The translations under genes were made by a program, and so were the position numbers. This document shows, one piece after another, positions 1 to 64,000 of a stretch of 64,000 nucleotides of DNA. Source of the stretch: Shinella yambaruensis (GTDB lineage Bacteria; Pseudomonadota; Alphaproteobacteria; Rhizobiales; Rhizobiaceae); assembly GCF_022899355.1 (NCBI RefSeq), contig NZ_JALJCK010000005.1:1-64000 (forward strand), read 5' to 3'. Each line of letters opens with the position of its first letter. Position 1 is the stretch's first letter. Below the pieces are notes generated by a model, which saw nothing but the letters and a program-made list of their open reading frames with translations, had not been told where the DNA came from and searched no databases.

Positions 1-122
1 TCGATCAGGGCGTGGATCAGCTCGATCGGCGCGCCCGAGCCGCCAAAACCGCCAATCATCACGACCGAGCCGTCGCCAATCTCCGCGACGGCGGCCTCCA
101 GGCTTGCAAGTGTCTTGTCCAT
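1..122 (-). CDS. CoA-transferase subunit A (alpha), N-terminal part, cut by window edge
   Basis: Only the first 40 codons are inside the window, read from an ATG at 122. The reading frame gives MDKTLASLEAAV and then the conserved glycine-rich stretch IGGFGGSGAP. This is the CoA-binding start of the alpha subunit of 3-oxoacid/3-oxoadipate CoA-transferases (ScoA/PcaI type). Enzymes of this family move CoA from succinyl-CoA to a 3-oxoacid. It lies 118 bases after the IclR gene on the same strand and is probably the next gene of the Liv/IclR operon. The substrate cannot be told from this fragment. Confidence 0.75.
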   Translation of the reverse strand, partial: MDKTLASLEAAVAEIGDGSVVMIGGFGGSGAPIELIHALI

Positions 123-240
123 GGTGTTTTCAATGCGGCGGATAGAACCGCCCCTCCGTTAGAATATCGATGCGGCAAGCGAAGCGGCGATGTTCGCCCG
201 TCCGGCTCCGCATGTGCCCGGCGGCGTTGTTTCCTTGGCA

Positions 241-1110
241 TTACAATGACAGGGTCGCGAATTCCTTCTGAACGCGAAGCAGCGATGGCAAGAACTCCTG
301 GACCGCATCCTCCATGCGCACGATTGCTGCGGGCAGCCCTGTATTCAAAGCCGCGACCGTCCTGCCACGCGTGTTCTTCAGCGGAACGGCGATCGACCTG
401 AGGCCGATCTCGACCTCCTGGTCTATCTGGGCATAGCCAAGCTGGCGCACACGGGCCAACTCCTCCATGATGCCCTTGAGGCTCGTCTGTGTGAACTCGG
501 TGCGCCGGGCGAGCGTCGAGGCTTCCAGGATGCCCTGCGCCTCTGCTTCGGGCAGTGCCGCCAGCAGAACGCGCCCCATGGAGGTGCAATAGGCAGGCAG
601 GCGGGAACCCGGCATCAGCGCGATTGACATGACGCGGGTCTGCGCGGCCCGGGCGATATAGACGATTTCCGTATGATCCAGGATCGAGACGGACGTGCTC
701 TGCCTTATCTCCTCGGACACCTCGTCCAGCATCGGCTGCACGATCTTGTGGAGAGGCATGGATGCGAGGCAGCCCGTCCCCAGGCGCAGGACGCGGGGCG
801 TGATGGTGAAGAACTTCCCGTCATAGGCGCAGTAGCCGAGTTCCGCCAAAGTGAGCAGGCAGCGGCGTGTCGTGGCGCGGTCGAGGCCGATGCGCCCGGC
901 AGCCTGCGTGATGCTGAGCTTCGGGGCTTCCGCCGTGAAGGCCTCGATCACCCGCAGGCCTTTCGCGAGCCCCCCCATCAAATCGCGCTTGTTTGCGGTC
1001 AATATCCTGCCTCCCGTATCGGGCGCCTTGCCGGGCCTTCGCAAAGGCCCGGGCATGGTGAGGTTTCGACGAAAAGATGGATTGCCGGATGCACCGTCAG
1101 CGACGGTCAC
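241..1110 (-). CDS. IclR-family transcriptional regulator (PcaR/PobR-like)
   Basis: The winged helix-turn-helix starts at GGLAKGLRVIEAF and carries the recognition region GLDRATTRRCLLTL. The C-terminal IclR effector domain follows and includes SMGRVLLAALPEAEA and the REFTQ-like region. The protein resembles regulators of beta-ketoadipate pathway genes (PcaR/PobR group). That fits the CoA-transferase next door, but the effector is unknown. The start is uncertain. A GTG at 1110 overlaps the upstream stop by four bases, while ATGs at 1056 and 978 give shorter proteins closer to the usual family length of about 250-260 residues. None has a strong ribosome-binding site. Confidence 0.85.
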   Translation of the reverse strand: MTVADGASGNPSFRRNLTMPGPLRRPGKAPDTGGRILTANKRDLMGGLAKGLRVIEAFTAEAPKLSITQAAGRIGLDRATTRRCLLTLAELGYCAYDGKFFTITPRVLRLGTGCLASMPLHKIVQPMLDEVSEEIRQSTSVSILDHTEIVYIARAAQTRVMSIALMPGSRLPAYCTSMGRVLLAALPEAEAQGILEASTLARRTEFTQTSLKGIMEELARVRQLGYAQIDQEVEIGLRSIAVPLKNTRGRTVAALNTGLPAAIVRMEDAVQEFLPSLLRVQKEFATLSL

Positions 1111-2129
1111 CCGCCGCCGGCGGTGGCGTCGGCTTCCATGGTCATCGCCAGAACGATCTTGCCGACATGGCTGCCCCCATCCATCCGGGCATGGGCGTCT
1201 GCGACCTTTTCGAAGGGAAAGACGCTGTCGATCACCGGCAAGGCCTGCCGCGCCGCCAGGAGCGGCATGACGTGCTCTTCCAGGACGCGGGCAAGGCGGG
1301 CCTTCATGGCGACGGGGCGGGCGCGCAAGGTCGAACCGGTCATCGTCACCCGCTTGAACAGAAGCGGAGCCAGGTCGATATCGGCGCGGCTGCCGTACTG
1401 GAAGGCGATCTGGGAAATCCGCCCGTCGAGGGCGATCAGGTCGAGATTCTTCTGGAAATAGGGCGCTCCCACCATATCGAGGATCACATCAGGCCCGCGG
1501 CCCTCGGTCAGCCGCCGCCCCTCCTCCACGAAATCCGCAGTCCGGTAGTTGATCGCATGATCGGCGCCCATCTCCAGGCAGGCCGCGCATTTCTCGTCCG
1601 AGCCGGCCGTGGCGATCACGCGCCGCCCCCCGAGCGCTTTGGCCACCTGTATCGCCGTCGAGCCGATGCCGGAGGTGCCGCCATGCACGAGAAGCGTCTC
1701 GCCATCGGCAAGGCCGGCACGCTCGAAGACATTGCTCCAGACCGTGAAATAGGTCTCGGGCACGGCGCCCGCCTCGATGAAGCTCATCCCCGCCGGAATG
1801 GCGATGGCGACATCCTCGTGTACCACGGCACGTTCGGCATAGGCGCCGGAGGCGACCAGCGCCAGCACCCGATCGCCCGGCGCAAAGCGCGTCACGTCGG
1901 TTCCGACCGCCTCGACGGTCCCCGCCAGTTCCAGTCCGAGCACGTCGCTCGCGCCGGGCGGAGGCGCATAGTTGCCCTGCCGCTGCATCACGTCGGGCCG
2001 GTTTATCCCCGCCGCGTGAACCCGCACCACCATGTCGTTCGGACCAGGCGCCGGCAAGGCGCGCTCGACGATGCGCAGGACTTCGGGACCTCCGGCCCCA
2101 TCGGCGATGACGGATCGTGTCGTTTGCAT
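1107..2129 (-). CDS. NAD(P)H quinone oxidoreductase-like MDR enzyme
   Basis: This is a 340-residue medium-chain dehydrogenase/reductase of the zinc-free quinone oxidoreductase (QOR/PIG3) group. The N-terminal GroES-like part has the sequence GLELAGTVEAVG. The Rossmann NADP site HGGTSGIGSTAIQ lies near residues 149-161. The zinc-ligand pattern of alcohol dehydrogenases is absent. Such enzymes reduce quinones or alpha,beta-unsaturated carbonyls in the cytoplasm. It follows livF after 43 bases and precedes the IclR gene with a four-base overlap, so it is probably co-transcribed with the importer and may act on the imported compound or a breakdown product. Confidence 0.85.
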   Translation of the reverse strand: MQTTRSVIADGAGGPEVLRIVERALPAPGPNDMVVRVHAAGINRPDVMQRQGNYAPPPGASDVLGLELAGTVEAVGTDVTRFAPGDRVLALVASGAYAERAVVHEDVAIAIPAGMSFIEAGAVPETYFTVWSNVFERAGLADGETLLVHGGTSGIGSTAIQVAKALGGRRVIATAGSDEKCAACLEMGADHAINYRTADFVEEGRRLTEGRGPDVILDMVGAPYFQKNLDLIALDGRISQIAFQYGSRADIDLAPLLFKRVTMTGSTLRARPVAMKARLARVLEEHVMPLLAARQALPVIDSVFPFEKVADAHARMDGGSHVGKIVLAMTMEADATAGGG

Positions 2130-2172
2130 GAGATGATATCCTTTCTATCGGAAGAGGGTCTTGCGCCGGGCG

Positions 2173-2826
2173 TCACGCCGCGCCCGCCGCGACGTTCGCG
2201 CCGCGTTCGATGCGCCAGACCTGGTCGAGCAGGCTTTCGGAATGGGTGGTCTCGGACATGCTCATGATGGTCGAGAGGCTCTCGCTCCTCAGCGAGGAAA
2301 TCACCTCGGAGAGGCGCTGGGCGAGCGCCGGGGCGACGCCCTCGAAGGGCTCGTCGAGCAGGAGAAGCCGGGTGCCGACGGTGAGCGCGCGGCCGAGCGC
2401 CACCAGTTTCTGCTGGCCGCCCGACAGGAGAAGCGCCTTGCGGTCGGCCATCGGCATCAGTTCCGGCATGATGTCGTAGACGAGCTTCAGCCGCGCCTTG
2501 CCGTCGATGCCGCGCATCACCCATGTCGGCAGGAGGATATTCTCCTCGACCGTCAGGTCCGGGATCAGCCCCCGGGTTTCCGGCATGTAGCCGAGGCCCA
2601 ACGCCGGGCGGCGATGGATGTCGACCTTCTCCAGGTTCTCACCATTGAGGGTGACGGAGCCGCCGCTGAGCCTGGCGAGGCCCATGATGGCGCGCATCAC
2701 GGTGGTCTTGCCGGCCCCGTTGCGGCCGACCAGGCCAATCATCGATCCGGCGGGCACATCCATCGAGAAGTTGCGGACCGCCTCGACCTGGCCGATTTTC
2801 ACGTTGATGTCACGAATAGTCAGCAT
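2173..2826 (-). CDS. livF: Branched-chain-amino-acid-type ABC transporter ATPase (LivF)
   Basis: This is a 217-residue ABC ATPase with Walker A GRNGAGKT (34-41), signature LSGGQQK (134-140) and Walker B LLLLDEP (154-160). Order and length match LivF, the second ATPase of HAAT-family importers. The usual H-loop position reads TIMSMSETTHS, so the switch residue is not canonical, as is common in LivF. At 217 residues it is slightly shorter than most LivF proteins. It lies four bases after livG. Liv-type systems also carry amides, urea and aromatic acids, so branched-chain amino acids are not assured as the substrate. Confidence 0.9.
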   Translation of the reverse strand: MLTIRDINVKIGQVEAVRNFSMDVPAGSMIGLVGRNGAGKTTVMRAIMGLARLSGGSVTLNGENLEKVDIHRRPALGLGYMPETRGLIPDLTVEENILLPTWVMRGIDGKARLKLVYDIMPELMPMADRKALLLSGGQQKLVALGRALTVGTRLLLLDEPFEGVAPALAQRLSEVISSLRSESLSTIMSMSETTHSESLLDQVWRIERGANVAAGAA

Positions 2827-2830
2827 CGCC

Positions 2831-3580
2831 TTACCTCGCCGTTCCGGTGACGTATTTCTGCACGGCGGGATCGTTCAGCACCTCGTCGGGCGCATCGTCC
2901 GCGATGATCTCGCCGGAGTAGAAGGCGAGCACCCGGTCGGCGTAACGCGTCACGATCTCCATGTCGTGCTCGACGAAGATCACCGCGGAGCGTTCCCCCT
3001 CGAGCGCGGCCATGACCTTGTCCATCAGCGGGAACTTCTCCTCCGTGCTGACGCCCGATGTGGGCTCGTCGAGCAGGAACACGCGCGGGCGGCTGGCAAG
3101 CGACATGGCGATATCGATCAGCTTGCGCACCCCGCCCGGCAATTCGTTCACGGGACGGCCGGCGTAGCGCTCCAGCCCGAAGCGCTCCAGCATCTCGACG
3201 GCCCTGTCGAGCGAACCTTTCGTGCGCGCCGGACGAAAGACCGACCCGCCGTCGCCCGCGATCTCCAGCGCCACGAGGATGTTGTCGACCGGCGTCATGG
3301 CCTCGCAGAGCTGCGGGATCTGGAAGGAGCGGCCGAGGCCTGCCCGCGTGATGAGCCGCGGCGGCAGGCGGGTGATGTCCTTGCCGTCCAGCTTCACCTG
3401 GCCGGCATCGGGCTTGAGATAGCCCGTCACCATGTTGACGAAGGTGGTCTTGCCCGCGCCGTTGGAGCCGATCAGCGACAGCCGGGCGGCGGGCATGACC
3501 TCCACGTTCAGGTTGTTGGCGGCGACCAGCGCGCCGAAGGATTTCATGAGGCCCTTTACCTCGAGGACTGCACCGCTCAC
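2831..3580 (-). CDS. livG: Branched-chain-amino-acid-type ABC transporter ATPase (LivG)
   Basis: This is a 249-residue ATPase starting at a GTG (3580) that overlaps the livM stop by four bases. It has Walker A GSNGAGKTT (38-46), Walker B VFLLDEP (167-173) and H-loop VEHDME. The signature is degenerate, LPGGVRK (147-153), where most ABC proteins have LSGGQ; LivG-type proteins often vary here. The C-terminal tail DEVLNDPAVQKYVTG is typical of LivG (DPxVxxxYLG). It pairs with LivF to energise the LivHM channel on the cytoplasmic side of the membrane. Confidence 0.9.
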   Translation of the reverse strand: MSGAVLEVKGLMKSFGALVAANNLNVEVMPAARLSLIGSNGAGKTTFVNMVTGYLKPDAGQVKLDGKDITRLPPRLITRAGLGRSFQIPQLCEAMTPVDNILVALEIAGDGGSVFRPARTKGSLDRAVEMLERFGLERYAGRPVNELPGGVRKLIDIAMSLASRPRVFLLDEPTSGVSTEEKFPLMDKVMAALEGERSAVIFVEHDMEIVTRYADRVLAFYSGEIIADDAPDEVLNDPAVQKYVTGTAR

Positions 3581-4542
3581 GTCGCTGGCTCCTTGATGCT
3601 GCGGATTGCATGGTTTTTCGCCGGCTTCGCCCACATCGACCCCACGCCGCGCGGCAGGAAGACGATCACGAGCAGGAGGAAGATGCCGAGCAGCATCTGC
3701 CAGCTTTCGGGGAAGTACTGGCCGGAGAAGGACCGGACGAGTTCCGTGACCAGCGCCGTGCCGAAGACGGCCGTCACCGAGGCATAGCCGCCGAGGATGG
3801 CGATGAAGACCATCTCGCCCGACGTCGTCCAATAGCTGAAGAAGGGATCGACATGGCCGAGCGCGACGCCGTTCAGCGTGCCGCCGAGCCCGGCCAGGCC
3901 TCCGGCGAGGATGAAGCTGCGCGTGCTGACGGAGAACACCGAGGCGCCCAGATATTCGATGCGCAACTCGTTCTCGCGCGCGGCGCTGGCGATGAGGCCG
4001 AGGCCGCTGTCGAAATGAACCCGACAGACCGCGGCGGCAAGCGCGGCGATGACGACGGCGATGGCATAGAGGCCGAAGCCGGTCTCCGCCAGGTGGTAGC
4101 CGAGAAGGGTCGGCTTGGGGACGTTGAAGCCGTCCGATCCGCCGATGGCGGCGATCTTGGTGAGGACGCCGTAGGCCACCATCGAAAGCGCCATGGTCAG
4201 CATGGCGAAGAAGATGCCGCGATAGCGGGCGACCAGCGGCGAGACCAGGGCGGCGATCAGGCCGCCGGCGATGCAGCCGACGGAAAGCAGCACGATCATA
4301 TCCGTGACGCCTGCCCAGTTCGCCATGAGGCCCGAGACATAGGCGCCGCCGCAATAGTAGAGCCCCTGCCCGAAGCTGAGCAGCCCGCCCCTGAGCAGCC
4401 CGACGAGACCGAGTGCGACGAGGCCGAAGCCGACCGCCTTGGTCATGGTGAAGAGGAACCAGGCCGGCACGACGAGACCGATGGCGATGAAGACCAGCGC
4501 GCCGAGCGCGGCGAGGCCGAATGTGCGAAGGATCGGGTTCAT
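3577..4542 (-). CDS. livM: Branched-chain-amino-acid-type ABC permease (LivM)
   Basis: This is a 321-residue inner-membrane permease with multiple hydrophobic helices. It has the LivM-type motifs LLSFGQGLYYCGGAY near the N-terminus and the EAA-like cytoplasmic region AARENELRIEYLG, followed by AGGLAGLGGTL. The ATG at 4542 overlaps the livH stop by four bases (ATGA), and the end overlaps livG in the same way. This indicates translational coupling through the importer genes. The usual LivM sequence SLGHAAFFGIGAY is replaced by SFGQGLYYCGGAY, which suggests a divergent subfamily, possibly urea/amide- or aromatic-acid-type. Confidence 0.9.
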   Translation of the reverse strand: MNPILRTFGLAALGALVFIAIGLVVPAWFLFTMTKAVGFGLVALGLVGLLRGGLLSFGQGLYYCGGAYVSGLMANWAGVTDMIVLLSVGCIAGGLIAALVSPLVARYRGIFFAMLTMALSMVAYGVLTKIAAIGGSDGFNVPKPTLLGYHLAETGFGLYAIAVVIAALAAAVCRVHFDSGLGLIASAARENELRIEYLGASVFSVSTRSFILAGGLAGLGGTLNGVALGHVDPFFSYWTTSGEMVFIAILGGYASVTAVFGTALVTELVRSFSGQYFPESWQMLLGIFLLLVIVFLPRGVGSMWAKPAKNHAIRSIKEPAT

Positions 4543-5435
4543 ATCTTGCGCGCCTTGATGGGAGTGAAAAGGCCTTCCGGCCGGAAGATCAGCACGGCCA
4601 CCATCACGAGGTAGATGATGAAGATCTCGGCTTCCGGAAGCTCGTAGACCGCAAAGGCGCGGGCGATGCCGACGATCAGCGCGCCGATCGCCGCGCCGGG
4701 GATCGAGCCGAGGCCGCCGATGATGACGACGGCGAAGCTGACGACGATGACCGAAACGCTGTTGCCCGGCTGCACCGAGATCAACGGGCTCGTGAAGGCA
4801 CCGCCGAGCGCGGCGAGGAAGACGCCGACGCCGAAAGCGAGGAGATAGATGCGCGCGATGTTGACGCCCATCGCCTGGCTCACTTCCGGCTCCTTGATGA
4901 CGGCGAGCGTGATCTTGCCGATCCGCGTGCGGTTGAGGCCGAACCAGACGCCGAGACCGCACACGATGGCAAGGCCGATCAGCGCGAGGTCGTAGCCGAC
5001 ATAGAACAGCGACCCCATCTCCACATTGCCGAGGAGGTTGCGCGGCTCGAAGACATAGTAGGGATTCACGCCGAAGATCATCTTCGTCACGTCCTCCAAA
5101 ATGAGGAACACAGCGTAGGTGATGAGAAGGATCAGCACTTCGTCGCGGCCGTAGAAGTAGCGCAGCAGCCCGCGTTCGATCAGCGGTGCGATCAGGATGG
5201 CCACGGCCGCCGCGGCGATGAACATGGCAAGCAGGCTGAACCACTCGGGCATGCCGAGGCCGGCGAAGAAGGGCACGGCGATCGCGGCCCCGTAGGCACC
5301 GAGCGCGTAGAGCCCGCCATGGGCGAAGTTGAGGATCTTCAGGACGCCGAAGACGAGCGTCAGCCCGAGCGCGACGATGAAAAGCCACGAGGCATAGATA
5401 AGCCCATCCAAGAGAATGGTGAAAATGAGGTCCAT
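4539..5435 (-). CDS. livH: Branched-chain-amino-acid-type ABC permease (LivH)
   Basis: This is a 298-residue hydrophobic permease. It has the LivH hallmarks GLTLVFGVLKILNFAHGGLYALGAY near the N-terminus (about residues 24-48) and a C-terminal GGLGSIPGAAIGALIVG. These define the inner half of the HAAT-family channel. It is the first permease gene after the binding protein, 60 bases away, with a stem-loop in between. It overlaps livM by four bases. Confidence 0.93.
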   Translation of the reverse strand: MDLIFTILLDGLIYASWLFIVALGLTLVFGVLKILNFAHGGLYALGAYGAAIAVPFFAGLGMPEWFSLLAMFIAAAAVAILIAPLIERGLLRYFYGRDEVLILLITYAVFLILEDVTKMIFGVNPYYVFEPRNLLGNVEMGSLFYVGYDLALIGLAIVCGLGVWFGLNRTRIGKITLAVIKEPEVSQAMGVNIARIYLLAFGVGVFLAALGGAFTSPLISVQPGNSVSVIVVSFAVVIIGGLGSIPGAAIGALIVGIARAFAVYELPEAEIFIIYLVMVAVLIFRPEGLFTPIKARKI

Positions 5436-5466
5436 GTCAGAAAACCGATCGTCGGTGTTGCGGGAG

Positions 5467-5487
5467 GCCGGGGCTGCGCGCCCCGGC
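5467..5487. terminator. Stem-loop between binding-protein gene and livH
   Basis: GCCGGGGC and GCCCCGGC form a perfect 8-bp stem with a 5-base loop directly after the binding-protein stop codon. There is no T-run, so it is more likely an mRNA-stabilising or partial-termination hairpin. Such a hairpin would raise the level of binding protein over permease, as in many ABC operons. Confidence 0.5.
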
Positions 5488-5495
5488 AGCCTTGG

Positions 5496-6785
5496 TCAGT
5501 CGCAGTCGGCGCCGGGGAAACCCGCCTCGATCCATTCGATGCTCTTCTTGTCCGCCGGCGGGTTCACGCAGCGGGCGTCGAAGTGGAGGATGTCGCCGAG
5601 GACGATGTTACCGTCCTTGTCCTTCTGCGTGCGTCCGAAGCCGATCGACTGGATCGCCTGATGGCCCTTGCCGTTCGTCATCTCGATCAGCCCCGCGGGG
5701 CTTTCCCAGGACAGGCCCGTCATGGCGGCGGAGAGTTGCTCGGAGGACGGCTTGACGCCGCCGTTTTCCTTCATCGCCTTTTCGACGGCGCTTTTCAGGC
5801 CGAGAAGCGCCTGCGCCATGCGATAGGGACCCTGCACCGGCACGACGTTGTCGTAGGCCTCGCGATAGGCGGCGTCCCACCAGGTGTTGAGCGCGCTTTC
5901 CGGCGCCATGTAGCCGTAGGAGCCACGCGCGCCGATGATCACGCCCTCGGGCATGTTGTTGCCGAGCGGCGGCAGGACATGGTCTGCGGTGGACAAGGCA
6001 ACCTGCGCCTGCCTGAAGAGGCCGCGCGGCAGACCCTGCAGGATGAAGGACTGGAGATCGCCGCCCCACAGGGAGGAATGGATGACATCGGCGCGCCTCT
6101 GCATGAGCGCAGAGATCTCCGTTCCGTACTGGCCGGCGCCGAAGGCCGGGAACAGCTCGGCCGCTACCGTGGCCTCGGGATAGATCCGGCCCATGGCGGC
6201 CTTGAAGTCGACCCAGCTATCATGCCCCCAGGCATAGTCCTGATGGATGCCTGCATAGGTCTTGATATCGACGCCGAGCGCCTTCAGATAGCGCACGAGG
6301 CCGACATTGTCCTGCGTCGCGGTCGCGGCGGTACGGAAGACGTACTGATAGTCGGCATCCTCGAAGATGCGGGGCGTGCCGCAATCGTAGAGGATGGTGA
6401 ACGTCTTCAGTTCCTCGGCGACCGGCGCGACGGCAAGGCAGTCGCCCGAACCGACATAGCCGATGACGACATCGACCTTCTCGCGCTGCACCAGATTGCG
6501 GTATTCCTGAACCTGGACGGTGGCGCCCCCCGCCTCGTCGATCAGGACGGCTTCGATCTGCATGCCGCCCATGCCCGGCGTGTTGTAGGGCGCGGGCACT
6601 TCGCCGGCATTGAGCTTCTTGACCAGCAGCTTCGCGCCGTTGGCTGCCGGAACGCCGAAGCTCTGCGCCGCCTGCCCGGAAAGGAAGGTCACGATGCCGA
6701 CCTTGAAGGTGTCCTTTGCAGCGGCAGTGCTCGTGCCGGCGATCAGCGCGGCCAACAGTCCGCCAAACTTCACAAAATTTCGCAT
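5496..6785 (-). CDS. Liv-type ABC transporter substrate-binding protein
   Basis: This is a 429-residue periplasmic binding protein with a signal peptide (MRNFVKFGGLLAALIAG, cleavage after about TAAA, residue 23). The mature part starts DTFKVGIVTFLSGQAA, the usual opening of type I leucine/amide-binding folds (Peripla_BP_6). Start ATG 6785 has a clear ribosome-binding site (GGAGGAG, 6-7 bases upstream). It is the first gene of the minus-strand Liv operon and is divergent from the carboxylase operon. A pair of shared small or aromatic ligands is plausible, but the ligand cannot be read from the sequence. Confidence 0.92.
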   Translation of the reverse strand: MRNFVKFGGLLAALIAGTSTAAAKDTFKVGIVTFLSGQAAQSFGVPAANGAKLLVKKLNAGEVPAPYNTPGMGGMQIEAVLIDEAGGATVQVQEYRNLVQREKVDVVIGYVGSGDCLAVAPVAEELKTFTILYDCGTPRIFEDADYQYVFRTAATATQDNVGLVRYLKALGVDIKTYAGIHQDYAWGHDSWVDFKAAMGRIYPEATVAAELFPAFGAGQYGTEISALMQRRADVIHSSLWGGDLQSFILQGLPRGLFRQAQVALSTADHVLPPLGNNMPEGVIIGARGSYGYMAPESALNTWWDAAYREAYDNVVPVQGPYRMAQALLGLKSAVEKAMKENGGVKPSSEQLSAAMTGLSWESPAGLIEMTNGKGHQAIQSIGFGRTQKDKDGNIVLGDILHFDARCVNPPADKKSIEWIEAGFPGADCD

Positions 6786-7254
6786 CGGTTCTCCTCCCGG
6801 TTTGCGTCCGGCCAAACGGCATTTGCGGCCGGAATTGATCGCCTCGTCCATTCTTGAGATCGGCGCGCCCCTGGGCGGCCGAACATAGGAGCCCGCCTGG
6901 ACGAGGCCGCCCAGCAAAAAGCCCCTCCAAGTCTCTGGCATCACGCCCCATCGGCGCCCGGCCCGCTCCCCAATTCTGGCGAGCTTCATTGTCCGACAAA
7001 CAGACTATTATCTTTTCGGTCAGACCGTCAATCAGCGTGGCGTGCGAAATGCGAACAAATGTCAAATAGCGATTTTTTTGTTGACGGGCGGCTGGTCCGA
7101 AAACTAGCTTCACAATCGTAATCTTGCGCATCAGGAGGATATACTGTGCACGATTACACAATCAAACCATTGATCTCGCAGAGTTTTTCCAGAGATTTCG
7201 ATCTCATTCGGAGAATTTTTCATATCGAGATCAAAATTCAACGGGAGTTTTGCT
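6786..7254. promoter_or_regulatory. Divergent promoter region between Liv operon and carboxylase operon
   Basis: This gap of about 470 bases serves both operons. It is AT-richer than its surroundings, especially 6990-7250. It contains a consensus ribosome-binding site AGGAGG at 7133-7138 feeding a small ORF (separate entry). It also has a 9-bp inverted repeat, TTGATCTCG at 7170-7178 and CGAGATCAA at 7226-7234, with a related half-site TTCGATCTC at 7197. The repeat could be an operator or an RNA hairpin. No operator could be assigned to the IclR protein. Confidence 0.55.
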
Positions 7255-7262
7255 GTGGCTAA
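7146..7262 (+). CDS. Possible 38-residue leader peptide before the carboxylase
   Basis: A GTG at 7146 sits seven bases after a perfect AGGAGG (7133-7138). It opens a 38-codon frame ending in TAA at 7260-7262, overlapping the start of the carboxyltransferase (GTG 7255) by eight bases. Seven of the 38 residues are isoleucine, and the peptide ends EFCCG. The overlap would couple translation of the two. It could be a regulatory leader peptide or simply a small upstream ORF. No homologue is recognised. Confidence 0.45.
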   Translation: MHDYTIKPLISQSFSRDFDLIRRIFHIEIKIQREFCCG

Positions 7263-8796
7263 AGATCATATGCAGACTATATCACAGATCATGGCCAATG
7301 GCGGCCGCCCGGCCGGAAGCATGCGCGAGATCAAAATCGTCGACACGACGTTTCGCGATGGCCAGCAGAGCCTTTGGGCAACGCGCATGCGCACGGAACA
7401 CATGCTTTCGATGCTCGACGATATCACCGCGGCAGGATATACACAGATCGACCTCGTCGCTCCCATTCAATTCGACGTTTCTGTTCGTTACTTGAAGGAA
7501 GACCCCTGGGAGCGCGTAAGACTACTTCACGAGCGCGCGCCGGGCACGAAGTTCCGCGCGCTGATCCGTTCGCGGAACATCGCATCCTTTGATTTTCTTC
7601 CTGACGATATAATACAATCATGGGTGGATAGCCTTTATGCAAATGGCTTCCGTGTGATTGGTTCGTTCGATGGTTTGAACGACATCGACAACATCGCGCC
7701 GGGGCTGCGCAGAGCCAAGGAGCTGGGTGCTTACACCTTCGGCGCCCTGTCCTATTGCGAGAGCCCGGTGCATACCGACGAACTCTATATCGCCAAGACC
7801 AGGGAATATCTGGAGAAGACGGATATAGATGCGTTCATGCTCAAGGATGCAGGCGGCCTCCTGACACCCGAGCGCATCCGCACGCTGGTCCCTGCGATCA
7901 AGGATCTGATCGGCGACCGGCCTCTGGAAATCCACAGCCACTGCCTCACGGCGCTTGCCCCGCTGGTCTATCTCGAGGCCGTCGAGCACGGTGTCGACGT
8001 GCTGCACCTCTCCATCGCGCCGCTGGCGAATGCCAACGGCCAGCCTGCCGTGCAGAGTGTCGTGCGCGACCTGAAGGCGCTCGGCTACGAGGTGAACCTC
8101 GACATGGCGCGCATCGCCAGGGTGAGCGAACGGCTTCACCAGATCGCCGAAGACGAAGGCAAGCCGCTCGGCGTGCCGGTCGAATACAACGGCCTCCACT
8201 ACATGCACCAGATTCCCGGCGGCATGTTGTCGAACTTCCAGTCGCAGTTGAAGACGGCCGGCCTCGAGGACCGCTTCGACGAACTCCTGGTGGAAGTCGC
8301 CAAGGTCCGCTCGGAGCTTGCCTATCCCATCATGATCACGCCGTTCGCGCAATTCGTCGGCACCCAGGCGGTGCTCAACGTCATCACCGGCGAGCGCTAC
8401 AAGATCGTGCCGAACGAGATCAAGAAATACGTCCTCGGCTACTACGGCAAGCTGCTGGCGCCGATCGATCCGGAACTGCGCGAGCGCATCATCCGCAACG
8501 GCGCCTCCGAAATCGCCGCCGAGCCCGGCCCTATTGCGCCCATGCTGCCCGATCTCGCCGCGCGCTATCCGGACGACGACATCCACACGCTGCTCCTGCG
8601 CGCGATGTTCGCGGGGACGCAGGTGGACGAGATGGTGAAGGCCAAAAAGGAAGCCGCCCCGGCCGACGGCGGCAGCTCCCTGCTTGCCCTCATCAAGCGC
8701 GCCCACGCGCAAAACACCGGCAAGCGCGCCCTGGCGATCAAAACCGCAAACTTTGAACTGAAACTTGGAGTCGAGAAGGTCAATGCCAATGGATAA
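7255..8796 (+). CDS. Biotin-dependent carboxylase, carboxyltransferase (HMGL-like) subunit
   Basis: This 513-residue protein resembles the carboxyltransferase half of pyruvate carboxylase (PycB) and the alpha subunit of oxaloacetate decarboxylase. It has a TIM-barrel HMGL-like domain opening IVDTTFRDGQQSLWATRMRT, the metal-bridging lysine in FMLKDAGG (K197), metal histidines in EIHSHCLTA (H227, H229) and a PYC-type C-terminal domain. Two positions are unusual. DGQQ replaces the normal D(A/G)HQ, and HSHC replaces HTHD, both at the substrate pocket. The start is GTG 7255 with GGGAG upstream; an ATG at 7270 is the alternative. It heads the operon with the biotin carrier and biotin carboxylase genes. 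Confidence 0.85.
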   Translation: MAKDHMQTISQIMANGGRPAGSMREIKIVDTTFRDGQQSLWATRMRTEHMLSMLDDITAAGYTQIDLVAPIQFDVSVRYLKEDPWERVRLLHERAPGTKFRALIRSRNIASFDFLPDDIIQSWVDSLYANGFRVIGSFDGLNDIDNIAPGLRRAKELGAYTFGALSYCESPVHTDELYIAKTREYLEKTDIDAFMLKDAGGLLTPERIRTLVPAIKDLIGDRPLEIHSHCLTALAPLVYLEAVEHGVDVLHLSIAPLANANGQPAVQSVVRDLKALGYEVNLDMARIARVSERLHQIAEDEGKPLGVPVEYNGLHYMHQIPGGMLSNFQSQLKTAGLEDRFDELLVEVAKVRSELAYPIMITPFAQFVGTQAVLNVITGERYKIVPNEIKKYVLGYYGKLLAPIDPELRERIIRNGASEIAAEPGPIAPMLPDLAARYPDDDIHTLLLRAMFAGTQVDEMVKAKKEAAPADGGSSLLALIKRAHAQNTGKRALAIKTANFELKLGVEKVNANG

Positions 8797-9292
8797 CGAG
8801 GCGATCAAGGAAGTAAACGCGATCCTGAAGTGGATCAATGTCGCTGACGACGTGAAGGACTTTTACCTGAAGGTCGGCGAGGTCGAAATCTCGCTGTCGC
8901 GGAACGAGAATTCCTCGTTCTTCGCCGACAGCAAGATCGCGAAGGAGTCCGCCGCCGCGCCGGTGCAGGCCGTCCCGGCACCCCCCGCCGTCGCGCCCGC
9001 CGTTCAGCCGGCGGCCCAGGCGCCCGCTGCCTATGAGCAGCCCGCCGAGAACGAGGTGGTCATCAAGGCTCCCATGGTCGGTACCTTCTATGCGGCGTCG
9101 AAGCCGGGCGCCCCGGCCTTCGTCAATGTCGGGGATCGTGTCAAATCCGACACCGTGCTTTGCATCGTCGAGGTCATGAAGCTCATGAACAATGTCGAAG
9201 CCAAGGTCGAGGGCGTCATCACGAAGATCCTGGTCGAGAACGAGCAGCCCGTCGAATACGGCCAGCCTCTGATGGTCATCAGGACCAACTGA
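8783..9292 (+). CDS. Biotin carboxyl carrier protein (AccB-type)
   Basis: This protein has 169 residues. An AccB-like N-terminal segment is followed by an Ala/Pro-rich linker (about residues 57-88) and the biotinyl domain. The biotinylated lysine lies in IVEVMKLMNNVEA (K133); the usual E-A-M-K is E-V-M-K here. The ATG at 8783 overlaps the carboxyltransferase stop by 14 bases, and a second ATG (8789) is also possible. It carries carboxybiotin between the biotin carboxylase and the carboxyltransferase. This is a dedicated copy, distinct from the housekeeping acetyl-CoA carboxylase carrier expected elsewhere. Confidence 0.9.
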   Translation: MPMDNEAIKEVNAILKWINVADDVKDFYLKVGEVEISLSRNENSSFFADSKIAKESAAAPVQAVPAPPAVAPAVQPAAQAPAAYEQPAENEVVIKAPMVGTFYAASKPGAPAFVNVGDRVKSDTVLCIVEVMKLMNNVEAKVEGVITKILVENEQPVEYGQPLMVIRTN

Positions 9293-9329
9293 AGGCCGTC
9301 GTAAACACACTCAACTGGAAAGAATTTGC

Positions 9330-10682
9330 ATGTCTGCGTTGATCAAAACAGTGTTGATCGCCAATCGCGGCGAGATCGCTCTTCGTATTATCCGCGCTTG
9401 TCGCGAGCTCGGCATATCGACCATCCTGGTTCACTCGGAGGCGGACGCAAATTCCTTGCCGGTACGGCTCGCCGACAAGGCCGTCTGCATCGGACCTGCG
9501 CGCTCCAATATGAGCTACCGCAACCAGCAGGCGGTTCTCGGCGCCGCCCTCTCCTTCGGTGCCGACGCCATTCATCCCGGATACGGTTTCCTTGCCGAAA
9601 ACGCGGAGTTCGCGGCCGCCTGCGAGAAGGAAGGCATCATCTTCATCGGCCCGTCCAGCAAGGTCATCCACCAGATGGGCGACAAGATCGAGGCGAAGAA
9701 GATCGCGAAGAAGGCCGGCGTGCCCACGGTTCCCGGTTCCGACGGCGCGATCACCGAGTTCGCCGAGGCGCTGAAGGTCGCCAAGGATGTCGGCTTCCCC
9801 CTGCTGATCAAGGCGGCGGCAGGCGGCGGCGGGCGCGGCATGCGCGTCGTGCGCCAGATGGAAAGCCTGGAAAGCGATCTTTCCGAAATCATGTCCGAGG
9901 CCGAAACCGCCTTCGGCGACTCCTCCGTCTACATCGAGCGCTATCTCACCAACATCCGCCACATCGAAATCCAGGTGATGTGCGACGGGGAAACCTTCCT
10001 GCATATGGGCGAGCGCGACTGCACGACCCAACGGCGAAATCAGAAGCTGATCGAGGAAGGCCCCTCTCCGGTTCTCGACGACAGGCTGCGCCAGGAACTT
10101 GCCGCCGCCGCGGTCAATCTTTGCCGCGAGGTCAAGTACACCAATGCCGGCACCATCGAATTCGTGTTCGATCTCGATGAGCGCAAGTTCTACTTCATCG
10201 AGATGAACACCCGCATCCAGGTCGAGCATCCCGTGTCGGAAATGATCACCGGGCTCGACCTCATCAAGATGCAGCTCGAAGTCGCCAGCGGCATTCCGCT
10301 TGCCATCCGGCAGGACGATATCCGTATCTCCGGCCACGCCATCGAATGCCGCATCAATGCCGAGGACCCCGAACAGAACTTCATGCCATGCCCCGGCACC
10401 GTGAAGCGCTTCCATATGCCCGGCGGCCTCGGGATTCGGATGGATACGCATATCGAGGCCGGATACGTCATTCCGCCCTTCTACGATTCCATGGTCGGCA
10501 AGCTCATCTGCTGGGGCCAGACGCGCGAGGAGGCGAGAGCCCGCATGATCGCGGCGCTTGACGAGCTCGACCTCGGGGCGATCACGACGACGGCGCCGTT
10601 CCACAAGGAAATCCTTCAGAACGAGCAGTTCGTCTCCGGCGTCTTCAACACGTCCTTCGTCGCGACGCTGCTCGGAAAATAG
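9330..10682 (+). CDS. Biotin carboxylase subunit (AccC-type)
   Basis: This is a 450-residue ATP-grasp enzyme. It starts KTVLIANRGEIALRI and has the glycine-rich ATP loop KAAAGGGGRGMR, the catalytic region FIEMNTRIQVEHPVSE and the C-terminal region GHAIECRINAEDP. Length and all core motifs match AccC/PycA. It makes carboxybiotin on the carrier protein from ATP and bicarbonate. It lies 37 bases after the carrier gene. Together the three genes encode a split biotin-dependent carboxylase like a two-subunit pyruvate or 2-oxoacid carboxylase, but with an AccB-type separate carrier. Confidence 0.93.
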   Translation: MSALIKTVLIANRGEIALRIIRACRELGISTILVHSEADANSLPVRLADKAVCIGPARSNMSYRNQQAVLGAALSFGADAIHPGYGFLAENAEFAAACEKEGIIFIGPSSKVIHQMGDKIEAKKIAKKAGVPTVPGSDGAITEFAEALKVAKDVGFPLLIKAAAGGGGRGMRVVRQMESLESDLSEIMSEAETAFGDSSVYIERYLTNIRHIEIQVMCDGETFLHMGERDCTTQRRNQKLIEEGPSPVLDDRLRQELAAAAVNLCREVKYTNAGTIEFVFDLDERKFYFIEMNTRIQVEHPVSEMITGLDLIKMQLEVASGIPLAIRQDDIRISGHAIECRINAEDPEQNFMPCPGTVKRFHMPGGLGIRMDTHIEAGYVIPPFYDSMVGKLICWGQTREEARARMIAALDELDLGAITTTAPFHKEILQNEQFVSGVFNTSFVATLLGK

Positions 10683-10778
10683 CAATCCCGGGGCAGCGGC
10701 AAGGCGCCCCGCCGCCAAACGCATGGTCCGCTGCTCCGCGGCGGACCCGGATGATACGCGTCCTGCCCGCCGAACCAC

Positions 10779-11344
10779 ATGGAAACGCGTGACACCGTCT
10801 TCATAGCAACCTTTGCCGCCATCACGGCCGCCCTCGCCGTCTTCCCGCCCATGACCCTGCCGGTCGTGGGCGTGCCGATCACGGCGCAATCTCTCGGTGC
10901 CATCCTCGCCGGCGGCGTTCTCGGTGCCAGGCGCGGCGGCCTGTCGATGATCCTTTTCCTGATCCTCGTTGCGATCGGCCTGCCGCTTCTCTCGGGAGGT
11001 CGCGGCGGCTTCGGCGCCTGCATGGGGCCGACCGGCGGCTTCCTGCTGGGATGGGTCGTCACGTCGTCGTCGGCCTCCTGGTGGAACGTCTCTGGCAACG
11101 CCTCGGCCATGTCACGGCCTTCCTCGCATCCGCGACGGGCGGGATCGTCGTGCTTTACGGGATCGGCGTTCCATGGAGCGCCGCCGTCGCCCGGATTCCG
11201 CTTTCCACGGCGCTGACGGGCTCCCTGCCGTTTCTGCCGGGTGACATCATCAAGTGCGTCATCGCCGCAACCGTCATCGTTATCGTCAGGAAATCCTATC
11301 CCATCATCACGCCGGCGGGCCGGCAGGCCTCCGCAGTTCGCTGA
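10779..11344 (+). pseudogene. bioY: Biotin transporter BioY, frameshifted
   Basis: The first part (10779 to about 11065) reads as an intact BioY N-terminus with GVPITAQSLGAILAGGVLGARRG and GACMGPTGGFLLGW. The frame then fails. The rest of BioY continues in another frame from about 11051 (VVVGLLVERLW, then SLPFLPGDIIKCVIAATVIV). The break falls in the repetitive stretch around 11055-11075 (GTCGTCACGTCGTCGTCGG) and fits loss of one base. BioY is the S-component for biotin uptake, logical beside a biotin enzyme. Either the gene is inactivated or the sequence has an error in this repeat. Confidence 0.8.
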
Positions 11345-11345
11345 G

Positions 11346-11516
11346 CTGGCGGTTTCCAGATGATGTCGTTCTCGCAAGTCCATGTTGAGAAGCAGGGGCG
11401 AACGATGCAGAACCTGTTGACGGTGGCCAGCGAACGGACCGGCGTGGATGAGGGTCAGTACCTGCATCGCGGCATCGCCGAACGCGCCTTCCGCCAGCGC
11501 TTCCAGTTGGCCAACC
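11346..11516 (+). pseudogene. Internal fragment of an IbpA-type small heat-shock protein
   Basis: Straight after the bioY stop, one frame reads AGGFQ, then HVEKQ, QNLLTVASERTG and EGQYLHRGIAERAFRQRFQL. These match the alpha-crystallin core of IbpA/HspA-type Hsp20 proteins (YLHRGIA.R.FERRFQLA). The N-terminus, the C-terminus and a start are missing. The match stops exactly where the next Hsp20 gene picks up at FDDVFRGFG in a different frame. It looks like a deletion scar between two tandem small heat-shock genes. Confidence 0.6.
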
Positions 11517-11912
11517 ATGTTCGACGATGTCTTCCGCGGCTTCGGCTCGAACCTGCCCGCGTTCAGCGGCGCTTCCGCCTTCGGCGACGGCTGGCCGAGC
11601 GTCGAGATCTCCGACGGCGAGAAGGAGATCAGGATAACCGCCGAAGTGCCCGGGCTGGAAGAGAAGGACATCGAGGTCCTGCTGAATGACGGCGTGTTGA
11701 CGCTGAAGGGCGAGAAGCGCTCCGAAACGGAAGATAAGGACAAGCGGTTCTCTGAGCGCGTCTACGGTCGCTTCGAGCGGCGCATACCGCTTGGATGCGA
11801 AATCAGGGAAGAGGAGATAGACGCCCGCTTCAAGAATGGCGTGCTCACGGTGACCCTGCCCAAGAGCGGGAAGGCGCAGTCACAGGTCAAGCGCATCGCC
11901 ATAAAAGGCTGA
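11448..11912 (+). CDS. Hsp20 small heat-shock protein, N-terminally truncated
   Basis: From FDDVFRGFG onward (ATG at 11517) the protein is a normal Hsp20 chaperone. The alpha-crystallin domain begins WPSVEISDGEKEIRITAEVPGL and ends with the conserved GVLTVTLPK motif. The frame is open back to an ATG at 11448, but these first 23 residues (Ser/Ala-rich) do not resemble the family. They overlap the IbpA fragment out of frame. The usual N-terminal arm (about 35-40 residues before LFDDVFRGF) is absent. Real translation may start at 11517. Hsp20 proteins hold unfolded proteins in the cytoplasm, and oligomerisation needs the missing arm. Confidence 0.75.
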   Translation: MRVSTCIAASPNAPSASASSWPTMFDDVFRGFGSNLPAFSGASAFGDGWPSVEISDGEKEIRITAEVPGLEEKDIEVLLNDGVLTLKGEKRSETEDKDKRFSERVYGRFERRIPLGCEIREEEIDARFKNGVLTVTLPKSGKAQSQVKRIAIKG

Positions 11913-12467
11913 CGCATGGCGGGCAGCAGAGGCGCCGTCCCCGTGTTCCGTTTTATGGACCGGGACAAGGTGCCTCGCGCCCTTTTCGCCAACCGGCGGC
12001 GGCAGAAGGTATACGATGCCGCCGCCGGCGCGCAAGGTGGTTGCCGGCCTCAAGCATCTGCTTGGCGGGAGCCAGTCTGTCGTTTGATTCCACCACGCAA
12101 CATTATCGTACCGTCAATGTGAGGTTGCATATCCGCTCGCGGGTTTGCGCACCGCTTCGCTCAGTGCCTCAACCAATGGTGCACAGCAGCCATTCCTCTC
12201 TCAGTCAGCGAACGATGATTTTTCCGGCGTAGCCACCCAAAGCCGACCATTCAGCGCGCATAAGCCGAACGGCCGCTTTGAGGAAATCTCACAAGTCTCC
12301 ATAGCGTATCGAGCGCAAAGTTCTTGAACGGATATGAAGCGACGACCTGTTTATTGCGAGCAGCCATGATTGAACCGATGGCAAAGGCAACATCGCCGGA
12401 CACCGTGAAACAGAGGACGTTCATTTCAAGATGGTCCGATCCGATTTGTGGGATCGCGACTTGCTCC
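11913..12467. other. Non-coding or decayed stretch downstream of Hsp20 and the TPP-enzyme operon
   Basis: I see no convincing gene here. Short open frames exist (for example 11916-12122 on plus) but lack family features. The stretch 12260-12340 is clearly related to 23790-23893, with a shared segment including TTGAGGAAATCT and GCGTATCGAGCGCA. That suggests remnants of the same former gene or element. Composition becomes less GC-rich from about 12100. Confidence 0.5.
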
Positions 12468-14231
12468 TCAAACCGGCCTGTCTCCCTTGGTCACTTTTAA
12501 GGTGCGATTATCGACACCCGGCAGCATCCTTGCGGGATCGCGCGTGACAACGACGTCGATAACGGAGGGCCGGCGGCGCTCCTCGTTCGCAGCGCGGATG
12601 GCCGGGCCGAGTTCCTCGGGCCGTTCGACACGGATGCCTTGGCAGCCGAAGTCCTCGGCGATCCGGGCATAGTTCATCTCCACGAGATCCGAAGACTGAT
12701 AGGCACCGTACATCGCATGCTGCAACGCCTTGATGTAGCCGGAGGCAGCGTTGTTGACGATCATCAGCGTGAACGGCGTGCCGGCCCGGCGCGCGGTTTC
12801 CAGCTCGCCGATCGTCATGTTGAACCCGCCGTCGCCGGTGATGGCGACGACCGGCTGGTCGGGCACCGCGAGCTGTGCGCCCATCGCTCCGGGAAGGCCG
12901 TAGCCGATCGAGGCAAAACCCCGGTCGGCTACGAACCTCCGGCCCGCCGCCTTGGTATCGTAGAGCAGCCCACCCCAATGGGCGGCGAAGCCGCCGTCGG
13001 CGACCAGCACGGACTCGGCCGGCATCGCCTCATTCAGCTCATGCAACATTCGGCCCATGTTGATCGGCACCTCGCTCGAAAGAAGGCGGTCGGCGGCGCC
13101 ATCCCGCCACCTGCGCATGCGTGCGGGAATCTCGGCCGCGTAGTCCGCGCGGGTGGCGCATGCCCGGACAGCTTCGCCATAGAGGGCGGCGGACAGGTCC
13201 TCCAGCGCCAGCCGCGCGTCGCCGACGAGCGCATGGTCCGTCCGGGTGGTCCGGCCGATCTCCTCCGCAAGCACCTCGACATGGATAACGGGCGCGTGGC
13301 CGTTGAAGAGCTGGAAGCGCTTGGTGGCGATCTCGCCCAGCTTGCAGCCGACGACGATCAGGCAATCGCTGGCCTCGATCAGTTCGTTGGCGATGCGCGA
13401 GTAGCGGCCGAACAGGCCGGCCGAAAGCGGGTGCGTGCAGGCGATGGCGCCCTTGCCGGAGAGCGTGTGGGCGACCGGGATCGCGTGGGCTTCGGCGAAG
13501 GCCCGCAGCGCCTCGTAGGCCTGGGAGATATGCACGCCGCCGCCGACCAGCAGGAGCGGTCGCCTCGCCGCCGCGATGACCGCAGCAGCGTGCTCGACAT
13601 CACCCGCATCGGGTCTCGACCGATAACCCGGGAACCGGGTCGTCGCCGGATCGATCCAGAAGTCGGCGACCGAATAGTCATGGACTTCGTGCGCGACGTC
13701 TTCCGGCACGTCGACCACGACGGGTCCGGGCCTGCCGGAGGTGGCGACCGCAAAGGCGCGGCGCACCGCCTCCGGCACCCGGGAGGGCCGCTCGATACGC
13801 ATCACCTCCTTGACGGCGGGACGCAGGATGTCGAGTTGCCGGGTCTCCTGCGTCATGTTCTTCCAGGAATGATCGCGGTGGGTATCGCCGACGAAGACGA
13901 CCTGGGGAATCCCGGCGTTGAAGCTCTCGACGAGCGCCGTCACAAGGTTGGTGGCGCCCGGCCCCAGCGTCGCATCGCACACGCCCGGCCGTCCGGACAT
14001 CCGCGCCCAGGCGTCGGCGGCGAAGGCTCCGCACCGCTCGTCGTTGATCAGATGATGGCGTAACCCCTTGCGCCGGACGGCTTCGTAGAAGGGCAGAAGC
14101 TGAAACCCGCCCATGCCGAACATCGGCCCGACGTCCGCCCGTTCGAGAATTTCGGCAATCGCCTCCCCGCCCGTGAGGCGGATCGTTGCGTCGGATGTCG
14201 CTGTGGTCAGCTTTGCTTCGGTCATTGTCAT
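12468..14231 (-). CDS. TPP-dependent enzyme, acetolactate-synthase-like
   Basis: This is a 587-residue three-domain TPP enzyme. The N-terminal pyrimidine-binding domain has the catalytic glutamate in NDERCGAFAADAWAR, followed by GPGATNLVTALVESFNAG. The central domain has LLLVGGGVH. The C-terminal domain carries the TPP/Mg motif GDGGFNMTIGELETARR ending in IVNN. The family includes acetolactate synthase, sulfoacetaldehyde acetyltransferase and phosphonopyruvate/sulfopyruvate-type decarboxylases. The exact reaction is not identifiable. Start ATG 14231 overlaps the upstream stop by four bases; an ATG at 14240 is in frame too. It is the last gene of an eight-gene operon. Its neighbours suggest decarboxylation or C2 transfer of a 2-oxoacid made by an aminotransferase. 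Confidence 0.88.
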   Translation of the reverse strand: MTMTEAKLTTATSDATIRLTGGEAIAEILERADVGPMFGMGGFQLLPFYEAVRRKGLRHHLINDERCGAFAADAWARMSGRPGVCDATLGPGATNLVTALVESFNAGIPQVVFVGDTHRDHSWKNMTQETRQLDILRPAVKEVMRIERPSRVPEAVRRAFAVATSGRPGPVVVDVPEDVAHEVHDYSVADFWIDPATTRFPGYRSRPDAGDVEHAAAVIAAARRPLLLVGGGVHISQAYEALRAFAEAHAIPVAHTLSGKGAIACTHPLSAGLFGRYSRIANELIEASDCLIVVGCKLGEIATKRFQLFNGHAPVIHVEVLAEEIGRTTRTDHALVGDARLALEDLSAALYGEAVRACATRADYAAEIPARMRRWRDGAADRLLSSEVPINMGRMLHELNEAMPAESVLVADGGFAAHWGGLLYDTKAAGRRFVADRGFASIGYGLPGAMGAQLAVPDQPVVAITGDGGFNMTIGELETARRAGTPFTLMIVNNAASGYIKALQHAMYGAYQSSDLVEMNYARIAEDFGCQGIRVERPEELGPAIRAANEERRRPSVIDVVVTRDPARMLPGVDNRTLKVTKGDRPV

Positions 14232-15058
14232 GTGTCCCATGTTGGAAATTGATCAGCGGCGATGCCGGTCAGGCTGCCGATGAGATGGCGTATCCGCGTG
14301 CCGGGCTGTGCGCCGAGGGCGAGCGCTTTTTCGTTGGCAAAGGAGACGATGCCGGTTTCGTAGGTGGACCGGGCGTCGCCGATCCTGGCCGACGCGGCCT
14401 TGACACAGGCCGCGGCCACCCCCTGCCGATCCAGCACGGGCAGGCGCGCGATGCCCGCTGTGTCGATGCCGACGCCGGCGTCGTTGAAGATGGCGATCAA
14501 GGGGCGTGCCTTGATCGCGCGGTCCGCCGCCCCGGCCGGCAGCCCGCCGTGAGAGCCCGTAACGATGATGGCTCCGTTGTCGAAAGGCGTGATCGACGAT
14601 GCGCTGTCGAGGAAGACAAGGCGTCGACCGGGGCCGAGCGAGCATTCCCGGCGACGAAAGATGGCGTCACCGGTTGCCCCGGAAAGCGCCGTTGCCTGCC
14701 CTGCTCGATCGGATAGCAACGCCGCCGCATCCGCGGCCCGGCTTCCGGGGAAGATGCCCAGCGCGACGGCGGGCGCATTCGCCCGGCTGACGCGGCCGCG
14801 GGCCAGCATGTCCTGCGCATCGCCAATGCGTGCCGAACGGTAATCGATTGCGATTGCCGGAACGGACTGGTTCGCAAGAACCGTCAGCCCTTCGACCCCG
14901 GCCTCCTCCAGCCCGATGCCGGCGTCGTGACACATCAGCGAGGCTATCGCGAATGCGAGCGCATACTCGCCCGTCGCGTGGCCGCCATGTGAGCCGACCA
15001 GAACGACCCGGCCGGCATGTTCGGGACGAAGGTCCGTCACGGAGCCCAGCGTGATCAT
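14228..15058 (-). CDS. Unrecognised protein made of two homologous repeats
   Basis: This protein has 276 residues and no family I can name. It consists of two clearly related halves. Each has a GSHGG motif (VLVGSHGGHATGEYA and IVTGSHGGLPAGAAD), then a DAGIG/NDAGVG motif, then SARIGDAQDM or SARIGDARSTY, then SRANAPAVALG or SFANEKALALG. The spacing is about the same in both, so it is an internal duplication. There is no signal peptide or membrane helix. It overlaps the aminotransferase stop (ATGA, 15055-15058) and the TPP-enzyme start, so it is coupled to both. It may form a pseudo-dimer with a shared active or ligand site; its role is unknown. Confidence 0.75.
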   Translation of the reverse strand: MITLGSVTDLRPEHAGRVVLVGSHGGHATGEYALAFAIASLMCHDAGIGLEEAGVEGLTVLANQSVPAIAIDYRSARIGDAQDMLARGRVSRANAPAVALGIFPGSRAADAAALLSDRAGQATALSGATGDAIFRRRECSLGPGRRLVFLDSASSITPFDNGAIIVTGSHGGLPAGAADRAIKARPLIAIFNDAGVGIDTAGIARLPVLDRQGVAAACVKAASARIGDARSTYETGIVSFANEKALALGAQPGTRIRHLIGSLTGIAADQFPTWDT

Positions 15059-16392
15059 GCCGGAACGCTCCCATACCGCTTCAGCGCCTCGTCCAGACCG
15101 TCGAGCAGGACGTCGATCTCGCTTTCGCTGATGGTGAAGGGCGGGCTGATCTGGATGTGGTCGCCACCTTGCCCATGGTTGATGCCGGGAATGCCGGCGG
15201 CGACGAGAATCCCGTTTACGCGCATGTGGCTGACGATCTTCGCGGTGAAGCCGACCTTCGGGTCGAAAGGCCGTCGCGTCTCGCGGTCCTCGACGAACTC
15301 GACGCCCCACAGCAGACCGCGTCCCCGGATGTCGCCGATCGCCGGGTGCCGATCCGCAAGCGCACGCAATCCGGCCTCCAGATAGCGCCCGATCTCCGCG
15401 CCGCGCGTGAAGAGCCCCTCGCGGGACATGATTTCATGCACCCGGTTTCCGACGAAGCAGGCGGAGGGCGTGCCGCTGTAGGTAAGGCCGTGGACGAAGC
15501 GGCCGCTGCCGGCGGCAAAGACCTCGCGGATCTTCTCCGACACGACCATTGCCCCCAGCGGCGCATAGCCGCTACCGATCGCCTTGCCGAGCGTGACGAT
15601 ATCCGGCGCGACATCCCAGCCCGAGATCGCGAAGGGGTGGCCGGTGCGGCCGTAACCGCACAGCACCTCGTCGGCGACGAAGAGCACGTCGTAGCGGTCA
15701 CAAATTTCGCGGATGCGGCGATAATAGCCCGGATTCGGCGTGAGGCCGGCTGCCGTGGTTCCAACGATGGGTTCTGCAAAGAACGCCGCGACCGTTTCGG
15801 GTCCTTCCATCAGGATCGTGCGCTCCAGATCGTCGGCGCACGCCAGCGTGCATCGGCCCCCGCCGCATATCCTGCAACGGTATTCGTAGGGCGGGGCGAC
15901 GCGCGCCACGGGCAGGAGCAGCGGCGAATAGATCTCGCGCCAGCTGGTGCGGCCGGACAGCGACAGCGTGGCGAGCGTCACCCCGTGATAGCTGAGCCAT
16001 CTTGCGACCGCCTTGTACTTCTGGGGCTTGCCCCGCTCGACGAAATACTGGCGCGCGAGCTTCCAGGCCGATTCATTCGCTTCGGACCCGCCCGAAGTGA
16101 AGTAGACGCCGGCCATGTTGGAAGGCGCCATGGCAAGGATGCGGCCGGCAAGCTCTTCCTGCCAGGGGTGGGTGAAAGTCGCGTTGTAGACGAAGGTGAC
16201 CTTGTCCCCCGCCGCGGCCAAGGCATCCCATATCTCGGAGCGGCCGTGGCCGATGCCGACCACGCCGGCGCTTGCCGACGCATCGAGATAGCGGCGGCCG
16301 GACGCATCCTCCAGGTAGGAGCCTTCACCCCTGACGATGGACGGCGGGACCGCGTTGAGGTCGCGGTAGAAAACAGGAGAATGGTTGTGCAT
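15055..16392 (-). CDS. Class III (omega) aminotransferase
   Basis: This is a 445-residue PLP enzyme. The PLP lysine lies in DIVTLGKAIGSGYAPLGAM (K270). The acidic residue pair is in LFVADEVLCGYGRTG (D241-E242), and the phosphate-binding FTSGGSEANE is near residue 99. It carries a four-cysteine insertion (C173, C176, C181, C185), also known in part of this family. Class III enzymes transaminate omega-amines or beta/gamma-amino acids to aldehydes or oxo acids. In this operon it may feed the TPP enzyme. The stop overlaps the next gene, and the start lies two bases from the ABC ATPase stop. Confidence 0.9.
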   Translation of the reverse strand: MHNHSPVFYRDLNAVPPSIVRGEGSYLEDASGRRYLDASASAGVVGIGHGRSEIWDALAAAGDKVTFVYNATFTHPWQEELAGRILAMAPSNMAGVYFTSGGSEANESAWKLARQYFVERGKPQKYKAVARWLSYHGVTLATLSLSGRTSWREIYSPLLLPVARVAPPYEYRCRICGGGRCTLACADDLERTILMEGPETVAAFFAEPIVGTTAAGLTPNPGYYRRIREICDRYDVLFVADEVLCGYGRTGHPFAISGWDVAPDIVTLGKAIGSGYAPLGAMVVSEKIREVFAAGSGRFVHGLTYSGTPSACFVGNRVHEIMSREGLFTRGAEIGRYLEAGLRALADRHPAIGDIRGRGLLWGVEFVEDRETRRPFDPKVGFTAKIVSHMRVNGILVAAGIPGINHGQGGDHIQISPPFTISESEIDVLLDGLDEALKRYGSVPA

Positions 16393-16393
16393 G

Positions 16394-18211
16394 TCAGGAC
16401 GACTCCTGGACCAGATGGCCTTGCGAAACGGTGCGCCAGATCCGTTCGGGCGGAACGAAGTCCGGCGCGCGAACGGGACTGGGCAGGTCTTCGGCGGGAA
16501 GCGGCGGACGGGCGCCGCGCCGTGCGGGGTCCGGCACGGGTACGGCGGACAGGAGCTTGCGCGTGTAGGGATGCTGCGGGTTCTCTATGATCGCCGCGCG
16601 GGGGCCGATCTCCACGATCTCCCCCAGATACATGACCGCGATGCGGTGGCTGACGCGTTCGACGGTCGCCATGTCGTGCGAGATGAACAGGTAGGAAAGC
16701 CCCAGCGAGGACTGCAGGTCGAGCATCAGGTTGAGCACCTGGGCCTTGATCGAGACGTCGAGGGCGGAAACGGCCTCGTCTGCCACGATCAGCTTGGGCG
16801 AGAGAGCGAGCGCACGGGCGATGCAGACCCGCTGGCGCTGGCCGCCCGAGAATTCGTGCGGCAGCCTGGCCGCCATGCCAGGCTCCAACCCCACCTTCTC
16901 CAGCAGACCAGCGGCGCGCTCCTCCGCCTCGCGCCGGCCGGCAAGCCCGTGCACGACGATGGGTTCGGCGATCGCCCTGCCGACGGGAATGCGCGGATTG
17001 AGGCTGGCATAGGGATCCTGGAAGATCATCTGCATGTCGCGGCGCAGCGCCTTCAACTGCGCCCCACCCATGCCGATCGCCTCGCGTCCCTCGAAGCGGA
17101 CCGAACCGGCGAGCGGCTCGACCAGCCGGAGGATAGAGCGTCCGGTCGTCGACTTGCCGCAGCCCGATTCCCCGACCAGCGAGAGCGTCTCACCCCGCGC
17201 CAGCGAAAAGGAGACGTTTTCCACCGCGTGCACGCGGCCGGAGACGCGCCGTAGAAGCCCGCTGCGCATCTCGAAGCGGGTCGTCAGACCTTCCACCTCA
17301 AGAAGCGGCTCGTCGTGATAGGCCGGCGCGTGACCCGGCGCTGCCGCCGGGCTGGCGCTTTCGTCCCCTTCCACGAAGTCCGGCATCTTCTTCGGCGCTG
17401 CCTCGCCGCGCATCGAGCCCAACGTGGGAACCGCGGCGAGCAGCCGCCGCGTATAGGCGTGGGCCGGCCTGTCGAAGATCTGCGTGGTCTCGCCTTCCTC
17501 GACCTTGTCGCCGCGCAGCATCACCAGCACGCGATCGGCGATTTCCGCGACCACCCCCATGTCATGGGTGATGAAGACCACCCCCATGGCGAACTCGTCC
17601 TGAAGAGAGTGGATCAGGTCGAGGATCTGGGCCTGCACGGTCACGTCGAGCGCCGTCGTCGGCTCGTCGGCGATGAGGACCTTCGGCCGGCAGGCGAGCG
17701 CCATGGCGATCATCACACGCTGGCGCATGCCGCCGGAAAAGCGATGCGGGTACTCGTCCAGACGCTCACGCGCCGCCGGGATGCGGACGCGGTCGAGGAT
17801 ACGCAGCGCCTCGGCCCGGGCCGCGGCCCTGTCCATGCCGCGATGCAGGATCAACGCCTCCGATATCTGGTCGCCGACGGTCAGCACCGGGTTCAGGCTG
17901 GTCATCGGCTCCTGAAAGATCATGGCGATCTCGTTGCCGCGGATGCGGCACATCTCCGCCTCCGGCAAGGACACGAGGTCGCGACCACCGAGCAGGGCTG
18001 AGCCCTCGACCCGGCCGTTGGCCTCCGGCACCAACTTGAGAAGCGACAGCGCCGTGACGCTCTTGCCGGAACCGGACTCGCCGACGATGGCGAGTGTCTC
18101 GCGCGGCTTGAGATCGAAGGAAAGTCCCTTGACGACGGGAGTCCACCCTTGAGGCCCGCGAAAGGACGTCGTCAGATCCCTGACGGAAAGCACGGGTTCG
18201 CCCATTTTCAC
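16394..18211 (-). CDS. Oligopeptide/dipeptide ABC transporter, fused double ATPase (OppD-OppF type)
   Basis: This 605-residue protein contains two complete ABC ATPase domains. The first has Walker A GESGSGKS, signature FSGGMRQR and Walker B ADEPTTALD. The second has GESGCGKST, FSGGQRQR and ADEAVSALD (about residues 345-545). The spacer region begins with the Opp-type tail LLAAVPTLGSM. It energises the two permeases encoded just upstream. It overlaps the DppC-type gene by four bases. Confidence 0.93.
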   Translation of the reverse strand: MKMGEPVLSVRDLTTSFRGPQGWTPVVKGLSFDLKPRETLAIVGESGSGKSVTALSLLKLVPEANGRVEGSALLGGRDLVSLPEAEMCRIRGNEIAMIFQEPMTSLNPVLTVGDQISEALILHRGMDRAAARAEALRILDRVRIPAARERLDEYPHRFSGGMRQRVMIAMALACRPKVLIADEPTTALDVTVQAQILDLIHSLQDEFAMGVVFITHDMGVVAEIADRVLVMLRGDKVEEGETTQIFDRPAHAYTRRLLAAVPTLGSMRGEAAPKKMPDFVEGDESASPAAAPGHAPAYHDEPLLEVEGLTTRFEMRSGLLRRVSGRVHAVENVSFSLARGETLSLVGESGCGKSTTGRSILRLVEPLAGSVRFEGREAIGMGGAQLKALRRDMQMIFQDPYASLNPRIPVGRAIAEPIVVHGLAGRREAEERAAGLLEKVGLEPGMAARLPHEFSGGQRQRVCIARALALSPKLIVADEAVSALDVSIKAQVLNLMLDLQSSLGLSYLFISHDMATVERVSHRIAVMYLGEIVEIGPRAAIIENPQHPYTRKLLSAVPVPDPARRGARPPLPAEDLPSPVRAPDFVPPERIWRTVSQGHLVQESS

Positions 18212-19083
18212 ACCTCGTTCTTGAGCTTCGGGTCGACCGCATCGCGCAGGCCGTCGCCGAGCAGGTTGAGGGCGAAGATGACGATCAGGATCGCAAGGCT
18301 CGGCACAACGGCCAGCCAGGCGCTGTCGAGGATATTCTCGAAGCCGGAGCGGATCATACCGCCCCAGGTCGGGGTCGGCGGCTTGATGCCGAGCCCGATG
18401 AAAGCCAGCGACGCCTCGGTGCGGATGGCGTTGGCCAGCCAGAGCGAGCCCATCACGACGATCTCGGCGGCGATGTTGGGCAGGATATGCACGAGCAGGA
18501 TGCGCGCGTCGGAATAGCCCAGCGACCGGCAGGCCTCGACATAGTCGCGCTCCTTGAGCGCGATGGTCGGCGCCCGCGCGATCCGCGCGAAGGGCGGGAT
18601 CGAGGTCAGCGCGATGGCGAAGACGATGTTCGGCGTCGTGGCGCCGAGCATGGCGACGATGACCAGCCCGAGGATGAGCGACGGGAAGGCGAGCAGCACA
18701 TCCATGATTTGCATCATGACGGCGTCAAAGCGGCCGCCGTACCAGCCGGCCAGCAGACCGATGGCCGAGCCGACCAGCATGGCGATCACTGTCGAGGCAA
18801 TGCCAACAGCGAGCGAAACGCGGGCGCCGTAGATCAGTCTTGCCCAGGTGTCGCGGCCATATTCGTCCGTGCCGAAGATATGCTCCACAGACGGGCCGGA
18901 AAGCTGGTGCGTGACGTCCTGGGCAAGGGGATCGTGTGCCGTGAACAGCGGCGCGAAGACGGCGATCACGATCACGGCAAGCAGGATGGAAAGCCCCACC
19001 CAGGAGGTCTTGTTGACGTTGAAGACGCGGACCAGGGCGCGCAAGGCGCCGCGCGGCGCGCCGGGAAGAGCAGCATGGGTCAT
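18208..19083 (-). CDS. Oligopeptide/dipeptide ABC permease (OppC/DppC type)
   Basis: This is a 291-residue inner-membrane permease. It has an N-terminal OppC-type region (HDPLAQDV..., EHIFGTDEYGRDTWARLIYGARVSL) and the EAA loop YVEACRSLGYSDARILLVHILPNI. The GTDxxGRD motif is diagnostic for DppC/OppC. Both ends overlap neighbours by four bases, so it belongs to the same transcript as the binding protein and fused ATPase. Confidence 0.93.
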   Translation of the reverse strand: MTHAALPGAPRGALRALVRVFNVNKTSWVGLSILLAVIVIAVFAPLFTAHDPLAQDVTHQLSGPSVEHIFGTDEYGRDTWARLIYGARVSLAVGIASTVIAMLVGSAIGLLAGWYGGRFDAVMMQIMDVLLAFPSLILGLVIVAMLGATTPNIVFAIALTSIPPFARIARAPTIALKERDYVEACRSLGYSDARILLVHILPNIAAEIVVMGSLWLANAIRTEASLAFIGLGIKPPTPTWGGMIRSGFENILDSAWLAVVPSLAILIVIFALNLLGDGLRDAVDPKLKNEV

Positions 19084-20018
19084 TGTAGCTTCACTCGCGG
19101 ATCTGCAAGGCCATAGGCGATGTCGGTCAGCATGTTCACGAAGACGACGATCAGCGTGTAGATGACCATCATCCCCTGCAGCATCGTGTAGTCGCGCTGG
19201 TTGAGCGCGCCGACGATGAGCTTGCCGAGCCCCGGCCGGTTGAAGACGATTTCCGTCAGCACCGAGTTTCCGATCTGGATGCCGAGGAACAGGCCGACCA
19301 CGGTGATGATGGGGAGAAGGGCATTGCGCAGGGCGTGCCGCCTGACCACGGCGGGCCAGGGCACGCCCTTGGCGCGGGCCGTACGCACGTAGTCCTCGGA
19401 CAGCACTTCCAGCATCGCCGAACGGGTGACGCGGGTGATGTAGGCGGCCATGATCAGCCCGAGGCTCAAGGCCGGCAGCGTGATGGACTGGAACCAGGCC
19501 CCGACGCTGCCGCTCCGGGCGCTGATCACCGGAAACCAGCGAAGCTGGATGGCAAAGGCCAGCAACAGGATGACCGCCGAAACAAAGGCCGGAAAGGACA
19601 GGCCGAGCAGCGAGACGACCCGAACCGCATAGTCAACGGCACGATTGCGATTGACGGCCGCCCAGACGCCGAGCGGAACGCCGACCGCCGTGCCGAGAAG
19701 GAGCGAGACCACGGTCAGTTCGATGGTCCAGGGCAGCACCGTCATGATTTCGGTGACGACGGGGCGGCCGGTGACCATGGACTCGCCCCAGTCACCGGAG
19801 AGCGCGCCGCCGACGAAGTCGAGATACTGGGCCGGCAGCGAACGGTCGAGCCCGAGCCGCTGGCGCAGCGCCGTCAAGCTCTCTTCCGACGCCATGTCGC
19901 CAAGGATCACCTGCGCCGGGTCTCCGGGCAGGATGCGGACGACGACGAAGACGAGCGTCAGCACCACGAAGCCGGTTGTCAGCGCCAGGGCAATTCTGCG
20001 AATGAGGAATGATAGCAT
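19080..20018 (-). CDS. Oligopeptide/dipeptide ABC permease (OppB/DppB type)
   Basis: This is a 312-residue permease. The N-terminus LIRRIALALTTGFVVLTLVFVVVRILPGDPA contains the OppB motif RxxPGDPA. The EAA loop reads YVRTARAKGVPWPAVVRRHALRNALLPI. It ends IVFVNMLTDIAYGLADPRVKL, which is standard for DppB. I chose ATG 20018 because upstream residues are unlike the family. It follows the binding-protein gene by 75 bases. Confidence 0.92.
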   Translation of the reverse strand: MLSFLIRRIALALTTGFVVLTLVFVVVRILPGDPAQVILGDMASEESLTALRQRLGLDRSLPAQYLDFVGGALSGDWGESMVTGRPVVTEIMTVLPWTIELTVVSLLLGTAVGVPLGVWAAVNRNRAVDYAVRVVSLLGLSFPAFVSAVILLLAFAIQLRWFPVISARSGSVGAWFQSITLPALSLGLIMAAYITRVTRSAMLEVLSEDYVRTARAKGVPWPAVVRRHALRNALLPIITVVGLFLGIQIGNSVLTEIVFNRPGLGKLIVGALNQRDYTMLQGMMVIYTLIVVFVNMLTDIAYGLADPRVKLQ

Positions 20019-20093
20019 GATGATGAATTTCCGCCTTGCAGGCATGGCCTTCCGCACCCCCGGCACGGAAGGATGGACCTCAGATTATCGCAG

Positions 20094-21641
20094 TCACTTG
20101 GTAAAGTGCGTCTGTTCGGTCAGTTGCGGCACGAGGTTGAGGGAGCCCTGCAGGTCGTAGCCGAGATCGAGCGCGCCGTTCCAGGCCCAGACGACCAGTT
20201 GCTCGGAGAAGGGAACCGCGCAAACATCCGCGACAATCTTCTCCTGCGCGGTCTTCCACAATTGCTTTTGCTTGACGGGGTCAAGTTCCCGCTTTGCCGC
20301 GTCGATCTCGGCATCGGCGGCGTCGCAGTGCGAGAAATTGACCACGCCGCCGGGCGTATTGACCGTCGAGCGGGAATGGAAGAACTGCGTCAGGTAGACG
20401 TCGGCCACGGGAAAGCGTGCGGCCTGGTAGAGCGTGACCTGGGACAGGTCCTTGCGGATGTCGGCCATGTAGGTCGGGTGATCGACGACCTGCATGTCCA
20501 GGGTGATGTTGGATTTCTTCAGGTCTGCCTGCAGCGTCTCCATGATCTTGAGCAGGACCGGAAGACTCGACTGGATCGTCTTGAGGGTTATGCCGTCGGG
20601 ATAGCCCGCCTCGGCGAGCAACGCCTTCGCCTTTTCGGGGTCGTAAGGAAACAGTCCGGCATCCACGACTCCGAGATTGCCGTCCGGCACGACGGAAATC
20701 GCCTCGCGCGCCACCTTGTCGCCGGTGAAGGCAACCATCAGCTTGCGATCGATGGCGTGCGCGATCGCCTGGCGAACGCGGATATCGTCGAGCGGCTTGA
20801 CCGTCTTGTTGAGATAGAGCGAATTCAGTTCCGCCGGTTCCATCCCGACGACCACCGCGCCGGGGACCGCTTGCGTCCGCTCCACCCACTGGTTGTTCTG
20901 CCGCCCGAAGATCATGTCGACTTCCCCGGACTGGAAAGCCAGGTCGCGCGTCGCGTCGGACGGTATGTAGCGGTAGGTGACGGTATCGAGTTGAGGCGTG
21001 CCGCGGAAATACGCCACGTTCGCCTTCAGCTTGATGTATTGCTGCGGCAGATACTCGACGAACTCGAACGGGCCGGTGCCGATCGGATGCGTGGAGAAGT
21101 CTGCGCCGAGCTTTTCGGCCGCCTTGCCGCAGACCATCAGCCCGCCATGATAGTTCGACAGCAGGCCGAGCAGGCTCGGGATGGGGGTTTTGAGCGTGAC
21201 CTTCACCGTGTATGGATCGGGCGCCTCGACCCTGTCGAGTGCGGCAAAGTCGCCGGAGAAGGCGGAGGTCTCCTTGTTTGCCGCCCGCCTGATGGAGTAG
21301 ACGGCGTCCTCCGCCGTGAATTCGCCGTAGCCGCCATGGCACTCCACGCCCTGCCGCAGCGTGAACGTCCATTCCGTTCCGTTGGCGCTCGACGTCCAGC
21401 TTTCCGCAAGGTCCGGTTCGATGAATTCAGGGCTCGTCTCACCCGGCCTGATGCGCACCAGCGCGTTGAATACCCAGTTCAGGACCCCCTTGTCCGCGCC
21501 TGCCGAGGCCAGATGCGGATCGAGCTTGCCGGCGTCGGCCTGGGACGTCGCCACGACGAGGTCCCGCTTAGGCTCCTGCGCGACGGCGGGAGCCGCTAGC
21601 ATGCAGAATGCCACGGCTGCTGAAAATGCACTGCGTGTCAT
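20094..21641 (-). CDS. Family 5 (peptide/opine-type) ABC substrate-binding protein
   Basis: This is a 515-residue periplasmic protein with a signal peptide (MTRSAFSAAVAFCMLAAPAVA). It has the SBP family 5 features DLVVATSQADAGKLDPHLAS, LAESWTSSANGTEWTFTLRQGVECHGG and VRQAIAHAIDRKLMV. Family 5 proteins bind peptides, opines, nickel or glutathione. The ligand is unknown. It works with the Opp-type permeases and fused ATPase encoded downstream. Confidence 0.92.
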   Translation of the reverse strand: MTRSAFSAAVAFCMLAAPAVAQEPKRDLVVATSQADAGKLDPHLASAGADKGVLNWVFNALVRIRPGETSPEFIEPDLAESWTSSANGTEWTFTLRQGVECHGGYGEFTAEDAVYSIRRAANKETSAFSGDFAALDRVEAPDPYTVKVTLKTPIPSLLGLLSNYHGGLMVCGKAAEKLGADFSTHPIGTGPFEFVEYLPQQYIKLKANVAYFRGTPQLDTVTYRYIPSDATRDLAFQSGEVDMIFGRQNNQWVERTQAVPGAVVVGMEPAELNSLYLNKTVKPLDDIRVRQAIAHAIDRKLMVAFTGDKVAREAISVVPDGNLGVVDAGLFPYDPEKAKALLAEAGYPDGITLKTIQSSLPVLLKIMETLQADLKKSNITLDMQVVDHPTYMADIRKDLSQVTLYQAARFPVADVYLTQFFHSRSTVNTPGGVVNFSHCDAADAEIDAAKRELDPVKQKQLWKTAQEKIVADVCAVPFSEQLVVWAWNGALDLGYDLQGSLNLVPQLTEQTHFTK

Positions 21642-21674
21642 GGTTTTCCCCTTTGCTTTGTTGTCAGTCGCGAT

Positions 21675-22574
21675 TCATGCGGCAGTCTCGACCGTCAGGT
21701 AGGCCGGACCGGCCTCCGGTGCATTGATGAGAGCTCCATATGCAGCCGACAGGCACGCGAAGGCCGGACCGGGCGCACCGCCGCCCACAGTGCGTCCGTC
21801 GATGCGGCAGACGGGCAGCAGCCCGCCAGCCGTGCTGCAGACGAAAATCTCGTCGGCCGTATAGGCGTCATAAAGCCCGAAGGCGCCCTCCTCCACGGTA
21901 AAGCCCAGGCTGGGCGCCAGCTCGATGACGGCCGCCCGCGTGATTCCGAACAGAATGTCGCGGTCGGGTGTCAGCAGCCGCCGGTCCTTCACGAGAAAGA
22001 TGTTGCAGCCGGTCGCCTCGCACAGATGGCCGTCCAGCGTCAGCAGCAGCGCTTCGTCGGCACCCGCCGCCTTCGCCTCCATCTTGGCCATGACGAGATT
22101 GAGGTAGTTGAGGCTCTTCACCTGGGGCGCGAGCACCTGGCCCGACGGCCGCCGCCATGCGACCGTCTTCAGAGCAACGCCGCGGGCGGCCCGTTCCGCC
22201 GAAACGCGCTCCAGATAGGGCTGCACGATGATGATCAGGTTCGCGACGCAACCCTGCGGGTCCATCAACGGCCGTCCGTTCACGCCGCGCGTGACGATCC
22301 ACTTGATGTAGGCATTCTCGAAGCCGTTGCGCCGGGCTGCCTCCAGCACGAGCGCCTTCAGTTCTGACCGGGAGAATGGCGGATCCAGGGCGATCGCCGC
22401 CATCGACTGGAACGTGCGCTCGATGTGCTCGTCAAGTCTGAAGATGCGGCCCTTCCAGCCGAAGACCGTATCGAACACGCCGTCTCCGTAGAGAACCGCA
22501 TGATCGAGGATCGATATGGAGGCCTCAGACTCCGGACGGAACTCTCCATTCACGTAAGCGATGGGCTCTGGCAT
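21675..22574 (-). CDS. Class IV PLP aminotransferase (BCAT/D-amino-acid aminotransferase fold)
   Basis: This is a 299-residue fold-type IV PLP enzyme. It opens IAYVNGEF and has SILDHAVLYGDGVFDTV. The PLP lysine is K153 in QVKSLNYLNLVMAK, followed by LCEATGCNIFLV and the late motif ITRAAVIELAPSLGF. Family members include branched-chain, D-amino-acid and aminodeoxychorismate enzymes; the motifs do not settle which. It is the first gene of the eight-gene operon and is divergent from the IclR gene. With the class III aminotransferase, the operon has two amino-group-removing steps. Confidence 0.88.
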   Translation of the reverse strand: MPEPIAYVNGEFRPESEASISILDHAVLYGDGVFDTVFGWKGRIFRLDEHIERTFQSMAAIALDPPFSRSELKALVLEAARRNGFENAYIKWIVTRGVNGRPLMDPQGCVANLIIIVQPYLERVSAERAARGVALKTVAWRRPSGQVLAPQVKSLNYLNLVMAKMEAKAAGADEALLLTLDGHLCEATGCNIFLVKDRRLLTPDRDILFGITRAAVIELAPSLGFTVEEGAFGLYDAYTADEIFVCSTAGGLLPVCRIDGRTVGGGAPGPAFACLSAAYGALINAPEAGPAYLTVETAA

Positions 22575-22592
22575 CTTGCTTAGCTCCTAACT

Positions 22593-22630
22593 GTTCCGAT
22601 TTTTATTGTTTAAAACATAAAAAATGGAAC
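22593..22630. promoter_or_regulatory. 38-bp palindrome upstream of the aminotransferase operon (candidate operator)
   Basis: The palindrome runs from GTTCC to GGAAC around the centre GTTTAAAAC, with 15 of 19 base pairs matching across the centre at 22611/22612. It is AT-rich inside and starts 18 bases upstream of the operon's first start codon (22574). That is well placed to bind the neighbouring IclR regulator or overlap the promoter. Confidence 0.6.
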
Positions 22631-22718
22631 ATCGTCAAGCGGCATTCGCATGAAAATATCCGTCGATCAGGCGGCTTGCGGCGGAATTGCCGAGACGGTA
22701 TGAAAATTCGAAGATCCA

Positions 22719-22753
22719 GACCGTTCCAAAATGCTTGTTTTTTGAAAACGGTC
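22719..22753. promoter_or_regulatory. Inverted repeat upstream of the IclR gene (candidate operator)
   Basis: GACCGTTCCAAAA and TTTGAAAACGGTC are inverted arms (10 of 13 pairs) about 33 bases before the regulator's GTG start. The element shares the GTTCC core with the palindrome at 22593-22630. Together they suggest autoregulation and control of the divergent operon. Confidence 0.5.
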
Positions 22754-22785
22754 GTTCGGTGCGTTCGAAACGGAAGGACGGCAAG

Positions 22786-23625
22786 GTGAAGAAGCAGGAC
22801 GATCTGCCAGAGCAGTCGGCGAGCGACAGTCCGCGCAGCGCGGAGCGCCTGATGGTCATACTGGACGCGCTATCGCGCGCATCCACGCAGGGGCTGCGCC
22901 TTGCCGATCTGGTCGAGGCCACGGCGCTCGGGAAGACGACCGCGCATCGCCTGGTCAACGGCCTGTGCGACCATGGCCTCGTCGATTTCGATCCGGAGAC
23001 GGCTCGGTACTTCGTGGGCATCAAGCTGCTCAGCTTCGCCTCGGCGGCGCGCAACCGCTTTGCGGTCGCCAAGCTTTCCGAACCATCCTTGGCCCGGCTC
23101 GTCCGCAAGACACAGGATACGATCTACCTCATCGGCAGATCCGGCGACCATGCGGTCTGCCTCGATGCGCGGGAGGGCGCCTTCCCGATCCGGGTCCTGA
23201 CCCTCAACATCGGCGACCGGCGACCACTCGGTGTCGGAGCGGGCAGCCTGGCGATGCTGGCTGCCATGACGGATGCCGAAATCGAACGGGTTCTGGCGCA
23301 ACAGAAGATGGAAAGATCGCGCTTTGCATTCAGCGACGACCAGATCCGATCGATGATCGCCACGACCCGAGAGCACGGATACAGCTACAACGACACGCAC
23401 ATCTACAAGGAAATGGCCGACATCACCGGCATGGCTGCCATCGCGGTGGCCTTGAGGCGCTCAGACGGACAGCCGGCCGGCGCCATCCACCTCACCGCCA
23501 TAACGCAGAGACTCGCCCCGCCCCGCCGCGAAAGTCTCGTCGAGATGCTTCGCACCGAGGCACGGCGGCTGGAGGAGGAGATCCAGCCGGTTCTCGATGC
23601 ACCGATGCTACAGGTCAGACCATAA
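22786..23625 (+). CDS. IclR-family transcriptional regulator
   Basis: This is a 279-residue regulator. The winged HTH has SAERLMVILDALSRASTQGLRLADLVEATALGKTTAHRLVNGL. The IclR effector domain starts at FASAARNRF and contains GVGAGSLAMLAAM and a conserved HIYKEMADITGMAAIAVALR. I chose GTG 22786 because it has a GGAAGG site upstream and gives the normal family length; the frame is open further to an ATG at 22687. It is divergent from the eight-gene aminotransferase/Opp operon, which it probably controls. Confidence 0.88.
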   Translation: MKKQDDLPEQSASDSPRSAERLMVILDALSRASTQGLRLADLVEATALGKTTAHRLVNGLCDHGLVDFDPETARYFVGIKLLSFASAARNRFAVAKLSEPSLARLVRKTQDTIYLIGRSGDHAVCLDAREGAFPIRVLTLNIGDRRPLGVGAGSLAMLAAMTDAEIERVLAQQKMERSRFAFSDDQIRSMIATTREHGYSYNDTHIYKEMADITGMAAIAVALRRSDGQPAGAIHLTAITQRLAPPRRESLVEMLRTEARRLEEEIQPVLDAPMLQVRP

Positions 23626-23940
23626 AAGCGGACTTTGATGACGCCCAGCCTCTACAAATTAGTGTCCACCTCCGCTGTCCGGATATGAATCTCATCCGGC
23701 CTACTCACCTTGCTTTGCGGAGGAGAGGAGGCCCATTGACAACAATGAGCAGCAATCGTTCCAGCCCAATTGAAATGATCGAATTCCACCCCAGGCTTGC
23801 TATTCAGCAGGCATGAGCCCCACGGCAGCCTTGAGGAAATCTTGCAGGTGTCTGGCGCGTATCGAGCGCATACTCTTGAAGTGATCTGAACAGTCAAAGC
23901 CGCTATTTCGAACGGGTGGGACAACGATTTTTGGAACCAA
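23626..23940. other. Non-coding stretch with a gene remnant
   Basis: I see no intact gene. On the minus strand, 23814-23940 reads in one frame as a protein tail ending in a stop (MRSIRARHLQDFLKAAVGLM), without a start or recognised family. The same tail, degenerate and frameshifted, is present at 12260-12340. This points to remnants of a repeated gene or mobile element. Confidence 0.4.
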
Positions 23941-24570
23941 CTATTGACGGATGTGCCGGACAATCACTGATTTCAGTTTCTCGACATCCTTCATGTTGAT
24001 GGCATCGACCATCTCGTAGTGCTCCAGGCTCGATTGCTGGATGCGGGCGCGCGTGATCCATTGTGAGACCGGCGCTGACGACGTGCGCTGGCGGATCTCC
24101 GTTACGAGGCTTACCAGTTCGTCGTTGCCGCAGAGCGAGAGCAAGGCGTGGTGAAACGCCAGGTTGGCCTCATAGAGGTCGATCGTCGTTCCATCCAGGA
24201 TGACCGCATCGAACTGGTCGGCAAGACGGCGCAGTTCGGCGATCGCGCCCGCCGTGGCATTGTCGATGATTCTGTCCGCAACGCCTGTTTCCAGCAAGAT
24301 ACGAATCTCGCTGACCTGGCGTGCACGATCCCCATCCGGCTCGAACACATGGTAGCCGCGGTTCGGAACGTGCTCGACGATCCGCTTTTGCGTCAGGCGG
24401 TCCAAGGCACGCCGAACGTCCGGCCGGCCACAGCCATAGCGGCGTTCAAGGTCGATCTGCTTCAGCCAGGATCCCGGCGCCAGAACGCCCGTCTGGATAT
24501 CGTTGAGGATGAGGTCCGTCACGTCGACGGTCTGCGCCGCCTCGCTTTCCTTCGGCTTCACCGTCTTCAT
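23941..24570 (-). CDS. GntR-family transcriptional regulator with FCD domain
   Basis: This is a 209-residue regulator from ATG 24570. The GntR winged HTH has DLILNDIQTGVLAPGSWLKQIDLERRYGCGRPDVRRALDRL. The all-helical FCD ligand domain has SEIRILLETGVADRIID, LEANLAFHHALLSLCGN-type metal-ligand positions and HYEMVDAINMKD. GGGGAG lies ten bases before the chosen start. It is divergent from the M20/M28/ABC operon and very probably regulates it through the palindrome at 24648-24685. The effector may be the imported amino acid derivative. Confidence 0.88.
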   Translation of the reverse strand: MKTVKPKESEAAQTVDVTDLILNDIQTGVLAPGSWLKQIDLERRYGCGRPDVRRALDRLTQKRIVEHVPNRGYHVFEPDGDRARQVSEIRILLETGVADRIIDNATAGAIAELRRLADQFDAVILDGTTIDLYEANLAFHHALLSLCGNDELVSLVTEIRQRTSSAPVSQWITRARIQQSSLEHYEMVDAINMKDVEKLKSVIVRHIRQ

Positions 24571-24647
24571 CCGCCCCAATCTCCCCATAGCGTCGAGCCG
24601 CAAGGTGCTTCGTGCGAAAAATATAATCGGCGACGGCCCTTGCGTAA

Positions 24648-24685
24648 ATCCAAAATCGGCGCATAAATTGGTGCCAATTTTGGAT
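24648..24685. promoter_or_regulatory. Nested palindrome, candidate GntR/FCD operator
   Basis: ATCCAAAATCGGCGC (24648-24662) and GTGCCAATTTTGGAT (24671-24685) pair at 13 of 15 positions. Inside the right part there is a second palindrome, AAATTGGTGCCAATTT (24665-24680), resembling the TTGGT-ACCAA sites of GntR/FCD proteins. It ends 23 bases before the M20 gene start and lies in the only promoter gap between the regulator and its neighbours. Confidence 0.6.
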
Positions 24686-24708
24686 AACATTGAAATCGAG
24701 GCGGATCG

Positions 24709-26133
24709 ATGAAGAATGCGGATGCGGTCTGGGCGCTGGTCGATGAGAAGGGTCCGGCCTTTGCGGCCCTCAGCGACCGCATATGGGACACGCCTGAAAC
24801 AAACTACGAGGAGTATCGCTCAAGCGCCGAGCACGCGGCGATGCTGGCGGCGGAAGGCTTCCGCATCGAGCGCGGCATTGCGGGCATGCCCACCGCCCTC
24901 ATGGGCGAGGCCGGCGAGGGCGGCCCGGTCATCGCCATCCTCGGCGAATTCGACGCTCTGCCCGGCCTCAGCCAGGAAGCGGGCGTCGCCGAAGAACGGC
25001 CGATGGTGGACGGTGGAAACGGCCACGGCTGCGGGCACAATCTGCTCGGGTCCGGCTCCATGCTGGCGGCCGCGGCCGTCAAGGACTACCTGAAGAAGAA
25101 CGGCCTGCCGGGCCGCGTACGCTACTACGGCTGCCCGGCCGAAGAAGGCGGTTCCTCCAAGGGTTTCATGGTCCGCGCCGGCGTCTTCGACGATGTCGAC
25201 ATCGCCATTTCCTGGCATCCCGCCGCTTTCGCCGGCGTCAACAATCCCCTGTCGCTTGCCTGCAATGAAATCGTGTTCCGCTTCACCGGACGCGCCTCGC
25301 ATGCGTCGGCCTCTCCCCATCTGGGGCGCAGCGCGCTCGATGCCGTCGAACTCATGAATGTCGGCGTGAACTATCTGCGCGAACACATGCCGTCCACCGC
25401 GCGCATCCACTATGCCATTACAGATACCGGCGGCCATGCGCCGAATGTCGTGCAGGCCCGGGCATCCGTGCGGTATCTCGTCCGGGCGCGGACACTGCCG
25501 GAACTGCTCGAACTCGTCGAACGGGTGAAGAACGTCGCCCGGGGCGCCGCCCTGATGACGGGAACGTCCGTCAGCGACGCGGTGGTGAGCGGCGATGCCA
25601 ATCTGGTCGGCAACACGCCGCTGGAGCAACTGATGCACCGCAACCTCGAACGCCTTGGGCCTCCGGAGTTCGACGATGCCGACCGCGATCGCGCGGCACA
25701 ATTCCAGGGCACGTTCAGCGATGCCGATATCGCCGCTTCGTTCGGGCGTTTCGGCCTCAAGGTGCGCAAGGGCGTTCCCCTTTGCGACGTGATCTTTCCG
25801 CCGGAAAGCGGCGACGGAACGCTGGTCGGCTCGACCGATGTCGGCACGGTCAGCTGGGTGGTGCCGACGGTGCAGATGCGCGGCGCCACCTATGCCGTGG
25901 GAACGCCGGGCCATTCCTGGCAACTCGTCGCCCAGGGCAAGTTGCCGGCCGCGCACAAGGGCATGATCCACGCGGCCAAGGTCATGGCCGGCACGGCGGT
26001 CGACCTCTTTGCCGATCCACGGGAGATCGCCGCCGCCAAAGCCGACCATGCTGCCCGGCTGGAAGGCACGCCTTTCGTCAATCCGATCCCTGACGACGTC
26101 AATCCGCCGCTGCCGGAGAAGGCCGATGCCTGA
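24709..26133 (+). CDS. M20-family amidohydrolase (AbgB/amino-acylase-like)
   Basis: This is a 474-residue metallohydrolase of the M20D type. Metal-site motifs are NGHGCGHNLLG, PAEEGGSSKG and AISWHPAAF, and a dimerisation lid begins FRFTGRASHASASPHLGRSALDAVELM. It resembles AbgB, the p-aminobenzoyl-glutamate hydrolase subunit. Related enzymes split N-acyl or N-aryl amino acids. It is the first gene downstream of the candidate GntR operator and overlaps the M28 gene by eight bases. No partner AbgA gene is present. Confidence 0.88.
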   Translation: MKNADAVWALVDEKGPAFAALSDRIWDTPETNYEEYRSSAEHAAMLAAEGFRIERGIAGMPTALMGEAGEGGPVIAILGEFDALPGLSQEAGVAEERPMVDGGNGHGCGHNLLGSGSMLAAAAVKDYLKKNGLPGRVRYYGCPAEEGGSSKGFMVRAGVFDDVDIAISWHPAAFAGVNNPLSLACNEIVFRFTGRASHASASPHLGRSALDAVELMNVGVNYLREHMPSTARIHYAITDTGGHAPNVVQARASVRYLVRARTLPELLELVERVKNVARGAALMTGTSVSDAVVSGDANLVGNTPLEQLMHRNLERLGPPEFDDADRDRAAQFQGTFSDADIAASFGRFGLKVRKGVPLCDVIFPPESGDGTLVGSTDVGTVSWVVPTVQMRGATYAVGTPGHSWQLVAQGKLPAAHKGMIHAAKVMAGTAVDLFADPREIAAAKADHAARLEGTPFVNPIPDDVNPPLPEKADA

Positions 26134-27802
26134 GCGTTCCTTCGAGCCGGACCGTGACCGGCTGATGGCCCATATCGGAGAATTCGCCAGGCGTGTGAAA
26201 CTCTCCGGCACGCCGCAGGAGCGCGAGAGCTTCGCTTATCTGCAGCGGCAGATGGCCTCCTATGGCTATGCGACACGGATCATCGAGCACGATGCCTATA
26301 TCAGCCTGCCCGGCGAGGCCCGGCTGAAGGTCGACGGCGGTGATATCCGCTGCATCACTCATTCCATGTCCGCCTCCAGCCCTGCCGGCGGCCTGACGGC
26401 CGAGGTCGTCTATGGCGGCGACGGCGGCCCGGCGGATTTCGCCCGCCTCGACGCGCAGGGGCGGATCGTTCTGGTCGATGGGATTGCGACCGAAGAGGTC
26501 GCAGCGCAGGCGCGCGACCACGGCGCCGCGGGGCTTATTCATGTCAGCCCGAACGAACTGCTCTACGAGATGTGCGTCTCGCCGGTCTGGGGCAGTCCTT
26601 CGCAGCTCACCCGCGATCAACTGCCGGCCGCCGTGATCTGCACCATCGCCGCGGAAGCCGGCGCGGCTCTGCGGCAGCGCTGCAAATCCGGGGAGACCGT
26701 CAGCGCCACCATGTGGGCGAGCGTCGACACGGGCTGGCGCAAGACGCCGATCCTCGTCGCGGAGCTCGACGCCGTCGATACGACCGATGACGAACGGCCC
26801 TTCGTCCTGTTCTCCGGCCATCACGATACCTGGCACTTCGGCGTCATGGACAATGGCGGGGCCAACGCCACCATGCTGGAGGCCGCGCGGCTGCTGGCCG
26901 AAAGCCGCGACCGCTGGCGCCGGGGCCTGCGCCTTTGCTTCTGGTCCGGCCATTCCCATGGGCGCTATTCGGGGTCGGCCTGGTATGCGGACGAATATTG
27001 GGACGAACTCGACCGGCGCTGCGTGGCGCATGTCAACGTCGATTCCACGGGCGGCGAAGGTGCCGATGTCCTTACCAATTCCGCCGTCATCGACGAGCTG
27101 AAGGCGCTTGCCGCCGAGGCCGTGCTGGCGGAGACCGGGCAGGTGCATGCCGGGCGGCGCCACGGCCGGGCGGCCGACCAGTCCTTCTGGGGCGTGGGCC
27201 TGCCCTCGATGTTCGGCAGTCTCAGCCATCAGCCGCCCGGGCCCATCAGGATGCCGACGGCGCTCGGCTGGTGGTGGCACACGCCGCAAGACACCGCCGA
27301 GCATATCGATCCCGCCAATCTCGTCCGCGACACGCGCATCGTGCTGCGCGTATTGGACAGGCTGCTGACGGACGAGGTGCTGCCGCTCGACTACGGCGCC
27401 ACCGCGGCCTCGCTGCAGCGCGAGCTCGAACGCATCGGCACCGATCTCGCCGGCCGGTTCGATGTCACGCCGCTGATCGCCGAGGCGCAGCGGTTCGGCG
27501 AGCTGGCCGAGGCGGTCAGGGTGCAAGCGGCCTCGGCGACCGGCGCAGAAGCGCACGCGATCAATCGGGCGCTGATGCGGGTCTCCCGGCTGCTGGTGCC
27601 GCTCAACTACACGCAAGGCAATCGCTTCGCTCACGACAGCGCCCTGCCCCATGCGCCCTGGCCGTCCCTCGACGGGCTGCGCGCACTGGCGGCCGCTGAG
27701 GCGGGCGAGGACGCGCTCTTTCATGCCGTGCATGCGCGGCAATGCAGGAATCTTGCCGCATACGCATTGCGGGAAGCCCAAGCCGCGCTGGCGGCACTCT
27801 AG
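26126..27802 (+). CDS. M28-family peptidase-like protein with PA insert
   Basis: This is a 558-residue protein. A PA-type domain lies around residues 95-190 and the M28 zinc domain starts at FSGHHDTWHFGVMDNGGANATMLEAARLL (His and Asp metal ligands visible). Where normal M28 enzymes have the catalytic pair EE (…EExGLxGS), this one reads WSGHSHGRYSGSAWYAD, so the usual glutamates are missing. ATG 26126 overlaps the M20 stop. No signal peptide is seen, so it is probably cytoplasmic. It may be a peptidase of a divergent subfamily or a non-peptidase hydrolase acting on the imported compound. Confidence 0.8.
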   Translation: MPERSFEPDRDRLMAHIGEFARRVKLSGTPQERESFAYLQRQMASYGYATRIIEHDAYISLPGEARLKVDGGDIRCITHSMSASSPAGGLTAEVVYGGDGGPADFARLDAQGRIVLVDGIATEEVAAQARDHGAAGLIHVSPNELLYEMCVSPVWGSPSQLTRDQLPAAVICTIAAEAGAALRQRCKSGETVSATMWASVDTGWRKTPILVAELDAVDTTDDERPFVLFSGHHDTWHFGVMDNGGANATMLEAARLLAESRDRWRRGLRLCFWSGHSHGRYSGSAWYADEYWDELDRRCVAHVNVDSTGGEGADVLTNSAVIDELKALAAEAVLAETGQVHAGRRHGRAADQSFWGVGLPSMFGSLSHQPPGPIRMPTALGWWWHTPQDTAEHIDPANLVRDTRIVLRVLDRLLTDEVLPLDYGATAASLQRELERIGTDLAGRFDVTPLIAEAQRFGELAEAVRVQAASATGAEAHAINRALMRVSRLLVPLNYTQGNRFAHDSALPHAPWPSLDGLRALAAAEAGEDALFHAVHARQCRNLAAYALREAQAALAAL

Positions 27803-27862
27803 CCGCCAGCACGATTCAACAGGACCGGACAAAAGGCCGGTTCGAAGAAAGGGGAATTCGAA

Positions 27863-28714
27863 ATGACCAAATTGGGAATTCTTGCGGCCGTGACCGCAAT
27901 GGCCCTGTCCGCAGCCGTCGCACCGGCTGGCGCGAAGGACTGGACCCATGTCAAGGTGGGCATCGAAGGTGCCTTCCCGCCATGGAACGCGCTCGACTCC
28001 AAGGGCGCTCTCACGGGTCTCGACGTCGAGGTCATCGATGATCTCTGCGCCCGGGCCAAGGTGGAATGCGAACTCATCACCGGCGAATGGAGTGCGATGA
28101 TCCCGAGTCTCAACGCCGGCAAGTTCGACCTGATCATGACGCTGGGCATCAATGCCAAGCGCAGGGAAGTGGTGGACTTCACCGTACCCTATGCCTCCGG
28201 CGTCGCCACCTTCATCGTCCTCAAGGATGGCCCTGTCGCCGCGCTGCCCATGGCGGGCGAGCGGCTGAACCTCAACGACAAGGCGACGGCCGATCCGGTG
28301 ATGGCCGAAATCGGAACCGCGCTGAAAGGCAAGTCCATCGGCGTCGTCCAGTCGACAAGCCAGGAACAGTTGATCAACGCCTATTTCGGCGACACCGTGA
28401 CGGTTCGCACCTACAAGAACTCCGCCGAGCGCGACCTCGACCTCAAGGCGGGCCGCATCGACGCAGGCTTCGACAGCGGCGTCTACGGCACCTCGATGCT
28501 CGCCAAGCCCGGAAACGAGGATCTCGCCATGGCCGGTCCGCTGCTGAAGGGCGCCATGCTGGCAACGGAAGTGGCCATGGGTCTGCGCAAGGGCGAGACG
28601 GAGCTCAAGGAAAAATTCGACGCCGCCATCAAGGAGGCCGCCGCCGAAGGGGTCATCAGGAGCCTTTCGGAAAAATGGAGCAAGCTCGACCTGACGCCGT
28701 CCTTTGACCAGTAG
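27863..28714 (+). CDS. Polar-amino-acid ABC substrate-binding protein (HisJ/ArgT type), first copy
   Basis: This is a 283-residue family 3 binding protein with a signal peptide (MTKLGILAAVTAMALSAAVAPAGA). It has VGIEGAFPPWNALDSKGALTGLDVEVIDDLCARAKVECEL, EWSAMIPSLNAGKFDLIM and the C-terminal IRSLSEKWSKLDLTP. The layout matches lysine/arginine/ornithine or histidine binding proteins, but the ligand is unassigned. It is followed by a strong stem-loop and the permease genes. A paralogue ends the same operon. Confidence 0.92.
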   Translation: MTKLGILAAVTAMALSAAVAPAGAKDWTHVKVGIEGAFPPWNALDSKGALTGLDVEVIDDLCARAKVECELITGEWSAMIPSLNAGKFDLIMTLGINAKRREVVDFTVPYASGVATFIVLKDGPVAALPMAGERLNLNDKATADPVMAEIGTALKGKSIGVVQSTSQEQLINAYFGDTVTVRTYKNSAERDLDLKAGRIDAGFDSGVYGTSMLAKPGNEDLAMAGPLLKGAMLATEVAMGLRKGETELKEKFDAAIKEAAAEGVIRSLSEKWSKLDLTPSFDQ

Positions 28715-28722
28715 AGAGGTCG

Positions 28723-28744
28723 CCGCCCCGTCATCGCGGGGCGG
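28723..28744. terminator. Stem-loop between binding-protein gene and permease
   Basis: CCGCCCCG and CGGGGCGG form an 8-bp stem directly after the binding-protein stop. There is no T-tract, so it is more likely an mRNA-protecting or partial-termination hairpin that favours binding-protein expression. Confidence 0.5.
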
Positions 28745-28783
28745 TCCCTCATTGATCGCTGACAGCGTGCGGAAGGATCGCGC

Positions 28784-29506
28784 ATGAATTCACCTGGCTT
28801 TTTCGAAACCTTCGGCTTCGGGCCGGACGGCTGGGGCGCCGCGCTGGCCGTCGGCGCCGTCATGACCGTGCTGATCGCCGTATGCGGCTTTGCGATCGGG
28901 GCCGTCATCGGCATTTTCGGCGCCTGGGCGAAGATCTCCGGCGGGCCGGTGGCCCGCGCCGCCGCCGGCACCTACACCACCGTCCTGCGCGGCATTCCGG
29001 ACCTGCTCGTCATCTACCTCTTCTATTTCGGAGGGTCTGCCGTCATCTCGGCGGCCGGTCGGCTGTTCGGCAACGAGGGCTTCATCAGCTTTCCCGGATT
29101 TCTCGCCGGCGCCCTTGCCGTCGGCGTCACGTCGGGGGCGCAGCACACGGAGGTGTTTCGTGGCGCCTTTCGCGCGGTCCATCCCGGCGAGATCGAGGCG
29201 GCGGTCGCTTGCGGCATGTCGCGGATGCTGCGGTTCCGCCGTATCGTTGCCCCGCTCACGCTGCGCCACGCCCTGCCCGGCCTCGGCAATGTGTGGCAGG
29301 TCGTGCTGAAGGAGTCGGCCCTCGTCTCCATCACCGGCGTTGTGGAACTGCTCCGCCAGTCGCAGATCGGCGCCGGCTCGACCGGAAGGCCGTTCGATTT
29401 CTATGTCGTCGCCGCCGCCCTCTATCTCGCGATCTCCACGGTCTCGGGCCTCGCGCTGCAACTGGCCGAGAAGCACAGCCGCCGCGGAACCGGGAGGGCG
29501 TCATGA
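28784..29506 (+). CDS. Polar-amino-acid ABC permease (HisQ type)
   Basis: This is a 240-residue inner-membrane permease. The N-terminal membrane segment contains GAVMTVLIAVCGFAIGAVIGIFGA. The HisM/Q-type motif RGIPDLLVIYLFYFG follows. The EAA loop reads GEIEAAVACGMSRMLRFRRIVAPLTLRHALPGLGN. It overlaps the next permease by four bases (ATGA) and forms the heterodimeric channel with it. Confidence 0.93.
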   Translation: MNSPGFFETFGFGPDGWGAALAVGAVMTVLIAVCGFAIGAVIGIFGAWAKISGGPVARAAAGTYTTVLRGIPDLLVIYLFYFGGSAVISAAGRLFGNEGFISFPGFLAGALAVGVTSGAQHTEVFRGAFRAVHPGEIEAAVACGMSRMLRFRRIVAPLTLRHALPGLGNVWQVVLKESALVSITGVVELLRQSQIGAGSTGRPFDFYVVAAALYLAISTVSGLALQLAEKHSRRGTGRAS

Positions 29507-30225
29507 ACCTCGTCTTCATGTGGGAGACCTTCCTGGAGCTCATCGCGGCCGTGCCGACGACGCTCCGGCTGGCTGTGACGGCAGTGGGTCTCGGCGCCGT
29601 TCTGGCCTTGCTGCTCGCGCTTTGCCGCACGTCCGGCCTGCGCATCCTCGACTGGCCGGCGCGCTTCTACATCTACGTCTTCCGCGGTTCGCCGCTCCTG
29701 GTGCAGATCTTCCTGATCTACTACGGCCTCAGCCAGTTCCCCGAAGTGCGCCACAGCGCCGTCTGGCCGATCCTGCGGGAACCCTACTGGTGCGCCGTCA
29801 TCGCGCTGATGATGAACACGGCCGCCTATTCGGGCGAGATCATCCGCGGTGGGCTGCTCTCGGTTCCGCAGGGGCAGATCGAGGCGGCGCGGGCCTGCGG
29901 CATGTCGCGGTTCCTCGCTTTCCGGCGCATCGTGCTGCCGCTCGCCATCCGCCAGGCACTGCCCGGCTACGGCAACGAGATGATCTCCATGGTGAAGGCC
30001 ACATCGCTCGCCTCGATCATCACGATCATGGAGATCACGGGCGTCGCGGCCAGGATCATTTCCGACACCTACCGGGCGATCGAGGTCTTCCTCGTCGCCG
30101 GCGCCATCTATCTCGCCATCAACTTCGTCCTGACGCGCTGCGTCGCTTTCCTCGAATACCGGCTGAGCGGCCATCTGCGCCAGCCCCTGCCAACCCGCCC
30201 GCGGGTGACTGGAGACAGCCCATGA
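29503..30225 (+). CDS. Polar-amino-acid ABC permease (HisM type)
   Basis: This is a 240-residue permease with RGSPLLVQIFLIYYGLSQFPEVR and the EAA loop QGQIEAARACGMSRFLAFRRIVLPLAIRQALPGYGNE. ATG 29503 overlaps the HisQ-type stop, and its own stop overlaps the ATPase start. These overlaps fix both starts. Confidence 0.93.
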   Translation: MNLVFMWETFLELIAAVPTTLRLAVTAVGLGAVLALLLALCRTSGLRILDWPARFYIYVFRGSPLLVQIFLIYYGLSQFPEVRHSAVWPILREPYWCAVIALMMNTAAYSGEIIRGGLLSVPQGQIEAARACGMSRFLAFRRIVLPLAIRQALPGYGNEMISMVKATSLASIITIMEITGVAARIISDTYRAIEVFLVAGAIYLAINFVLTRCVAFLEYRLSGHLRQPLPTRPRVTGDSP

Positions 30226-31001
30226 CCATGTCCGAAACCCCGTCCGAACCCGTGGTGGTCGTGAAGGACCTGCACAAGAGCTTCGGCCCCGTCAAGGTGT
30301 TGAAGGGTATCTCCCTCGAAGCATACCAGGGTGAGGTGATCTCGATCCTCGGATCGTCCGGCTCCGGCAAATCCACGCTGCTTCGCTGCATCAACATGCT
30401 GGAGACGCCCGATGCCGGAACCGTTACCGTGGCCGGCGAGACGATCCGCCTCATCTCGGCGGCGCACGGCAAGAGCCGGCCCGCCGATCAGCGGCAGGTC
30501 GACCGGATCCGCACCGGCCTTGGGATGGTGTTCCAGAGCTTCAATCTGTGGACCCACAAGACGGTCCTCGAAAACCTGATCGAAGCGCCGATCCATGTGC
30601 AGAAGCGACCGCGCGCGGAATGCATCGAAGAGGCGGAGGCGCTCCTGGAGAAGGTCGGCATCGCCGAGAAGCGGAACGCCTATCCGGCGCATCTGTCCGG
30701 CGGTCAGCAGCAGCGGGCCGCCATTGCCCGCGCGCTCGCCATGCGGCCGAAGGTCATGCTGTTCGACGAGCCGACCTCGGCGCTCGACCCGGAACTGGTC
30801 GGCGAGGTGCTGCGCGTCATGCGGGCGCTCGCCGAAGAGGGGCGGACCATGCTGGTCGTCACCCACGAGATGGGCTTTGCCCGGGACGTCTCGAGCCGCG
30901 TCGTATTCCTGCACAAGGGCGAGATCGAGGAGCAGGGACCGCCGGCGGAGGTCTTCGGCAACGCCCGGTCCGAGCGCTTCCGACAGTTCATCAGCAAATA
31001 A
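30222..31001 (+). CDS. Polar-amino-acid ABC ATPase (HisP/GlnQ type)
   Basis: This is a 259-residue ATPase with Walker A LGSSGSGKST, Q-loop VFQSFNLWTHKT, signature LSGGQQQR, Walker [14 protein letters not shown] and H-loop VTHEMGFA. It contains the HisP-specific insert (LISAAHGKSRPADQRQVDRIR). ATG 30222 overlaps the permease stop; a second in-frame ATG is at 30228. It energises the channel formed by the two upstream permeases. Confidence 0.94.
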   Translation: MTMSETPSEPVVVVKDLHKSFGPVKVLKGISLEAYQGEVISILGSSGSGKSTLLRCINMLETPDAGTVTVAGETIRLISAAHGKSRPADQRQVDRIRTGLGMVFQSFNLWTHKTVLENLIEAPIHVQKRPRAECIEEAEALLEKVGIAEKRNAYPAHLSGGQQQRAAIARALAMRPKVMLFDEPTSALDPELVGEVLRVMRALAEEGRTMLVVTHEMGFARDVSSRVVFLHKGEIEEQGPPAEVFGNARSERFRQFISK

Positions 31002-31035
31002 CCGATCACTGCACGGAAACGAAAAGGGGAACTCA

Positions 31036-31878
31036 ATGCAGAAACATACGATCGCCCTGGCCGCGACGCTGGCCGTCGCCGCCGCCTTTGCGCCATCCGC
31101 ATCGGCCGGGGACAAGATCACCATCGCCACCGAGGGCGCCTTCCCGCCCTACAACCTCACCCGTCCCGACGGCACGCTCGACGGCTACGACGTCGAGCTC
31201 GGCAACGACCTGTGCACCCGCATGAAGATCGAATGCACCTTCATCGCCCAGGCCTTCGACGGCATGATCCCGGCGCTCACCGCCGGCAAGTTCGACGCGA
31301 TCATGGCCGGCATGTCCGCCACCGACAAGCGCAAGGAAATCATCGACTTCTCCATCTCCTACGGCAGCACCGGCCAGTCGTTCGCCACGCTGAAGGGAAG
31401 CCCGCTCACGAATCTGCCGATGACGGGCGAACTCTTCTCGCTGGCGACCAACGAAGCCGGCGCGCGCAAGGCCGCGGAGGAGCTGAAGCCGCTGCTCAAA
31501 GGCAAGGTCATCGGCGTGCAGACCGCGTCCATCGCCGCCCGCTTCATCGATGAATACCTGAAGGACGCGGTCGAAGTGCGCGAATACAAGACCACCGAGC
31601 AGCATGACCTCGACCTTGTCGCCGGACGTGTCGATCTCACGATGGCCTCGATGGGCTACCTGGTGACCGCGGTCGAGAAGCCGGCCAATTCCGACATGGT
31701 CATCGCCGGCCCGCGATTCCAGGGCGGCATGCTCGGCGCCGGCAGCTCCGTAGGCATGCGCAAGGAGGACACCGGCCTCAAGGCCAGATTCGACGAGGCG
31801 ATCGGTGCGGCGATCGCCGACGGCACCATCAAGCGCCTGTCGGAAAAGTGGTTCGGTTTCGATCTGACACCCCATTGA
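31036..31878 (+). CDS. Polar-amino-acid ABC substrate-binding protein, second copy
   Basis: This is a 280-residue family 3 binding protein with a signal peptide (MQKHTIALAATLAVAAAFAPSASA). It opens ITIATEGAFPPYNLTRPDGTLDGYDVELGNDLCTRMKIECTF and ends IKRLSEKWFGFDLTPH. It is a paralogue of the protein at 27863-28714, with the same length and tail but different pocket residues. It follows the ATPase after 34 bases with a GGGGA ribosome-binding site. Two binding proteins sharing one channel would widen the range of imported ligands. Confidence 0.92.
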   Translation: MQKHTIALAATLAVAAAFAPSASAGDKITIATEGAFPPYNLTRPDGTLDGYDVELGNDLCTRMKIECTFIAQAFDGMIPALTAGKFDAIMAGMSATDKRKEIIDFSISYGSTGQSFATLKGSPLTNLPMTGELFSLATNEAGARKAAEELKPLLKGKVIGVQTASIAARFIDEYLKDAVEVREYKTTEQHDLDLVAGRVDLTMASMGYLVTAVEKPANSDMVIAGPRFQGGMLGAGSSVGMRKEDTGLKARFDEAIGAAIADGTIKRLSEKWFGFDLTPH

Positions 31879-31900
31879 CGTCAACTTCTCATCATCTGCG

Positions 31901-31926
31901 GATCGCCGCCCTATGTGGCGGCGATC
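31901..31926. terminator. Perfect 10-bp stem-loop between convergent genes
   Basis: GATCGCCGCC and GGCGGCGATC flank the 6-base loop CTATGT. It lies just after the second binding-protein gene (plus) and before the end of the aldo/keto reductase gene (minus). The position and perfect stem suggest a bidirectional terminator, although no long T-run follows on either strand. Confidence 0.6.
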
Positions 31927-31964
31927 TCGTTCGATGCCCGTTAATGTCACTCCCGGCGCGCCTG

Positions 31965-33026
31965 TCAGGCGTCCTTCAGGTACGGTTCGATGAGGCTGAG
32001 GTCCGCATCGCCGAGGCGGCCGCTCGCGGTGTTCCTCTGATGCCAGTAGGGATATTGTAGCCAGGGCCGGCTGACATCGTCGAGCCGCTTGCGCTCCTCG
32101 GGGCTGAGCTTCAGCCCGGCGGCAGCGAGATTGTCCTTGAACTGGGCTTCCGTGCGCCCGCCGATGATCACCGAGGTCACGCCCTTCCGGCCGATCAGCC
32201 AGCTAAGGGCGACTTGGGCCGCCGAGACGCCGCGACCCTCCCCGATGTCGACGAGGGCATCGACGATGTTCCAGAGGCGGTCCTCGTCACGGATCGGCGG
32301 TTCGGTCCAGCCGGCGAACTGGCGTGTGCCTTCGGGCGCGGCCTGGTTGCGGCGGTGCTTGCCCGAGAGCAACCCTCCGGCGATCGGGCTCCAGACCAGG
32401 ACGCCAAGCCCCTGGTCGAGGCTGATCGGCAGCAGCTCGTTTTCCGCGTCGCGCGTTTCCAGCGTGTAGTGGATCTGCTGGCTGACGAAGCGTTGGTAGC
32501 GCTCCCTCTCGCTGACGCCGAGCGCCTTCATGATGTGCCAGCCGGAGAAGTTGGAGCAACCGATGTAACGGACCTTGCCCTGGCGCATGAGCGTATCGAG
32601 GGCTTCCAGCGTCTCCTCTAGCGGCGTCTGCCCGTCCCATTCGTGCAGTTGGTAGAGGTCGATGACGTCGGTCTTCATCCGTTTGAGGCTGGCCTCGCAG
32701 GCCCGGATGAGATGGTGGCGGGAAGAGCCCTCGTCATTCGGGCCCTCGCCCATCGGAAAGCGGGCCTTGGTGGCGACCAGCACGCCGTCCTTGCGCGGCC
32801 CGCCGATGATCTCGCCGAGGATCTCCTCGGAAGCGCCCTGCGAGTAGACGTCGGCGGTATCGATGAGGTTGACGCCGGCGTCGAGGCAAAGGTCGACCAG
32901 CCTGCGCGCATCAGCGACGCCGAGGTCGCCGACGGTCCTCGCCCAGCCCTTGCCGCCGAAGGTCATCGTGCCCATGGTGATTGTTGAGACTTTGAGGCCT
33001 GAACGGCCAAGCAGACGGTATTCCAT
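31965..33026 (-). CDS. Aldo/keto reductase
   Basis: This is a 353-residue TIM-barrel NADPH reductase. It starts MEYRLLGRSGLKVSTITMGTMTFGG. The catalytic tetrad is visible: Asp and Tyr in IDTADVYSQG, Lys in VATKARF and His in YQLHEWDG. The cofactor region SVIIGGRTEAQFKDNL is intact. ATG 33026 follows GGAGGA. The substrate is unknown. The adjacent upstream gene on the same strand is a truncated aldo/keto reductase joined to a LysR domain, so the two may derive from one redox locus. Confidence 0.92.
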   Translation of the reverse strand: MEYRLLGRSGLKVSTITMGTMTFGGKGWARTVGDLGVADARRLVDLCLDAGVNLIDTADVYSQGASEEILGEIIGGPRKDGVLVATKARFPMGEGPNDEGSSRHHLIRACEASLKRMKTDVIDLYQLHEWDGQTPLEETLEALDTLMRQGKVRYIGCSNFSGWHIMKALGVSERERYQRFVSQQIHYTLETRDAENELLPISLDQGLGVLVWSPIAGGLLSGKHRRNQAAPEGTRQFAGWTEPPIRDEDRLWNIVDALVDIGEGRGVSAAQVALSWLIGRKGVTSVIIGGRTEAQFKDNLAAAGLKLSPEERKRLDDVSRPWLQYPYWHQRNTASGRLGDADLSLIEPYLKDA

Positions 33027-33098
33027 CGGTAATCCTCCAGAAATCGGATGCGGGGACCGCGGCCGGACAGCAGCGCCGAGCCGCGGCATTGCGAGGCG

Positions 33099-34070
33099 TC
33101 AGGCGTGGCTGTCGAGGCCGCGCCAGAGATCGATACCACCTTCCATGGCACAGCGGTCGATATCCTTCAGCTCCTCGGCGGAGAAGGAGAGGTTCTTCAG
33201 GGCATCGAGGGAATCGTCCAACTGAGCGACATTGCGCGCGCCGATGAGGGCGGAGGTGATGCGCTGGTCGCGCAGCACCCAGGCGATGGCCATCTGCGCC
33301 AGCGATTGGCCACGGCGCTGCGCGATGGCGTCGAGCGCACGCACCCGGGCGAGATTGTCCTCGCTCAGCAGCTTTTCCTTGAAGGAGCCACCCCTGGCGG
33401 CGCGGGCGTCATCCGGGATGCCGTTCAGGTACTTCGAGGTGAGGAGGCCCTGCGCCAGCGGGGAGAAGGCGATGCAGCCGACGCCGAGTTCGTCGAGCGT
33501 ATCGAGCAGGCCATCCTCGATCCAGCGGTTCAGCATGGAATAGGAAGGCTGGTGGATGAGAAGGGGAACGCCTTCGGCGCGCATGCGCTCGGCCTCGCGG
33601 CTGCGTTCGGGGCCGTAGGAGGAGATCCCGACATAGAGTGCCTTGCCCTGGCGCACCATCTGCACGAGGGCGCCCATCGTTTCTTCCAGCGGCACGTCGA
33701 GGGTGGGACGATGGGAATAGAAGATATCCACGTAGTCGAGCTGCATGCGCTTGAGGCTCTGGTCGAGCGAAGCCATGAGATGCTTGCGCGAGCCGCTGAA
33801 CCGACCCTGCAGGTCTTCAAGACCGCTGCTGATGAGATCGAGGCCGGTGGCCACCTTTTCCGCAAGGGCGGCACCTGCAGCGGTCGGAGATACGCTGCGG
33901 CTCGTGCGGTTGAGCAGGCGGACACCGAGAGGCGCCTCCAGCGCCTTCATGCGATGACTGAGCGCCGATACAGAGACGTCAAGCTGATCGGCAGCCTTCC
34001 GGAAACTGCGGTGCCTGAGAATTGTCAGGAAAACGACCAAATCGGAAAGCTCGTTTCGGTTCGATGCCAT
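33099..34070 (-). CDS. Chimera: LysR DNA-binding domain fused in frame to truncated aldo/keto reductase
   Basis: This is a 323-residue open frame without interruption. Residues 1-90 are a complete LysR winged HTH and linker helix (FLTILRHRSFRKAADQLDVS, ALSHRMKALEAPLGVRLLNR, SVSPTAAG). From about residue 93 it becomes the C-terminal two thirds of a YghZ-type aldo/keto reductase (SRKHLMASLDQSLKRMQLDYVDIFYSHRP, then SALIGARNVAQLDDSLDAL). The reductase part has lost the N-terminal strands with the catalytic Asp, Tyr and Lys; only the His remains. The LysR part has lost its effector domain. It probably arose by deletion. If expressed, it would be a DNA-binding protein with a catalytically dead barrel. 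Start ATG 34070; an ATG at 34088 is also possible. Confidence 0.85.
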   Translation of the reverse strand: MASNRNELSDLVVFLTILRHRSFRKAADQLDVSVSALSHRMKALEAPLGVRLLNRTSRSVSPTAAGAALAEKVATGLDLISSGLEDLQGRFSGSRKHLMASLDQSLKRMQLDYVDIFYSHRPTLDVPLEETMGALVQMVRQGKALYVGISSYGPERSREAERMRAEGVPLLIHQPSYSMLNRWIEDGLLDTLDELGVGCIAFSPLAQGLLTSKYLNGIPDDARAARGGSFKEKLLSEDNLARVRALDAIAQRRGQSLAQMAIAWVLRDQRITSALIGARNVAQLDDSLDALKNLSFSAEELKDIDRCAMEGGIDLWRGLDSHA

Positions 34071-34313
34071 ATTGAAGCGCTCGGCCATCGCCCACTTGTC
34101 CCCCGTTACGAGATCCGTTCTGTTTCAAGTCGCGCAGGATTTCGGAGCGCGCCCCTTTTTGCGGCAGACAATCCGTTTAGCTGGAAAGACCAGGAACCGC
34201 GAGCCCGCCGGCATTTCCGGCGGGTCGCTTGCCAATCTCTGGACGAGGGATGTACCCTCGTCTGCATAAGGAGAAAGCCGGCCCGGGGAGGAACGGGTAC
34301 GGTGGGAACGACG

Positions 34314-35504
34314 ATGTTCGAGGAACACGATCCGTATCTCGTCGCACTTTCGGTGCTGGTCGCGATACTGGGAGGTTATACCGGTTTCGCCCTCGCGGCG
34401 CGGATCGGCAATTCGGTTTATACCGGCCGGCGGCTGCTTCTTTCCGGAGCGGCCGGCTTCCTGGCGGTCGGCATCTGGACGATGCATTTCATCGGCATGA
34501 TGGCCGCCCCCCTGCCGCAGGACGCCGCCTATCTCGTGCTGCCGACGCTCGTCTCCTTCCTCATCTGCGCCCTTGTCGTCGGCATTTCGCTCTATTTCGT
34601 CAGCATCGGCGGTCCCTCGCGCATGCGCGTGCTCTGGGCGGCGCTGCTTCTCGGCTTCGGCATCGCCTCCATGCATTATGTCGGCATCCATGGGCTCGCG
34701 GGGCCTTTCACCATCCGCCACGATTATCCGATGGTGGCGCTGTCGCTGCTGATCGCCATCGGCGCGGCCTATGGGGGCCTGCGCATCTATATCGCGCGCC
34801 ATGGCGGCCTGCGGCTGGCGCTCAGCGCCGTCGCCTTCGGCATCGCCGTTTCCGGCATGCACTATACGGCCATGTACGGCATGCATTTCGAGCCCGGCCC
34901 CGCTGGCGGGCATGCCATGGCCATGGACGGGCTCGTCGCCTCGCAGCAGGTCCTCTCGCTGGTCGTGGCGCTGCTCTGTTTCCTGGTCGCCGGCGGCTTC
35001 CTGCTTCTCCTCGTGCCGGAAGCGCATCTCAAGGCGGAGACCGAGCGGCCCGATCCGTCCGTTTCCGCCATCCGGGCGAACAGGGCGGCTCCGCTGGCCG
35101 GTCTCGGCCAGCCGGCCCGGCCATTGGTCACCAAGGTTCCCGTCGACGGCGCGGACGGCATCCGGTTCATCGAGACGGCCGATATCCGCAGCGTCCGCGC
35201 CGATGCACACTACACGCTCGTCCACGACGGGCAACGCGAGCGCATGTGCGCCTGGTCGATCTCGGAAATGGAATCGCAGCTCTGTCCCCAGACGTTCCTG
35301 CGCGTCCACCGCAGCCATATCGTCGCCGTGCCGCATATCGTGCTGATGCGCAAGGAGGGAGATGGCGCGGTCGTCGAGCTTGGCGGCGCCGTCCCGCATC
35401 TCGTTCCGGTGAGCCGGACGAAGATCTCCGAGCTGAAGGCGCGGCTGGGCCTCAGCCGGCGTGACGGCCCGCACCGGAACGATGCCATAGGTCAAAGTGC
35501 CTGA
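34314..35504 (+). CDS. MHYT-LytTR membrane sensor/regulator of the cox cluster (CoxC/CoxH-like)
   Basis: This protein has 396 residues. The N-terminal membrane MHYT domain has three repeats: TMHFIGMM (near 57), SMHYVGIH (near 120) and GMHYTAMYGMH (near 182). MHYT domains are proposed to bind copper and sense a diatomic gas. After a linker comes a LytTR DNA-binding domain (about 285-385, with FIETADIRSVRADAHYTLVHDG and FLRVHRSHIV). This architecture is that of CoxC/CoxH of CO oxidisers. It sits 127 bases before coxM on the same strand, so it probably controls coxMSL in response to CO. The start is preceded by GGTGGGA. Confidence 0.88.
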   Translation: MFEEHDPYLVALSVLVAILGGYTGFALAARIGNSVYTGRRLLLSGAAGFLAVGIWTMHFIGMMAAPLPQDAAYLVLPTLVSFLICALVVGISLYFVSIGGPSRMRVLWAALLLGFGIASMHYVGIHGLAGPFTIRHDYPMVALSLLIAIGAAYGGLRIYIARHGGLRLALSAVAFGIAVSGMHYTAMYGMHFEPGPAGGHAMAMDGLVASQQVLSLVVALLCFLVAGGFLLLLVPEAHLKAETERPDPSVSAIRANRAAPLAGLGQPARPLVTKVPVDGADGIRFIETADIRSVRADAHYTLVHDGQRERMCAWSISEMESQLCPQTFLRVHRSHIVAVPHIVLMRKEGDGAVVELGGAVPHLVPVSRTKISELKARLGLSRRDGPHRNDAIGQSA

Positions 35505-35607
35505 CGCAATTCGTGCGGGCAAAGCCGCCTTTCGTGCAGAAATCCGGCGCTGGTGCCGGAAAGCCGGCCGTCTCCTTGCCTGTCCGTCGCCCGAGGAAAA
35601 TGCTGAT

Positions 35608-35625
35608 CCTCCGTTATAGCGGAGG
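35608..35625 (+). promoter_or_regulatory. Hairpin enclosing the coxM ribosome-binding site
   Basis: CCTCCG and CGGAGG are perfect 6-bp arms around TTATAG. The right arm is the start of the coxM Shine-Dalgarno GGAGGAG, seven bases before the ATG at 35632. Folding would hide the ribosome-binding site, so it could tune coxM translation. Confidence 0.4.
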
Positions 35626-35631
35626 AGACCC

Positions 35632-36495
35632 ATGATACCCGGCCCGTTCCAGTTCCATCGGCCGCAATCGGTTGCCGATGCGGTGAAACTGCTCTCCAGC
35701 CTCGGGGATGAAGCGCGTCCGCTTGCCGGCGGCCATAGCCTCGTTCCCATGATGAAGCTGCGCCTCGCCACGCCCGAGCATCTCGTCGACCTGCACGGCA
35801 TCGGCGCGCTGAAGGGCATCCGGCGCGAGGGCGACACGCTCGTCATCGGCGCCATGACCACCCAGCATGAGCTGGTGGCCTCGCCGGAGATCGCGGCGCT
35901 CGTGCCGATCGTCAAGGAAACCTCGCTGCAGATCGCCGAACCGCAGGTGCGCTATCGCGGCACGCTCGGCGGCAATGTCGCCAATGGCGATCCGGGCAAT
36001 GACATGCCGGGGCTGATGATGGCGCTCGGCGCGCGCTACCGGCTGGAAGGGCCGGACGGCGTACGCGACGTCGATGCCGTCGATTTCTACCAGGGCGCCT
36101 ATTTCACCGCGCTCGAGCCCGGCGAACTCCTGACCGAAATCGCGATCCCGGTTCCACCGTCCGGCCACGGCTACGCCTACGAGAAGCTGAAGCGGAAGAT
36201 CGGCGACTATGCGACGGCCGCCGCCGCGGTGGTGTTGACGCTCTCCGCCGGCAAGGTGGCGACCTGTCGCATCGGCCTCACCAACCTGTCCGAGACGCCG
36301 CTTCTCGCCGAGGACGCCGCCGCCTGCGTGATCGGCATCACGCTCGACGAGGCGACGCTGGCCAAGGCCGCCGACCTCGCCCGCGCCGTCATGCAGCCGG
36401 CCGCCGACGGGCGCGGCCCGGCCGAATACCGCACGCATGTCGGCGGCATCATGGTCATGCGGGCGCTGAAGCGCGCTGCGGCCAGAGCCGCTTAA
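35632..36495 (+). CDS. coxM: Carbon monoxide dehydrogenase medium (FAD) subunit CoxM
   Basis: This is a 287-residue FAD-binding subunit of the molybdenum hydroxylase family. FAD motifs AGGHSLVPMMKLRLA (near 32) and TLGGNVANGDPGNDMPG (near 112-128) are intact. It opens PGPFQFHRPQSVADAV, typical of CoxM. It passes electrons from the CoxS iron-sulfur clusters to the quinone pool. It is the first structural gene, and the order M-S-L matches CO oxidisers such as Oligotropha. Confidence 0.94.
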   Translation: MIPGPFQFHRPQSVADAVKLLSSLGDEARPLAGGHSLVPMMKLRLATPEHLVDLHGIGALKGIRREGDTLVIGAMTTQHELVASPEIAALVPIVKETSLQIAEPQVRYRGTLGGNVANGDPGNDMPGLMMALGARYRLEGPDGVRDVDAVDFYQGAYFTALEPGELLTEIAIPVPPSGHGYAYEKLKRKIGDYATAAAAVVLTLSAGKVATCRIGLTNLSETPLLAEDAAACVIGITLDEATLAKAADLARAVMQPAADGRGPAEYRTHVGGIMVMRALKRAAARAA

Positions 36496-36497
36496 AG

Positions 36498-36540
36498 CAT
36501 TTCCAGGAAAAGTGCGAAGCGGTTTTCCGTCCGGAAATGC
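36498..36540. repeat. Short inverted intergenic repeat of rhizobial type between coxM and coxS
   Basis: GCATTTCC and GGAAATGC are the outer arms, with a conserved inside including AAAGTGCGAAGCGGTTTTCC. This kind of small palindromic repeat is scattered between genes in many Rhizobiales. Inside an operon it would form an RNA hairpin and might adjust the CoxM:CoxS ratio. Confidence 0.6.
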
Positions 36541-36562
36541 GTAAAAACTCTAGGAGGAAACG

Positions 36563-37063
36563 ATGGCAAAGACCCATGTGACGATGCGGGTGAACGGCAG
36601 CGAGGTCGAGGGCCTTGTCGAGCCGCGCACGCTGCTCGTGCATTTCATCCGCGAAAATCTCGCCCTGACCGGCACCCATATCGGCTGCGAGACCACCCAT
36701 TGCGGCGCCTGCACCGTCGATCTCGATGGCATGTCGGTGAAAAGCTGCACCGTCTTCGCCGTGCAGGCCGAAGGTTCCGAGATCACCACCATCGAAGGCA
36801 TGGCCAATGCGGACGGCACGTTGTCGGCCCTCCAGGAGGGTTTCCGCCAGATGCACGGGCTGCAATGCGGTTTCTGTACGCCCGGCATGATCGTGCGCGC
36901 CCACCGCCTGCTGAAGGAAAATCCCAACCCGAGCGAAGAGGAGATCCGCTTCGGCATCGCCGGCAATCTCTGTCGCTGCACCGGCTACCAGAACATCGTC
37001 AAGGCGATCCAATACGCTGCCGCCAAGATCAACGGCACGGAGTTCAGGGAGGCTGCGGAATGA
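36563..37063 (+). CDS. coxS: Carbon monoxide dehydrogenase small (2Fe-2S) subunit CoxS
   Basis: This protein has 166 residues. The plant-type [2Fe-2S] cysteines are C42, C47, C50 and C62 ([16 protein letters not shown]). The second cluster has CGFC (C102, C105) and CRC (C137, C139) in [11 protein letters not shown]. All eight ligands are present. It has a strong AGGAGG site before the ATG. The stop overlaps the coxL start (ATGA). Confidence 0.96.
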
Positions 37064-39477
37064 ACGACATGACCATCACGCGCGCCGAGCGCGAGGCCAA
37101 ACTCGAAGGCATGGGCTGCAAGCGCAAGCGCGTCGAGGATATCCGGTTCACCCAGGGCAAGGGCAATTACGTCGACGACGTCAAGCTGCCCGGCATGCTG
37201 CACGGCGATTTCGTCCGCTCGCCGCATCCCCATGCCCGCATCAAATCGATCGACAAGGAGAAGGCGCTGAAAGTGCCGGGCGTGCTCGCCGTGCTGACGG
37301 CGGAGGACCTGAAGGGCGTCAACCTCGCCTGGATGCCGACGCTGGCCGGCGACGTGCAGATGGTGCTGGCGGACGGCAAGGTGCTGTTCCAGAACCAGGA
37401 AGTGGCCTTCGTCGTCGCCACCGACCGTTATGCGGCCGATGACGGCATCAATGCGGTCGAGGTGGAGTACGAGGCCCTACCTGTCCTCGTCGATCCGTTC
37501 CACGCCATGGACCCCGATGCACCGGTGTTGCGCGAGGACCTCGCAGGCAAGACGGAAGGCGCGCACGGCCCGCGAAGACACCACAACCACATCTTCGAAT
37601 GGACCGTCGGCGACCGGGATTTGACGGATGCCGCCTTTCGCAAGGCGGAGGTGACGATCAAGGAGATGATCTCCTATCACCGCACGCACCCCTCCCCGCT
37701 GGAGACCTGCCAGTGCCTGTGTTCGTTCGACAAGGTGAAGGGGGAACTGACGATCTACGGCACCTTCCAGGCGCCGCACGTCATCCGCACCGTCGTGGCG
37801 CTGATCGCCAAGATTCCCGAGCACAAGATCCATGTGATCGCGCCGGATATCGGCGGCGGCTTCGGTAACAAGGTCGGCGCCTATCCGGGTTATATCTGCG
37901 CCGCCGTCGCCTCGATCGTCACGGGGCGGCCGGTGAAATGGGTCGAGGACCGCATCGAGAACCTTTGCGCCACCTCGTTCGCCCGCGACTACCACATGAC
38001 GACCGAGATCGCCGCGACGAAGGAGGGCAAGGTCACGGGCCTGCGCGTGCATGTGCTCGCCGACCACGGCGCCTTCGATGCCTGTGCCGACCCGTCGAAA
38101 TGGCCGGCCGGCTTCTTCAACATCGTCACCGGCTCCTATGATTTCCCCACCGCCCATCTCGCGGTCGACGGCGTCTATACCAACAAGGCGCCGGGCGGCG
38201 TCGCCTATCGCTGCTCCTTCCGGGTGACGGAGGCGGCTTATTGCATCGAGCGGGCGATGGATATCCTCGCCCAGAAGCTCGGCATGGACCCGGCCGAACT
38301 GCGGCTGAAGAATTTCATCCGCCAGGAGCAGTTCCCCTATCACTCGGCGCTCGGCTGGGAATATGATTCCGGCGACTACCACACCGCCATGAAGAAGATG
38401 ATGGAGGTGGTGGATTATGCCGGCCTGCGCCGCGAGCAGGCGGAAAAGCGCGCGGCCTTCCAGCGCGGCGAGACCCGCGAGATCATGGGCCTCGGCATTT
38501 CCTTCTTCACCGAGATCGTCGGCGCCGGCCCGTCGAAGAACTGCGACATCCTCGGCATCGCCATGTTCGACAGCTGCGAGATCCGGCTCCACCCGACCGG
38601 TGCCGGCATCGCCCGCATGGGCACGAAAAGCCAGGGCCAGGGTCACGAGACGACCTGGGCGCAGATCATCGCCACGGAGATCGGCATTCCCGCCGACGAC
38701 ATCATGGTCGAGGAAGGCAACACCGACACCGCGCCCTACGGGCTCGGCACCTACGGTTCGCGCTCCACGCCCGTCGCGGGTGCCGCGATCGCCATGGCGG
38801 CGCGCAAGGTGAAGGCCAAGGCGCAGATGATCGCCGCCTACCGGCTGGAGGTGCACGAGGACGACCTCGAATGGGATATCGACGGTTTTCGCGTGAAGGG
38901 CCTGCCGGAAAAATTCCTCGGCATGAAGGACATCTGCTGGATCGCCTACAATGCGCCGCCGCCCGGCATGGAGCCGGGCCTGGAGGCGGTGAGCTATTAC
39001 GATCCGCCGAACATGACCTATCCCTTCGGCGCCTATCTCTGCGTCATGGATATCGACGTCGATACCGGCGTCTACAAGGTGCGCCGCTTCTACGCGCTCG
39101 ACGATTGCGGCACGCGCATCAACCCGATGATCATCGAGGGGCAGGTGCATGGCGGGCTGACGGAAGCCTTCGCGATCGCCATGGGCCAGGAGATCCGCTA
39201 CGACGAGAACGGCAATGTGGTGACCGGCTCGTTCATGGACTTCTTCCTGCCGACGGCGGTGGAAACGCCGCATTGGGAGACCGATTTCACCGTCACGCCC
39301 TCGCCGCACCACCCGATCGGCGCCAAGGGTGTCGGCGAAAGCCCGAATGTCGGCGGCGTGCCGGCCTTCTCCAACGCCGTCAACGACGCCTTCTCGTTCC
39401 TGGGATCGACGCATATCCAGATGCCGCACGATTTCTGGCGCAACTGGCAGGCGGCGAAGACGCTCGGCGCGGTGTAG
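37060..39477 (+). CDS. coxL: Aerobic carbon monoxide dehydrogenase large (Mo-Cu) subunit CoxL, form I
   Basis: This is an 805-residue catalytic subunit that oxidises CO to CO2 at a Mo-Cu-cytosine-dinucleotide centre. The active-site loop reads AYRCSFR (382-388); its cysteine (C385) is the copper ligand in form I enzymes. The molybdenum motifs GGGFGNK and the catalytic-glutamate region [13 protein letters not shown] are present. Form II relatives have AYRGAGR, so this is assigned as a true CO dehydrogenase. ATG 37060 overlaps coxS by four bases. Confidence 0.96.
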
Positions 39478-39511
39478 GATTGGTCCGATGCGCAGGTTTC
39501 GCCCCTCATCC

Positions 39512-39637
39512 CGCTGCCGCGACCTTCTCCCCGCAAGCGGGGAGAAGGGGCAGGAGGCTTGGCCTTCCTTCATCTTGTTTAGGGAAAACGGTGCATCGTT
39601 CTCCTTCTCCCCGCTTGCGGGGAGAAGGTGCCGGCAG
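39512..39637. repeat. RIME-like double palindrome between coxL and coxD
   Basis: Two copies of the palindrome, CCTTCTCCCCGC then AAGCGGGGAGAAGG (39523-39548) and its inverse with TTGC (39603-39628), sit in opposite orientation about 54 bases apart. Matching CTGCCG/CGGCAG ends lie outside. Two large related palindromes are the build of the rhizobial intergenic mosaic element RIME. It lies in the middle of the cox operon, so it would be transcribed and could act as an mRNA processing or stability element. Confidence 0.75.
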
Positions 39638-39669
39638 GCCTCCCGCCATGCGACGGATGGGGCCACGAC

Positions 39670-40548
39670 ATGAACACGCTCTCCCGCCCCGAAATCGGCG
39701 AGCGTTTGGCGAGCGCCGGCTACATTGCCGACCGCGACCTGACGGTCGCCCTCTCGCTGATGCAGATGCTCTCCCGCCCCCTGCTGCTGGAAGGTGAGGC
39801 CGGCGTCGGCAAGACGGCGGTCGCCTATGCCATCGCATCGGTGCACGAGACGGAACTGATCCGGCTGCAATGCTACGAGGGGCTGGACCAGTCGGCGGCG
39901 CTCTACGAGTGGAACTACCAGCGCCAGCTGCTGGCCATCCAGGCCCGGCAGGGCGAGGCGGCCGGCGGGCTGGAAGACGCGGTCTTTTCCGAAAAATACC
40001 TGATGGAACGTCCGCTGCTCGCGGCCATCCGCCGGCAGAAGGCGCCGGTGCTGCTGATCGACGAGATCGACCGGGCCGACGAGGAATTCGAAGCGTTCCT
40101 CCTGGAACTGCTCTCCGATTTCCAGGTCTCCATTCCCGAACTCGGCACGATCACCGCCACGACGATCCCGCATGTCGTGCTGACCTCGAACGGCACGCGC
40201 GAGCTTTCCGATGCGCTCCGGCGGCGCTGCCTCTATCACCATATCGACTATCCCGATGTCGAGCGCGAGGCGCGTATCATCCTCGCCCGCATCGAAGGGG
40301 CCGGCGCGGCGCTCGCCCTGCAGATCGCCCGCATGGTCGAGAACATCCGCAAGGAGGACCTGCGCAAGGTGCCGGGCGTCGCCGAAACGCTGGACTGGGC
40401 GGCGGTGCTCGTCGGCCTCGATATTGCCGACCTGAAGGACGATCCCGAAGCGGTGCACGAGACGCTGGCCTGCCTGCTCAAGACCCGCGAGGACAAGGCG
40501 CGCTTCCGCCGCGAAGTCACCGAGCGCCTGTTGGGGAGGGTGGCATGA
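39670..40548 (+). CDS. coxD: CoxD, MoxR-type AAA+ ATPase for CO dehydrogenase maturation
   Basis: This is a 292-residue AAA+ protein with P-loop GEAGVGKT (42-49), Walker B PVLLIDEIDRADEEFEAFLLELL and sensor 1 VVLTSNGTRELSDALRRRC. CoxD-type ATPases act with CoxE and CoxF to insert sulfur and copper into the Mo centre of CoxL. I chose ATG 39670 because earlier codons read through the RIME-like repeat. The stop overlaps coxE by four bases. Confidence 0.92.
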   Translation: MNTLSRPEIGERLASAGYIADRDLTVALSLMQMLSRPLLLEGEAGVGKTAVAYAIASVHETELIRLQCYEGLDQSAALYEWNYQRQLLAIQARQGEAAGGLEDAVFSEKYLMERPLLAAIRRQKAPVLLIDEIDRADEEFEAFLLELLSDFQVSIPELGTITATTIPHVVLTSNGTRELSDALRRRCLYHHIDYPDVEREARIILARIEGAGAALALQIARMVENIRKEDLRKVPGVAETLDWAAVLVGLDIADLKDDPEAVHETLACLLKTREDKARFRREVTERLLGRVA

Positions 40549-41729
40549 GCTGTTGCGGCACGCCCCTAACCCCGGAGGAATCGAGCGCGGTCGGCCGTCT
40601 CATCGCGGAAAAGCTGTCGGCCTTCCTGAAGACGCTGCGCGACAACGGCTTTTCCGTCGGGCTCGGCGAGGGCCGCGATGCCGCAGCGCTGATGGCCGCC
40701 GGCTATGCGGAAAAGCCCGGCCTGCTGCGCTCCGCCCTGAAACATCTGTTTTCCGCCCGCCGCAGCGAATGGGAGCGGTTCGACGGCATTTTCGATGCCT
40801 TCTGGCTGGGAAAACGCGTACGCAGCCGGAGCGCGGCTTCGGGACATGTCGGCCCAGGCCTGAAAGCCCTGGAGGGCGGCGGGGCGAAGGGCGGCGCGGT
40901 TTCTGATCAGGCCCCTGCCGACGGCGGAGAGGGCGTGGGCGGCGGCGAAAGCCGGATGGAGGGCGCCTCCGCCGTCGAGACGCTTTCCGGCATCGACCTC
41001 CGAAAACTCTCCGATCCGGCGGACATGGCGCGGGCGCATGACATCGCCGCCGATCTCGCGCGGGCGATGCGCACGCGGCTCACCCGCCGCGATCTCGCCC
41101 GCCGGCGCGGCTACCGCATCGACCTGCGCCGCACGATCCACGGCAATATCGGCCATGGCGGCGTGCCGCTGGATCTCGTCCGGCGCCGGCGCAAGGAAAA
41201 GCCGCTGCGCCTCGTCATGCTGCTCGACGCCTCCGGCTCGATGACGCCCTATACGGGGCTCTTCCTGCGCTTCATGCATGGCGTGCTCGACGCCTTTCGC
41301 GAGTCGGAGGCCTTCCTCTTCCACACCCGGCTTGCCCATGTCTCCGACGCCATGAAGGAGCGCGATGCGCAACGCGCCCTCGACCGGCTGTCCATGATGG
41401 CGGAGGGCGCCGGCGGCGGCACGCGCATCGGCGAATGCCTCGCCACCTTCAACCGCTGGCATGCCGCCCGCGTCATCCATTCGCGCACCTGCGTGATGAT
41501 CGTCTCGGACGGCTACGAGACGGGCGATGCCGCGCAGCTGGCTCGGGAGATGGCGGCGCTGCGCCGCCGCTGCCGGCGTATTGCCTGGCTGAACCCGATG
41601 ATGGGCTGGGACGGCTATGCGCCGGAGGCGGCCGGCATCCGCGCCGCGCTGCCGTTCGTCGACCTGCATGCGCCGGCCAATACGCTCGAAAGCCTTGCGG
41701 CGCTCGAACCCTATCTTGCGAAACTCTGA
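40545..41729 (+). CDS. coxE: CoxE, VWA-domain protein for CO dehydrogenase maturation
   Basis: This is a 394-residue protein. The C-terminal von Willebrand A-type domain has the metal site DASGS (228-232), and later MIVSDGYETGD. An Arg-rich stretch lies just before it. A low-complexity Gly/Ala-rich segment (about 95-140) separates the N-terminal helical part. It overlaps coxD by four bases, as AAA+/VWA partner genes often do. The pair is expected to work as a MoxR-VWA chaperone. Confidence 0.92.
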   Translation: MSCCGTPLTPEESSAVGRLIAEKLSAFLKTLRDNGFSVGLGEGRDAAALMAAGYAEKPGLLRSALKHLFSARRSEWERFDGIFDAFWLGKRVRSRSAASGHVGPGLKALEGGGAKGGAVSDQAPADGGEGVGGGESRMEGASAVETLSGIDLRKLSDPADMARAHDIAADLARAMRTRLTRRDLARRRGYRIDLRRTIHGNIGHGGVPLDLVRRRRKEKPLRLVMLLDASGSMTPYTGLFLRFMHGVLDAFRESEAFLFHTRLAHVSDAMKERDAQRALDRLSMMAEGAGGGTRIGECLATFNRWHAARVIHSRTCVMIVSDGYETGDAAQLAREMAALRRRCRRIAWLNPMMGWDGYAPEAAGIRAALPFVDLHAPANTLESLAALEPYLAKL

Positions 41730-41740
41730 GGGAGGTCGCG

Positions 41741-42571
41741 ATGAACGCCCATGTCGATGTGATGGATCTCGCCAATCGCCTCAAATCCGCCGAGGAAGCC
41801 TTCGTGCTCGCCACCGTCGTGCGCACCGTCTCGGTGACCGCGGCCAAGGCCGGCGCCAAGGCGGTGATCCGCCCGGACGGCACGATCGTCGCCGGCTGGA
41901 TCGGCGGCGGCTGCGCCCGCGGCGCGGTGCTGCGTGCCGCCCGGCAGGCGCTGATGGACGGCAAGGCGCGGCTGATCTCGGTGCAGCCGAAGGAGCTTCT
42001 GGCCGAACACGGCGTTGCGGCCGGCGAATTGCGCGAAGGCATCCAGTTCTCCGCCAACATGTGCCCCAGCAAGGGCACGATGGACATCTTCATCGAGCCG
42101 GTGCTGCCGCGCCCGGCGCTCGTCGTGTTCGGGGCGAGCCCCGTCGCGATGGCGGTGGTGGAACAGGCCGCCCTGCTCGGCTTCCACATCACGCTCGCCG
42201 CACCCGCCGCCGACCGCGCCGCGCCGCCTATGGCTGATGTCGTGGTGGATGGATTTGCCATTGCCGAACCGCCGGTCGGCAAGATTTTCGCGCTGGTCGC
42301 CACCCAGGGCAGCGGCGACCTCGCCGCACTCCAGGCGGCGCTCGCCCTTGAGGCCGAATATTACGGTTTCGTCGGAAGCGGGCGGAAGATGGCCGCGCTC
42401 AAGGCCGATCTGTCCCACGCGGACATTCCGCCCGAGCGGCTCGACCGGATCAAGGGACCGGCAGGCCTCGATCTCGGCGCCATCACGCCGGAGGAAATCG
42501 CCCTGTCCATCCTCGCCGAAATTCTCGTCATCCGCCGCCGCGACCAGCGTGGCGACACCACCACAGCCTGA
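41741..42571 (+). CDS. coxF: CoxF, XdhC-family maturation factor
   Basis: This is a 276-residue XdhC/CoxI-family protein. The N-terminal XdhC_CoxI domain has VVRTVSVTAAKAGAKAVIRPDGTIVAGWIGGGCARG. The C-terminal Rossmann domain has LVVFGASPVAMAVV, YYGFVGSGRKMAAL and the tail GAITPEEIALSILAEIL. XdhC-type proteins handle the molybdenum cofactor before insertion. It follows coxE by 11 bases with a GGAGG site. Confidence 0.92.
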   Translation: MNAHVDVMDLANRLKSAEEAFVLATVVRTVSVTAAKAGAKAVIRPDGTIVAGWIGGGCARGAVLRAARQALMDGKARLISVQPKELLAEHGVAAGELREGIQFSANMCPSKGTMDIFIEPVLPRPALVVFGASPVAMAVVEQAALLGFHITLAAPAADRAAPPMADVVVDGFAIAEPPVGKIFALVATQGSGDLAALQAALALEAEYYGFVGSGRKMAALKADLSHADIPPERLDRIKGPAGLDLGAITPEEIALSILAEILVIRRRDQRGDTTTA

Positions 42572-42584
42572 AAGGACATTTCTC

Positions 42585-43049
42585 ATGGACATGAACGGCA
42601 GCGAACGGATCGAAGCCCCGGTGCAGACCGTCTGGCAGGCGCTGAACGATCCGGAGATCCTGCGCCAGTGCATTCCCGGTTGCGAGACGCTGGAAAAGAC
42701 CTCCGACACGGAGATGACGGCGACCGTCGCGCTGAAGGTCGGGCCGGTGAAGGCGCGCTTCCAGGGCACGGTCCAGCTCCTGAACCTCGACCCGCCGCAT
42801 TCCTACACGATCAGCGGCGAAGGCAAGGGCGGCATGGTCGGCTTCGCCAAGGGCGGCGCGGATGTGGCGCTCGCCGAAGACGGGCCGGATGCGACCCTGC
42901 TCACCTATGTCGTCAAGGCCGAGGTCGGTGGCAAGATCGCCCAGCTCGGCAGCCGGCTGATCGATTCCACGGCGAAAAAACTGGCGGCGCAGTTCTTTGC
43001 CGACTTTACTCAGAAGGTCGCAAGGGTGCGGGAAGAGATTGCGAGTTGA
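42585..43049 (+). CDS. coxG: CoxG, SRPBCC-fold protein of the CO dehydrogenase system
   Basis: This is a 154-residue SRPBCC-fold protein with MNGSERIEAPVQTVWQALNDPEILRQCIPGCETLE and the C-terminal GSRLIDSTAKKLAAQFFADF. It is CoxG-like but short: many CoxG proteins extend past 200 residues with a C-terminal tail, absent here. CoxG has been linked to membrane anchoring and quinone transfer for CO dehydrogenase. It closes the cox operon. Composition changes sharply right after it. Confidence 0.9.
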   Translation: MDMNGSERIEAPVQTVWQALNDPEILRQCIPGCETLEKTSDTEMTATVALKVGPVKARFQGTVQLLNLDPPHSYTISGEGKGGMVGFAKGGADVALAEDGPDATLLTYVVKAEVGGKIAQLGSRLIDSTAKKLAAQFFADFTQKVARVREEIAS

Positions 43050-43444
43050 GCCTCTAATGCCATGAAAACGCCGGCAACAACGAACCGAGCTATTGAAACC
43101 ATTGCGGCGCGAGAAATGAAGAATGATACAACAAAAGCCTTGCCAACCGGGTCGTTCCACATATGCGTCAAAGCCAAAAGGGGCCTCTCCCTCTGGTTCC
43201 ATCATGTCAGCTCGATTGGGCCCGGAGCTGTCGAGCAGAGCGGCGGTGATCATGTACACCATGCCCAAGACTGGCGAACTCTTCGATTTAGAAGGCAGGA
43301 GCCATAACGTAAGTCCACATAGCGTTGCCGGGGCGTGAGCCGAGCCATTCCGCTGTGAGTGTTGAACCGTTGTCTCAGCAAGGTGCGTCATCCACATTGA
43401 AGGCTCGTTCTGCAAAGCTCCATAATGCGGCGGCCAAGCTGCGA
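43050..43444. other. Low-GC junction with unidentified remnant
   Basis: I see no intact gene. On the minus strand about 43120-43260 reads as part of a protein (MVYMITAALLDSS, then EGEAPFGFDAYVERP). It continues after a frame change into a hydrophobic stretch (VGKAFVVSFFISRAAM). I do not recognise the family. The stretch is clearly less GC-rich than the cox genes and marks the border of the hydroxyquinol island. Confidence 0.4.
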
Positions 43445-44503
43445 TTAGAGCGGCGCAATTCCGTGAAAGGCGTGAGTGAGCAATTCACGGAGTGGTTGAC
43501 GATGAAGTGGACGAGGATTCCAATATGGATTGGAAAGTGCCTGATCAAGTGCCGCGTCGATGCCATCTTCCCGCATGCCGAGATCCTTGAGCGCCATTGT
43601 CGCACCGAGGCGGCTGGAAAGCTCGTAGAGTCCCCGTGCCGGCTCCGTGGAGCCAAGCGCTCGATTCACACGCGCCATCGCGTCGGGCGTAGCGGCGCGA
43701 TTGTATGCCACTACATGTGGCAAGACCGCCGTGTGAAGCTGCGCATGGGGAAGATCAAACATCCCACCGAGCGTGTGGCAGAGCTTGTGATGCAGCGCCA
43801 TTCCGACTGAGCCAAGGCAAACGCCGCACAGCCAGGCACCGTAGAGAACATCGCTTCTCGCCGAAACGCTCGTCGCATCCTGCTGGAGCACTGGCAACCC
43901 GCCCGCGATGGCGGAAGTTCCCTCTTCGGCCATCAAGCAGGTCACGGGATTTGTTTCGCGGGCGTAAAGAGCCTCGACGGCATGTGCGATCGCATTCATT
44001 CCACTGGTCACCGACATGGTGAACGGAAGCGTCATCGTTAAATCAACATCGTAGATGATGACTTCCGGTAATATAGACGGGGCCGACTTCGTCACCTTCC
44101 GACCGTTTTCAGTCTCGCCTAAGATCGGAGTGGCTTCCGAACCCGCATATGTGGTCGGAACCACTATCTGTGGCAGGTCTGTCCGAAAAGCGATCGCTTT
44201 GCCGAGACCGATCGTGGATCCGCCGCCTATCGCCAAGAGGCCGTCTGCTCGAGTTTCCGTGACCACTTCCATAGCCTCTGCAGTGACTTCGGTAGGCGTA
44301 TGCATCTTAGCTTTCGAGAAGAGGCCGACACTTCGATCGCCGAGTTTTTGCGCAATCGCGGCGGCTTGATCGGCCTGCTCGGGTGTTGCGAGCACAAGCA
44401 ACCGCTGAATGCCGAGCCTTTCGGCTTCCTCCCTCAGGCGCGAGATCGTGCCCTGGCCAAAAATCACGCGGCCAGGATTTCCGTTGTAGACAAAGTTATG
44501 CAA
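43445..44503 (-). CDS. Maleylacetate reductase
   Basis: This is a 352-residue group III (iron-type) dehydrogenase. It has the nucleotide-binding motif LLAIGGGSTIGLGKAIA and the metal-site histidines in SGMNAIAHAVEALYA and GMALHHKLCHTLGGMFDLPHAQLHTAVLPHV. The details match maleylacetate reductases, which reduce maleylacetate to 3-oxoadipate with NAD(P)H. It lies nine bases after the hydroxyquinol dioxygenase gene, which makes the substrate assignment firm. Base composition is lower in GC than the flanking genes, which points to acquisition by transfer. Confidence 0.92.
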   Translation of the reverse strand: MHNFVYNGNPGRVIFGQGTISRLREEAERLGIQRLLVLATPEQADQAAAIAQKLGDRSVGLFSKAKMHTPTEVTAEAMEVVTETRADGLLAIGGGSTIGLGKAIAFRTDLPQIVVPTTYAGSEATPILGETENGRKVTKSAPSILPEVIIYDVDLTMTLPFTMSVTSGMNAIAHAVEALYARETNPVTCLMAEEGTSAIAGGLPVLQQDATSVSARSDVLYGAWLCGVCLGSVGMALHHKLCHTLGGMFDLPHAQLHTAVLPHVVAYNRAATPDAMARVNRALGSTEPARGLYELSSRLGATMALKDLGMREDGIDAALDQALSNPYWNPRPLHRQPLRELLTHAFHGIAPL

Positions 44504-44512
44504 CGCTGCCTC

Positions 44513-45394
44513 CTATCGGGTCTGGTCAGGGCGGACGAGAACGAAGTCGTAGTCGGACCTCCACTGAGTGGAACCGTCCGTCACCTTTTCGAAAGGCGCA
44601 ACGAGGGTTTTCTTCACACCAAAGACGGTGTCAGATTCCAGATAAGGATCACCCCCAACGAATGTGTGCGTCACCAATTTCTGAAAGCCGTCAGCCCTGA
44701 CCATGTAATGCATATGGGCTGGACGAAATGGATGGCGGCCGAGATTGCCTAACATCGTACCGACGGGGCCATCATCGGGGATCGGATAGGAAACCGGCTT
44801 TATACCGACAAAGCTGTAGTGCCCATCAGCTCCTGTAACGAAAACTCCGCGGTTGTTCCACTTGGGTTGCACGTCCGGCTGTTGAACATCGTAGTAACCC
44901 TCGGCATTGTCCGACCATACATCGATCCGCGCACCTTCAATCGGATTTCCACCGAGGTCGATGACCCGACCTATAAACAGGCATGTCTCGCCTTTACCAT
45001 CAAGACAGATGCTGTCGCCCATGGAACGGACCGGCGCGCCTTCGACGTGAAACGGACCAAAGACAGTGTTCTCGGTTGCGCCCTCAGGACGACGATTATT
45101 GATCGCGTCGACGAGCATCGAGAATCCGAGCGTGTCGGAAAGGAGAATGAATTCCTGTCGTTCTTGGCTGCAGATCTGACCGGTTCGTGTCAGAAACTCG
45201 ATGCCGATCTCCCATTCGTCCTGTGTTAACTCAATCTCGCGAGCAAAAGCGTGCAGGTGCTTGACGAGGCTAGACATCACGACCGCGAAGCGAGCGTCGG
45301 TTTCAGCCCCCATCCGGCCGTTCACTGCTTCCACGGAATTGTCCTCGGTAAAATACCTAGCGGAGGTAGAACCCTCAGAAGGTCGAGTGGTCAT
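44513..45394 (-). CDS. Hydroxyquinol 1,2-dioxygenase
   Basis: This is a 293-residue intradiol dioxygenase. The N-terminal dimerisation domain contains SLVKHLHAFAREIELTQDEWEIGIEFLTRTGQ. The Fe(III) ligands are seen as Tyr in EGYYDVQ (about 168), Tyr203 in SYPIPDDGP, and H227 and H229 in RPAHMHYM. The DNAEGYYDVQQPD and LGRHPFRPAHMH context is typical of hydroxyquinol (not catechol) enzymes. It opens 1,2,4-trihydroxybenzene to maleylacetate for the next gene. ATG 45394 follows GAGGAG. No monooxygenase that would make hydroxyquinol is present nearby. Confidence 0.93.
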   Translation of the reverse strand: MTTRPSEGSTSARYFTEDNSVEAVNGRMGAETDARFAVVMSSLVKHLHAFAREIELTQDEWEIGIEFLTRTGQICSQERQEFILLSDTLGFSMLVDAINNRRPEGATENTVFGPFHVEGAPVRSMGDSICLDGKGETCLFIGRVIDLGGNPIEGARIDVWSDNAEGYYDVQQPDVQPKWNNRGVFVTGADGHYSFVGIKPVSYPIPDDGPVGTMLGNLGRHPFRPAHMHYMVRADGFQKLVTHTFVGGDPYLESDTVFGVKKTLVAPFEKVTDGSTQWRSDYDFVLVRPDQTR

Positions 45395-45495
45395 TGCATA
45401 CTCCTCTCTAGTTGATTTCCGACTTTTGCCGTGACAGTGGTTCTCTTCAAACCGCAAGAGGCGACATTTGCCTGCCGGTACAGATCGGAAGCGTG

Positions 45496-45814
45496 GCAGG
45501 CGTTCGTAACCTGGAGCCCATGGCATCGGTCGACGGCGTCTTCGTCAGCCCCTCCAGCCTTGCGGTGGCGCTCTGGCATCTCGGAAATCTCGCGCACGAA
45601 GACGTGCAGCGCGAAATCAAGGACATCTTCGACAAGGTGCGCGATGCGAATATGCCCGTCGGCATCTTCGCGACGGCGGAGGCCGCTGCACGGTGCTATA
45701 TCGAGATGGGCAGCTTTCATCGCGATTGGCAGCGATATGGGCCTTCTGGTCCGCGGGGCCGACGACTTGCTCGCCCGCTTCAGGCCTGCAGATGGGTACG
45801 GAAAAGCCCCCTGA
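45496..45814 (+). pseudogene. Decayed C-terminal fragment of an HpcH/HpaI-type aldolase
   Basis: The frame from 45496 reads NLEPMASVDGVFVSPSSLAVALWHLGN and MPVGIFATAEAAARCY, the C-terminal third of HpcH/HpaI (2-oxo-3-deoxyacid) aldolases. At about 45708 the frame shifts. The family sequence continues as AAFIAIGSDMGLLVRGADDLLARF in another frame. The N-terminal two thirds, including the metal site, are missing. This is a dead remnant beside the hydroxyquinol genes. Confidence 0.75.
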
Positions 45815-46034
45815 ATTGCGTGTAACTGGCAAAGCCCAGGCATTTTGAGGTTCGAAGCACCGTCGTCTCGCCGACGCAGCAGGCTTGCGCCAGCGAACCG
45901 GCTGTGCCGAAAGCCACCAGGTAAGGCTCTTCAAGCGCCGTGCGCAGCACCACACGAACCCTCCGCGGCAAGGAAAGCTGCCGTTTGACGATCGTGCGCT
46001 TGAGTTCGCCGATATCGGCCGGGGGAAAGGGCAT
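45780..46034 (-). CDS. Truncated RpiR/MurR-family regulator (HTH domain only)
   Basis: This is an 84-residue frame with a good ribosome-binding site (GGAGG) before ATG 46034. It reads as the N-terminal HTH of RpiR-type regulators: LKRTIVKRQLSLPRRVRVVLRTALEEPYLVAFGT, SLAQACCVGETTVLRTSKCLGF and FRGLFRTHL. The SIS sugar-phosphate-binding domain (about 180 residues) is absent, and the stop comes straight after the HTH. It overlaps the decayed aldolase tail head-on, so both were probably cut by one rearrangement. It might still bind DNA without effector control. Confidence 0.7.
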   Translation of the reverse strand: MPFPPADIGELKRTIVKRQLSLPRRVRVVLRTALEEPYLVAFGTAGSLAQACCVGETTVLRTSKCLGFASYTQFRGLFRTHLQA

Positions 46035-46081
46035 AATCCACCTCCTTTGCAATGGATACCGCGCATTGGAATTTGCCGACT

Positions 46082-46843
46082 TCACGTCGGGAAAAGCGTG
46101 ACGACGTAATCGGCGATCAGTTTCAGGGACAGAACCAGAAGGGCGATCTGGATGACCAGGTAGAACAGCTTTTCCGGAATGACGCGCGTCAGCTTCGCGC
46201 CTGCGAAGGTGCCGGCGATCGCGCTCGGTAGGAGCCATAACGCCACGGTCGCATCGAAGCGCGAAAACAGCCGCAATTCCCAGTAGGGGGCGATCTTCGC
46301 CGCGTTGATCGCGGCGAAGAGGATGGTCGAGGTGCCGGCGAACGTCACCTTGTCGAGACGCTGCGGCAGCACGTAGATCTGGAAGGGCGGCGCGCCCGAA
46401 TGCGAGACGAAGCTCGTCAGGCCTGCGAGCGTTCCCCAGAAGAGGCCCGCGGGCACGTCGGCCCGCCGCACGGTCTTGCGAAAGCGCGCGCCGACCCAGG
46501 CGTTGAAGCAGCCGAGCAGCCCCACCAGCCCAACCAGCATGCCGATGAAGAGGCTCGGCAGGTGCGCGCTGAAGGCCCATCCGAGACAGACGCCGAAGAC
46601 CGCCGCGGGCATGAGGATGGCGAGGTTCCGGCTGGAGAAATCGCCGCGGTAGAGGTAGAGGCCGACCATGTCGCTGATGACGTAGATGGGAAGTAGAAGT
46701 GCTGCCGCCGTGACGGGCGACATCACCAGCGCCATCAGCGGAACCGCGAGCATGCCGACCGAGGCGAGGCCCCCCTTGGAGAGCCCAACAAGGAAGGCCG
46801 CGACCGTCGCCGTGACGATGACGAGGGACGTCATCTCGGTCAT
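46082..46843 (-). CDS. TauE/SafE-family membrane exporter
   Basis: This is a 253-residue hydrophobic protein of the TauE/SafE (UPF0721/DUF81) family, with [22 protein letters not shown] near the N-terminus and [24 protein letters not shown] in the middle. These are the two conserved halves of the family. Members export sulfite, sulfoacetate or small organic anions. It overlaps the dehydroquinase gene by four bases, so it is part of the aroQ/TIM-barrel operon and may export or import an organic anion there. Confidence 0.88.
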
Positions 46844-47313
46844 CCGTTCTTCCTGCCCTCCGTCGCCGCGCCGCGCAGCAGCTTCGCCATGGCGTGGACG
46901 GCGAGCTCATATCCATCGGCGCCGAATCCCTCGATGATGCCCTTGGCGGCGAGCGAGACGTAGGATGTATGGCGAAAGGCCTCGCGCCGGAAATTGTTGG
47001 AAAGGTGCAGCTCGAGCACCGGCCCGGGAAAGGCGAGCAGCGCGTCCATGATCGCGACCGAAGTGTGGGTGTAGGCGCCCGCATTGATAACGATGCCGGC
47101 CATGTCGGCGCGCGCCTCCTGAACCCAGGTAATGAGCTCGGTCTCGCTGTTGGACTGGCGGAAATCGATGACGAGGCCCAAGGGCTCCGCCGCCGTCTTC
47201 GCCAGCCGTTCCAGGTCGGCCAGCGTCGAATGGCCATAGATTTCCGGCTGCCGCGTCCCGAGCATGTTGAGGTTCGGACCATTCAGGACCAGCACCTTGC
47301 AATCGCCGCTCAT
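46840..47313 (-). CDS. aroQ: Type II 3-dehydroquinate dehydratase
   Basis: This is a 157-residue type II dehydroquinase. It has [19 protein letters not shown] with the catalytic Tyr (Y26), then [14 protein letters not shown], and [15 protein letters not shown] with the catalytic His (H103). It interconverts 3-dehydroquinate and 3-dehydroshikimate. The setting in an operon with a sugar-isomerase-type TIM barrel and a transporter suggests a catabolic role in quinate/shikimate-like breakdown rather than aromatic amino acid synthesis. ATG 47313 overlaps the upstream gene by four bases. Confidence 0.93.
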
Positions 47314-48176
47314 TCCCGTTTCCCCCATTGGCCGGCCGTTCGCGCGGCCTGCGCCGCGCTGAGCAAGGCGCGCGTCGCCGCCCCGCAGATGCGCGCCCTC
47401 TCCAGCGGCGACAGCCCGGCATAGGCCGCGCACGGCGCTTCGACCGCAACCGCGATATCGGCCGGCAGCGCGTGCATCAGGTCCACCAGTGGCAGTTCTC
47501 CCTCGCCTGGATAAAAGCGCCCGCTGCGGCCCTCGTAGCGCAGGCGCTCCAGATCCGGCGGCCGGGCCGCAGCCGCGTCGCACAGATGGACATAGGGAAA
47601 GAGCGCCGGGGAAAGCCCTACGAGATCCGCGGGCTTTCCGCCCGAACGCATGAGATGGAGCGCGTCGATCAGGAGGCGCGCATTGGGGCGGCGGACCTCG
47701 TCGAGCAGGCGGAACGCTTTCGGCAGCGTGTTCAGCGCGACATAGGACATCATCTCCAGCGCCACGCCGATCCCGAAGCCTGCCGCGAGATCGCACAGTC
47801 CTGCGAAATTGTCCCTGAGTCTGCCCGCCTCCGGATCATTGCCGACGACGAGGAGATGGTTCGCTCCAAGGCGCGCGCCAAGTTCCAGCGCCGGCCTGAG
47901 ACGCACGACATCGGTCTCCGGCGTCAGCCAGACGGCTTCGATATCGAAAACGCGGATCCCGGTCGCGTCCAGCCGGCGCTCGATGTCGCGGATCAACACC
48001 TCGTCGCCGATGACAGGCACGATCCGGTCGGTCGGCATGGGCGGAACGATGCGAAGGCCGATGGCGTCGAACCGGCCGGCCGCGGCCGCGTCGACGAGGG
48101 TCAGCGGGTCCGCGTCGATCAGCGTCAGATGGGCCAGTGATAGAAAAGCCGGATTGCCGTGGGGTGAGCGCGTCAT
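47310..48176 (-). CDS. Sugar-phosphate isomerase/epimerase-type TIM barrel
   Basis: This is a 288-residue AP-endonuclease-2/xylose-isomerase-like TIM barrel. Conserved metal-site positions are visible in [44 protein letters not shown] and [11 protein letters not shown]. The family includes sugar isomerases, tagatose epimerases and 3-dehydroshikimate dehydratases. Next to aroQ, a dehydroshikimate-dehydratase-like role is possible but not shown. It is a paralogue of the gene at 52916. ATG 48176 is chosen; the frame is open further upstream but without family sequence. Confidence 0.82.
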
Positions 48177-48237
48177 GGTCGCAGCACTCCTGGTAGTCGC
48201 AGCGCTCGACGCACGGAGCGGCGTTTCTGCCGGCCGC

Positions 48238-48894
48238 TCATGGCGCGCCGTCCAATGCGGTTCGCGCCAGCCAGGCGGCGCCGCGCGCATAGAGCGCCTC
48301 GACCTGTGGGCCTTTCACGCCCGGCATGTCCTCCTTGACCTTGTAGCCGATGCCGGTCTGCATGTAGGCGAGATGGCGATAGCCCTGGGGGAAGCGCTCG
48401 AGCAACGCCTTGTCCAGCACCAGCGTCGCCGACGGATTGACCGGCGAGACTGTGTCCTTTTCATAGATAGGCTGGCGCAGAACGAGGCCCCAGGCACCGC
48501 GCCGCTTTTCCAGGAAGTCGTAGAACCGGCCGGTGCACACCACGTCGCAGACGATGTCGCCGATCCGGCCGCGCTGGGAGATCGTCATCTTCGTCTGGGC
48601 GATCGCTCGGTCGCCGGAAAGATCGATCGAGGTTCCGCCGAGGAAATGCAGGATGCTGACGCCCTTCTCCCAGCCTTCCTTGCTGACGCGGATAAATTCG
48701 TCGGCGCTGCCCTGGAACCAGGTCGCCATCATCCGGCCGTCCGCGTGCCAGACTGAGCGGAAACGCTCCCAATGGCCCGCATCGCGCCAGACCACCCAGT
48801 TTTCCAGGAGGTCCCTTATCTCAAGGCGATCCCGGAGCGCCACCTCCAGCGCCGTGGATGACAGGGTGCTGCCGGCTCGCACGGTCTCGGTCAT
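48238..48894 (-). CDS. SnoaL-like/NTF2-fold protein
   Basis: This is a 218-residue protein of the SnoaL-like/ring-hydroxylating-dioxygenase-beta-like fold. It has IRDLLENWVVWRDAGHWERFRSVWHADGRMMATWFQGSADEFI and TKMTISQRG with CTGRFYDFLEKRRGAWGLVLRQPIYEKDT. Such proteins act as small dehydratases, isomerases or binding proteins; the reaction is unknown. It is the first gene of the minus-strand group ending with TauE. The AT-rich promoter at 48895-48960 contains a GTTC-N8-GAAC element. Confidence 0.82.
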   Translation of the reverse strand: MTETVRAGSTLSSTALEVALRDRLEIRDLLENWVVWRDAGHWERFRSVWHADGRMMATWFQGSADEFIRVSKEGWEKGVSILHFLGGTSIDLSGDRAIAQTKMTISQRGRIGDIVCDVVCTGRFYDFLEKRRGAWGLVLRQPIYEKDTVSPVNPSATLVLDKALLERFPQGYRHLAYMQTGIGYKVKEDMPGVKGPQVEALYARGAAWLARTALDGAP

Positions 48895-48907
48895 CTTTGC
48901 TCCATTT

Positions 48908-48923
48908 GTTCTTCATAATGAAC
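48908..48923. promoter_or_regulatory. GTTC-N8-GAAC element upstream of the SnoaL-like gene
   Basis: GTTCTTCATAATGAAC lies 14 bases before the start at 48894. It is followed by TATATA in an arrangement also found at 52838-52853 upstream of the SDR gene. It is a candidate site for the IclR regulator encoded at 51243. Confidence 0.4.
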
Positions 48924-48975
48924 TCAGTTTTATATATGAACTATGCTAATTGGGCAAGCAGCAGGTCGCGGCCAC

Positions 48976-49743
48976 CTAATGATGCGCGAGAATCTCTCCG
49001 AGAAAGGCTTTGGCGCGCGGATGCTGCGGCGACTGGAAAAACGTCTCCGGCGGTGCCTCTTCGATGACCATGCCGTCGGCCATGAACACCACGCGGTCGG
49101 CGACCTGCCGGGCGAAGCCCATTTCGTGGGTGACGCAGATCATCGTCATGCCGTCGCGGGCAAGGCTGATCATGGTGTCCAGCACCTCCTTGACCATTTC
49201 CGGATCGAGCGCGCTGGTCGGCTCGTCGAACAGCATGACCTTGGGCTCCATGCACAGCGCGCGGGCGATCGCGACGCGCTGCTGCTGGCCGCCGGAAAGC
49301 TGGGCGGGATATTTTTCGGCCTGTTCCAGGATGCGCACCCTTTCGAGAAGCTGCCGCGCCGTCTTTTCCGCTTCGCCCTGGGCGATTCCGCGCACGCGCC
49401 GGGGGGCGAGCGTGCAGTTCTCCAGCACCGTCATGTGCGGGAAGAGGTTGAAGCTCTGAAAGACCATGCCGACCTCGCGCCGCACGGCCTCGACCGCCTT
49501 GCCGTCATCGAGATTGATGCCGTCCACCAGCACGCGCCCCTTCTGGAAGGGTTCGAGGCCGTTGATGCAGCGGATGAGCGTCGACTTGCCGGATCCCGAC
49601 GGGCCGCAGATGACGATCTTCTCGCCCTTGCCGACGGTGAGGCTCACATCCTTCAGGGCGTGGAACACGCCGAACCATTTGTTCAGGTCGCGCATCTCGA
49701 TGAAGACGCCGTCCGTCGCGGCGAGATCCCTGTTCGTCGTCAT
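48976..49743 (-). CDS. Polar-amino-acid-type ABC ATPase without adjacent permease (GlnQ-like)
   Basis: This is a 255-residue ATPase with Walker [12 protein letters not shown]-loop [12 protein letters not shown], signature LSGGQQQR, Walker [14 protein letters not shown] and H-loop VTHEMGFA. It has no permease or binding protein beside it. Start ATG 49743 follows GGGAGG. The promoter contains the palindrome ACATCAAATGATGT (49907-49920), which recurs before the operon at 56695-63116. That operon has SBP and permeases but no ATPase, so this protein is the likely missing subunit. Confidence 0.92.
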
Positions 49744-50137
49744 GTATCCTCCCGGTTTCTCGCGCCGCATGCGGCTTCGCCGCAGCCAAAGCCCCGCGTA
49801 ACGCAGGGCCGACCCCGGCGTTTTGCACGTTCCCGTCGCTTGAACGGCCCGCGGCGCCATGCTCTTCCACCCGAGCGGCAACGTAACAAAGTTCCGTTTT
49901 CTGTCAACATCAAATGATGTATCATTGATTAAGTCTTGATGCCTCACATGGCGCTAAAATGATGTGTCGCGAGAAAGAATAGCGCGCGCAACGGTGTGCG
50001 TCATGCACGTTTGCCTCGCCCTTCGAATGGGTGTGGCATCAAATCATCAGGTGGCGGTGCACCCTCATTTGAGGCGATCGCCCCGTCTTTGCAAGAACGA
50101 CGGCATGCGCTATGGAATGAGCAAAGGAAGAGGATTC
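49744..50137. promoter_or_regulatory. Divergent promoter region between the ABC ATPase and LacI genes
   Basis: This region of about 390 bases is AT-rich between 49880 and 49970. It contains the operator-like palindrome at 49907-49920 and, further on, a weaker related half-site (CATCAAATCATCA near 50037). The frame of the LacI gene is open upstream, but the sequence there has no family features. Confidence 0.6.
49907..49920. promoter_or_regulatory. Operator-like palindrome ACATCAAATGATGT
   Basis: It matches 6 of 7 pairs across its centre and is preceded by TCA, giving the same TCAACATCAWATGATG as two sites at 63196-63242. It lies between the orphan ATPase gene and the LacI gene, and LacI-type proteins bind palindromes of this size. 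Confidence 0.6.
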
Positions 50138-51181
50138 ATGGTCTCAACACGCCCAAGGATACAGGACATTGCCCGGGTTTCGGGCCTGAGCTCGGCGACC
50201 GTCGACCGCGTGCTGAACAGTCGGCCGGGCGTCAGCGCCAAGGCCGTCGATCTCGTGCGCGACGCCATTCAGAAGCTGGCCGAGAACGGCCCGGAAGAGC
50301 GCAGCGACCTCGGCGTCTACGACATCATCCTGCCCCGCAATGCCGGCCTTTCCACGGAATATCTCGCCGCCGCCTTCCGCTACCATGCGGACCTATGCAA
50401 GGTGCAGCACCGCGTGACCTTCGTCGAGCGCCTCAACCCGCAGAGCCTTTGCCGGGCGCTGCAGGCCTGCGCCGAACAGGGCACGAGCGGCGTCGCCTTC
50501 CAGGCGCTGGAGGACCCGACCGTTCGCGACACCGTCTCGCAGATGGCGAACCGGAACATTCCGCTGGTGACCGTTGTGTCGGACCTGTCGAGCATGGGTG
50601 TGAGCTATGTCGGCCTCGACAACCGCGCCGCCGGGCGCACGGCGGGTTATCTCATGGGGCTCCTGACCCGCGGCGCCGGGCCGATCGCCGTCCTCTGGGG
50701 CGGGCATCTCTACCGGGCGCATGACGAGCGCGAATTCGGCTTTCGCAGCGCACTCCGGACCGATTTCCCGAACCTCGAAATCCTCGACGTCACCTGTACG
50801 CAGGACGACACCGAGGAAGCCTATGAACGGCTTTCGGAGGTGCTGAAGCGGGACCCGAAGCTTGCCGGCGTCTATTGCGTCGGCGCCGGCATTATCGGGG
50901 CGATCAACGCCCTGAAGCGGCACGCCGGCGGCTCGTCGAGCTTCGTCATTGGCCACAATCTCACGGCCAACACCCGCGACTTCCTGCTCCAGCGCCGCAT
51001 GGAGGTGGTCATCCACCAGGACATGACGGCGATCGCCGAAAAGGCCCTGCAATTCCTGGTCTCGGGCGCCGACAAGCCGCGCAGCCTGCGCGGCGAGGTC
51101 TCGATCTCCATCGTCACCCGCGAAAACATCTCGAACCACCTGAACCTGGACATGCTGCGCGACTACATGGTCAAGCATTGA
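50138..51181 (+). CDS. LacI-family transcriptional regulator
   Basis: This is a 347-residue regulator. The LacI HTH has RIQDIARVSGLSSATVDRVLNSRPGVSAKAVDLVRDAI at the N-terminus. The periplasmic-binding-protein-like sugar domain has VTVVSDLSSMGVSYVGLDNRAAGRTAGYLMG and GHNLTANTRDFLLQRRMEVVIHQD (C-terminal ligand face). ATG 50138 has GGAAGAGG upstream. It is divergent from the orphan ABC ATPase and probably controls it and the distant ABC operon through the ACATCA-TGATGT sites. The ligand is probably a sugar, polyol or related inducer. Confidence 0.9.
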   Translation: MVSTRPRIQDIARVSGLSSATVDRVLNSRPGVSAKAVDLVRDAIQKLAENGPEERSDLGVYDIILPRNAGLSTEYLAAAFRYHADLCKVQHRVTFVERLNPQSLCRALQACAEQGTSGVAFQALEDPTVRDTVSQMANRNIPLVTVVSDLSSMGVSYVGLDNRAAGRTAGYLMGLLTRGAGPIAVLWGGHLYRAHDEREFGFRSALRTDFPNLEILDVTCTQDDTEEAYERLSEVLKRDPKLAGVYCVGAGIIGAINALKRHAGGSSSFVIGHNLTANTRDFLLQRRMEVVIHQDMTAIAEKALQFLVSGADKPRSLRGEVSISIVTRENISNHLNLDMLRDYMVKH

Positions 51182-51242
51182 GGCCGGCGCGTCCCGACGG
51201 CTGGCCCCTTGCCGAAGCCGGCGGCAGCGCCTACGAGGAAGC

Positions 51243-52025
51243 ATGACCAGTGACAAGGCAGAGCTTCAGGAATCGGGCGCCGTCAAATCGGCGATGCGCG
51301 TGCTCGATCTTTTCGAATATCTCGGGCGCTGGGGCGACAAGACCCATACGGAAATCGCCCGGGAGCTGGACATCCCGAAAAGCAGCCTGACGCAGCTCCT
51401 GAAGACCCTCGTCCGGCGCGGCTACCTGATCTACCAGCCCGCCAGCAAAGGCTACGAGCTCGGCCCGGCGATCGCCGACCTCGCCAGGCGCGTCGGCGAC
51501 AGCACCGACCTCGTTTCGGTGGCAGCGCCCGTGCTTTCGTGGATCACAGGCGAGACGCAGGAATCCTGCGCGCTCAACTTCATCAAGGGCGACCGCTCGG
51601 AGGTCGTCGCCGCCGTGACGAGCCCGCGCCGCCTGCTCTACCACATGCAGTCCGGTGATTCCGCGCCGCTCTACGCCACATCCGGCGGCAAGGCGCTCCT
51701 CGCCCATCTGCCCGAAGAGATGCGGCGTGATTATCTCAGCCGCGTCGTGCTCGAGCCGATTACCCCCAACACGATCACCACCATCCCGGCGCTGGAGGCC
51801 GAACTGGCGGATGTCAGGGCGAAGGGTTATGCGCAGGTCGTGGAGGAGTTCACGATCGGCATCGCCGGCGTCGCCCGCCCCGTTCTCAGCGCGTCGGGCT
51901 TCCCCCTCGCCTCGCTCAACATCGCCATGCCCATCGCCCGCTTCGAGGACGCCGCGCGCGACCGCTGCCTCGCCGTGCTGGAGAAGGCGGTAGCGGACAT
52001 CCGCCATCAATGTGGCTGGATCTGA
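51243..52025 (+). CDS. IclR-family transcriptional regulator
   Basis: This is a 260-residue regulator. The HTH has SAMRVLDLFEYLGRWGDKTHTEIARELDIPKSSLTQLLKTLVRRGYL. The effector domain has APLYATSGGKALLAHLP and VVEEFTIGIAGVARPVLSASGFPLASLNIA. ATG 51243 follows GAGGAAG. It is convergent with the SDR gene and lies between two groups that share GTTC-N8-(G/A)AAC promoter elements, which it may bind. Confidence 0.9.
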   Translation: MTSDKAELQESGAVKSAMRVLDLFEYLGRWGDKTHTEIARELDIPKSSLTQLLKTLVRRGYLIYQPASKGYELGPAIADLARRVGDSTDLVSVAAPVLSWITGETQESCALNFIKGDRSEVVAAVTSPRRLLYHMQSGDSAPLYATSGGKALLAHLPEEMRRDYLSRVVLEPITPNTITTIPALEAELADVRAKGYAQVVEEFTIGIAGVARPVLSASGFPLASLNIAMPIARFEDAARDRCLAVLEKAVADIRHQCGWI

Positions 52026-52034
52026 CAGGCGGCG

Positions 52035-52808
52035 TCAGACTGTCGTCAGGATACCGCCGTTCATTTCGATCACCTGGCCGGTGTAGTAGCTCGCGCCCGG
52101 CCCGGCGAGGAAGACCACGGCAGCCTGGAGGTCTTTCGGATCGCCCCAGCGCTTCAGGGCGATGCGGCTGTCGATATATGACTTGAACTCCTTGTCCTCC
52201 ACCAGTTTCCGCGACATCTCCGTGATGAAGAATCCAGGCGCGATCGCATTGCTGGTGATCCCCCAGGGGCCGAGTTCCATCGCCAATGCGTTCATCAGGG
52301 CCGTCAGCGCGCCTTTCGCCGCCGCATAGGGCGCCATGGGAACCCGCATCGATTTCAGCGAAAGGGAGCTGACGAAAATCAGGCGGCCGTCCTTCTTCGC
52401 CTGCATGCCGGGAATGACCGCGCGCGTGACGTTGGCGGAGCCGAAATAGTGGATCTCCATCAGCTTGCGGATTTCGTCGAGGTCGTAGTCGATGAAGTAC
52501 TTGCGGTTCTGGACGCCTGCGCTGTTGATGAGAATGTCCACCGAACCCGTCCGCACCGTCACGTCCGCCAGCACGTCGTTAACCTCCTTCTCGTTAGTGA
52601 CGTCGAACCGGGCCGTCGAGACCTGCAGCCCCCTTGCCGAAAGGTCGCGTGCGCTCTTTTCCAGAGCGCTTTCGTTGATGTCGTTGATGATGATATGCGC
52701 GCCGGCCTCGGCGAGCGCCTGCGCCATCGCCCAGCCGAGCCCGCGGGCAGACCCCGTCACCAGGGCGACCTTACCTTCCAGAGAAAACCACTGCGCCAGA
52801 TTCGACAT
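52035..52808 (-). CDS. Short-chain dehydrogenase/reductase
   Basis: This is a 257-residue SDR. The NAD(P) motif is TGSARGLG (18-25), the NSAG motif is at about 95-98, the catalytic Ser is in FVSSLS, and the YxxxK is PYAAAKG (Y161, K165). It is closest in appearance to gluconate-5-dehydrogenase-like sugar-acid dehydrogenases. ATG 52808 is chosen; 21 upstream codons are open but unlike the family. It is divergent from the TIM-barrel gene at 52916, sharing a 107-base promoter region. Confidence 0.9.
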   Translation of the reverse strand: MSNLAQWFSLEGKVALVTGSARGLGWAMAQALAEAGAHIIINDINESALEKSARDLSARGLQVSTARFDVTNEKEVNDVLADVTVRTGSVDILINSAGVQNRKYFIDYDLDEIRKLMEIHYFGSANVTRAVIPGMQAKKDGRLIFVSSLSLKSMRVPMAPYAAAKGALTALMNALAMELGPWGITSNAIAPGFFITEMSRKLVEDKEFKSYIDSRIALKRWGDPKDLQAAVVFLAGPGASYYTGQVIEMNGGILTTV

Positions 52809-52837
52809 CGCAACATCCACTTCCGAGGTTTTAGATT

Positions 52838-52853
52838 GTTCTATTTGAGAAAC
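52838..52853. promoter_or_regulatory. GTTC-N8-AAAC element in the SDR/TIM-barrel divergent promoter
   Basis: GTTCTATTTGAGAAAC lies next to AAGTTTATATATA, in the same order and spacing as the element at 48908-48923. It sits between divergent genes that would both be served by one regulator. Confidence 0.4.
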
Positions 52854-52915
52854 AAGTTTATATATAGGCACATAGCTTTTGCAAGACGATTTCCTCCAAC
52901 GGACGGACCGACCGA

Positions 52916-53722
52916 ATGACGCCGCTCTATCTCGCCCATCAAAGCCTGATCGATCTCGAACCGCTCGCTTTCCTGGAGACCGCCGCCGCCGCGGGATTTT
53001 CCGGCGTCAGCCTGCGCGTGCGCGCCGCCGCCAAGGGCGCGCCAGTCTACGAAATCCGGCCGGGCTCCGAGGGAATGCGGGCGGTTCGCGGGCGGGCCGA
53101 AGCGCTCGGCATCGCCGTCGCCTATGTCGAGACGCTCGCCCTCGACGCCGGAATGACACGCGACGACTATGTTGCGACCCTGGAGACCGGCGCCGAACTC
53201 GGCGCGAAGCGCCTGACGGTGGCCGGGAACGACAGCGATTTCGCCGCGCTCTCGGAGGTCTTCGCCGCGCTCAGCGAAGACGCGGCCGCTTTCGGCGTCG
53301 TCGTCGATCTGGAGTTCATGCCGTTTCGCCCCGTGAAGAGCCTCGAAGACGCCATCGACATCCTCCGGCGCGCCGGTTCGGGCTGCATCCTGCCGGACGC
53401 CCTGCATCTCGTCCGCTCGGGCGGCACGCCGGCCTCGCTGCGCACGCTTGCGCCGGACGCTATCGGATCGTTCCAGCTCTGCGACGGGACGCTGAGCGCG
53501 CCCTGGCCGGACGACCTGCCATTTGAGGCGCGCAATGGAAGGCTGCTCCCCGGAGACGGTGAGTTCCCGCTCGTCGCGATGATCGAGGCCCTGCCGAAGG
53601 GCACGATGATCGGCGTCGAGGCGCCGCTCGCCGGAGACGTCCGCCCCGTCGATCCGCTCGGCCGGGCGCGGCGGATATTCCAGGCGGCGCGCGGCGTGCT
53701 GGAAGCCGCCAGCAGGCCCTGA
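52916..53722 (+). CDS. Sugar-phosphate isomerase/epimerase-type TIM barrel
   Basis: This is a 268-residue TIM barrel related to the gene at 47310. It opens LAHQSLIDLEPLAFLETAAAAGFSGVSLRV; the metal-site region is VVDLEFMPFRPVKSL and CILPDALHLVRSGGT, then SFQLCDGTL. The two paralogues lie in the same catabolic region but opposite orientation. It may act on a sugar, sugar acid or cyclitol; the substrate is unknown. Confidence 0.82.
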   Translation: MTPLYLAHQSLIDLEPLAFLETAAAAGFSGVSLRVRAAAKGAPVYEIRPGSEGMRAVRGRAEALGIAVAYVETLALDAGMTRDDYVATLETGAELGAKRLTVAGNDSDFAALSEVFAALSEDAAAFGVVVDLEFMPFRPVKSLEDAIDILRRAGSGCILPDALHLVRSGGTPASLRTLAPDAIGSFQLCDGTLSAPWPDDLPFEARNGRLLPGDGEFPLVAMIEALPKGTMIGVEAPLAGDVRPVDPLGRARRIFQAARGVLEAASRP

Positions 53723-53742
53723 CACAGGATCGGGCGTGGTGC

Positions 53743-54615
53743 TCATCGCCGCCGCGCCAGGGTCAGGAGCCCGGCCGCCGTGATCAGCCCGGCGCCGGCG
53801 ACGGTGATCGACGACAGCACCTCTCCGAAGGCGACAAAGCCGCAGATCGCCGCGACAACGAGTTGCGCATAGGTGAAGGGCGCGACACGCGAGGCCGGCG
53901 CTCGGGCGAAGGCGGCGAGGAACAGCACTTGGCCGACGGCCTGCGCCAAGCCCGTGGCCGCCACCAGCAGCCAGCCCTGCGCATCCAGCGGCCGCCAATA
54001 GACAGGCAAGAGGATGGTGCAGACGACAAGCCCGGTGATCGCCATGTGCACGATGGCAGCGCTCAGCGGGATGCGCGTCGACAGGTGCCGCGTGATGACA
54101 TGGTTGAACGACAGGCCGACACCGCCGAGCAGCGGCAACAGCATCACCCAGTCGAACGCGTCCGTACCAGGCTGCGTGACGAGAAGCACGCCGACAAAGC
54201 CGATCACGACAGCGAGCCATCGATAGAGATCGACCGGCTCTCCGAGGAAGATCCGCGCCAGCGCGACGCTGATGACCGGCGAGATGTAGATGATCGCCGT
54301 GACCTGACCCAGGGGAAGATACATGAAGGCGATGATGACGGTCATGCCGCTGACGAGCGGCAGCAGCGAACGGACCGCCAGCAGGCGGGCATTCGGGCCG
54401 AGGAACGTTTCCGGCAGGCGCCGCGACCAGAAATAGGGCACGACGAAGACGACGAAGAACAGGGCCCGCCCCCAGAGCGCCATTACCGGGCCGGACCGTT
54501 CCGCAACGACCTTCGAGAAGGCGTCACCGACGGCGAAGAAGCTGACCGCGGCGAGAATCATGGCGCTCGCCCGGATCAGGCTTTGAGGAACGGCTGCAGG
54601 CTGTGCGATTGTCAT
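53743..54615 (-). CDS. EamA/DMT-family transporter
   Basis: This is a 290-residue membrane protein with two EamA repeats: residues about 15-140 with SKVVAERSGPVMALWGRALFF, and about 160-285 with FTYAQLVVAAICGFVAFGEVLSSITVAGAGLITAAGLL. Ten membrane helices are expected. It belongs to the drug/metabolite exporter family. It is convergent with the TIM-barrel gene and next to the ketopantoate-reductase-like gene. Substrate unknown. Confidence 0.88.
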   Translation of the reverse strand: MTIAQPAAVPQSLIRASAMILAAVSFFAVGDAFSKVVAERSGPVMALWGRALFFVVFVVPYFWSRRLPETFLGPNARLLAVRSLLPLVSGMTVIIAFMYLPLGQVTAIIYISPVISVALARIFLGEPVDLYRWLAVVIGFVGVLLVTQPGTDAFDWVMLLPLLGGVGLSFNHVITRHLSTRIPLSAAIVHMAITGLVVCTILLPVYWRPLDAQGWLLVAATGLAQAVGQVLFLAAFARAPASRVAPFTYAQLVVAAICGFVAFGEVLSSITVAGAGLITAAGLLTLARRR

Positions 54616-54669
54616 GGTCTTGCCCGGCGGACGGCTGCGAGGGAGACGGTGGAACGAGCAGGTGGCGGC

Positions 54670-55620
54670 CTACCCGGACGCGCCCGCGGCGGTCTCCCGC
54701 TTTTCCTGCTCGACGCGATGAATGGCGGCCGTCACCGTGGTGTTAAGCGGGGTCGGGACACCGTATTGCGCGCCGAAGGCCGAGATCGCCCCGTTCATGA
54801 AGTCGACCTCCGTCTTCCGGCCGGCGGCAAGGTCGATGCACATGGAGGACTTGTGTTCGTAATTGTGGACGTCGGTGCCCTGGCGCACATAGTCGTGCGG
54901 ATCGTCGCCGCCCGGCAGCCGTACGCCCTTGGCCTTCGCCACGGCGATCGCCTCGGCGCAGCAGGCGATCATCGCCTGGCGGATTCCGGGAATGTCGCCG
55001 GCCGCACGGTTCGGCAGGTTGAGGATCGTCGCGAAGGGGTTGGTGCCGACATTGAGCAATGCTTTCTGCCATTTCACGGCCATGACGTCGTCCTCGACCC
55101 GGCATTCGAAATCCGCCGCCCGCAACGCTTCCGCCAGGTGCCGGGCTGGCCCCTGCCCCTCGGGCGTGAGCCCGCCGACGGCGATGCCGGCATGCGGGTT
55201 GGAATGTTTCACATGCGCCGGGCCGATGACGTTGCCGCCGAAATAGAGCGTTCCGCCGAGCGTGCGGTCCGGCCCGATCACCTCGGCGATCACCTCCTCG
55301 TTGCCCAGCCCGTTCTGGAAAGAGATGACGGCCCCGCCCTCAGCAAGATGCTCCCGGGCGATCATCGCGGCCGCGCGCGTCGAATGCGACTTCACCAGCG
55401 TCACGACGATGTCGAACCGCATGTCGGGCGCCGGCCGGTCGTGGATGGGAAGCGTGACGGTGAACGGACCGTCGTCCATCTCGATGGTCAGCCCGTTCGT
55501 GCGGATGGCGTCGGCGTGCTCGCGCCAGGTGTCGAACAACGTCACGTCGATGCCGGCCTTCGCCAGCCGCGCGCCGACGATGCTGCCCATCGCGCCCGCG
55601 CCAATGATCCCGATTTTCAT
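54670..55620 (-). CDS. Ketopantoate reductase family (ApbA/PanE-like) oxidoreductase
   Basis: This is a 316-residue NADP oxidoreductase. It opens MKIGIIGAGAMGSIVGARLAKAG, and the family body follows with VVTLVKSHSTRAA, VISFQNGLGNEEVI, VKWQKALLNVGTNPFATIL and KSSMCIDLAAGRKTEVDFMNGAI. PanE makes pantoate, but many paralogues in catabolic clusters reduce other 2-oxoacids. ATG 55620 has GGAAAGGAC upstream. It lies 43 bases after the epimerase-type gene on the same strand. Confidence 0.88.
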   Translation of the reverse strand: MKIGIIGAGAMGSIVGARLAKAGIDVTLFDTWREHADAIRTNGLTIEMDDGPFTVTLPIHDRPAPDMRFDIVVTLVKSHSTRAAAMIAREHLAEGGAVISFQNGLGNEEVIAEVIGPDRTLGGTLYFGGNVIGPAHVKHSNPHAGIAVGGLTPEGQGPARHLAEALRAADFECRVEDDVMAVKWQKALLNVGTNPFATILNLPNRAAGDIPGIRQAMIACCAEAIAVAKAKGVRLPGGDDPHDYVRQGTDVHNYEHKSSMCIDLAAGRKTEVDFMNGAISAFGAQYGVPTPLNTTVTAAIHRVEQEKRETAAGASG

Positions 55621-55663
55621 GTCTGTCCTTTCCACATCCTAGAAAACGCCGTGAAACCCCCGG

Positions 55664-56563
55664 TTAGCGGCCAACGCGGCGGCGATAGTGATTGATCGTG
55701 CGCCGCACGCCGGCTTCGAGCGGCGTTCGGGGAAGCCCCGGAAGGACCGTCTCGATCCGGTCGGGGGTGAGTTCGAAATAGGTCGAGATGGGCGGTCCCT
55801 CGGCGCGGATCTGCGCATCCGGAACATGTCGCCCGATCTCGCGGATGAAATCCTCCACGCTGGCCGTCTCGCCGATGAGGCTGAAGGCGGAAGCGCCCTT
55901 CGGCCGCGTCGCCACGGCCGTCTCGATCGCCGCCGCGACGTCGTCGACGAAGAGCATGTCGGATGCGCCCGTCAGCCCGATCACGTAGGGACGCCGCTCC
56001 GCCGCCGCCCGGCAGGCAAGCGTGAAGCCGGCGGAAAGGCCCGTGTCCCGGCCGGGGCCGTAGACCGTGAAGGGCCGCAGCCCGATGCTGGAAAGCCCCT
56101 CTTCCCGGAAGAAGGCGCGGGCATTTCCCTCGTTGGCCAGTTTGTAGGTGCCGTAGTGGGTCACGGGAAATGGCGTGTGGCCGTTGTCGGGCCCGAACAC
56201 CGCCGCGCTGCTGGCGTAGACGACGAAGCCGGCTTCCGTCGAAAGGGCGGCCCTGAAGACGTTCAGCGTGCCGATGACGTTAACCATGGCACCGGCGACC
56301 GGGTCGGCCATGCAGGCCGGCGTCTGAAGACCGGCGAGATGGACGATCGCCGCGCATCCCCTGGCGGCCTTTTCGACCGCCGCGGCGTCCGTGATGTCGC
56401 CGCGCGACCATTCCACTGCGTCGGCGGCGGCCACGTCGACCTCGTCGGGGATGCGCCGGTCCGAGCGGATGTCGAAGGCGCGCACAGCGACGTCGGCCGC
56501 GATGAAACGGCGGATCGCCCATGCCCCGATGAACCCTCCGGCTCCTGTGATCAAGACGCGCAT
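55664..56563 (-). CDS. NAD-dependent epimerase/dehydratase family (extended SDR)
   Basis: This is a 299-residue extended SDR. It opens MRVLITGAGGFIGAWAIRRF (TGxxGxxG), has FVVYASSAAVFGP, and the active-site Tyr/Lys pair in THYGTYKLANE (YxxxK). It is related to nucleotide-sugar epimerases and to uronate dehydrogenases. In a sugar-acid cluster an aldehyde- or lactone-forming dehydrogenase is possible. ATG 56563 follows GGAGGGAG. It lies 131 bases after the SBP gene. Confidence 0.87.
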   Translation of the reverse strand: MRVLITGAGGFIGAWAIRRFIAADVAVRAFDIRSDRRIPDEVDVAAADAVEWSRGDITDAAAVEKAARGCAAIVHLAGLQTPACMADPVAGAMVNVIGTLNVFRAALSTEAGFVVYASSAAVFGPDNGHTPFPVTHYGTYKLANEGNARAFFREEGLSSIGLRPFTVYGPGRDTGLSAGFTLACRAAAERRPYVIGLTGASDMLFVDDVAAAIETAVATRPKGASAFSLIGETASVEDFIREIGRHVPDAQIRAEGPPISTYFELTPDRIETVLPGLPRTPLEAGVRRTINHYRRRVGR

Positions 56564-56694
56564 TGAGGCAGCACTCCCTCCGCCGCGCCGCATATGCGAC
56601 ATGTCGCGGGCGTTACGTTCGGGTTGGAGCCGCCGGACCGGCCCCGCATTCCGCGGGCGTCCTCCGGCGGCTTCCTTCTTCCATGCGGCTCGGA

Positions 56695-57540
56695 TCAGAA
56701 CGGAATGCCGTCGAGCTTGGCCGGGAATTCCGGCAGGTCCTCCTGCAGCCAGCGCTGGCTGACCTCGTTCAGTCGGCCGTCCTTGATGATCCCGTCGATG
56801 AAATCATTGGTCCAGGCGAGGAATTCCGGATCGCCCTTGCGTAGGCCCATGCCGGTCCATTGGGTGGTGAGCACGAACTTCTGTTCATAGTCGTTGTCCG
56901 GCTTCACCTTGTTGATGTTGGCAATATAGGTGTTGTTCCCACCTATCACCGTGACCTGTCCGGAGAGCAGCGCCTGTGCGGTCGCCGCATCGTCGTCGAA
57001 GCGCTGCATCGTTGTGTCGGACGGTACGTTCTCCGTCAGGATCTTGTCCTGGTTGCAGCCGCGGCAGACGCCGACATTCATGCCCGCAAGATCGGGAAAG
57101 TCCTTGATCTCCGTGGATTTCGGCGCGATCACGATGTTGCGCAGTGTCGAATAGGGCTTAGAGAACTGCACGACCTCCGCGCGGTCGGGATACATGCCGA
57201 GAACGGCGATCAACACATCGACGCGCCCGGTCTGAAGCTGCGCGATCCGGTTCGGCGTCGTGACGCGCACGAACTCGACCGGCACCTTGAGCGCCTCGCC
57301 CATCAGCCGCGCGACGTCGGCGTCATAGCCGGCGTTCTCGCCCTTCTCGTCAATGAAGCCCCATGGCGGGTTTTCCGCCTGGATGCCGACGATCAGCTTT
57401 CCCCGGGCTGCGATGTCCTCAAGCGTGCCGGCCGAGGCTTCGGTCGGCGAAAGGCCCGGCATGAGGCAGGCAAGCGCGATGGCCGCTATGCCCAGTTTCA
57501 CGAGGGGACGCTGCAGGTACTTCAAGAGATTGCAAAACAT
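56695..57540 (-). CDS. Polar-amino-acid-type ABC substrate-binding protein
   Basis: This is a 281-residue family 3 binding protein. An N-terminal hydrophobic segment (LVKLGIAAIALACLMPGLSPTEASA) acts as signal peptide. Mature motifs are IAARGKLIVGIQAENPPWGFIDEKGENAGYDADVARLMGEAL and RFDDDAATAQALLSGQV. The C-terminal LNEVSQRWLQEDLP is present. ATG 57540 is six bases after GGAGGA. Amino-acid-type binding proteins also take polar sugars and opine-like compounds. The ligand is unknown. Confidence 0.9.
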   Translation of the reverse strand: MFCNLLKYLQRPLVKLGIAAIALACLMPGLSPTEASAGTLEDIAARGKLIVGIQAENPPWGFIDEKGENAGYDADVARLMGEALKVPVEFVRVTTPNRIAQLQTGRVDVLIAVLGMYPDRAEVVQFSKPYSTLRNIVIAPKSTEIKDFPDLAGMNVGVCRGCNQDKILTENVPSDTTMQRFDDDAATAQALLSGQVTVIGGNNTYIANINKVKPDNDYEQKFVLTTQWTGMGLRKGDPEFLAWTNDFIDGIIKDGRLNEVSQRWLQEDLPEFPAKLDGIPF

Positions 57541-57601
57541 TTTCACTCCTCCACTTGGTTATTTTTGACGTTCGAATAGGTTTATTTCCTTCATGAACGC
57601 A

Positions 57602-58261
57602 TCACCGGTCTGCGAGCGCATATTTGCTTTCCAGATGCTTGCTGTAACGGGACAGGGGCCAGCACAGGGCAAAGTAGATCGCCCCGACGACCGTGTAGAC
57701 CAGCAGCGGCTGCCAGGTGGCGTTCGAGATGATCTGCCCGGCGCGGGCGAGTTCCGTAAAGCCGATGATTGCCGCCAGCGACGTACCCTTGATGAGCTGC
57801 ACGAAGAAGCCGACCGTCGCAGGAAGCGAAATGCGGAATGCCTGGGGCAGGATGACGTAGCGCATGCGCGTCCAGTAGGAGAGCGCCAGCGCGGTCGCCG
57901 CCTCCGTCTGGCCCTTCGGCACGGCCTCGATGCAGCCGCGCCAGATTTCGCCGAGAAAAGCGCTCGCATGCAGCGTGAAGGCGATGGCGGCAGCCGTCCA
58001 GGGGCTGAGCTCGAAGCCGAGCAGGCCGAGGCCGAAATAAACGAGAAAGAGCTGCATCAGGAGCGGGGTGCCCTGGAATAGCTCGATGACGCCCTTGGCG
58101 AAGTATCGGCGGAGCGGCCCGTTCGCCACCCGCGCCAGCGCGATGGCGAGGCCGCCCGGCACCCCCCCGGCGAAGGCCACCAGCGAGAGGCCGATCGTCC
58201 ACCACAGGCCGGTCAGCAGGAAAAAGAATTCATTGAAACCAAAGTCACGAACAGTAAGCAT
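57602..58261 (-). CDS. Polar-amino-acid-type ABC permease
   Basis: This is a 219-residue HisM/Q-family permease. It has FQGTPLLMQLFLVYFGLGLLGF and the EAA loop AVPKGQTEAATALALSYWTRMRYVILPQAFRISLPATVGFFVQLIKGTSLA. It is the second channel gene, five bases after the other permease. No ATPase gene follows in this operon. Confidence 0.92.
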   Translation of the reverse strand: MLTVRDFGFNEFFFLLTGLWWTIGLSLVAFAGGVPGGLAIALARVANGPLRRYFAKGVIELFQGTPLLMQLFLVYFGLGLLGFELSPWTAAAIAFTLHASAFLGEIWRGCIEAVPKGQTEAATALALSYWTRMRYVILPQAFRISLPATVGFFVQLIKGTSLAAIIGFTELARAGQIISNATWQPLLVYTVVGAIYFALCWPLSRYSKHLESKYALADR

Positions 58262-58266
58262 TGTCC

Positions 58267-58935
58267 CTACCTCGTCGGATAAGAAAACAAATAGCCGTAC
58301 AGAAAGTCGAATATTCGCGATAAGAGAAATGTCAGGATGAGATAGACGATCGTGACGACGAAATAGATTTCGAAACTTCTGAAGGTCATCGTTTCCAATG
58401 ACTGCGCGACATAGGTCAGCTCATTCGCCGAAATGGAGGCGACGACGCTCGACGTGAGCATGATGAGGATGAACTGGCTCGTGAGGGCCGGATAGATCGC
58501 CCGCATCGCCGGCTTGAAGATCACATAGCGGAATACCTGTAACGGACGCAGGCCGATGGCGAGCCCCGCCTCGATCTGGCCCTTGCTGATCGATTCAACA
58601 CCGCCCCGGATGATTTCCGTCGCATATGCCCCGACATTGATGGAGAGCGCGATCACCGCCGCCGTATTGGGCGACATGCGGATGCCGAGCGTCGGCAGAC
58701 CGAAATACAGCAGGAAGATCTGCACGAGGAAGGGCGTGTTGCGGACGATTTCGACATAGGCGAGCGAGATCGCCGAAACTCCCCAGAAGCGTGAGCGCCG
58801 CGCCAGAACCATCGCGAGCGCGATGAGGAGGCCGAGCACCATCGCCGTGATGGAGAGGCGGATGGTGAGCCAGGTCCCTTCCAGGAGGATCGGGTAGTTG
58901 CGGAGGACGACGCCGAAATCGAACTGATAGGTCAC
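58267..58935 (-). CDS. Polar-amino-acid-type ABC permease
   Basis: This is a 222-residue HisM/Q-family permease with VRNTPFLVQIFLLYFGLPTLG and the EAA loop SISKGQIEAGLAIGLRPLQVFRYVIFKPAMRAIYPAL. It pairs with the downstream permease. It overlaps the dehydrogenase gene by four bases, showing one transcript. Confidence 0.92.
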   Translation of the reverse strand: MTYQFDFGVVLRNYPILLEGTWLTIRLSITAMVLGLLIALAMVLARRSRFWGVSAISLAYVEIVRNTPFLVQIFLLYFGLPTLGIRMSPNTAAVIALSINVGAYATEIIRGGVESISKGQIEAGLAIGLRPLQVFRYVIFKPAMRAIYPALTSQFILIMLTSSVVASISANELTYVAQSLETMTFRSFEIYFVVTIVYLILTFLLSRIFDFLYGYLFSYPTR

Positions 58936-60128
58936 GGCCCGGCCTCCGCGATCGGGTTCTTCGCAAGCGGCGCCCAGCCGCCTTCCTTTCGAGACCGGGC
59001 GCAGGCCTCGACCCAGGCGAGGCCGTCGACGCCGTCCTGAATGCCGGGATAATGCAGGCTGACCGCCGGCGGCGCGACACCGGCGATCTCGGCGGCGAGC
59101 ACATCAGCAAAATCGCTGTAAATGCTCGAAAAGGCCTCGCGGAATCCCTCGGGATGATGCGGGGGCGAATGGATGGAGTGGCTGGCGAGCGGCAGGAGAC
59201 CCTCCGTGGCGCGCCCATAAACCTCCAGCGGCTTGCCCTGCCGGGTGTGGCGCAGCACATTGGGCAGGCCCTGCTCCCATTGCAGGCCGCCCTTCTCGCC
59301 ATAGACCTCGATCCCGAAGACCTGCGGCGCGCCGGTCGCGGCCTTGGTGAGGGAGAGCGAGACGCGGAGGTCCCCGGCGAGCCGGCCGAGGATGACGGCG
59401 GTATCGTCGAACCGGCGGCCCTTGAGCGCAGGCCCCATATCGGCGAACACCGTCTCGAACGGCCGGCCGGTGACATAGGTCGCCAGGTGATGCGCATGGG
59501 TGCCGATGTCGAGCAGAAGGTTCTCCGCCCCGCCGCGAGCCGGATCCAGCCGCCATTGCAACTGCACGGGAAGGTCGGGCTGGTGCTCGACCAGACTGCT
59601 GAGATTGCCCTGGGCGTATCTGACCTCGACGAGATGCGGCGCGCCGATCACGCCGGCGGCGATCATCGCCCGCGCCTGGCGCACCATCGGATAACCGGTG
59701 TAGTTGTAGGTCACCATGAAGCGGCGGCCGCTCTCGCGCACCTTCTGCGCCAGCGCCAGCGCGTCGTCCAGCGTGTTGGCCACCGGCTTGTCGCAGATGA
59801 CGTGAAAGCCGGCGTCCAGCGCGGCGATCGCCGATGAGACATGGCTGTCGTTCGGCGTCATGATCGCGACGACGTCGATCGGGTCCTGCCGCTCGCGCTC
59901 GGCATTCAGCATATCCGAAAGACTGGCATAGGGTCTGGCGATCCCGAGCTTGCGGCCCAGTTCCACGGCCTTCTCGCCGTTGCTGGAGAGCACGCCCGCG
60001 ATGATCTCGTAGCGGTCGTCGAGGCGCATCGCGATGCGGTGCGTCGCCCCGATGAGCGAACCTTCGCCTCCCCCGACGAGCCCTACCCGCAGCCGTCGGC
60101 CGATCATTTCCACCGTCGCATTCAGCAT
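58932..60128 (-). CDS. Gfo/Idh/MocA-family dehydrogenase
   Basis: This is a 398-residue NAD(P)-dependent dehydrogenase. The Rossmann motif is LRVGLVGGGEGSLIGATHR; the conserved region VICDKPVANTLDDA carries the cofactor-binding EKP-type loop, here DKP. The C-terminal catalytic region includes LLDIGTHAHHLATYVTG with the conserved Asp/His pair. Family members oxidise sugars, inositols and related amino-cyclitols. ATG 60128 follows GGGAGGA. Confidence 0.9.
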   Translation of the reverse strand: MLNATVEMIGRRLRVGLVGGGEGSLIGATHRIAMRLDDRYEIIAGVLSSNGEKAVELGRKLGIARPYASLSDMLNAERERQDPIDVVAIMTPNDSHVSSAIAALDAGFHVICDKPVANTLDDALALAQKVRESGRRFMVTYNYTGYPMVRQARAMIAAGVIGAPHLVEVRYAQGNLSSLVEHQPDLPVQLQWRLDPARGGAENLLLDIGTHAHHLATYVTGRPFETVFADMGPALKGRRFDDTAVILGRLAGDLRVSLSLTKAATGAPQVFGIEVYGEKGGLQWEQGLPNVLRHTRQGKPLEVYGRATEGLLPLASHSIHSPPHHPEGFREAFSSIYSDFADVLAAEIAGVAPPAVSLHYPGIQDGVDGLAWVEACARSRKEGGWAPLAKNPIAEAGP

Positions 60129-60169
60129 CAACTGGTCCTCCCTCGTGATGCAGCTCTGCCTGCCAAGCG

Positions 60170-61171
60170 TCACCCCGCTCTGGCGAAAACCTCCACGGGC
60201 GTGCGCGTCTGCAATGAATTCAGGGCGGCTTCGGCAAGCGCCTGCGCCGCCAGTCCGTCATGGTGCGTGGCGATGTCCGCTTCGTCGCCCTCGGCGAAGT
60301 CGACGAAGCGGTCGAGTTCGCGCTCGTACGCCTCGCGGTAACGCTCGGCGAAGGTCGCCTTGGGCCGGGCCGAAAGCCAGCCGTCCGCCGTACCGCAAGC
60401 GACAGTGTCGGCGGAAACGTTCCCCACGAGATAGGTCGCCTTCGTCCCGAACACCTCCACCCGCTGGTCGTAGCCGAAGGCGGCGAAGCGCCCGTTGCAG
60501 ATGCACACCAGCGCGCCGGACGCCGCGGTAAGCGTCACCATGGCCGAATCGATATCGCCAAGCGCCCCGATCCGCTCGTCGATCATGCAGCCGCCGACGG
60601 CGTAGACGCTGGCGATCGGCTCGCCGAGAAGGAACCGGGCCACGTCGAAATCATGGATTGTCTGATCCCGGAACAGGCCGCCGGACTGCCGGATATAGTC
60701 GGGCGGCGGCGGCGCCCAGGAGCGCGAGGCGATGCACAGCTGGAAGATCCTGCCGGCCTCTCCCGACTGCACCCTCCTGCGGACCTCCGCAAAACCCGGA
60801 TCGTAGCGCCGGTGAAATCCCATCATGCAGCGCGCGTCCGCGGCGTCCAGCCTTTGCGCGCAGGCCTCCGCCTCGGCGAAATCGAGGCTGACGGGTTTTT
60901 CGCAGAGGATCGGCTTTCCCAGCGGCGCGAGCGCATTGAGGAGCGCGGCGTGGGTGTTCGTGCTGCTCGCGACGATGAAAGCATCGGCCTGGCCGGCGGC
61001 CATCGCAGTGTCGGCCGCCACAGGCCGTCCGCCATAACGATCGGCGAGCCGCGCCGCCGCATCCGCATCGGGATCGACGACGAAGGCGAGCCTGCACCGC
61101 AGGTTCGCCGCGATGTTGCGCGCGTGAACCTCGCCGATCCGTCCCGCGCCGAAAAGGGCGATACGCATCAT
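60170..61171 (-). CDS. Gfo/Idh/MocA-family dehydrogenase (inositol-2-dehydrogenase-like)
   Basis: This is a 333-residue dehydrogenase. The Rossmann start is MRIALFGAGRIGEVHARNIAANL, then ILCEKPVSLDFAEAEA, MMGFHRRYDPGFAEVR and LFRDQTIHDFDVARFLLGE. The last carries the Asp/His catalytic pair. The HRRYDP and DxxIHDFD patterns are like IolG-type myo-inositol 2-dehydrogenases. Paired ATGs at 61171/61168 follow GGAGG. It is the middle gene of the ABC operon. Confidence 0.9.
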   Translation of the reverse strand: MMRIALFGAGRIGEVHARNIAANLRCRLAFVVDPDADAAARLADRYGGRPVAADTAMAAGQADAFIVASSTNTHAALLNALAPLGKPILCEKPVSLDFAEAEACAQRLDAADARCMMGFHRRYDPGFAEVRRRVQSGEAGRIFQLCIASRSWAPPPPDYIRQSGGLFRDQTIHDFDVARFLLGEPIASVYAVGGCMIDERIGALGDIDSAMVTLTAASGALVCICNGRFAAFGYDQRVEVFGTKATYLVGNVSADTVACGTADGWLSARPKATFAERYREAYERELDRFVDFAEGDEADIATHHDGLAAQALAEAALNSLQTRTPVEVFARAG

Positions 61172-61324
61172 GACGCGACCTCCTCGCCGAGGCCGCCGCA
61201 AAGATGGGCGCATGCTGTTCTCATCGAGCCTCCTCCCCGAAACCCGGTCGCCGTCCGCGGCCCCCTCCTGCGGAGCCCCGGACAGTATTTGCATCCTGCG
61301 ACAGCTTTTCAGCGTAGCGCGCCA

Positions 61325-62191
61325 TCAGCCGAAAATCGTCTTGAACCGCCCGATGGCCGCGTGAAAACCATCCTCGAACGTGCCGCCGTCCGGGCGGTAG
61401 ACGCTTTCGTAGGAGATCACGCCGTCATAGCCGTCCGCCTTCAGCGCCTTGGCCATCGGCCAGAACTGGTCGGCCAGAAGGCCTTCGCCGATGTTACGCA
61501 CTTCGAGCGTGGCCTTGGGCGTATCCACAAAAATATCCTTGATATGGATATGGCCGAGATACTTGCCGCGGATAAGCTCGTAGCCGTCCGGATAGGCGCG
61601 CTCATGCGCCCAGCAATTGTTGGCCGGATCCCACAGCACCTTGAGATAATCGCTGTTGATCTCGTCGAGCAGTTTTCGCGCCGTCCAGCAGGAGTTGATC
61701 ATCGTGCCGTTGCCGGTCTCGACGACCAGCATCACACGTTCCTCCTCCGCCAGGCGCACGGCCGGCTCGATCAGCGGGCGCAAGGCGTCCCAGGCGCCTT
61801 TGGCGACGTTCCAATGGTCGGCGCCGTTGCGCCCGAACAGGATCGTCTCCTTGCGGCCGCTGAAGATGCGCACCAGCGGCGAGCCAAGCTCCTTCGCCGT
61901 TGCGATGCAGCGCTTCAGCGCGTCGAGATTCTGCTGATAGACCGGATCGCTGGTCTTGGTCGCCATGGTCACGTTGCCGGAAAAGATGTGCCGCGAGATG
62001 CACGACACCTTGAGGCCGTTCCGCTCCACCAGTTCCTTCAGCCGCCGGATTTCGCCGGCGTCGAGATCGCCGATCTCCTTGTCCCAGACATATTGGAACT
62101 CCGCATAGTCGAGCCCCGCCTCCGCAGCGACCCGCAACGCATATTCGGGATCCCGGCTGATGCCGTCGGTGATAACGCCCAGTTTGGCCAT
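61325..62191 (-). CDS. Sugar-phosphate isomerase/epimerase-type TIM barrel (IolE/IolH-like)
   Basis: This is a 288-residue xylose-isomerase-like TIM barrel. Motifs are LGVITDGISRDPEYALRVAAEAGLDYAEFQ, VMLVVETGNGTMI (metal Glu), LKVLWDPANNCW (metal Asp), YLGHIHIKD (metal His) and VISYESVYRP (metal Glu). All four metal ligands are visible. It resembles inosose isomerases/dehydratases of cyclitol catabolism. It would act on the ketone made by the neighbouring dehydrogenases. Confidence 0.88.
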   Translation of the reverse strand: MAKLGVITDGISRDPEYALRVAAEAGLDYAEFQYVWDKEIGDLDAGEIRRLKELVERNGLKVSCISRHIFSGNVTMATKTSDPVYQQNLDALKRCIATAKELGSPLVRIFSGRKETILFGRNGADHWNVAKGAWDALRPLIEPAVRLAEEERVMLVVETGNGTMINSCWTARKLLDEINSDYLKVLWDPANNCWAHERAYPDGYELIRGKYLGHIHIKDIFVDTPKATLEVRNIGEGLLADQFWPMAKALKADGYDGVISYESVYRPDGGTFEDGFHAAIGRFKTIFG

Positions 62192-62225
62192 GGTGATGTT
62201 TGCTCCGGTGTCTTTCGTCTGTTGG

Positions 62226-63116
62226 CTAGCGGGTTACCGTCGCGCCGACGATCTCCTCGAGGATCTTCGTCACGGCCCAGTTGTCTTCGCCGGGAAAGCG
62301 GGTGATGCCCGACTGGAAGAGCTGCATGGCGGCGGCCGTGGTGAACATCGGCACGCCGAACTCCCGGGCATGATCCATGGTGATCGTCAGGTCCTTGTAC
62401 ATCGTGCCGATATGGCTGCCCGTGCCGACGAAAGCCCGGTCGAGGATCTTGCCGTAGGCGTTGCGGGTGATGTTGTTGCCCGCCCCCGAAGCGCTGAATA
62501 CGTCGTAGAGGACCTGGCCGGAAATGCCGGATTTCGCGCCGAGCACCGCGGCCTCGAAGGTCGCCGTGAAGATCGAACCGATCAGCGCCTGCAGGCATGC
62601 CTTGACCGTCTGCCCATCGCCCGCGTTCGCGCCGACCCGGAAGATCTTTTCGCCCACCGCTTCCAGAATGGGCTGATGCACGTCCAGCACCTCCGGCGCG
62701 CCCGCGGCCATCATCGTCAACGTGCCGGCCTGCGCGCCCGGATAGCCGCCGCTGACCGGTGCATCGATGAGGTGGATGTCGTGCTTCTTGAGACCGTCGG
62801 CGATCTCCCGCGCCTCGGACGGCTTGATGGTCGCGGTGAGGATTACGGTCGATCCCGGTTTGAAACCGCTGACGAGGCCATCCGCGCCGAACACCACGTC
62901 CTTCGCCTGCTGACCGTTGAGGACCATTACGAAGACGGCGTCCGATGTCTTCGCCACCGTCGCGGGACTGGCCGCAGGCCTGCCGCCCATCTCCGACAGT
63001 GCTGCCAGCCGATCTTCCCTAAGGTCGAACCCTGCGGTTTCAAAGCCGGCTTTGACAAGGTTGCGCGCAAGACCACTTCCCATGTCGCCAAGACCGATCA
63101 CGCCGACTTTCTTCAT
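62226..63116 (-). CDS. 3-hydroxyisobutyrate-dehydrogenase-family (beta-hydroxyacid) oxidoreductase
   Basis: This is a 296-residue beta-hydroxyacid dehydrogenase. It opens KKVGVIGLGDMGSGLARNLVKAGFE. It has the substrate motif IDAPVSGGYPGAQAGTLTMMAAG and the catalytic lysine region FTTAAAMQLFQSG with GSHIGTMYKDLTITMDHARE (K in YKDL). It resembles tartronate-semialdehyde or other hydroxyacid reductases. ATG 63116 follows GGAGGAGG. It is the first gene of the operon, directly downstream of two operator-like palindromes. Confidence 0.9.
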   Translation of the reverse strand: MKKVGVIGLGDMGSGLARNLVKAGFETAGFDLREDRLAALSEMGGRPAASPATVAKTSDAVFVMVLNGQQAKDVVFGADGLVSGFKPGSTVILTATIKPSEAREIADGLKKHDIHLIDAPVSGGYPGAQAGTLTMMAAGAPEVLDVHQPILEAVGEKIFRVGANAGDGQTVKACLQALIGSIFTATFEAAVLGAKSGISGQVLYDVFSASGAGNNITRNAYGKILDRAFVGTGSHIGTMYKDLTITMDHAREFGVPMFTTAAAMQLFQSGITRFPGEDNWAVTKILEEIVGATVTR

Positions 63117-63195
63117 CCCGACCTCCTCCCGTCGCATGATGGCATCTTCTGATGCGATCTATCGACATCACTACATACAATATTACCTCAAGTCA

Positions 63196-63209
63196 ACATC
63201 ATATGATGT
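63196..63209. promoter_or_regulatory. Operator-like perfect palindrome ACATCATATGATGT, site 1
   Basis: It is a perfect 14-bp palindrome 80 bases upstream of the first gene of the operon (start 63116). It is preceded by TCA, as at 49907 and 63229. It is a candidate site for the LacI regulator. Confidence 0.65.
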
Positions 63210-63228
63210 TTCTGTTTTAAATCGATCA

Positions 63229-63242
63229 ACATCATATGATGC
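63229..63242. promoter_or_regulatory. Operator-like palindrome ACATCATATGATGC, site 2
   Basis: It is one mismatch from site 1. The two centres are 33 bp apart, about three helical turns, so two dimers could sit on the same DNA face. Confidence 0.6.
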
Positions 63243-63479
63243 TCTATGCTTTCCGCGCTCCTTGACTTGGCGCGCAACCGCTCCATCTACCGAGCACCCG
63301 CAAGGCCAACGAATTTCCCAAAGAGGCAATCGGACCATTCTGATGTTTCTCTGATGCGGTAGAGATGGGCAAACCCATCATTCTCACGACAGCGGAATGA
63401 AGAGGTGATTATGCGTTCTGAAGACATTTCCGGCACTGCTTCGTTAAAACATCGACAGGCTCCCTGAACCGATGCGCTC

Positions 63480-64000
63480 CTAAAGGCGCGCGATGTGAAA
63501 GCCTGCTGCACCCCTGATCACGGTCCATTCTTCCTCGCTCTCGGCCACCGCCAAGGCTTCCTCCACACCCTTGCGGCTCAGCAAGCCCGCGTCTTCCAGC
63601 GTCTCAATGTCGGGCAGGCTGCCCAGCGTCTGCAGGGAGAAGGCCAACAGGAAGATGCTTCGTCGGGAGCGCCCGGCGTCGGGCTGCGCGGGCCGGAGAC
63701 GAGAACGTTGGCGTTGCAAAGGCTAGCGATCGTGTCACGGCTGACCTCCTTCCCGAAATTCTTCGACGTGTCGCCGCGGGTGGTCGGCTGGAAATAGGCG
63801 ACGGTCATCAGCACCATGGCCCCGAAGTCGGACAGCCCGTCGCCGGGCCGCGCATCGGATCCTGCGACGCTCTGATGATATAGGCATAGACCGGTCGGCT
63901 TTGGTGCTGCCAGCCACCGACAAAAAGACGTTTCGTAGGGCCGCTCGAAGAGCCGCGTCACACTCCCGGCGGGAGACGATGCCGTGCGCCGAAGCCGGCA
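63480..64000 (-). pseudogene. ScpB-like segregation/condensation protein, multiply frameshifted
   Basis: Three reading frames together spell a ScpB-type protein. One gives FVGGWQHQSRPVYAYIIRA (about 63850-63930). A second gives DFGAMVLMTVAYFQPTTRGDTSKNFGKEVSRDTIA and VSGPRSPTPGAP (about 63660-63840). A third gives LLAFSLQTLGSLPDIETLEDAGLL (63484-63660). The order matches the winged-helix parts of rhizobial ScpB homologues (SMC-Scp complex). At least two frameshifts make it non-functional. The 5' part runs off the window edge. Confidence 0.75.

Follow-up and report, generated by a model that had tools for sequence, protein, structure and literature searches.

An in-frame LysR-aldo/keto reductase chimera in Shinella yambaruensis, the probable remnant of a recently deleted lysR-mgrA gene pair

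The 64,000 nucleotides of DNA from the soil bacterium Shinella yambaruensis analyzed here (the window) contain a real chimera of a LysR regulator and an aldo/keto reductase. An adjacent lysR-mgrA pair was very probably knocked out by one recent deletion of ~1.08 kb that left a remnant still translatable. Deletion through a short homology (GCGGC) would have joined the start of lysR to the end of mgrA, and the joint would lie in frame by chance, with no selection needed for the open frame. With the joint in frame, translation of the remnant would be retained and transcription could run on into the intact neighboring gene akr2. The likely effect would be that both mgrA and LysR control are lost, with akr2 still expressible behind the old lysR start. 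The locus would be a clean example of a short-homology deletion creating an in-frame fusion, which automatic annotation could take for either a regulator or a reductase. A working product would represent a new regulator architecture observed soon after its origin.

The fused frame and its two halves

An open reading frame scan placed the fused gene on the minus strand, which the earlier note on this DNA had not given, as a single open frame with zero inner stops (33099-34088). The frame counts 329 codons from its first ATG at 34088 and 323 codons from the ATG at 34070. The latter is probably the native start, since the LysR start annotated in Shinella sp. H4-D48 aligns with it. The plus strand is also open across the fused frame (33048-35504, 818 codons), so that a long open frame is by itself weak evidence in this DNA and the case for a chimera is carried by the domain matches. 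The earlier description of one 323-codon frame, with a LysR helix-turn-helix (HTH) followed by the C-terminal two thirds of a YghZ-type reductase, was confirmed by the frame scan together with Pfam.

The LysR half contains an HTH_1 domain (PF00126) at residues 14-72 (33873-34049, minus strand) that scored 71 bits (E 8.1e-20, cut-off 26.6), versus 75.7 and 73.6 bits in two intact LysR orthologues. Both Pfam and alignment indicate that the HTH and linker region is complete, and over 91-92 residues this N-terminal part is 84-86% identical to the LysR proteins of five intact tandems, as in LysR-type regulators. The difference from these regulators lies in the LysR_substrate domain (PF03466), which both of the scanned intact orthologues possess (118 and 123.4 bits) whereas the Pfam scan found none in the fused protein. 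The proposed loss of the C-terminal ligand-binding domain was thus borne out, and the product would be unable to sense the LysR ligand. At the position of Pro53 in the HTH, 21 distinct LysR sequences carry Arg (10), Thr (4) or another residue and never Pro; these come from the LysR genes of fetched loci, a small sample, and we take no inference from Pro53.

The reductase half comprises the C-terminal two thirds of a YghZ/MgrA-type aldo/keto reductase (33102-33797, minus strand). Its Aldo_ket_red match spans residues 95-313 (E 5.4e-54) and covers the profile from position 78 to 289 of 291, which falls short of a complete (beta/alpha)8 barrel. The best NCBIfam model was L-glyceraldehyde 3-phosphate reductase (NF007388), whose cut-off of 448 bits the match missed with a score of 299.1. 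The best-matching solved chains were 9nz6 and 3n6q, and residue 98 of the fused protein aligns with residue 110 of the latter in an alignment that extends to 3n6q residue 342. An excerpt of the published description of 3n6q, E. coli YghZ, presents it as a tetramer with a TIM barrel and a putative tetrad of Asp61, Tyr66, Lys97, and His138 (PMC3290569). Because the alignment begins only at YghZ residue 110, the His of the catalytic tetrad alone remains, as His126 of the fused protein, in agreement with the earlier claim that Asp, Tyr, and Lys had been lost and His kept. The Asp..Tyr and Lys motifs occur in the same open frame in all 129 mgrA loci compared (duplicates included) and are missing from the fused frame. 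In the aldo/keto reductase fold, strands 2, 3, and 4 carry Asp, Lys, and His at their ends, and on these positions the lost part would hold barrel strands 1-3. With five of eight strands and one of four catalytic residues, the product would probably not fold into a working reductase.

Within the YghZ/MgrA/AKR14 family, the retained two thirds are 82-87% identical to the MgrA proteins of the five intact tandems, the differences being the lost first third and the score below the NF007388 cut-off. In addition, one codon is missing after residue 168 of the fused frame (33582-33587, minus strand), where a residue is present in all 122 other distinct homologues; two of these 122 each carry a separate internal loss at another position. 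The one-codon loss points to loosened constraint in the reductase half, although it is a single event that may predate the fusion.

The intact tandem and the deletion joint

The same-strand tandem lysR, mgrA (YghZ type), and akr2 is intact in three genomes of the same genus (G011, G019, and G009) and in G023, which belongs to another genus of the family. This order is also annotated in Shinella sp. H4-D48 and S. sumterensis; in both, a gene for fructose bisphosphate aldolase precedes it. A same-strand lysR lies upstream of mgrA in 12 distinct loci (17 rows), including Brucella rhizosphaerae (L040) and Mesorhizobium norvegicum (L041), among 133 mgrA-match loci that include duplicates and short ones, each place being counted once for the 12. 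In G011 (L121 8930-10731), translations show apparent ABC transporter permeases, and not an aldolase, encoded upstream of the intact lysR, so the tandem is found in more than one context. Its third gene, the second aldo/keto reductase akr2 (31965-33026, minus strand, 353 codons), is intact in the window according to Pfam and identity comparison.

The window presents this tandem order without the spacer and without the parts of the two genes next to it, the final two thirds of lysR and the initial third of mgrA, and it aligns to the intact loci on both sides of a single skipped stretch. Arithmetic on the alignments to five intact loci gave a skipped length of 1077 bp relative to G011, G019, and S. 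sumterensis, 1085 bp relative to H4-D48, and 1105 bp relative to G023. The joint lies at 33792-33799 (minus strand), within the interval 33780-33815 where it had been predicted, and ~5 bp at this position, GCGGC or a one-base variant of it, are common to both parent sequences. The parents are thus adjacent genes on the same strand, intact in relatives, and separated from the fused state by one contiguous loss. The idea of one deletion across lysR and a yghZ-like neighbor was upheld by the intact tandems, while the guessed size of 600-1000 bases was too small. Deletion-born fusions of neighboring genes are a kind already known, and the present case, in which neighbors in tandem on one strand meet at a few shared bases, showed no difference from it. 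Two of the five deletion lengths are not multiples of three, which indicates that the ancestral spacer differs in phase between loci and makes an in-frame joint a one-in-three event, as is expected of random deletions.

No close copy of the lost stretch was found in the rest of the genome, where the best match is a 74% mgrA paralogue on contig 1. A repeat search of 31700-34500 returned nothing beyond short imperfect repeats. A scan for promoter and terminator consensus sequences (chance means 0.4 and 1.7) found no promoter before the fused gene; its one promoter-like site lies within akr2, and it returned no terminator. On the upstream side of the start codon, the alignment with G011 ends at 34073.

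Constraint on the retained halves and searches for further fusions

Decay by substitution was tested for and not found, as the retained halves are conserved as in intact genes both in omega and in conserved columns. Over both halves (314 codons) the branch omega of the fused gene was 0.050 versus a background of 0.043; these estimates come from our own code rather than codeml, and synonymous changes approach saturation, most strongly in the lysR half. Fixing omega for the 314 codons at 0.03, 0.08, 0.12, and 1.0 cost 1.2, 0.9, 2.7, and 9.7 log units, respectively, and by interpolation the upper 95% bound lies near 0.10. If constraint is assumed to have held earlier, arithmetic on this bound leaves at most about 6% of the branch free of constraint. 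Taken separately, the reductase half had an omega of 0.057 (background 0.048), the intact akr2 0.046 (background 0.037), and the lysR half 0.044 (background 0.020; 89 codons with saturated synonymous changes). In columns that are at least 95% conserved, the reductase half deviates once (mean 1.15 in 110 distinct homologues) and the lysR half not at all (10 others compared); in columns at least 90% conserved, the deviations are two (mean 2.10) and one (mean 3.10), respectively. This conservation would fit a young deletion and a product still in use alike. The earlier inference of recent origin or selection was therefore fair, the missing substitution decay agreeing with either.

Among the matches listed, no second match covering both halves was found in 100 relatives (52 matching at E up to 1e-40), and no second fusion in 20 other genomes of the genus, all matching at 1e-38. 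Likewise, no second fusion was present among the matches listed for 396 other genomes of an order sample (122 matching at 1e-75), 393 others of a family sample (17 matching at 1e-100), and 397 others of a phylum sample (8 matching at 1e-95). The samples overlap, at most five candidates were scored per genome in these last three, and fusions of more distant partners would fall under these score cut-offs. Of 593 confirmed loci, the 80 listed all lack a match before residue 69. In plasmid records, coverage of 80% of the query was reached by none of the 110 that matched at E up to 1e-30. By coverage count alone, one place covered at least 80% of the query in 14 of 4121 records in a looser plasmid search (E up to 1e-5), and a joint-spanning query (E up to 1e-3) reached at least 80% coverage in 281 of 1865 records. 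One listed row of the latter search, H85 (query residues 2-109, 45% identity), looks like an ordinary LysR match extending past the joint. A literature search yielded no LysR-aldo/keto reductase fusion among the matches listed. The search for the same domain order elsewhere, suggested with the earlier note, thus returned the fusion in one genome, the single genome of its species covered here, and in none else above the score cut-offs, and above these cut-offs the architecture was not found to be kept in more than one lineage, as a chimeric regulator family would be.

Competing readings and genomic surroundings

An assembly error at the joint, with lysR and mgrA existing as separate genes, is barely credible, and we rejected this reading as unlikely. 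The genome is a draft of 34 contigs with a contamination estimate of 4.42, which speaks for an error, but the joint lies inside a contig of 516,813 bases, the missing piece is without a close copy elsewhere in the assembly, and the shared sequence of ~5 bp is far exceeded by assembler word lengths. A stripped LysR that acts through its HTH alone, for instance by repressing its own promoter and akr2 in an unregulated way while the reductase tail is inert, has a very low probability. Its HTH and linker region are complete and a LysR gene usually stands beside its target genes, which would favor such a role. LysR proteins, however, generally need their C-terminal domain for tetramers and tight DNA binding, and with the upstream region not conserved with G011 beyond 34073 the old binding site may be gone.

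The new regulator architecture proposed in the earlier note, in which a dimer formed by the LysR HTH and linker helix binds DNA while the reductase remnant senses a cofactor or substrate, also appears very unlikely. MocR regulators are a large family in which the whole PLP-enzyme fold is kept. As far as excerpts of the literature describe them, they likewise place an HTH (of GntR type) ahead of an enzyme-derived fold (aminotransferase), and they show that such a combination can work. The full HTH_1 domain, the open frame, the conservation of both halves, and a C-terminal segment aligned as far as 3n6q residue 342 are consistent with a functional chimera. On the other hand, here the barrel is partial, its first part being gone together with Asp, Tyr, and Lys, the enzyme half carries a unique codon loss, and the fusion occurs in one genome with no like fusion above the search cut-offs. 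The proposal was left unsupported by these observations and by an open frame that chance would provide in one of three deletions. Extremely unlikely is a newborn chimera whose LysR linker helix pairs two half-barrels that fold together and relay to the HTH a signal from a redox cofactor or an aldehyde. The recent knock-out is the preferred reading, as loss of function is favored by the missing first barrel part, the unique codon loss, and a 62% identical paralogue. The lack of substitution decay counts against it, so that some use of the product after the fusion is conceivable.

The paralogue (G000:C1:164487-165167), whose identity of 62% refers to the broken reductase, is intact and without stops, and it may cover for the lost enzyme. 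Among the matches listed, relatives at 60-63% occur in 18 of the other 20 genomes in the genus, G009 and G019 being the exceptions.

The fused frame and akr2 together occupy a 2.3-kb stretch (31927-34224) flanked by matches to two plasmids of Shinella sp. HZN7. Specifically, the flank at 23945-31926 matches pShin-01 (94.5%) and that at 34225-43053 matches pShin-03 (95.5%), so that, compared with HZN7, the reductase stretch sits at the joint of a rearrangement. What comes next on pShin-01 in HZN7 is mostly found on another contig (G000:C6:14122-20065). The gene at 34225-35504 matches an annotated MHYT-domain protein of HZN7, and the C-terminal part of its product presumably resembles a LytTR DNA-binding domain. 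Beyond it, at 35632-43053, lies a carbon-monoxide-dehydrogenase-like cluster, named by the HZN7 annotation, with genes for subunit M, a 2Fe-2S protein, the large subunit, MoxR, VWA, XdhC, and subunit G.
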